Below the pieces are notes generated by a model that was not told the DNA's origin, searched no databases, and worked only from the letters and a program-made list of their open reading frames with translations. Made by a program: the position numbers and the translations under genes. From positions 1-20,217 of the IMG/VR virus record IMGVR_UViG_3300043425_000573: 20,217 bases of DNA. One strand, written 5' to 3'. Shown piece after piece: positions 1 through 20,217 of this stretch. The stretch's first letter is position 1. Each line of letters begins with the position of its first letter. The DNA is from a virus.

Positions 1-1
1 A

Positions 2-97
2 TTCACTGATGAATATGTACATGCCGGAAAGATGTATGATGTTCATTATTTTGAAGGTGAAACAGTAGTAGAGGAATATTTAGATGAGGAATCTTAA
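2..97 (+). CDS. C-terminal fragment of an unknown protein (5' end outside window)
   Basis: An open frame enters from the left edge and ends at TAA, giving 31 visible residues. They are strongly acidic at the end (several Glu/Asp, finishing in DEES). No family is recognisable from so short a tail. The next gene starts inside it (ATG at 84), so the two are likely co-transcribed and translationally coupled. I call it coding because the frame is open to the edge and the overlap fits the neighbouring genes; the function is unknown. Confidence 0.6.
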   Translation, partial: FTDEYVHAGKMYDVHYFEGETVVEEYLDEES

Positions 98-275
98 ATT
101 AGTTGACGCAGTAATCGCACTGCATGAGATTCGTAGAACAGTAGAAGAAGAATGCGGTAAGTGTAGACTAAGCATAGAGATTGAACGCATCGCAGATCAG
201 TTACATCAAATGTCTATTCAAGATGCCAAGAACGTTGTAGTTGTTAAAGACATTATCAACAAGGCAAAAGAATGA
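84..275 (+). CDS. Small conserved-looking unknown protein (63 aa)
   Basis: A 63-residue, mostly helical, charged protein with two cysteines in the motif CGKC (residues 24-27) and alternating hydrophobic/charged stretches that suggest a small helical bundle. No signal peptide or membrane segment is visible. The start overlaps the upstream gene by 14 bp and lies behind a GAGGA-like ribosome site around 70-75. The stop overlaps the ATG of the cytidylyltransferase-like gene (ATGA at 272-275). I do not recognise a family. The overlaps at both ends support it being real. Confidence 0.7.
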   Translation: MRNLKLVDAVIALHEIRRTVEEECGKCRLSIEIERIADQLHQMSIQDAKNVVVVKDIINKAKE

Positions 276-745
276 TATTCAACCATGTTAAAAAACTTAA
301 ACAAGAAGGCAAGCGTATTGGAATCACGTTTAGCACATTTGACTTGCTACATGCGGGACATATTGCTATGCTTAGTGAGGCAAGAAACCACTGTGACTAC
401 CTCATATGCGGTCTTCAAACAGACCCCACTATCGATAGGCCAGAGACTAAGAATAAACCGATACAAAGTATTGTCGAACGTCAGATACAACTGGCGGCTT
501 GCCGTTATGTTGATGAAGTTGTTGTGTACAGTACCGAACAAGACTTGGTTGACCTCTTACTTATTCTCCCGGTCGATGTTAGAATTCTCGGCGTCGAATA
601 TGCTGACAAAAATTTCACCGGCAAAAGTGAGTGCGACCTCAGAGGGATCGACATTGTATACAACGGTAGAGATCACTCCTTTAGTTCCAGTAGCTTACGT
701 AAACGTGTCTATGATAGTGAGTCCAACAAAAGAGGACAACAATGA
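272..745 (+). CDS. Cytidylyltransferase-like nucleotidyltransferase (TagD/RfaE-C type)
   Basis: This 157-residue protein has the layout of small nucleotidyltransferases that join a CMP or AMP to a phosphorylated substrate, such as glycerol-3-phosphate cytidylyltransferase or the C-terminal domain of HldE. The nucleotide-binding HxGH motif is at residues 27-30 (HAGH), preceded by the usual TFSTFDLLH lead-in. ER at 69-70 and a serine-rich SSSSLRKR stretch (138-145) match the C-terminal ISTS-type signature. The length is close to the family norm of about 130-160. It is coupled by 4-bp overlaps to genes on both sides. Its substrate cannot be read from sequence. Given the glycosyltransferase and epimerase downstream, an activated sugar or polyol is plausible. 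A role in nucleotide hypermodification is an alternative. Confidence 0.85.
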   Translation: MIFNHVKKLKQEGKRIGITFSTFDLLHAGHIAMLSEARNHCDYLICGLQTDPTIDRPETKNKPIQSIVERQIQLAACRYVDEVVVYSTEQDLVDLLLILPVDVRILGVEYADKNFTGKSECDLRGIDIVYNGRDHSFSSSSLRKRVYDSESNKRGQQ

Positions 746-1047
746 GTAATTTTTACGATTCATTCATGAGTAAATTCGGTGTCAAACATGTCAGGACATT
801 GCGAGACCGTGATTACCGAACGATCAATTACGGTACTTATAATCAAACTGCTAGTTACTATGCTGACCGTGACGAACTAATTGAAATGGAACTCACACGC
901 ACTGGTTTTGAAAATTTAGTAAATCTAGACCACGAGACTGAAAAGGTATGGCAAGACCAGCGTGATGAAGCATACTTGCGTAGAACATACCCTGCAGTAG
1001 CAGAAGCGTATAGTAAATATAAAATGCTTTTGGAACTATATAAGTAA
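742..1047 (+). CDS. Unknown phage protein (101 aa)
   Basis: A soluble, charged protein rich in Tyr and Arg (blocks such as RDRDYRTINYG near residues 21-31), with a helical C-terminal third ending in SKYKMLLELYK. No membrane segment, signal or catalytic motif is visible. The start overlaps the upstream stop (ATGA), with a GAGGACAA ribosome site just before it. It is the last gene before the promoter-bearing gap ahead of queD, so it probably closes the first transcription unit. The composition resembles small conserved proteins of T4-like marine and freshwater phages, but I cannot assign a function. Confidence 0.7.
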   Translation: MSNFYDSFMSKFGVKHVRTLRDRDYRTINYGTYNQTASYYADRDELIEMELTRTGFENLVNLDHETEKVWQDQRDEAYLRRTYPAVAEAYSKYKMLLELYK

Positions 1048-1087
1048 AATTTGGTAAATAGATATAGCGGTCTCGGCGTCATCCCGC

Positions 1088-1116
1088 TTGAAAAATTCTG
1101 CCGCCTATGCTACAAT
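1088..1116 (+). promoter_or_regulatory. Sigma70 promoter for the queD operon
   Basis: A TTGAAA -35 box (1088-1093), exactly 17 bp, then a TACAAT -10 box (1111-1116). The predicted transcription start (about 1122-1124) falls at or next to the AGGAG ribosome site (1123-1127) of the ATG at 1133, so the leader would be only about 10 nt. The TTG of the -35 box also opens a longer in-frame reading of QueD, which I reject as a start. The rest of the 85-bp gap holds a weak AGCGG...CCGCT inverted repeat (about 1066-1088) without a T-run. Confidence 0.75.
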
Positions 1117-1132
1117 TAACATAGGAGAAAAT

Positions 1133-1633
1133 ATGCATAATCCAATTACATACAAATATACAAGTACTAAAGAGTACCATGACGCATTCCCATGCGCTTA
1201 TCGTCAGTGGCGTGCTGACAGTCATTGTAATACTATTCACGGTTATAGTTTCAGTATGAAATTCTATTTCGGTACAAACGATTTAGACGTTCGTAACTGG
1301 GCAGCCGATTACGGTGGGTTGAAAGAACTGAAAAAGATTCTTGAGGATCAGTTTGACCACACATTGTTAGTAGCACAAGATGACCCTGAACTTGAAACAT
1401 TCAAACTGTTACAAGAAAAGAAGATGGCTAAACTAACTATTTTGCCTCGCTTAGGTTGCGAAAGTCTTGCTGATATGCTTTACAAATATGTCAATGGTGT
1501 TTACATCCCTGATATGTGGGGTGAAGGTGAAGCAAAGCGTCTATGGTGCTATCGTGTTGAAGTACGTGAGACACAGAGCAACATGGCTTTCCGTGAAGGT
1601 CACCGAGAATGGAATGAGGACTTGTTTACATGA
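1133..1633 (+). CDS. queD: QueD / PTPS-family 6-carboxytetrahydropterin synthase (variant)
   Basis: The second enzyme of 7-deazaguanine synthesis, converting dihydroneopterin triphosphate to 6-carboxytetrahydropterin. The 166-residue protein shows the family core: C32 followed by HGY (C-x3-H36-G-Y38), FDHTLL with D75/H76, the CE pair at 109-110 and a late Glu (E145) in VEVRET. In canonical QueD three histidines hold zinc. Here the second His of HGH is Tyr38 and the first ligand position (FxAxH) reads FPCAY, so two of three ligands look replaced. I recall a proteobacterial subfamily with a similar FRQW...SHC..IHGY block, so this may be a known variant, not decay. ATG 1133 is chosen because AGGAG precedes it and a promoter fills the upstream extension. 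The stop overlaps the next ATG. Confidence 0.85.
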   Translation: MHNPITYKYTSTKEYHDAFPCAYRQWRADSHCNTIHGYSFSMKFYFGTNDLDVRNWAADYGGLKELKKILEDQFDHTLLVAQDDPELETFKLLQEKKMAKLTILPRLGCESLADMLYKYVNGVYIPDMWGEGEAKRLWCYRVEVRETQSNMAFREGHREWNEDLFT

Positions 1634-1827
1634 ACAAACTAACATATGATGAATGGCTTGAAAAATGCGGTGGGAAGTTGAAAGATAATCAATTTCAGAC
1701 CGCGCAAGAAATGATATCCGATTTTCAGAAATTTCACAGACTATCTTTACAAGACGAAATTGATATGATAAATCAATCAGAATATCAGTTATATCTACAG
1801 CGAGTTGATGCAGGAGTTGAAGAATGA
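1630..1827 (+). CDS. Small unknown protein between queD and the flavoenzyme (65 aa)
   Basis: A hydrophilic, acidic, helix-prone protein with one cysteine and aromatic residues (TYDEWLEKC near the N-terminus). No membrane, signal or catalytic motif is visible. It is joined by ATGA overlaps to QueD upstream and to the FAD oxidoreductase downstream, so it is translated as part of the queD-queE run. The position would suit a small partner protein, but nothing in the sequence shows this. Family not recognised. Confidence 0.7.
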   Translation: MNKLTYDEWLEKCGGKLKDNQFQTAQEMISDFQKFHRLSLQDEIDMINQSEYQLYLQRVDAGVEE

Positions 1828-2999
1828 CAAAAACTGTAGCAGTCATCGGTGCCGGTATTACCGGTATCACTACAGCATATTACCTTGCTAAAAAAGGTTA
1901 TAGTGTAACTGTCTACGAACAAGAACCACATGCGGCAATGCGTACTAGCTTTGCCAATGGTGGACAAATATCAGTTAGTAACAGTGAAGTCTGGACTACA
2001 TGGAGTAACGTCAAGAAGGGCATCAAGTGGCTCTTTAAGAAAGATGCTCCGTTGTTGATTCGTCCTCGTTTAGATTATCGTCAATGGAAGTGGATCGCAA
2101 AGTTTCTATACAATACTGCTACAAATCAGTATGAAAAGAACACTAGCGAAACAATTAAGATGGGTCTAGAATCTAGTAAGTTGTACAAAGAAATTATGTA
2201 CACAGAAAAACTAAGTTTTGACCAATCACCTTCAGGTATTCTTCACTTCTACAAAGATAAACAATACTTTGAAGCCGCAAAACAAGCACAATACATCTAT
2301 CGTAAGAACGGTTGTGAGTGGGATATAGTTGACACACAACGAGTTAAGGAGTTAGATAGTACACTAGAAAATGTTGAGGGTATCGTAGGTGGTGCGTGGA
2401 CATTGGGTGATTGGACTGGTGACATTCATAAGTTTTGTATAGACCTTGAGCGTGTGTTGAAGAAGAAATACGGAGTAACTTTTATTTACAATTCAGTAAC
2501 TACTAAAGATACAATGCTACAATTAGTCAATTTGTATGATGCTGTAGTTGTATGTGCAGGTGTAGGTAGTGTTGACATTGCTAACAGTGTAGGTGATACG
2601 TTAGACATTTACCCAGTCAAAGGTTACAGTATTACTATCAATAACGTAGATAAGAAACATTTGCCTGTCGTTAGTTTGTTAGATGACCAAGCAAAGATTG
2701 TTACTGCAAGTTTAGGTAATCGTTTCCGTGTTGCAGGTACTGCTGAACTAGCAGGTGAGAACTATGATATCCGTCATGATAGAGTCAAGCCATTGCTAGA
2801 TTGGGTAAGAACTAATTTCCCTAATATGGATACTAGTGATTACAGTAGTTGGGCATGTCTCAGGCCAATGACTCCGAACATGATGCCTATTACCAAACGT
2901 AGTGACAAGAATGATAAAGTGTACTATAATACAGGACATGGTCACTTAGGTTGGACATTAGGTCCAGTAACAGCAAAACAAATTGCGGAAATGATATGA
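1824..2999 (+). CDS. FAD-dependent D-amino-acid dehydrogenase-like oxidoreductase (DadA/glycine-oxidase family)
   Basis: A 391-residue flavoenzyme of the DAO fold, which oxidises the amine carbon of amino acids or related compounds. The N-terminal dinucleotide fold is intact: GAGITG (residues 9-14) and a ribose-binding Glu at YE (31-32). It is followed by the DadA-like TSFANGGQIS block (41-50), a central YPVKGYS motif, WACLRPMTP, and the C-terminal NTGHGHLGWTLGP that closes over the flavin. E. coli DadA is about 432 residues, so this is slightly short but complete. No signal peptide is seen. The ATG overlaps the preceding stop, and its own TGA overlaps the QueE start (ATGA at 2996-2999). Such an enzyme is unusual in a phage. 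The substrate could be a free D-amino acid or an amine on a modified base, and the sequence does not decide which. Confidence 0.85.
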   Translation: MTKTVAVIGAGITGITTAYYLAKKGYSVTVYEQEPHAAMRTSFANGGQISVSNSEVWTTWSNVKKGIKWLFKKDAPLLIRPRLDYRQWKWIAKFLYNTATNQYEKNTSETIKMGLESSKLYKEIMYTEKLSFDQSPSGILHFYKDKQYFEAAKQAQYIYRKNGCEWDIVDTQRVKELDSTLENVEGIVGGAWTLGDWTGDIHKFCIDLERVLKKKYGVTFIYNSVTTKDTMLQLVNLYDAVVVCAGVGSVDIANSVGDTLDIYPVKGYSITINNVDKKHLPVVSLLDDQAKIVTASLGNRFRVAGTAELAGENYDIRHDRVKPLLDWVRTNFPNMDTSDYSSWACLRPMTPNMMPITKRSDKNDKVYYNTGHGHLGWTLGPVTAKQIAEMI

Positions 3000-3844
3000 G
3001 TCAAATAAAAATTTCAGAATTATTCTATTCAATTCAAGGTGAAGGTAAATTCATGGGAGTCCCGAGTGTGTTTTTACGCACGTTCGGGTGTAACTTTGAA
3101 TGTAATGGCTTTGGGTTGTCTAAAGGTGAAAAGAGTACAGAGAGAGATACAATTGCGATTAAAGCAGAAACTTATACAGATTATAAATCCTTACCGCTTG
3201 TCAGCACGGGATGTGATAGTTATGCATCTTGGGACCCTCGTTTCAAACATCTTAGTCCTGTGCTCGATTCCGATACTATTGCTAACAGCATTGTTGATAC
3301 ACTTCCTCGAGGTCGTTGGATGGATGAGCACTTGGTTATCACGGGCGGCGAACCGCTTCTCGGATGGCAAAGAGCGTATCCTGACTTACTTTCGCACGAT
3401 AAGATGAAATCATTGAAGGAGATGACGTTTGAGACAAACGGCACTCAACATATAAGTGAGGACTTCACTAAGTATCTACGTGAATGGCAACGTAATCGTG
3501 CTAAAGATGCGATTACATTCAGTGTAAGTCCTAAACTCAGTATCAGCGGTGAAAAGTGGGAAGATGCTATCTGTCCCGAAGTTATCGCACAATACAAGGT
3601 TCATGGTTTCGTATATCTCAAATTTGTTGTAGCAACTAAAGAAGATGTGAAAGAAGCTGAACAAGCAGTAGATGAGTATCGCAAGAAAGGTTTTACTGGT
3701 CCTGTATACTTGATGCCATGCGGTGGCGTTGAATCTATCTATAGTTTGAATGCACGTAACGTAGCAATTGAAGCGATGAACCGAGGTTGGCGCTATAGTG
3801 ATAGACTACAAGTGCCGTTGTTTAAGAATGAATGGGGTACATGA
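2996..3844 (+). CDS. queE: QueE, 7-carboxy-7-deazaguanine synthase (radical SAM, with insertion)
   Basis: A radical SAM enzyme that ring-contracts 6-carboxytetrahydropterin to 7-carboxy-7-deazaguanine, the step after QueD. Seen in the 282-residue protein: the N-terminal ISELFYSIQGEG signature, the cluster cysteines C32 and C36, GGEPLL in the SAM-binding region, ETNGT and SVSPKLS. The usual spacing is CX3CX2C followed by DTxYxW. Here the third Cys appears to be C73, in GCDSYASWD, after an insertion of about 34 residues, giving CX3CX36C. The length is above the common 210-240 residues, as expected for this insertion. ATG 2996 is chosen because it overlaps the flavoenzyme stop and begins the conserved region directly; an earlier in-frame ATG (2951) only adds a read-through of the upstream gene. 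Confidence 0.92.
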   Translation: MSQIKISELFYSIQGEGKFMGVPSVFLRTFGCNFECNGFGLSKGEKSTERDTIAIKAETYTDYKSLPLVSTGCDSYASWDPRFKHLSPVLDSDTIANSIVDTLPRGRWMDEHLVITGGEPLLGWQRAYPDLLSHDKMKSLKEMTFETNGTQHISEDFTKYLREWQRNRAKDAITFSVSPKLSISGEKWEDAICPEVIAQYKVHGFVYLKFVVATKEDVKEAEQAVDEYRKKGFTGPVYLMPCGGVESIYSLNARNVAIEAMNRGWRYSDRLQVPLFKNEWGT

Positions 3845-4029
3845 TGACACAAGTAGTAATTACACGAACACAATATGAACGACTACGTGAAGTATTTGAA
3901 ATGTACGACAGCGTAGATCGTATAGTTTGGAAGCAGGAATCAGTAAGTGGGATTGGTCCTAATGTTACTATTGAGTTTGATCCAAAAGAAACAGTCAAAT
4001 TAGATATCACTGATGTGGAGAGTTGGTAA
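3841..4029 (+). CDS. Small unknown protein after queE (62 aa)
   Basis: A small acidic protein with probable alternating helix and strand (central ERLREVFEMYDS, later a strand-like NVTIEFDP). No membrane or catalytic signature is visible. It starts at ATGATGA, where the first ATG overlaps the QueE stop; initiation could be at 3841 or 3844. An earlier ATG (3832) lies inside QueE and is less likely. GGGG at 3834-3837 may serve as the ribosome site. The stop overlaps the next ATG (TAATG). Function unknown. Confidence 0.65.
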   Translation: MMTQVVITRTQYERLREVFEMYDSVDRIVWKQESVSGIGPNVTIEFDPKETVKLDITDVESW

Positions 4030-4256
4030 TGGAAGACGGACCTCAAACATATGATCCATTCAAGCATAGATGTATTGGCACTGAATACAAGTTTACTTGG
4101 TTACCGCAGACGTGCCACATCACCGGAAAAAAGTTGTGGCTAAAACATGCGTATAGACAAACAGCAATGATTGTGGGCCCTGGAGACTCTATATTTGATT
4201 TTCGATGGTACCAAAAGGATGCGTTCTTGATAGCAAGATTAAAAGGTATAGTATGA
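4029..4256 (+). CDS. Unknown phage protein (75 aa)
   Basis: A compact protein rich in aromatic residues (Trp, Tyr, Phe), with two Cys and His residues in the stretch PQTCHITGKK that could bind metal or simply be structural. The pattern of strands separated by turns suggests a small beta-rich domain. The ATG shares a base with the upstream stop (TAATG); an in-frame TTG six bases earlier is not needed. The stop overlaps the start of the glycosyltransferase (ATGA). It resembles short conserved phage proteins, but I do not recognise the family. Confidence 0.7.
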   Translation: MEDGPQTYDPFKHRCIGTEYKFTWLPQTCHITGKKLWLKHAYRQTAMIVGPGDSIFDFRWYQKDAFLIARLKGIV

Positions 4257-5605
4257 AATTGTATAGTAAACGAATCGCATTTTTAATCAGTGACCAGCAT
4301 TTTATTCCGCATGGTGGCATCGGTAGTTTCTGTAAGAGTTTTACAGAAATGTCTAGTAGACTAAACTGGAAAGTTGATATTATACTTGACAAAGCTCCAA
4401 ACAATGACAGGTTTAAAGATTTAATTGAAGAAGCTGGTGCCAATATCATATGGCCTTTAGAACCACTGCGATACAACAATCACACCGCAACATTTGCGTT
4501 TAGTGACACTATCAACTTTGAAAAGATTATCAACTTCCGTACAGCATTGTTGGAAGCATTTGAAGAAAATGTATACGACATGATTGTGTGTAACACACAA
4601 GAAGCAATGACAGCGGCATATGCTATGACAGTCAACAAGTATATTCCTGTTGTGTTCTATACACATTTACATTCAATGATTTTCCGCGACAGTCAAGGTA
4701 GCGATGTGTTTTTAGACAGTTATCATAACTTCTATAACAAGCACATGGAATTCACTGATATCATCATTGGTACACAGAGTCAAAAGAACATCGATGAATT
4801 AACAAAATACGGAGCAACTAATTGTCAGTTGCTTCCCATGCCCATGAGCGAACGCGGGTTGCTCACTGAGAGTGGATTGACTAGTAAAGGCGTATTATTC
4901 ATCGGCCGCTGGGAAGAAGGCAAGAACCCAGAAGCATACATTCGTGCTATGAAAGAATGCCAGTTGCCCTGTAAAGTAATGACTAATAGTAACGGTGCTA
5001 AGAAATTTGAGAAGGCATTTGCTGAGGCAGGTATCACTGACTACGAAATTCGTGCAGGCATTACCGGACAAGAGAAAGTAAATTTCATTCATAGTGCTAG
5101 CGTGTTCTTTATGCCCAGCTTGCGTGAGAACTATCCTTTCGCATTCTTAGAATGCTTGGGTCATATGCCTTGCGTAGTTTTAGATTCACAAGATTGGTCA
5201 GACAACTTTGATAGCAAGTATTTTCACAAAGTCAATATCAAAGATGCCGGTAACAAAATCAAAGAACTGTATGGGTCAGCGCAAGTCAATGGTGCGTTAG
5301 ACTATGTAAAACAACTTGACTATCAGGTAGCTTTCAAATGGAATAAGTTCTTAGATGATTTTGTAGGGAAACGTAGTAATACTAATGCCGCTAAGATTAA
5401 CACATTTGAAACAGTCAAGTATCGTGACTATATTAAAGATTTAGAGCGAAAACATCTAGCACGTGAAGATTTTGAATCTGTGCTATCAAACAAATATAAG
5501 TTTACTACTGTTTGGTACACTGATACAGATACCTATCTTAGCAAAGATCCAACTTATAAACCAGTAGAGGAAGAAACAGGATTGAGCCTGTTCGAGGGAC
5601 TATGA
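4253..5605 (+). CDS. GT4-type glycosyltransferase (GT-B fold)
   Basis: A 450-residue retaining-type glycosyltransferase that would move a sugar from a nucleotide-sugar donor to an unknown acceptor. The N-terminal acceptor half has the GGIGSF loop (21-26) and a central HLH (138-140). The donor half opens with LFIGRWEEGKNP (215-226, carrying the Arg and Lys typical of the GT4 phosphate grip) and ends with the EX7E motif E292-E300 within RENYPFAFLE. A 100-residue charged tail follows. No membrane anchor is seen. The start overlaps the preceding stop, and the stop overlaps the epimerase ATG, so the two sugar enzymes are coupled. Acceptors known for phage enzymes include DNA bases and surface glycans. 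The link with the queD/queE genes makes modified DNA one candidate. Confidence 0.9.
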   Translation: MKLYSKRIAFLISDQHFIPHGGIGSFCKSFTEMSSRLNWKVDIILDKAPNNDRFKDLIEEAGANIIWPLEPLRYNNHTATFAFSDTINFEKIINFRTALLEAFEENVYDMIVCNTQEAMTAAYAMTVNKYIPVVFYTHLHSMIFRDSQGSDVFLDSYHNFYNKHMEFTDIIIGTQSQKNIDELTKYGATNCQLLPMPMSERGLLTESGLTSKGVLFIGRWEEGKNPEAYIRAMKECQLPCKVMTNSNGAKKFEKAFAEAGITDYEIRAGITGQEKVNFIHSASVFFMPSLRENYPFAFLECLGHMPCVVLDSQDWSDNFDSKYFHKVNIKDAGNKIKELYGSAQVNGALDYVKQLDYQVAFKWNKFLDDFVGKRSNTNAAKINTFETVKYRDYIKDLERKHLAREDFESVLSNKYKFTTVWYTDTDTYLSKDPTYKPVEEETGLSLFEGL

Positions 5606-6426
5606 AAAAAATCTTAATTACAGGAAACAGCGGATACATCGGTAGTCATTTGACTAAGATGTTAAAAGATGAATATATTATTCATGGCATGGATATGAAT
5701 CAACCACAGATTCAACCAGTTACTCATCATTATAATGACATTCGCAAGCCTATTGATATAGCAGAAGAATATGATTGTGTCATTCATTTGGCTGCTTTAG
5801 TTAATGTAGGTGAAAGTGAACAGATCCCTATTCAATACTACATTACTAATTTAAATGGTACAATGAATGTATTGAACAAGATCAAGACTAAGAATTTTGT
5901 CTTTGCGAGTACAGGTGCCGCAGTAGGTTGTGAAAGTGCTTATGGTATTAGTAAACGTGCCGCCGAAGATGTAGTATGTGAATATTGTACCGCGCACAAT
6001 CCAAAAGACTATACAATCTTTAGGTTCTACAATGTGATTGGTAGTGATGGATTCGCTCCAACTAATCCCGATGGATTAATGTATAACTTATTGAAAGCTA
6101 AAGAATCAGGTGAGTTTACTATCTTTGGTAAAGACTATGATGTAAGTCCTGACGGAACATGTATTCGTGATTATGTTCACGTAAATGAGATTTGTGATGC
6201 TTTAAAGCAAGCGATTGAAAAGCCAAGTTACAAGGTAGAATCATTGGGACATGGTGTAGGTTATACTGTTCGTGAGATTGTTAGTATGTTTCAGAACGTA
6301 AATGATACAGACTTTGATGTAAAATACGGCCCAAGAAGAAAGGGCGACCTTGCTAGTAGTGTACTAGAAGATGTGTCGCCCTATATGCGTAACTTGTATA
6401 CGATGGAACAGTTGTTAAAAGTTTAA
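5602..6426 (+). CDS. NAD-dependent sugar epimerase/dehydratase, GalE-like (short)
   Basis: An extended short-chain dehydrogenase that interconverts nucleotide sugars, most like UDP-glucose 4-epimerase. Seen in 274 residues: the NAD-binding GNSGYIG (8-14), HLAAL (62-66), a catalytic Ser/Thr at 103-104, YxxxK (Y114-K118), the GalE-type TCIRDYVHV (186-194), and RRKGD near the C-terminus, matching RRPGD of GalE. Typical GalE is about 330-340 residues. The shortening comes from a compact middle region and early end, but all catalytic positions are present, so activity is likely. It is translationally coupled to the glycosyltransferase and probably supplies its donor sugar. It ends convergently against the minus-strand kinase-like gene, sharing TTAA. 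Confidence 0.9.
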   Translation: MKKILITGNSGYIGSHLTKMLKDEYIIHGMDMNQPQIQPVTHHYNDIRKPIDIAEEYDCVIHLAALVNVGESEQIPIQYYITNLNGTMNVLNKIKTKNFVFASTGAAVGCESAYGISKRAAEDVVCEYCTAHNPKDYTIFRFYNVIGSDGFAPTNPDGLMYNLLKAKESGEFTIFGKDYDVSPDGTCIRDYVHVNEICDALKQAIEKPSYKVESLGHGVGYTVREIVSMFQNVNDTDFDVKYGPRRKGDLASSVLEDVSPYMRNLYTMEQLLKV

Positions 6427-7082
6427 CTTCCCCAACCTGCGAAGAACGGATCACTGATAACAATCTCTCCGTCACTTCCTAACATGAAGTTACCACTGTG
6501 TAGGTCTAGATTTCCTAGACCTATTTTTCTAGCTACTTTCTTCAAGTCAGTGATTGTATCCCATAGTTTATTGAAACCATCTTCACCAACTAGTGTCATA
6601 AGTTTATTGAAGTTGTCTGTGTTTTGCTGACCCCAACTCCTATTCTCATAGCCCTTCATGAAGTCTTGTTTTTGTTTTGGGCTATTACCGCGCTCTGCTT
6701 TATCAGCAAGATGTGATAACACATAATTCATGCCACTAGCACCTTTTGTGAAAGGGAACAATCTTTCCATCTTAATTTGTAGATAAGGTTTTCCCTTATA
6801 GTGGAATAGATTCCAGTCACTAAACTGAGGCAAGAAAGGGTTGTCACTATTTGCCTTGCAATAGTCTGCGTATGCTTTGAATGTCTTTTGTGATCTTGTT
6901 AATTGAATGCTACCTTGTTTGGCGCGACTACTAGTACCAAAGATTTTCAGTATCATACCATCAGGGGCTAAGTAAGCAGTTTGGTCAACGCCACTGCCTA
7001 ATTTTTTATAGCCCTTTTGCCTAAGGATGCCATCGATACTTCTATCTGTGTATGCTTCTGATAAAAATTCTTCTGCTCTCAT
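6423..7082 (-). CDS. Protein-kinase-like protein with capsid-targeting-like leader
   Basis: This 219-residue protein has the minimal kinase fold: a Gly-rich loop GSGVDQTAY (29-37), a beta-3 lysine in ILKIF (K46), a hinge-like QIKMERL (102-108), a catalytic loop NLDLHSGN with D193 and N198, and a metal-binding Asp in ISDPFF (D211). All key residues are present, so phosphotransfer to a protein or small molecule is plausible. I recall similar 200-residue proteins in other T4-like phages. The first ten residues (MRAEEFLSE then Ala) match the T4 internal-protein leader pattern, which is cut by the prohead protease after LxE. It may therefore be packaged in the head and injected. It sits one base after the GP88-like gene (TAA-A-ATG), so it is in the same operon. 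Confidence 0.8.
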   Translation of the reverse strand: MRAEEFLSEAYTDRSIDGILRQKGYKKLGSGVDQTAYLAPDGMILKIFGTSSRAKQGSIQLTRSQKTFKAYADYCKANSDNPFLPQFSDWNLFHYKGKPYLQIKMERLFPFTKGASGMNYVLSHLADKAERGNSPKQKQDFMKGYENRSWGQQNTDNFNKLMTLVGEDGFNKLWDTITDLKKVARKIGLGNLDLHSGNFMLGSDGEIVISDPFFAGWGS

Positions 7083-7083
7083 T

Positions 7084-8535
7084 TTAGTGCTTCAATAATA
7101 ATGTGCTTAATACGCCATGACTCTTAGCTGTAATGTCCGGCTCACCTGGGGTGATGATAACATTATATTTAACAGGGGTTTCTTTTTTGCCGCCGTCAGT
7201 TTTTTGATCCCACTCGTTATAAGACAATATAGAGTTGGCGCTGATACCGTACTCTTTTGCTATTCTTTGTTTTAGTTCAGGTAACTTGTCGGGTATCACT
7301 TGCCATTGACCTTCTGCTCCCTTAACTAAGTTCTTCTTCTCATCCTTCACTAATAAGTCATAGAATATATCAGTGGGAACAATTCTACTATTCTTTGTCT
7401 GTTCTAAACTTGGATCAGCGGCCTTAACTTTTTTCTCTTGTGAAGTGTGAGCACCTTCACTCCAGTTAATAATAAAGTTGTTTGGCTTAGCACCAACAGC
7501 AACATCACCCATCTTTGTGTAAGCGTAGAACTGTACATTAGGATGTGCTTTTGCTAGTTTAAAAGCCATGTCAACATATTCAGGACTGAAGAAATCACCA
7601 GCATCGTGCCAGCGAATAGTTACTTTGTAACCACCCTTCTGACCGGCTTTTTCTTCTTTAGTAATTTCTGCGCTTAATTGATTGAAGAAACCTGTTGGAT
7701 CATTTAATAGATATGTTAGAATACGACCGTCACTTTGCCAAGCATTCTTAAACTGAACTTTACCGCCCTTCATAGCAAAGCAATCGACTTTACATGAACC
7801 AGCACCTGGACATGTATTAACAATGATAAGTTTGTTCGTTTGTTCGTCAACAGCAATACCAGTCAATGCGGCGAAACCAATGTTGAAGAACTGTTCTAGT
7901 TCTCCATTACTGTGCTTCATCTTTTCGTTTTGCTTCAATAGTGCTTTTGGACGCTGTGATAGAGTTTTCTTAACTAATTCTTCATCGTATGTTTGACCAT
8001 CAGGACCTAAATATTCAATGACACTTGAACGGTGAATGTATGGCATCTTGTACTTGTCTGTCTTTGTTTTGCCGGACACATACTTTTCAATACCCTTCTT
8101 GTCGGTTTTAACATTACCTTGTTTATCTAAATCAGGTGTACCTACAATTCGTTTCATATAGTCTTGAAACTCATCGCCACCAAATTCACGTGACTGTGCC
8201 GGCAATGCTGTGGCTTCATCTAAACCAGATAGTTTACGAATTCTTTCTAGATGTTCCTTACTTTCATTAGCTGCATCTTTAAAGTTTTTAGCAGTAGGTG
8301 CTCCCTTGCTCCCCGGTTCACGCATCTTTTCACCGGATCCATGCTTAATTCGTTCACGTTTAGCATGTATATTTGCCCATAAACCCTTGCCTTCTTCGGC
8401 AACTTGTTCATCTGATTCTTCACCGGGCATATCACCTGCTTTAGCAACGAATTGCTGAGGTGTCATAATTTGGATACCTTGCGGTGCTCCGGGCATTTTT
8501 GGCTCTGCGCCTTCGAATAATTCTTTAAAATTCAT
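7084..8535 (-). CDS. GP88-like three-cysteine phage protein with capsid-targeting-like leader
   Basis: A 483-residue protein in two parts. Residues 1-110 are low-complexity and charged. They begin MNFKELFE-G, an LxE-type prohead-protease site. They also contain a basic block (about 50-82: GLWANIHAKRERIK and PGSKGAPT) and a second LxE-Ala site in SGLDEA (E107). Residues about 200-360 resemble the phage 'Gene product 88' family: NTCPGAGSCKVDC with C242, C248 and C252 (CX5CX3C), a GGKV turn, RWHDAGDFFSPEY (308-320) and FYAYTK (336-341). The cysteines could bind iron-sulfur or zinc. The function of GP88 proteins is not known to me. The likely packaged form starts after E8 or after E107. It heads the only minus-strand operon in the window. 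Confidence 0.8.
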   Translation of the reverse strand: MNFKELFEGAEPKMPGAPQGIQIMTPQQFVAKAGDMPGEESDEQVAEEGKGLWANIHAKRERIKHGSGEKMREPGSKGAPTAKNFKDAANESKEHLERIRKLSGLDEATALPAQSREFGGDEFQDYMKRIVGTPDLDKQGNVKTDKKGIEKYVSGKTKTDKYKMPYIHRSSVIEYLGPDGQTYDEELVKKTLSQRPKALLKQNEKMKHSNGELEQFFNIGFAALTGIAVDEQTNKLIIVNTCPGAGSCKVDCFAMKGGKVQFKNAWQSDGRILTYLLNDPTGFFNQLSAEITKEEKAGQKGGYKVTIRWHDAGDFFSPEYVDMAFKLAKAHPNVQFYAYTKMGDVAVGAKPNNFIINWSEGAHTSQEKKVKAADPSLEQTKNSRIVPTDIFYDLLVKDEKKNLVKGAEGQWQVIPDKLPELKQRIAKEYGISANSILSYNEWDQKTDGGKKETPVKYNVIITPGEPDITAKSHGVLSTLLLKH

Positions 8536-8553
8536 AGTTTAATCCGTAAATAG

Positions 8554-8582
8554 TTGACTTTATTGCGTAACTGTGCTACACT
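8554..8582 (+). promoter_or_regulatory. Sigma70 promoter for uvsE
   Basis: TTGACT (8554-8559), 17 bp, TACACT (8577-8582). The predicted start near 8589 gives a leader of about 24 nt before the ATG at 8613. The promoter sits in the 77-bp divergent gap between the minus-strand operon and uvsE, where it overlaps the leader of the minus-strand transcript. Confidence 0.7.
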
Positions 8583-8590
8583 ATATCTAT

Positions 8591-8598
8591 TATTTATC
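8591..8598 (-). promoter_or_regulatory. Candidate T4-type late promoter for the minus-strand operon
   Basis: On the minus strand the octamer reads GATAAATA, one mismatch from the T4 late promoter TATAAATA and matching the looser NATAAATA form known from T4-like cyanophages. It lies 56 bp upstream of the GP88-like ATG, leaving a leader of about 45 nt. In an AT-rich genome such an octamer also arises by chance, so confidence is moderate. It fits a virion-protein role for the two downstream genes. Confidence 0.4.
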
Positions 8599-8612
8599 AC
8601 TTTGGTCTATCT

Positions 8613-9647
8613 ATGCACTCTTTCAATCTTACTACTAAACGTATCGGTTTTGCTTGTAAATTCGCTGAAATTAACAAGAAAGGCGAGATTTCGTCAGTCG
8701 AAGGTCTTAACACCGGCGGCACAACTATGGCATGGGCAAAGCGCAACACCCGCGCCGCAGTAGAAGAAAAAATCATTGATGTTGCTAAGACCAACATCGT
8801 AAACACACACAATCTTATTAAGAAGGTGGCAACTCTTCCCGAGCCACAACGCATGTTGCGCATTACTAGTGACATGCTTAGTTTTTATACACACGAAGAC
8901 TGGCAACCCTTCTGGCAATCTACTAATACTCAGGATTCACTCGCACGTTGGTTCGCTCCTCTAGGTGAGACTGCTAGACAAAACAACGTTCGCTTGTCAT
9001 TTCACCCTGACCAATTCGTGGTTCTTGCTAGTGACCGCGAAGATGTAGTAAATAAGAGTATCGAGGAATTCGAGTATCATTGTGACATGGCTCGCTGGTT
9101 AGGGTACGGTAAGACTTTTCAGGACATGAAGGTCAACGTTCATATCAGTGGTCGTCAAGGTCCCGAAGGTATTCGCAAGGCGTATCAGCGTCTAAGTCCC
9201 GAAGCACGTAACACTATCACTATCGAGAACGAAGAAAATGCCTGGGGACTTGACGATTGCCTTACTTTATCTGATTTGCTTCCAATTGTTTTGGACATTC
9301 ATCATCATTGGTGCAGAGAGGGAGAATACTTGGCAATCACCGACGAGCGTGTTCAGCGGGTTGTTGATTCTTGGCGCCATGTTCGCCCTACTCTACATTA
9401 TAGTGTGTCACGTGAAGATATCCTTGTTGGTCATTGCGTTAATACTTTACCATGCCGCGACAGCTTGATTGCCCAAAAAATCAACAAGCAAAAGCTACGT
9501 GCTCATAGTGACTACTTTTGGAACAACGCAGTTAATGACTGGGCATTGACATACGTAGATAAATTTGATATCATGTGCGAGTCTAAGGGCAAGAATCTTG
9601 CTAGCACACCATTATACGAGAAAGCGAAACAAAATGGGATTATTTGA
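8613..9647 (+). CDS. uvsE: UV damage endonuclease UvsE/UVDE
   Basis: A TIM-barrel endonuclease that nicks DNA 5' of cyclobutane dimers and 6-4 photoproducts, starting repair independently of UvrABC. The 344-residue length fits the family. Metal-site motifs are all present: RLSFHPDQF (H131, Q134), VHISG (H177), TIENEE (E205), LDIHHHW (D228, H230, H231), LHYSVS (H262), AHSDY (H298) and MCESKGK (E323, K325, the latter equivalent to the lysine reported to be modified in UVDE). The N-terminal RIGFACK opener is also typical. The ATG follows a sigma70 promoter; the ribosome site (TTGGT) is weak. The next gene starts 14 bp before the stop. It would suit a phage exposed to sunlit water, where dimers accumulate in DNA. 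Confidence 0.93.
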   Translation: MHSFNLTTKRIGFACKFAEINKKGEISSVEGLNTGGTTMAWAKRNTRAAVEEKIIDVAKTNIVNTHNLIKKVATLPEPQRMLRITSDMLSFYTHEDWQPFWQSTNTQDSLARWFAPLGETARQNNVRLSFHPDQFVVLASDREDVVNKSIEEFEYHCDMARWLGYGKTFQDMKVNVHISGRQGPEGIRKAYQRLSPEARNTITIENEENAWGLDDCLTLSDLLPIVLDIHHHWCREGEYLAITDERVQRVVDSWRHVRPTLHYSVSREDILVGHCVNTLPCRDSLIAQKINKQKLRAHSDYFWNNAVNDWALTYVDKFDIMCESKGKNLASTPLYEKAKQNGII

Positions 9648-10092
9648 TAAATTATTTGGTAAGAAGAAAGAAGCACCACCTGAGGATAGGGGTCTACCTA
9701 AAGTAGACACTGCCCCGCCGATTCCTAAGGTAAAGAAACCTCGCAAACCGAAAGAGAAAAAAGTCGAACATACTCTTTCAGCTAAAGAAAAAGCTACTCA
9801 AGCAGGTGAACCTTATGTGTCTGTTGTTAAGATTGATTTAGATCCTAATAACATAAACGATGGCTCATTCGAATTGGATTGGAATGACAAGTTTGTTTTA
9901 AATCTAATCAAAGCAGGATATAAGCAACGTGAAGATGACACCGATCAACTTATAGTAGAAAGGTGGTTTCAGTATACCTGTCGCAACGTTGCACTAGAAC
10001 TATACGAACAGCAGGTTGCAGATCCCTCTAATAGAGATTTGCGAAACGTGGTTAGCAAGGATTTAGGTAACGGAAGGACAGAGGTAAGTTAA
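9634..10092 (+). CDS. Unknown phage protein with basic N-terminal region (152 aa)
   Basis: The protein begins with an amphipathic, lysine-rich segment (MGLFDKLFGKKKE) of the kind that lies on membranes or binds nucleic acid. A proline/lysine linker follows (about residues 28-52, PKVKKPRKPKEKK), then a globular C-terminal domain from about residue 65 with alternating acidic and aromatic residues (DLDPNNINDGSFELDW, VERWFQYTCRNVALELYEQQ). No catalytic motif is visible. ATG 9634 is preferred over an upstream in-frame ATG inside uvsE because a GAGAAAG site precedes it and the conserved-looking sequence begins there. It overlaps uvsE by 14 bp and the next gene by one base (TAATG). Function unknown. 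Confidence 0.75.
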   Translation: MGLFDKLFGKKKEAPPEDRGLPKVDTAPPIPKVKKPRKPKEKKVEHTLSAKEKATQAGEPYVSVVKIDLDPNNINDGSFELDWNDKFVLNLIKAGYKQREDDTDQLIVERWFQYTCRNVALELYEQQVADPSNRDLRNVVSKDLGNGRTEVS

Positions 10093-10682
10093 TGTTTAAT
10101 AATATTCAGTTGAATACACCAGATTTTTATTTTGATGTAGGCTCGATGACGCATCACACTGAGATATATCAAATCTTACGTGATAATCAAATCAGCAAAA
10201 TGTACGCATACGCAATTATGTATCGCAAGAGTTTTATTGAGTATGAGTTTTTGAAGATAGGTCAAAGTTGTCCCGAACCCGGTGAAGATACTGAAAAGGC
10301 AGTAGGGGAACGATTAGGTAGACAGCTAGCATGGTTTGATGGCTGGGACTATCAAAAGCCAAAAAGCGTACACGGTGCTGACTTTTACTTTAACACTGTG
10401 TCTGAAATCAAGAACGGTAATTTACCCAGTTACTTGAATGATAAAAAATTCTTATGCGTGGGTGTTTGGAACGTTGACCGTAGAGCACCAAACGTAGCAA
10501 ACTTTATTCGCAAGGATAGAGATATGACGGAATGGGTAGAGGGTGAATTGGCTAGTCAACATAAAAAACAAAAACAATGCCTACCATTGCTCAACTACAA
10601 AGACCCTACTAAAAACTATTCTTACGTCAACTGTAACGTAAATGTTAACCATTTTTCACAGTTATTTGCGGTTCAGCCTTGA
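10092..10682 (+). CDS. Unknown protein, possible GIY-YIG-like fold (196 aa)
   Basis: The segment MYAYAIMY (37-44), followed by FLKIGQS (53-59) and GERLGRQLAWFDGW (72-85), has the order of a GIY-YIG/T5orf172-type core: a YxY strand, a KIGxS strand with a turn, and an Arg-containing helix. The distal catalytic Glu cannot be assigned with confidence. The rest shows His and Cys scattered in aromatic-rich sequence, with no membrane segment. The start overlaps the upstream stop. The stop TGA lies inside the -35 box of the exonuclease promoter. It may be a nuclease-fold protein, or unrelated; the call is tentative. Confidence 0.65.
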   Translation: MFNNIQLNTPDFYFDVGSMTHHTEIYQILRDNQISKMYAYAIMYRKSFIEYEFLKIGQSCPEPGEDTEKAVGERLGRQLAWFDGWDYQKPKSVHGADFYFNTVSEIKNGNLPSYLNDKKFLCVGVWNVDRRAPNVANFIRKDRDMTEWVEGELASQHKKQKQCLPLLNYKDPTKNYSYVNCNVNVNHFSQLFAVQP

Positions 10683-10707
10683 CAAAAAATCAAAATAGTC
10701 GTATAAT
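10679..10707 (+). promoter_or_regulatory. Consensus sigma70 promoter for the exonuclease operon
   Basis: Perfect TTGACA (10679-10684), 17 bp, perfect TATAAT (10702-10707). The predicted start near 10714 leaves a leader of about 27 nt before ATG 10741, without a strong Shine-Dalgarno site. The preceding gene's TGA stop (10680-10682) is inside the -35 hexamer. Confidence 0.9.
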
Positions 10708-10740
10708 ATACGCATATTACTCAACTATATACAATCCCGC

Positions 10741-11745
10741 ATGAAATACGCACTAATCGACACTGCCAACACTTTCTTTCGAGCACGCCACGTGGCTTCA
10801 CGTAACAGCGACCCAGAAGAAAAGGCCGCGTTTGCGCTACACTTGACCCTCGCAAGTATTAATCAAGCTGTACGTTTGTACCAAATTGACCACGTTGTCG
10901 TGTGCTTAGAAGGTCGTAGCTTCCGGAAGTCACTATACGCTCCTTATAAAAAGAATCGTGTAGTAGATGAAAAATTACAGACTGAGGCTGAGATTGAAGA
11001 AAACAGGATGTTCTGGGAGCACTACGAAGCACTAACAACTTTTTTCAGAGAGAAGACCAACGTATCAGTACTACGGCATGAAGAAGCTGAGGCTGATGAC
11101 ATGATCGCCCGATTCATTCACTTACATCCTAATGACCAACACTACATTATTAGTACAGACACCGACTACTACCAACTTTTGTCTGACAACGTTTCACAGT
11201 TTAACGGGGTCGAGGGTCACTTAATTACGACCTCGGGTTATTGGAAAGACAACGGCAAGCCTGTTATCGATAAAAAAACTAACGAACAGAAGGTTCTTGC
11301 TGGTACTCCCGACTATCTCAAATTCCTAAAATTAATCCGCGGTGATTCGGGTGACAACGTATTCCCTGCTTATCCTGGTGTGCGTGAGAAAGGTTCTAAG
11401 AATAAAGTCGGTATCATGGAAGCATACGAAGACCGTGATAAACAGGGCTTTGCGTGGAACACGTTCATGTTGCAGCGCTGGACCGATCATGAGGGTGTGG
11501 AACACAGAGTTCGTGATGACTATGAGCGTAATAAGGTTCTAATTGATCTAACCGCACAGCCTCAGGAAATCAAGGATAAGGTCGATCAACGTATTCGTGA
11601 GTCAGTTAGGGTAACTACCACCCCTCAAGTTGGTATCCATTTTATGCGTTTCTGTTCAAAATATGCCTTGGAAAAAATATCTCAAAATGTGGATGCTTAT
11701 TGTAAATGGATTAACGCACCGTATCAAGGGAACGTTAATGAATGA
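10741..11745 (+). CDS. 5'-3' exonuclease / flap endonuclease (FEN, T4 RNase H type)
   Basis: A structure-specific 5' nuclease that removes RNA primers and flaps during replication. The acidic metal-site residues are all there: D7 in ALIDTANT, the EAEADD cluster (115-120), STDTDYYQLL with D140 and D142, and IRGDSGDNV with D202 and D205. The arch-region YAPYKKNR (66-73) is also typical. The 334 residues are close to T4 RNase H (about 305). After the GDSGDN helix-hairpin-helix region the C-terminus is less conserved. It begins a long operon of small genes behind a consensus promoter and works in the same pathway as the ligase at the end of the window (nick sealing after flap removal). The stop overlaps the next gene. 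Confidence 0.92.
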   Translation: MKYALIDTANTFFRARHVASRNSDPEEKAAFALHLTLASINQAVRLYQIDHVVVCLEGRSFRKSLYAPYKKNRVVDEKLQTEAEIEENRMFWEHYEALTTFFREKTNVSVLRHEEAEADDMIARFIHLHPNDQHYIISTDTDYYQLLSDNVSQFNGVEGHLITTSGYWKDNGKPVIDKKTNEQKVLAGTPDYLKFLKLIRGDSGDNVFPAYPGVREKGSKNKVGIMEAYEDRDKQGFAWNTFMLQRWTDHEGVEHRVRDDYERNKVLIDLTAQPQEIKDKVDQRIRESVRVTTTPQVGIHFMRFCSKYALEKISQNVDAYCKWINAPYQGNVNE

Positions 11746-11974
11746 TTTAATTGAGAAGCAATTGTACTTGGGTATCGTTGCGGTACTCAAGGATCAGAAG
11801 TTATATTACGAATCACAAGTCGGTGGTAAAGGTGCCTACAATCACTTTCAAGATGGTGGCAAAGAAGCATTGCTTTTGTACATTGAAACCATGGCACCAT
11901 TGATTCTGAAAAACGAGCGTGAGAAACTCGACAAACGTGCCAAACAATTGATGTGGGAAGAATTGAAGAAATGA
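11738..11974 (+). CDS. Unknown phage protein (78 aa)
   Basis: A small, mostly helical protein with a hydrophobic N-terminal helix (IEKQLYLGIVAVLK), a glycine-rich middle (VGGKGAYNHFQDGGKEA) and a charged C-terminal helix rich in Lys/Glu. No signal peptide is visible. ATG 11738 is selected because AAGGGA lies 6-11 bases before it and the upstream in-frame extension merely overlaps the exonuclease. It overlaps the exonuclease stop by 8 bp and the next ATG by 4 bp. Family not recognised. Confidence 0.7.
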   Translation: MNDLIEKQLYLGIVAVLKDQKLYYESQVGGKGAYNHFQDGGKEALLLYIETMAPLILKNEREKLDKRAKQLMWEELKK

Positions 11975-12198
11975 CATTCACTGTACAAGAAAATCGTATC
12001 AAAGAGATTAAACGGGACGATCAACACTTTTACATGATTGATGGCATCAAGATGGTACCACGTGCTGGAATTGAAATTTCTAAAAGTTGTCCATATAACT
12101 ATCAAAAAATTCTAGCCGATTGTATTGACAGAGGCTGGGTAAAACCAGTAGCATACGTAAAGACTAAGGAACTATTCTGGGAAGTACTAGAATCATGA
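11971..12198 (+). CDS. Unknown phage protein (75 aa)
   Basis: A compact alpha/beta-looking protein: N-terminal strands (MTFTVQENRIKEIKR, FYMIDGIKMV), then a helix around CPYNYQKILADCIDRGW with two cysteines, and a final strand-helix. No catalytic or membrane signature is visible. The start overlaps the upstream stop (ATGA) and is preceded by GAAGAA; a GTG six codons earlier is less likely. The stop overlaps the next ATG. Function unknown. Confidence 0.7.
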   Translation: MTFTVQENRIKEIKRDDQHFYMIDGIKMVPRAGIEISKSCPYNYQKILADCIDRGWVKPVAYVKTKELFWEVLES

Positions 12199-12677
12199 AT
12201 AAAGTATTTTATGAAAAAGTCGGTAAGCGTTACAAGCCCGTCAGAGAGTACGACAGTACACTGATGGATGCCATGCCTAAGGGTACTCATATCATCATGT
12301 GTTACCCGGGCGGTCAATCAACTCGTTATAGCATTGACCCGGCACTTGCGCCCTTGATTGCCGCAGGTCGTGTAGCAGAGGATGCTATATCTAATGCTAT
12401 ACACAAAGCCTCTGAATTGCGTCCAGCAAGAAGCTATAACATTACGCCGGAACAACGTAAATTGTTTGATGCGTTTCTGGCTTCAATGCCAGCTGATGAT
12501 TACCAGCGTAACATGATGACATACGGATCAATTCGTGACGCCGCAGAAGCAGGGGTCAAGGCTATGATAGATGAAGCAAACAAACTGTTGGAGAACCCAG
12601 CAGTGAAAAAAGCCTATGAGCATTTTTTGCTTGTAGCAGAATTAACAAAGGGAGAGACACATGACACTAATAGCTAA
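12195..12677 (+). CDS. Unknown phage protein (160 aa)
   Basis: The N-terminus has strand-like sequence (KVFYEKVGKRYKPVREYD) and a turn-rich CYPGGQSTRYSIDP segment (36-49). Residues 50-150 are mostly helical and alanine-rich, ending in a charged tail. It resembles conserved hypothetical proteins of T4-like phages that have a beta N-terminus and helical body, but I cannot name a family. ATGA overlap with the gene before, 17-bp overlap with the gene after. It lies in the exonuclease operon. Confidence 0.7.
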   Translation: MNKVFYEKVGKRYKPVREYDSTLMDAMPKGTHIIMCYPGGQSTRYSIDPALAPLIAAGRVAEDAISNAIHKASELRPARSYNITPEQRKLFDAFLASMPADDYQRNMMTYGSIRDAAEAGVKAMIDEANKLLENPAVKKAYEHFLLVAELTKGETHDTNS

Positions 12678-13113
12678 GCCGGTAGTAAAAGACCAGTTTT
12701 GGATAGTAACTGACGGTGAAAAGAAAGTCGGCAATGTTATTGCTGAGGGCAGTGGTTTTGATGTAAAGATACATGGTAGTATAGCACATTTTAAAAACAC
12801 TAGTGCTATAAAGCGTCAAGTTCAAATTGAATTTGAACCCGTAGTAAAAAAGACAAAACCAGAGCCAGTATTCACTGAATACCCTACAACTAGCAAAGTA
12901 TATAACTCAATGTTTGATATTAAACGCAAACTACATTTATATACAAAAACACCAAAGAGTAAATGCTATCATGCCGCAGGGTGGTACGTGATGCGTCAAG
13001 GTTCTGATCCTGTCGTAACTTTTTGCCCAAAATATATCTTTATTCAACGATATGAGTATTCAGGCCCGTATAAAACAGAAAACGAAGCAAAAAGCCAGAT
13101 AAATAAGCTATGA
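12661..13113 (+). CDS. Unknown phage protein (150 aa)
   Basis: Beta-rich sequence throughout: QFWIVTDGEKKVGNVI near the N-terminus, a basic linker around residues 60-72 (VVKKTKPEPVF) and a C-terminal domain with WYVMRQG and PKYIFIQRYEYSGPYKTENEA. The last part has the look of a small DNA- or RNA-binding or SPOR-like fold, but no diagnostic residues are visible. A strong AAGGGAGAG ribosome site precedes ATG 12661. The stop overlaps the following ATG. Function unknown. Confidence 0.7.
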   Translation: MTLIAKPVVKDQFWIVTDGEKKVGNVIAEGSGFDVKIHGSIAHFKNTSAIKRQVQIEFEPVVKKTKPEPVFTEYPTTSKVYNSMFDIKRKLHLYTKTPKSKCYHAAGWYVMRQGSDPVVTFCPKYIFIQRYEYSGPYKTENEAKSQINKL

Positions 13114-13313
13114 TTCATATCAAACGGTTTATTGACAAAGTTACTTCAACTGAAGGCAAGCAAGGAAAAGACGTAGTTATTCCTATACACGAAGCCAGAG
13201 GTTTACGTGATGAATTAGCCAAGTTATTAATAGACCGTGTAGAAAAAAACAACATGAAAGAATCTACCCCTGAAGTTATAGAAATTCAAGTGGTAGGTGG
13301 GAAATTTAAATGA
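13110..13313 (+). CDS. Small unknown protein (67 aa)
   Basis: A short charged protein: an N-terminal basic strand/helix, a central helix with ARGLRDELAKLLIDR (29-43) that could form a coiled coil, and a C-terminal strand EVIEIQVVGGKF. No motif identifies a function. Both ends overlap neighbours by ATGA, which argues that it is translated within the exonuclease operon. Confidence 0.65.
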   Translation: MIHIKRFIDKVTSTEGKQGKDVVIPIHEARGLRDELAKLLIDRVEKNNMKESTPEVIEIQVVGGKFK

Positions 13314-13609
13314 GCAGAACACAACCAAAAGTATTACTAGAGCTAGTTGATAAGGTAACATACAAATGCGACCAGATCGTAGAAGCCTCTGGGATTTGGG
13401 CCGTGTTCTATGACGGTCAACCTATCAATTTAAAATCACAGCATTACTTGGATAATGAAGCTACACCCAAGTACAAAAAGACTAGCTTCAGTAACCCAGG
13501 ACACGCACGAAACCTGTGTCGCAAACTTAACAACCAATTTAAAACTGATAAGTTCACTGTTGTGTTTATGAATACAGGTAGATGTGTCTACCCAGATGAC
13601 CAATCCTAA
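13310..13609 (+). CDS. Unknown phage protein (99 aa)
   Basis: A basic, beta-rich protein with three cysteines and a repeated WAVFYDGQPIN / VVFMNTG style of strands. The central SNPGHARNLCRKLNNQF segment (61-77) reads as a helix with basic residues. Such small proteins with a 'xWxVxxDGxxI' opening and a final helix-strand are frequent in T4-like phages and resemble minimal nucleic-acid-binding folds, but this is a guess. The start overlaps the previous stop. The stop overlaps the next gene by 14 bp. Confidence 0.65.
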   Translation: MSRTQPKVLLELVDKVTYKCDQIVEASGIWAVFYDGQPINLKSQHYLDNEATPKYKKTSFSNPGHARNLCRKLNNQFKTDKFTVVFMNTGRCVYPDDQS

Positions 13610-14000
13610 GTCACACAAGTACCTCATTACTGTTGCGGTAGCGAAAGAATTGCCCGACGAACTCAGAGAAGAACGTGAGACAGCCGTTGCCAGTTTAATG
13701 TTCAAGTGGTGGCAAACAGGTAGACAAGACGGACTCAGACTCACTGAGTATGGGGATTTAGCATTCAGAATGGCAGAAATTGAATTCTATCAATACGATC
13801 TTAAACCACAACCTGCTACTAGCTATCACGCATGGTTAATGGAACTCACTAAAAAAATCAAATGCCCCTATTACATCGGCGTAAATAAAGATGGGAAGAA
13901 AAGCAAACCGTTCATACGATTCTACGACAGCAAGATTGCTATGATGGTTAGTTTGTACGGAAACGTCAACGAATATTTAGATTCTATAAAGGTAAAATGA
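13596..14000 (+). CDS. Unknown phage protein (134 aa)
   Basis: An alpha/beta protein beginning HKYLITVAVAKELPDELREER, with LMFKWWQTGRQDGLRLTEYG (residues about 35-54) and, from about residue 83, a strand- and basic-rich C-terminus with KKIKCPYYIG and FIRFYDSK. Tryptophans and clustered basic residues could suit nucleic-acid contact, but no catalytic motif stands out. I choose ATG 13596. A GTG at 13584 is also in frame and has the better-spaced AGGTAG before it, so the start is uncertain by four codons. The stop overlaps the next ATG. Confidence 0.7.
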   Translation: MTNPKSHKYLITVAVAKELPDELREERETAVASLMFKWWQTGRQDGLRLTEYGDLAFRMAEIEFYQYDLKPQPATSYHAWLMELTKKIKCPYYIGVNKDGKKSKPFIRFYDSKIAMMVSLYGNVNEYLDSIKVK

Positions 14001-14167
14001 TGACTGAGCAAAAGAAAACAAACTTTTTGGATGCGATTAAAGCCGCACAATCTGTTAAGAATAAAGTGCCAGCTGCAAAGGCTAAGCTAATACAGCAAGA
14101 AAAGGCACCCAAAGCCAGTAAAGGTTTCGGGTCAAGTGTTATGCGAAAAACTGGGCGCGGTGGATAA
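13997..14167 (+). CDS. Small basic protein with Gly/Arg tail (56 aa)
   Basis: A 56-residue lysine/alanine-rich protein, too short for many gene finders. It starts at ATGATGA, overlapping the upstream stop, with AAAGGTAA just before. The N-terminal half is a helix (NFLDAIKAAQSVKNK). The tail reads SKGFGSSVMRKTGRGG, a Gly/Arg end of a kind I recall in small proteins of related phages. It has a strong positive charge and no acidic cluster, so it may bind nucleic acid. It is the last gene of the exonuclease operon. Confidence 0.7.
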   Translation: MMTEQKKTNFLDAIKAAQSVKNKVPAAKAKLIQQEKAPKASKGFGSSVMRKTGRGG

Positions 14168-14181
14168 CTTTTGTCAACGAC

Positions 14182-14209
14182 TTCACTAGCTGAGGCGTTA
14201 TTATATAGT
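14182..14209 (+). promoter_or_regulatory. Weak sigma70-like promoter before the exported-protein gene
   Basis: A TATAGT -10 candidate (14204-14209) with TTCACT (14182-14187) 16 bp upstream. A better -35, TTGTCA (14171-14176), is too far away. It would yield a leader of about 33 nt with AAGGAG at 14236-14241. Confidence 0.4.
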
Positions 14210-14226
14210 AGACGCTAAAATCTACT
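14207..14226 (+). repeat. Small inverted repeat in the leader of the exported-protein gene
   Basis: AGTAGA (14207-14212) and TCTACT (14221-14226), separated by 8 nt, form a 6-bp stem that overlaps the proposed -10 box and transcription start. It could be an operator or a 5' hairpin; six base pairs can occur by chance. Confidence 0.35.
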
Positions 14227-14248
14227 TCATTTTTCAAGGAGAAACCAA

Positions 14249-14512
14249 ATGAAACAATTAGCAATCGCAACATTAGCCGCATTATCTTTAACAGCATTCG
14301 CCGCAGAGCCCGCAAAGACTCCTGCTGCACCAGCTACAGCCGCATCTGCTCCAGCACCCGCTAAAGCAGAAGCTCCTAAGACTGAAATGAAGTTGGCTAA
14401 GAAGAAGGAAGACAAGGCTGCTCCCAAGCAAGACGCCACTAAAAGCCCTGTCAAGGACGAAAAGGCTGCAGCACCAACTGCTCCAAAAGCCGAAGCAAAA
14501 CCAGCTAAGTGA
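14249..14512 (+). CDS. Exported Ala/Lys/Pro-rich protein with signal peptide (87 aa)
   Basis: A clear Sec signal peptide: a short basic start, a hydrophobic core (LAIATLAALSLTAF) and a signal-peptidase I site AFA before AEPAK. The mature 68 residues are almost entirely Ala, Lys, Pro and Glu in loose repeats (PAAPATAASAPAPAKAEAPK), with no cysteine or aromatic residue, so probably disordered in the periplasm. It has a strong AAGGAG and its own leader, set apart from the coupled operon style upstream. Composition and signal peptide resemble short stress-type exported proteins of proteobacteria, which suggests acquisition from a host. Its role for a phage is unknown; periplasm or envelope conditioning, or superinfection effects, are possibilities only. 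Confidence 0.8.
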   Translation: MKQLAIATLAALSLTAFAAEPAKTPAAPATAASAPAPAKAEAPKTEMKLAKKKEDKAAPKQDATKSPVKDEKAAAPTAPKAEAKPAK

Positions 14513-14696
14513 AGTAGAGGACAGTGATAACTATGATGTAGTTGAATTAGACTTACATCGTAGTTATTCTAGACCTAAACTAGTTAAAGTTAAGAATCTT
14601 TGGGATGATGATGCTGAATTACCAGAACGTATCACAAAGAGATTAGCAGAAATTAGAGTCCAAGCTCTAGCAAAATACAGAGAAACATGGGGCTAA
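14511..14696 (+). CDS. Coding-looking frame without a usable start codon (61 codons)
   Basis: Immediately at the exported gene's stop, the +1 frame reads 61 codons to TAA with plausible protein character: an acidic N-terminal part (EDSDNYDVVELDL), a basic middle (RPKLVKVKN), then WDDDAELPERITKRLAEIRVQALAKY as a charged helix ending in TWG. The frame is open back to 14391, but no ATG, GTG or TTG occurs in it. An AGAGGA site (14515-14520) precedes ATGATGTAG, where one extra base would give a normal start. Explanations are a one-base sequence error or mutation, +1 frameshifting at AAG-TGA, or a non-standard start. The stop codon lies in the loop of the terminator. Coordinates begin at the first codon after the overlap and are not a claimed start. 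Confidence 0.5.
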   Translation, partial: EVEDSDNYDVVELDLHRSYSRPKLVKVKNLWDDDAELPERITKRLAEIRVQALAKYRETWG

Positions 14697-14714
14697 ATGC
14701 CCCTTTTCTCTTTT
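14689..14714 (+). terminator. Rho-independent terminator
   Basis: Stem GGGGC (14689-14693), loop TAAAT, stem GCCCC (14699-14703), followed by TTTTCTCTTTT. The loop contains the TAA stop of the overlapping coding frame. Confidence 0.85.
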
Positions 14715-14739
14715 ATGTACAAATATTTTGCGCTATAAT
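14712..14739 (+). promoter_or_regulatory. Probable sigma70 promoter for the 14816 gene
   Basis: A perfect TATAAT (14734-14739) with only a poor -35 (TTTATG at 14712-14717, 16 bp away), directly after the terminator. The leader would be about 70 nt. The weak -35 suggests either low activity or help from an activator. Confidence 0.5.
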
Positions 14740-14758
14740 ATTAGTGTAAATACTAATA
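14739..14758 (+). repeat. Inverted repeat over the predicted transcription start
   Basis: TATTAGT (14739-14745) and ACTAATA (14752-14758) are perfect inverted copies 6 nt apart. They begin at the last base of the TATAAT box and cover the expected start site, a typical place for a repressor operator. It could also act as a 5' hairpin if transcription starts early. Confidence 0.45.
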
Positions 14759-14788
14759 GACAGTTGTAGGATCTGTTAAAAATCTACG

Positions 14789-14810
14789 TTAAACACACTT
14801 ACACAGGAGA
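14789..14810 (+). repeat. Leader repeat copy 1 (ribosome-site region)
   Basis: The sequence TTAAACACACTTACACAGGAGA before ATG 14816 is nearly repeated as TTAACACACATTAACACAGGAGA before ATG 16010 (15981-16003). Both contain the AGGAG ribosome site, so the copies may share translational control or descend from one duplicated leader. Confidence 0.5.
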
Positions 14811-14815
14811 AAAAT

Positions 14816-15094
14816 ATGTTTAATTCATTCGCATTCCAAGCCGTCGACGGCATACAAAACGCTAAGAAACAATTCGTTTCTACATTCGTCCAGCACGAAC
14901 AATTCGCTAAAGTGCTAAACGGTTTCATTGACGCACAAGCATCATACACAAAAGAAGCAATCACAGCAGGTTCTGTAGCCGCAACTGGCGTACAAGAAAT
15001 CTTGACTGACCGCACACCCTATGTCAATTTGACAAAGAAAATCGCTGAGTACTTCCCTACTGCGGCTTGCGCTACAGGAAAGAAGGCTAAGTAA
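14816..15094 (+). CDS. Possible phasin-like or unknown helical protein (92 aa)
   Basis: A 92-residue, nearly all-helical, amphipathic protein: FQAVDGIQNAKKQFVSTFVQ near the N-terminus, then EQFAKVLNGFIDAQASYTKEAI and an Ala/Gly/Thr-rich stretch, ending KKAK. The rhythm of Phe, Ala and charged residues resembles phasin-family proteins, which coat polyhydroxyalkanoate granules, but no diagnostic motif proves this. It has its own promoter and leader, a strong AGGAG (14805-14809) and a terminator just upstream, so it is independently expressed, probably at high level. No signal peptide. The stop is 2 bp before the next ATG. Confidence 0.75.
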   Translation: MFNSFAFQAVDGIQNAKKQFVSTFVQHEQFAKVLNGFIDAQASYTKEAITAGSVAATGVQEILTDRTPYVNLTKKIAEYFPTAACATGKKAK

Positions 15095-15096
15095 TC

Positions 15097-15291
15097 ATGT
15101 TGTCAATTCTATTGACAATAGGAGCACTAGCTATGGTAGGCATCGTTGGTCCATTATTTGCGATGGCAACCGAATCAACGTATGGTTCTGAGTTAGAAAA
15201 CTATATCATCAGTAACAATCCTAAGGATACCGGTGATGTAGAACGACTAACTAGAGAATACGATATAGCATCATCTAAGAGGTTCCTATGA
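15097..15291 (+). CDS. Small single-pass membrane protein (64 aa)
   Basis: A hydrophobic N-terminal segment (about residues 2-23, SILLTIGALAMVGIVGPLFAM) acts as a membrane anchor or uncleaved signal. It is followed by a 40-residue polar, acidic tail with DTGDVERLTREYD. No lipobox. It starts 2 bp after the upstream stop, and its stop overlaps the next ATG. The topology probably places the N-terminus inside the membrane edge, but the low positive charge at the N-terminus leaves orientation open. No family recognised. Confidence 0.7.
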   Translation: MLSILLTIGALAMVGIVGPLFAMATESTYGSELENYIISNNPKDTGDVERLTREYDIASSKRFL

Positions 15292-15380
15292 AATCAATCA
15301 AAGACTTTTTACGTTCTATACTTGAAGCTATTCAGTTAGCAAAAGCACACAGAGCAAGTAAGTACAAAAACGTACTATGA
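15288..15380 (+). CDS. Tiny basic helical protein (30 aa)
   Basis: A 30-residue frame, MKSIKDFLRSILEAIQLAKA followed by HRASKYKNVL, forming one amphipathic basic helix. Start and stop both overlap the neighbouring genes (ATGA at each end), which is the usual coupling in this genome and is the main reason to accept so short a gene. It resembles small DUF1127-like helices in style only. Function unknown. Confidence 0.55.
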   Translation: MKSIKDFLRSILEAIQLAKAHRASKYKNVL

Positions 15381-15961
15381 TTCACTTACAGCGCACTAGC
15401 ATTTATAAAATTACTGAGTACAGCAAGCATTTAAAAAACTTGCCGGATGAAGATAAGTATTCACGTTTTGGCTACAAAATAAGTGACCACAATATCGATC
15501 AGTTAATTTTATCTATGTGTTATCATTACAAAGACCATGAACTGTGGTATGCGAGAACTGATGACAGGCGCGTTGGATGGGGACATATGGCCAAGAACGA
15601 AGATGGTTCTTGGGAACTTGCTGTTAGTGTTGAACATGACTATCAACGTCAAGGTATCGGTGACATGTTAATCAATGAAATGTTAGAGTGGGCTAAGTTC
15701 CATCACATTCCTGAAGTTTATATGCACTGTATCGAGGCTAACAAAGTCATTCAACATTTGGCAGTCAAGCATAATTTGAAAACAAAGACTAGAGGAGACG
15801 GTGAGCGCACTGCGGCACTTGAAATTCCCGAAGCAAATGTTTTTGAATCCAATGCTCAGTTGTGGAAAGAACACAATGAAATCATGACTGAGTTTGCGAG
15901 GTTGCGTAAGCGTTACAAAGAATTGTGGGCTAACGCAGTTATACCAAAACCCTTGAAGTAA
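15377..15961 (+). CDS. GNAT-family N-acetyltransferase
   Basis: A 194-residue acetyl-CoA-dependent acetyltransferase. The acetyl-CoA pyrophosphate loop QRQGIG (90-95) follows the strand WELAVSVEHDY, as in motif A of the family, and MLINEMLEWA forms the next helix. Strand and helix order before and after (LWYARTDDRRVGWGHM; EVYMHCIEANK) also fits. A 50-residue charged helical tail follows the core, possibly for partner binding. The substrate is unknown: protein N-termini, a polyamine, a host factor or a modified base are all possible. It is coupled to the tiny gene upstream and ends at the -35/-10 region of the next unit. Confidence 0.85.
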   Translation: MIHLQRTSIYKITEYSKHLKNLPDEDKYSRFGYKISDHNIDQLILSMCYHYKDHELWYARTDDRRVGWGHMAKNEDGSWELAVSVEHDYQRQGIGDMLINEMLEWAKFHHIPEVYMHCIEANKVIQHLAVKHNLKTKTRGDGERTAALEIPEANVFESNAQLWKEHNEIMTEFARLRKRYKELWANAVIPKPLK

Positions 15962-15981
15962 CAATATAGGTTTGTTACACT
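15953..15981 (+). promoter_or_regulatory. Sigma70-like promoter for the 16010 gene
   Basis: TTGAAG (15953-15958), 17 bp, TACACT (15976-15981). The -35 box lies in the last codons of the acetyltransferase gene. It gives a leader of about 22 nt with AGGAG at 15998-16002. Confidence 0.55.
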
Positions 15982-16003
15982 TAACACACATTAACACAGG
16001 AGA
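15981..16003 (+). repeat. Leader repeat copy 2 (ribosome-site region)
   Basis: A near-copy of the leader at 14789-14810, differing by small insertions and one substitution, ending in the same ACACAGGAGA. Confidence 0.5.
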
Positions 16004-16009
16004 CACGAT

Positions 16010-16285
16010 ATGTCACAATTTGAAACACCAAAACTACCCGAAGTAAAATTCAACAAGAACGGATATGAAATCCGTGCTGATATCTTAGCAATGGCTAAGG
16101 ATATGGTCCAGAACGAATACAGCATGAAATTTCATGGCTGGGAAATGTCAGCCGAACGTGACCCAAAGACAAACCAAATCGTATCTACAGTTAAGATGCC
16201 CGAGTTCCCGGGTCTAGACAAGATTCTAGAGACTGCTGAAAAGATGTACGGATTTGTTAATCAAGGTACGCCGTCCAAAAAGTAA
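16010..16285 (+). CDS. Unknown phage protein (91 aa)
   Basis: A small acidic-to-neutral protein: LPEVKFNKNGYEIRADILAMAK opens with a strand and a helix, a beta-type middle follows (WEMSAERDPKTNQIVSTVKM), and the end is PGLDKILETAEKMYGFV with a basic tail. No known motif. Monocistronic: its own promoter upstream and a strong terminator directly after the stop, with a good AGGAG site, suggesting abundant expression. I recall similar small proteins in related T4-like phages, without known function. Confidence 0.75.
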   Translation: MSQFETPKLPEVKFNKNGYEIRADILAMAKDMVQNEYSMKFHGWEMSAERDPKTNQIVSTVKMPEFPGLDKILETAEKMYGFVNQGTPSKK

Positions 16286-16302
16286 TACTTATTACTACTT
16301 TT

Positions 16303-16322
16303 AGCCCCGGAAACGGGGCTTT
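16303..16322 (+). terminator. Rho-independent terminator with GAAA tetraloop
   Basis: A perfect 7-bp stem AGCCCCG (16303-16309) / CGGGGCT (16314-16320) closed by the stable tetraloop GAAA, followed by TTTCC. The T-run is short but the stem is strong. Confidence 0.85.
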
Positions 16323-16330
16323 CCTACGGC

Positions 16331-16359
16331 TTGACAATAAATCGTTTTGGGCATATAAT
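16331..16359 (+). promoter_or_regulatory. Consensus sigma70 promoter P1
   Basis: TTGACA (16331-16336), 17 bp, TATAAT (16354-16359), immediately after the terminator. Its 32-bp core (16330-16361) is repeated with two changes at 16615-16646. It drives the 76-aa gene at 16389. Confidence 0.92.
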
Positions 16360-16388
16360 ACTTGTATTGATTGATTAAAGGAGCAGTT

Positions 16389-16619
16389 ATGTCACAGCGT
16401 TTCATCGACTACATGATGGATTTCTATGGTCCCGACAGTGAAATCTATCCTGAGTTGAATTTCAACGAAACCCAAATTGCGATTGCTCTTGGTATCTACA
16501 AGATGCGCCTGTCTACTAAGGGTGAAGAATTTTGCGAAGATTCAGTAGACCGCGAAAATGTCCGTGATATCATCCTCGAAGCACGAGAAAAAGTTTTGCC
16601 CGAGTTCGCAAAGGCTTGA
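16389..16619 (+). CDS. Unknown phage protein (76 aa)
   Basis: A small acidic helical protein with several Met and Phe (RFIDYMMDFYGPDSE opening) and a segment NETQIAIALGIYKMR that could form a helix-turn-helix-like unit, though no clear DNA-binding signature follows. ATG 16389 is chosen for the AAGGAG at 16378-16383; an in-frame TTG at 16371 lies in the leader upstream of that site. Consensus promoters sit before and after the gene, and its TGA stop is part of the downstream -35 box. Function unknown; host takeover is plausible from context only. Confidence 0.75.
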   Translation: MSQRFIDYMMDFYGPDSEIYPELNFNETQIAIALGIYKMRLSTKGEEFCEDSVDRENVRDIILEAREKVLPEFAKA

Positions 16620-16646
16620 CAATAAATCAGTTTGGGCATATAATAC
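16615..16646 (+). repeat. Second copy of a 32-bp promoter repeat (first copy 16330-16361)
   Basis: The two 32-bp copies, from the C before TTGACA to the AC after TATAAT, match at 30 of 32 positions; the two changes are adjacent (GT versus AG) in the spacer. Spacers are normally free to vary, so this reflects a recent duplication or a conserved regulatory element. Confidence 0.85.
16616..16644 (+). promoter_or_regulatory. Consensus sigma70 promoter P2
   Basis: TTGACA (16616-16621), 17 bp, TATAAT (16639-16644). The previous gene's TGA (16617-16619) lies in the -35 box. Near-duplicate of P1. Confidence 0.92.
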
Positions 16647-16677
16647 ATACATAGACAGTTAAGACAAGGAGTTGAAA

Positions 16678-16887
16678 ATGGGTTTTGAAACAGTTGTTCT
16701 CACTAAAGTTTCTGACGTTCTCGGTACCGACAACCAAGCTAGTTTTGCTTATGGTACATTGTTTGTTGAATGCTCCGAGGCAGAGGCTCGCAAAGTGTTT
16801 CATCGCCTGAGCAAGGACTACGGTCTCGGTAAAGTTCAAATCTCCAAGTCTGAACGTAGCCCCGAATTCGCATTTGATTTTGTTTGA
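16678..16887 (+). CDS. Unknown phage protein (69 aa)
   Basis: A small alpha/beta protein: ETVVLTKVSDVLG, then SFAYGTLFVECSEAEARKVFHRLSKDYG (strand plus helix), and a C-terminal strand KVQISKSE...EFAFDFV. This beta-alpha-beta pattern is compact and probably a stand-alone domain; no catalytic residues are evident. ATG 16678 follows AAGGAG at the proper distance. The in-frame TTG two codons earlier is too close to that site. It is the first gene behind promoter P2 and is followed after 9 bp by the 257-aa gene. Confidence 0.75.
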   Translation: MGFETVVLTKVSDVLGTDNQASFAYGTLFVECSEAEARKVFHRLSKDYGLGKVQISKSERSPEFAFDFV

Positions 16888-16896
16888 GGATTGAAC

Positions 16897-17670
16897 ATGC
16901 CTGGTTTTGTTGACGTTTCGCACATGAGCAACGAAGAAGTCCGACGTATGGGTCATGCTGATGACTATGACGAGGATACTAATCGCCGTAGCTATCGTAA
17001 CCCTTACGCATATCGCAAACCTACTGCCCCTAAAGAAAATATCTCATTCACTGCGGATGACATGTGGGCGGCTGCTTGGCAAGCGTATGCTATCAACGGC
17101 AATCAATACGTCAAGGCGCTACTGCCCGGTGTTCCGGAAGATCAGCCCCAGCCTAACCGTGCAATTGCTGAACGACTATTAGCCAACCCTGAACAAATCA
17201 CGGAAGAAAGTCGTCAAGTCGGTGGTGTTATGCGCCGATACTTTCAAGGCTTGACTTTCAAACTTATTGAAGGCAAGAAACTTACTCCTTTTCTTCAAAG
17301 CGCATTTGACGCCGCAAACAAAGACGAAATCACTAGCAAGTATGACCTTGCTGTGATTGTCAGTTTGCCCGCAACCTACGAAAAGTCTGTAAAGCGTGAA
17401 GATATTGACCGCAAGATCAATTGGGCTCAAGGTGGGTATATTGGTATTGTCGGTGTCAAGACTGAGCAACGTATTGAGATTATCAGAAAAATCTGGTCTC
17501 AGAAATGGAACACATGGTTCTACAGTGGCATCAACGATCAGGATCAAGTGTTGTTTTTCGCACACATGAAAACTCAACTTGATGTTGGTTCTCATGTTAC
17601 AATTCAAGGTGTTGTGAAAGCACACCGTGACAACTCTACTCAACTCAACCGTGTAAAGGTAATCGAATGA
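16897..17670 (+). CDS. Unknown phage protein with possible OB-fold C-terminus (257 aa)
   Basis: The first 45 residues are polar and probably disordered (DDYDEDTNRRSYRNPYAYRK). A helical middle follows (about 48-150: TADDMWAAAWQAYAINGNQYVK). The last 80 residues are beta-rich, with GGYIGIVGVKTEQRIEIIRK and finally VTIQGVVKAHRDNSTQLNRVKVI. The ending resembles the 'GxVKxH...TxLxRV' strand pattern seen in OB-fold single-strand-binding regions of phage proteins, so nucleic-acid binding is plausible but unproved. GAGGA (16886-16890) precedes the ATG, and the stop overlaps the next ATG (ATGA). It may belong to replication or recombination, given the ligase and exonuclease nearby. Confidence 0.75.
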   Translation: MPGFVDVSHMSNEEVRRMGHADDYDEDTNRRSYRNPYAYRKPTAPKENISFTADDMWAAAWQAYAINGNQYVKALLPGVPEDQPQPNRAIAERLLANPEQITEESRQVGGVMRRYFQGLTFKLIEGKKLTPFLQSAFDAANKDEITSKYDLAVIVSLPATYEKSVKREDIDRKINWAQGGYIGIVGVKTEQRIEIIRKIWSQKWNTWFYSGINDQDQVLFFAHMKTQLDVGSHVTIQGVVKAHRDNSTQLNRVKVIE

Positions 17671-17846
17671 ATACAGTATGGGTATTAGTAGCAATCGTGT
17701 TCAACGGTCACTGGACTAACTCTATTATTCCTACACTGGAATTCAAAACACAAGAGAAGTGTCTGGCAGCTATTGAATCTTTCAAGGAAGAAACTGACAA
17801 CAAACAAGGTAAGGCTTTTATGCGTTGTGTGAGGATTGAAAAATGA
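17667..17846 (+). CDS. Small protein with hydrophobic N-terminus and two cysteines (59 aa)
   Basis: The N-terminal MNTVWVLVAIVFNGHW is hydrophobic enough to be a weak signal or membrane anchor. The remainder is soluble with C32 (QEKCLAAIESF) and C54 (FMRCVRIEK), possibly a disulfide pair if exported. ATGA overlaps at both ends tie it to the 257-aa gene and the next membrane protein. Its length of 59 residues makes it easy to miss. Family unknown. Confidence 0.65.
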   Translation: MNTVWVLVAIVFNGHWTNSIIPTLEFKTQEKCLAAIESFKEETDNKQGKAFMRCVRIEK

Positions 17847-17971
17847 AAAACTTTATTGTTGGTACTATTTTTGGTATTGTTATTTCTACTGTAGGCTTCT
17901 CGGGCATCGCCCGAATGCTTGATAACGGTATTCAAAAAACCAAAGATATCGCAGTTGAAACTGCCAAGTGA
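17843..17971 (+). CDS. Small membrane protein (42 aa)
   Basis: A single transmembrane helix (about residues 4-21, FIVGTIFGIVISTVGFSG) followed by a short amphipathic tail (MLDNGIQKTKDIAVETAK). The glycine-rich helix favours helix packing or oligomerisation. Similar tiny proteins ending in a charged helix occur in related phages, in my memory. The start overlaps the stop of the previous gene. The stop is 29 bp before the next ATG. Confidence 0.7.
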   Translation: MKNFIVGTIFGIVISTVGFSGIARMLDNGIQKTKDIAVETAK

Positions 17972-18000
17972 AATTTAAACGTAAACAATTGGAGGACAAG

Positions 18001-18426
18001 ATGGGACTTGATATGTACGCATATGTTGGACGTCCAGGTCAACGTGCTGAGTTTTATGAGCAAGATGGTCTTGAATATAATTCAAAGACAGGTGATTGGG
18101 ATGTGCCGGTTGGTGGCGTCACACAACCACAAGAAATTGCGTATTGGCGCAAGCACCCTAATCTACATGGTTGGATGCGTGAGCTATGGGAAGCAAAGGG
18201 TAACTCTGGTGAATTCAACGGTGATGAACTTGAATTGACCTGGGATGATATTGATATGCTTGAACAAGATATCAAGAATGGTACTTTGTCAAAACTGAAC
18301 GTCAGAGGTTTCTTCTTCGGAGATCCTAGTGATGAATACTACAAAGAACATGACCTCAAGTTTTGTATCGATGCTAAGGCAGAATGCTTTCTTGGTCGTC
18401 AAGTTTTCTACAACTCTAGTTGGTGA
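18001..18426 (+). CDS. Conserved phage hypothetical protein, MGLDMY family (141 aa)
   Basis: The protein begins MGLDMYAYVG, and has a central IAYWRKHPNLHGWMRELWE block (46-64), ELTWDDIDMLEQDI, RGFFFGDPSDEYYK and a C-terminal VFYNSSW. This order matches a family of small phage and prophage proteins of unknown function, often starting MGLDMY and ending near YxSSW. The conserved His, Trp and Arg in the middle block hint at a binding site, but no reaction is established to my knowledge. The ATG follows GGAGG (17991-17995). An upstream in-frame GTG has no such support. It is monocistronic or the first gene of the next pair. Confidence 0.85.
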   Translation: MGLDMYAYVGRPGQRAEFYEQDGLEYNSKTGDWDVPVGGVTQPQEIAYWRKHPNLHGWMRELWEAKGNSGEFNGDELELTWDDIDMLEQDIKNGTLSKLNVRGFFFGDPSDEYYKEHDLKFCIDAKAECFLGRQVFYNSSW

Positions 18427-18429
18427 CGT

Positions 18430-18747
18430 ATGAGATTGATGTTAGGTACACCCGACAAGCCCAGCCTTCTTGTTGATATTGAGCAGGAATACTCACCTGC
18501 TCATTTTGAATTCTGGGTAGTCAACGGCGCATGGAAAGGTACATACAACAACGGGCACGTCACAGTGTGGCATCCCTACGAGCCATGGTCTGATCTAACT
18601 AAAACGGAGATCCTATCAGACAATCCAGACAGGTTACGTGGTGATTATCAGGAAGTGTTCAACAACTTCCACGATGAAAACTATGTTGCGCCTAAGCCAA
18701 AGCCAGTTGAGTATCCAGCTAGCTGGGACGATGATATCCCTTTTTAA
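18430..18747 (+). CDS. Unknown phage protein (105 aa)
   Basis: A beta-rich protein with several tryptophans: LVDIEQEY, FEFWVVNGAWKGTYNNGHVTVWHPYEPW (26-53), then an acidic C-terminal segment ending PASWDDDIPF. The acidic, phenylalanine-terminated tail (DDIPF) is the type found at the end of single-strand DNA-binding proteins, where it contacts partner enzymes. That similarity is only compositional here. It starts 3 bp after the preceding stop, with a weak GGTGA ribosome site. Function unknown. Confidence 0.7.
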   Translation: MRLMLGTPDKPSLLVDIEQEYSPAHFEFWVVNGAWKGTYNNGHVTVWHPYEPWSDLTKTEILSDNPDRLRGDYQEVFNNFHDENYVAPKPKPVEYPASWDDDIPF

Positions 18748-18748
18748 A

Positions 18749-18877
18749 ATGTACATTACAAACAAATACGATTCAATCAGACTTCCCTATAGTGAAGAAC
18801 TATTAGAGTGGTTGGTTGAAACTTATCCTCTTTCAAAATATAGGGTGGTACAAAAACTACCTGAGCTAAACCCGTGA
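18749..18877 (+). CDS. Short unknown protein (42 aa)
   Basis: A small protein with a charged N-terminal segment and a helix around EELLEWLVETYPLSKYRVV; no membrane or catalytic feature. ATG 18749 directly follows the previous stop but has no clear ribosome site. An in-frame ATG at 18731, overlapping the previous gene behind GGGA, is an alternative. Coding status is moderate: the sequence reads like a protein but is short. Confidence 0.5.
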   Translation: MYITNKYDSIRLPYSEELLEWLVETYPLSKYRVVQKLPELNP

Positions 18878-18888
18878 GTAAATAGCGC

Positions 18889-19089
18889 ATGTTTAAAAAT
18901 ATAATTATTATTGTGCTAGGAACTCTCGTGGTGTTGTTTTGGTTAAGTGAGGAAGAAGACGACACCACAAATGATTTAGATAACGTCATTATCGAATACC
19001 AATGTAGTGACTTACCTGAATACGAAAGTGTACCCGAAGAAGTTTTACAAGAATGTAAGGCGCGCGGGTTGGTTGGAAAAACAATTTGA
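18889..19089 (+). CDS. Small membrane-anchored acidic protein (66 aa)
   Basis: An N-terminal transmembrane helix (FKNIIIIVLGTLVVLFWL, residues 2-19) is followed by a strongly acidic segment (SEEEDDTTNDLDN) and a tail with two cysteines (C39, C56). The acidic block after the helix suggests the C-terminal part is outside the cytoplasm, where the cysteines could pair. Its TGA stop (19087-19089) sits in the -35 box of the ligase promoter. No family recognised. Confidence 0.7.
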   Translation: MFKNIIIIVLGTLVVLFWLSEEEDDTTNDLDNVIIEYQCSDLPEYESVPEEVLQECKARGLVGKTI

Positions 19090-19114
19090 CAATTAATAAA
19101 ATCGGTGTTATAAT
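19086..19114 (+). promoter_or_regulatory. Consensus sigma70 promoter for DNA ligase
   Basis: TTGACA (19086-19091), 17 bp, TATAAT (19109-19114). Downstream it shares ATAATACT and ATTGATT with promoter P1. AGGAG (19128-19132) lies in the leader before ATG 19138. The upstream gene's stop is in the -35 box. Confidence 0.92.
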
Positions 19115-19137
19115 ACTAGCATTGATTAGGAGAACTC

Positions 19138-20217
19138 ATGTCCGCAAGTTGGATTAAAAAGCTGAATGAATCTGACAGTCGCCTTCACAAAGAGGACGTA
19201 CTGAAACAAGCGTTGGCGGCCGCAACCCTCGGCTCTATTAACTCACAAATTTTTCTGGGCTTGACTAAAGCCTGTTATAATCCATTCGTCACGTTTGGTG
19301 TACGCAAGGTACCTGATACTGTTGGTATCGTTGACTCGGAAAATCCCTGGGGTGAATTCAATGAATTGCTTACTAAACTCAGTAAGCGTGAACTCACCGG
19401 TAACGCCGCACTAACTGCTATTGATAACATGTCTGAGCGTTTTGACAGTATTGAGTGGAATACATTCTGTGCTCCAGTCATTCGCCGAGACCTTCGTGCG
19501 GGTATCAGTGACAAGACTATCAACAAAATCTGTAAAAAGACTGACTACGAAATTCCAATCTTTGGTTGTCAACTTGCTACAAGTTCAGAAGGGCGCCCTG
19601 AAATGAAGGGTATCAAGCGACTTGAGCCTAAGTTGGACGGTGTGCGTGTGATTTTGATGGTCATCCCCAATGACATGGGTGAAGTTGTTACTGCTTGCTA
19701 TAGCCGCAACGGCAAAATCTTTGAGAACTTTACTCACATCGAGGAACAGGTTCAGTCTAACTTTACAAAACTTGTTCGCACTATCAAAAACAAATACGGT
19801 GGCGCATTTGTTGACGGCTTTGTGCTTGACGGTGAAGTAATCGGCAATACATTCCAAGAACTTATGCGACAAGCGCGCCGCAAAACCGACGCACAAGCTG
19901 ATGACAGTGTGTTTAACATCTTTGACATTCTGCCGCTAGCTGATTTCCGTCGTGGTCACTGGAATGCTCAACTTGAAAAGCGTGTAGAAATTCTCAATGG
20001 CATGCGAAGTGTCGTTGACGAAATGCCCAACGTTGAACTGCTCCCGCACATTATGGTTGATCTTGACACTGCCGCAGGCAAGGATCAACTTGAGCGTTAC
20101 GCTAAGGATCAAGTGAACGCGGGATTTGAAGGTATCATGATTAAGGATATGAATAGTCCTTATGAATGTAAGCGCAATACTTCTTGGATGAAGTGGAAGC
20201 ATGTTATCACTGTTGAC
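19138..20217 (+). CDS. ATP-dependent DNA ligase, T4 gp30 type (3' end outside window)
   Basis: Seals nicks in duplex DNA via an enzyme-AMP intermediate, completing lagging-strand joining and repair. 360 residues are visible without a stop. Motif I is EPKLDGVR, with the AMP-accepting Lys at residue 165, close to Lys159 of T4 ligase (487 residues), so a helical N-terminal DNA-binding region of T4 type precedes the catalytic core. Further motifs: YSRNGKIFENF, VLDGEVIG, FNIFDILP and, near the edge, EGIMIKD followed by KRNTSWMKWK (motifs IV-V). The last OB-fold part lies outside the window. The start follows a consensus promoter and an AGGAG site. It acts with the FEN exonuclease encoded upstream. 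Confidence 0.95.
   Translation, partial: MSASWIKKLNESDSRLHKEDVLKQALAAATLGSINSQIFLGLTKACYNPFVTFGVRKVPDTVGIVDSENPWGEFNELLTKLSKRELTGNAALTAIDNMSERFDSIEWNTFCAPVIRRDLRAGISDKTINKICKKTDYEIPIFGCQLATSSEGRPEMKGIKRLEPKLDGVRVILMVIPNDMGEVVTACYSRNGKIFENFTHIEEQVQSNFTKLVRTIKNKYGGAFVDGFVLDGEVIGNTFQELMRQARRKTDAQADDSVFNIFDILPLADFRRGHWNAQLEKRVEILNGMRSVVDEMPNVELLPHIMVDLDTAAGKDQLERYAKDQVNAGFEGIMIKDMNSPYECKRNTSWMKWKHVITVD

Follow-up and report, generated by a model that had tools for sequence, protein, structure and literature searches.

Sequence evidence for a probable programmed +1 frameshift at a lysine-stop junction in the gene for an exported phage protein

Comparison of a phage locus with its relatives argues that the gene for an exported Ala/Lys/Pro-rich protein (AKP) and the start-less open frame behind it constitute one gene, recoded by programmed +1 frameshifting at a lysine codon (AAG) that is followed immediately by a stop codon. 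A probability of about 0.88 is assigned to this reading. Three features generally looked for in a +1 frameshift gene, namely an overlapping +1 ORF that lacks a start codon, selection at the protein level, and a conserved site at the junction, were found. The locus lies in a stretch of viral DNA of 20,217 nucleotides (IMG/VR record IMGVR_UViG_3300043425_000573, positions 1 to 20,217), referred to here as the window, and its elements are the following:

14182-14209 (+): promoter-like sequence TTCACT-16-TATAGT before the AKP gene, matching the consensus weakly
14249-14512 (+): zero-frame ORF of the exported Ala/Lys/Pro-rich protein (AKP), 87 aa; N-terminus resembling a signal peptide by eye; ends with Lys AAG and then TGA
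14507-14512 (+): proposed +1 shift site AAG_TGA, the Lys codon occupying the P site and the stop the A site; AAG in 38 of 38 sequences
14511-14696 (+): start-less tail ORF in the +1 frame, 61 codons (GAA ... GGC) followed by TAA at 14694-14696; would form a C-terminal extension of AKP after a shift
14513-14581 (+): RNA stem-loop, proposed stimulator of the frameshift, from folding, shuffles and covariation
14689-14703 (+): hairpin resembling an intrinsic terminator, GC-rich, plus a T-rich run; overlaps the stop of the tail

The start-less frame and its relatives

From 14391 to 14696 (+), one frame of 101 codons is open and contains no ATG, GTG or TTG. It lies in +1 relative to the exported ORF (14249-14512), whose last codon is the AAG at 14507-14509 and whose stop is the TGA at 14510-14512. 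Both the absence of a start and the relation to the exported gene ending in AAG-TGA had been pointed out in a preliminary description of the window, and they are confirmed by the list of ORFs and by the sequence. The part of the open frame from 14391 to 14507 merely reflects the AKP gene read out of frame; the coding part, from 14511 to 14693, is referred to here as the tail, and includes the stretch NLWDDDAELPER. In the first 30 codons of the window tail, CTG, ATT, ATA and ATC are likewise absent.

Relatives were collected by scanning viral_contigs with the window tail, an alignment of tails and three distant tails, which yielded loci on 49 other contigs, many of them fragments. Omitted from this set were a locus equal to the window (L036), repeats of contigs (L039, L041, L042, L043, L050, L053 and L054), and two capsid loci. 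Together with the window, the 49 contigs provide 50 loci, representing 38 distinct AKP-to-tail sequences. The annotated phage genomes of INPHARED contained no match to the DNA, the tail or the fusion protein, and a scan of genome_contigs with the window tail returned no relative (174 pattern matches, 0 confirmed). Because the T4-type capsid protein Gp23 was found on two of the 12 contigs tested (L038 and L030; 364 kb and 124 kb), at least some of the carrier phages are T4-type. The 364-kb contig also holds two further partial matches to Gp23.

A comparison of the locus in related phages, which the preliminary description had proposed, reveals the same arrangement throughout. In all 38 distinct sequences the AKP ORF has a counterpart, its last codon is AAG, and a tail in the +1 frame is open from that codon onward. 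The stop codon is TGA in 22 sequences and TAA in 16; the absence of TAG (0/38), as might be read for a bias toward RF2 codons, is unremarkable against a baseline of 18 TAG stops in 410 genes. None of the 38 contains an in-frame fusion of AKP and tail, and in none does the tail possess a conserved start. The sample extends to tails with as little as 42-53% identity to that of the window. Among 29 representatives, which differ from one another by more than 10% between -60 and +90, the distance from the AAG to the conserved arm in the HRSY region is 14, 15, 17, 18, 23 or 24 codons, and the +1 frame is always open.

The pattern of substitutions shows purifying selection on the tail in the +1 frame only. 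Median pN/pS in that frame is 0.47 (436 pairs); the two remaining reading frames of this stretch yield 0.98 and 1.43, each from 123 gap-free pairs. When the tail is divided into segments (110 pairs of at least 60% identity), pN/pS is 0.46 before LDLHRSY, 0.31 in the arm region and 0.35 after it, and the pattern LP..I..RLAEIR..AL.KYRE is kept in the tails, far beyond the stem. The earlier impression that the last codons of the open frame look like real protein is thus more than chance, because the arrangement recurs in all 38 distinct relatives and pN/pS is low in the tail frame alone.

Modeling of the tail alone by AlphaFold, with 18 rows of relatives, predicts a single helix over tail residues 40-61, after an acidic stretch of low confidence (mean pLDDT 74.8, pTM 0.36; block pLDDT 93-94 over residues 41-60). 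The tail has no match in PHROGs. Against Pfam DUF3619 (PF12279), the window tail scores 17.9 bits, below the gathering cut-off of 22.2, and is not assigned to that family; the finding that 15 of 18 tails match it at E ≤ 0.1 (best 0.0031) is a lead only.

A search of PHROGs with AKP itself gave an E value of 0.0086. Four promoter-like sites occur in the region, compared with 1.6 expected in shuffles, which is no evidence of function. Directly before the AKP start, 14180-14251 (+) gives a full-length match to the freshwater-2 family of Rfam (RF02980) at 28.9 bits, which is below the gathering threshold of 49.9, and this 5' UTR is therefore not counted as a member; at gathering level, Rfam returned no match in 19 loci. 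A stretch upstream of the start that resembles GTCAAC ... GCGTTATATATATGTAGA is common to many relatives. At the other end, the terminator-like hairpin overlaps the stop of the tail, and AKP and tail are therefore probably carried on one transcript ending at 14689-14703.

A small gene after the tail, at 14816-15094 (+), is adjacent to it in many relatives and ends in KKAK, AAG-TAA. In the window, 32 codons of its +1 frame are open and start-less, yet this frame is not conserved in relatives, and the gene was therefore rejected as a second case of frameshifting. Elsewhere in the window, three genes (1824-2999, 2951-3844 and 8613-9647, all +) look auxiliary by eye and may encode a DadA-like oxidoreductase, a QueE-like radical SAM protein and a UvdE-like UV endonuclease.

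A stem-loop after the stop codon

The core helix of the stem-loop pairs 14527-14536 with 14558-14567 and its upper helix pairs 14540-14543 with 14550-14553, while weaker outer pairs extend to the base after the stop. This downstream hairpin was absent from the preliminary description. For the 29 representatives, dinucleotide shuffling of the 60 nt that begin 3 nt past the stop gives a mean z of -3.95, compared with -0.43 upstream; a repeat run gave a mean of -3.97, with 19 of the 29 at or below -3. As a control, 158 stops of other ORFs in these loci gave a mean z of -0.43, with eight at or below -3. Similarly, 50-nt windows fold with a mean energy of -16.7 kcal/mol at +15, against -4.2 to -10.2 kcal/mol elsewhere. 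When synonymous codons were redrawn with the protein kept, the mean z was -2.94, and for 17 of the 29 representatives at most 2 of 200 redraws were equally stable.

Among the 13 gap-free sequences, 96.9% of the core-helix cells are paired, and three pairs are changed on both sides. Compensatory examples are the change from AU to CG at columns 27/55 and from AU to GC at columns 24/58. The covariation score of these sequences was matched by 1 of 500 shuffles; the count of double-change pairs is unexceptional (81 of 500 shuffles). The protein changes along with the stem, from DNYD/HRSY in the window to DGPD/HRGY in L012. For six distant sequences, RNAalifold finds a weak consensus of -1.25 kcal/mol; five of these six are among the representatives, and each has a hairpin of its own in another register. 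Of the 60-nt stretches, those of L040 and L057 form a weak stem or none, and those of L046 and L048 a weak one. By folding alone, the spacer between stop and stem measures 0 to 19 nt in 28 of the 29 representatives and 57 nt in L040. The stem-loop after the stop, conserved by folding and covariation, is a candidate stimulator of the shift.

It had also been remarked that an AGAGGA site precedes ATGATGTAG, which one extra base would convert into a normal start. Both strings are indeed present, but they are located in the 5' part of the conserved stem-loop, and no start is conserved there. The proposal of a start that lacks a single base is consequently unsupported, as the bases concerned form an arm of the hairpin.

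Alternative explanations for the tail

Three options had been put forward in the preliminary description: an assembly error or natural indel, programmed +1 frameshifting that yields an exported fusion, and rare initiation. The comparison of relatives strongly supports the second. An assembly error, or a natural indel that split a formerly continuous gene, would account for one isolated sequence; it is rejected because the frame relation is common to all 38 distinct sequences, which derive from 49 other contigs and the window and include tails down to about 42-53% identity. In addition, an alignment of L001 with the window spans 8186 bases with a single mismatch and is free of gaps. As a general cause, an indel is already refuted, and the probability left to it is negligible. 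The tail might be a separate protein, made by termination-reinitiation or by rare non-standard initiation just past the AKP stop, and it does lie directly behind a stop codon, as in coupled genes; moreover, some canonical or near-cognate codon is present among the first 30 tail codons in 28 of 38 sequences. Yet in none of the 38 does a start codon occupy a conserved place, although a single substitution could supply an ATG to a separate gene. For 31 of 38 sequences, the first 30 codons of the tail are free of ATG, GTG and TTG, and in 10 of 38, the window included, CTG, ATT, ATA and ATC are absent as well. If the +1 frame is followed upstream to the nearest stop that it has within AKP, a canonical start is absent from 8 of 38 sequences and present somewhere in the other 30, mostly inside AKP and at no place common to all. 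Because no start is conserved and the first 30 tail codons of 10 of the 38 sequences offer none at all, canonical or near-cognate, rare initiation is disfavored, and a separately made tail protein is considered very unlikely.

In T4 gene 60, which is reportedly read by ribosome bypassing, a stop codon and then a hairpin stand between two coding blocks, and the present layout resembles it; ribosomes might accordingly take off from the final codon of AKP, cross the hairpin without decoding it, and land in the conserved part of the tail. The segment that bridges stop and arm, EVEDSDNYDVVELD, argues against such a hop, since its length varies from 14 to 24 codons among the 29 representatives and it nevertheless keeps the +1 frame free of stops in 38 of 38 sequences. 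Its pN/pS of 0.46 points the same way, as a bypassed stretch needs no frame, and bypassing is held to be exceedingly improbable. Finally, the stem-loop is the strongest signal at the locus and could be all that matters, as DNA or RNA (for RNA stability, for example), with the tail untranslated and its coding appearance due to chance. Against this stands selection in the +1 frame at the amino-acid level far beyond the stem, where the LP..I..RLAEIR pattern is kept, together with a pN/pS of 0.35 for the remainder of the tail and a frame that is open in 38 of 38 sequences. An untranslated tail is therefore highly improbable.

The proposed shift and known +1 sites

According to the preferred reading, programmed +1 frameshifting, most ribosomes would terminate at AAG-TGA and release the 87-aa AKP. 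A minority, having tRNA-Lys on the AAG in the P site while the stop waits in the A site, would shift by +1, pass over T, next read GAA (Glu) and add 61 residues. Both translation of the tail and the efficiency of the shift are inferred here. The resulting fusion of 148 aa, with the expected junction KPAK-EVEDSD, would carry the same signal peptide as AKP and presumably be exported as well. The stem-loop just past the stop would hold the ribosome and thereby probably raise the rate of shifting. Across the sequences, the codon at which reading would resume (tail codon 2) is GAA, AAT, GAT and others, in the +1 frame.

The AAG is the presumptive shift codon. Its constancy is weak evidence by itself, as the 29 representatives also show no variation, with AAA throughout, in two of seven well-conserved Lys columns of AKP, and the neighboring gene at 14816-15094 mostly ends in AAG-TAA too, without a conserved +1 tail. 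Two routes may be envisaged: tRNA-Lys could re-pair on AGU, or the next tRNA could enter out of frame. An AAG before U offers no obvious site for re-pairing, for which tRNA-Lys would need AGU, and out-of-frame decoding in the A site may therefore be needed. These two routes have been separated in work on yeast (PMC12661321), and AAG is the lysine codon that is paired weakly by the sole tRNA-Lys of E. coli (PMC5009743). No tRNA gene was found in the window or in the 33 loci scanned, and there is thus no lead to a suppressor tRNA. Likewise, AGGA, GGAG and GAGG are absent from the 20 nt before the AAG in all 38 sequences.

The locus would work like the shifty-stop +1 sites of prfB, Listeria phages and Euplotes, as these are described in the accessible portions of the papers cited here. 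In the Listeria phages PSA, A118 and A500 (tsh, CCC_UGA), a phage gene likewise acquires a C-terminal extension by a +1 shift on the sense codon that directly precedes UGA, and the cps site of phage PSA lies upstream of a pseudoknot, just as RNA structure is found downstream here (PMC5009743). Those sites, however, use CCC as the slip codon and occur in structural genes, whereas here AAG precedes UGA or UAA in the gene for the exported AKP, and the extension is unrelated; with AAG in 38 of 38, the CCC_UGA type is not what is present. Bacterial prfB (release factor 2; CUU_UGA_C) shares the shifty-stop +1 shift with the stop in the A site (PMC3711429, PMC10885494). Its CUU is accompanied by an upstream Shine-Dalgarno-like stimulator, while the phage sequences have AAG in 38 of 38 and a Shine-Dalgarno-like motif in 0 of 38, and the candidate stimulator lies downstream; they are thus not of the prfB type (CUU/YUU slip codon, upstream Shine-Dalgarno-like element) either.

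In Euplotes, a lysine codon is followed by a stop and a +1 shift, as proposed here, with 3,489 AAA-TAR and 41 AAG-TAR genes (PMC4759687). Euplotes is a eukaryote with an altered release factor and no conserved stimulator, unlike the phage locus with UGA in 22 of 38 sequences and a hairpin. Antizyme frameshifting resembles the locus in its A-site stop and in the use of downstream RNA structure as a stimulator (PMC4759687), but is eukaryotic, regulated by polyamines and dependent on another slip codon. A literature search, conducted mostly among papers available without subscription and including the accessible part of PMC8310308, found no description of the locus.

It is conceivable, if very unlikely, that the shift is regulated by export. 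When the ribosome reaches the AAG-stop, the signal peptide would already be outside it and could be engaged by the Sec machinery; the pull of Sec on nascent AKP, together with the hairpin and slow termination, would then set how often the helix is added. Should this be true, there would be two periplasmic isoforms whose ratio reports the secretion or release-factor state of the cell, and the site would constitute an export- or termination-sensing +1 frameshift switch.

Programmed +1 frameshifting is encountered less often than -1 frameshifting and is not as well understood, and the bacterial and phage examples given in the accessible portions of the cited papers have CUU before UGA (prfB) or CCC (Listeria phages). 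To these, the proposed sites would add a natural family from uncultured phages, at least some of them T4-type, in which the slip codon is the lysine codon AAG, placed before UGA or UAA, and a long stem follows; the natural variation of their sequences could be used to dissect which parts matter. The finding also bears on the exported phage protein AKP, behind which lies a conserved protein segment that would be overlooked by gene callers that depend on start codons.
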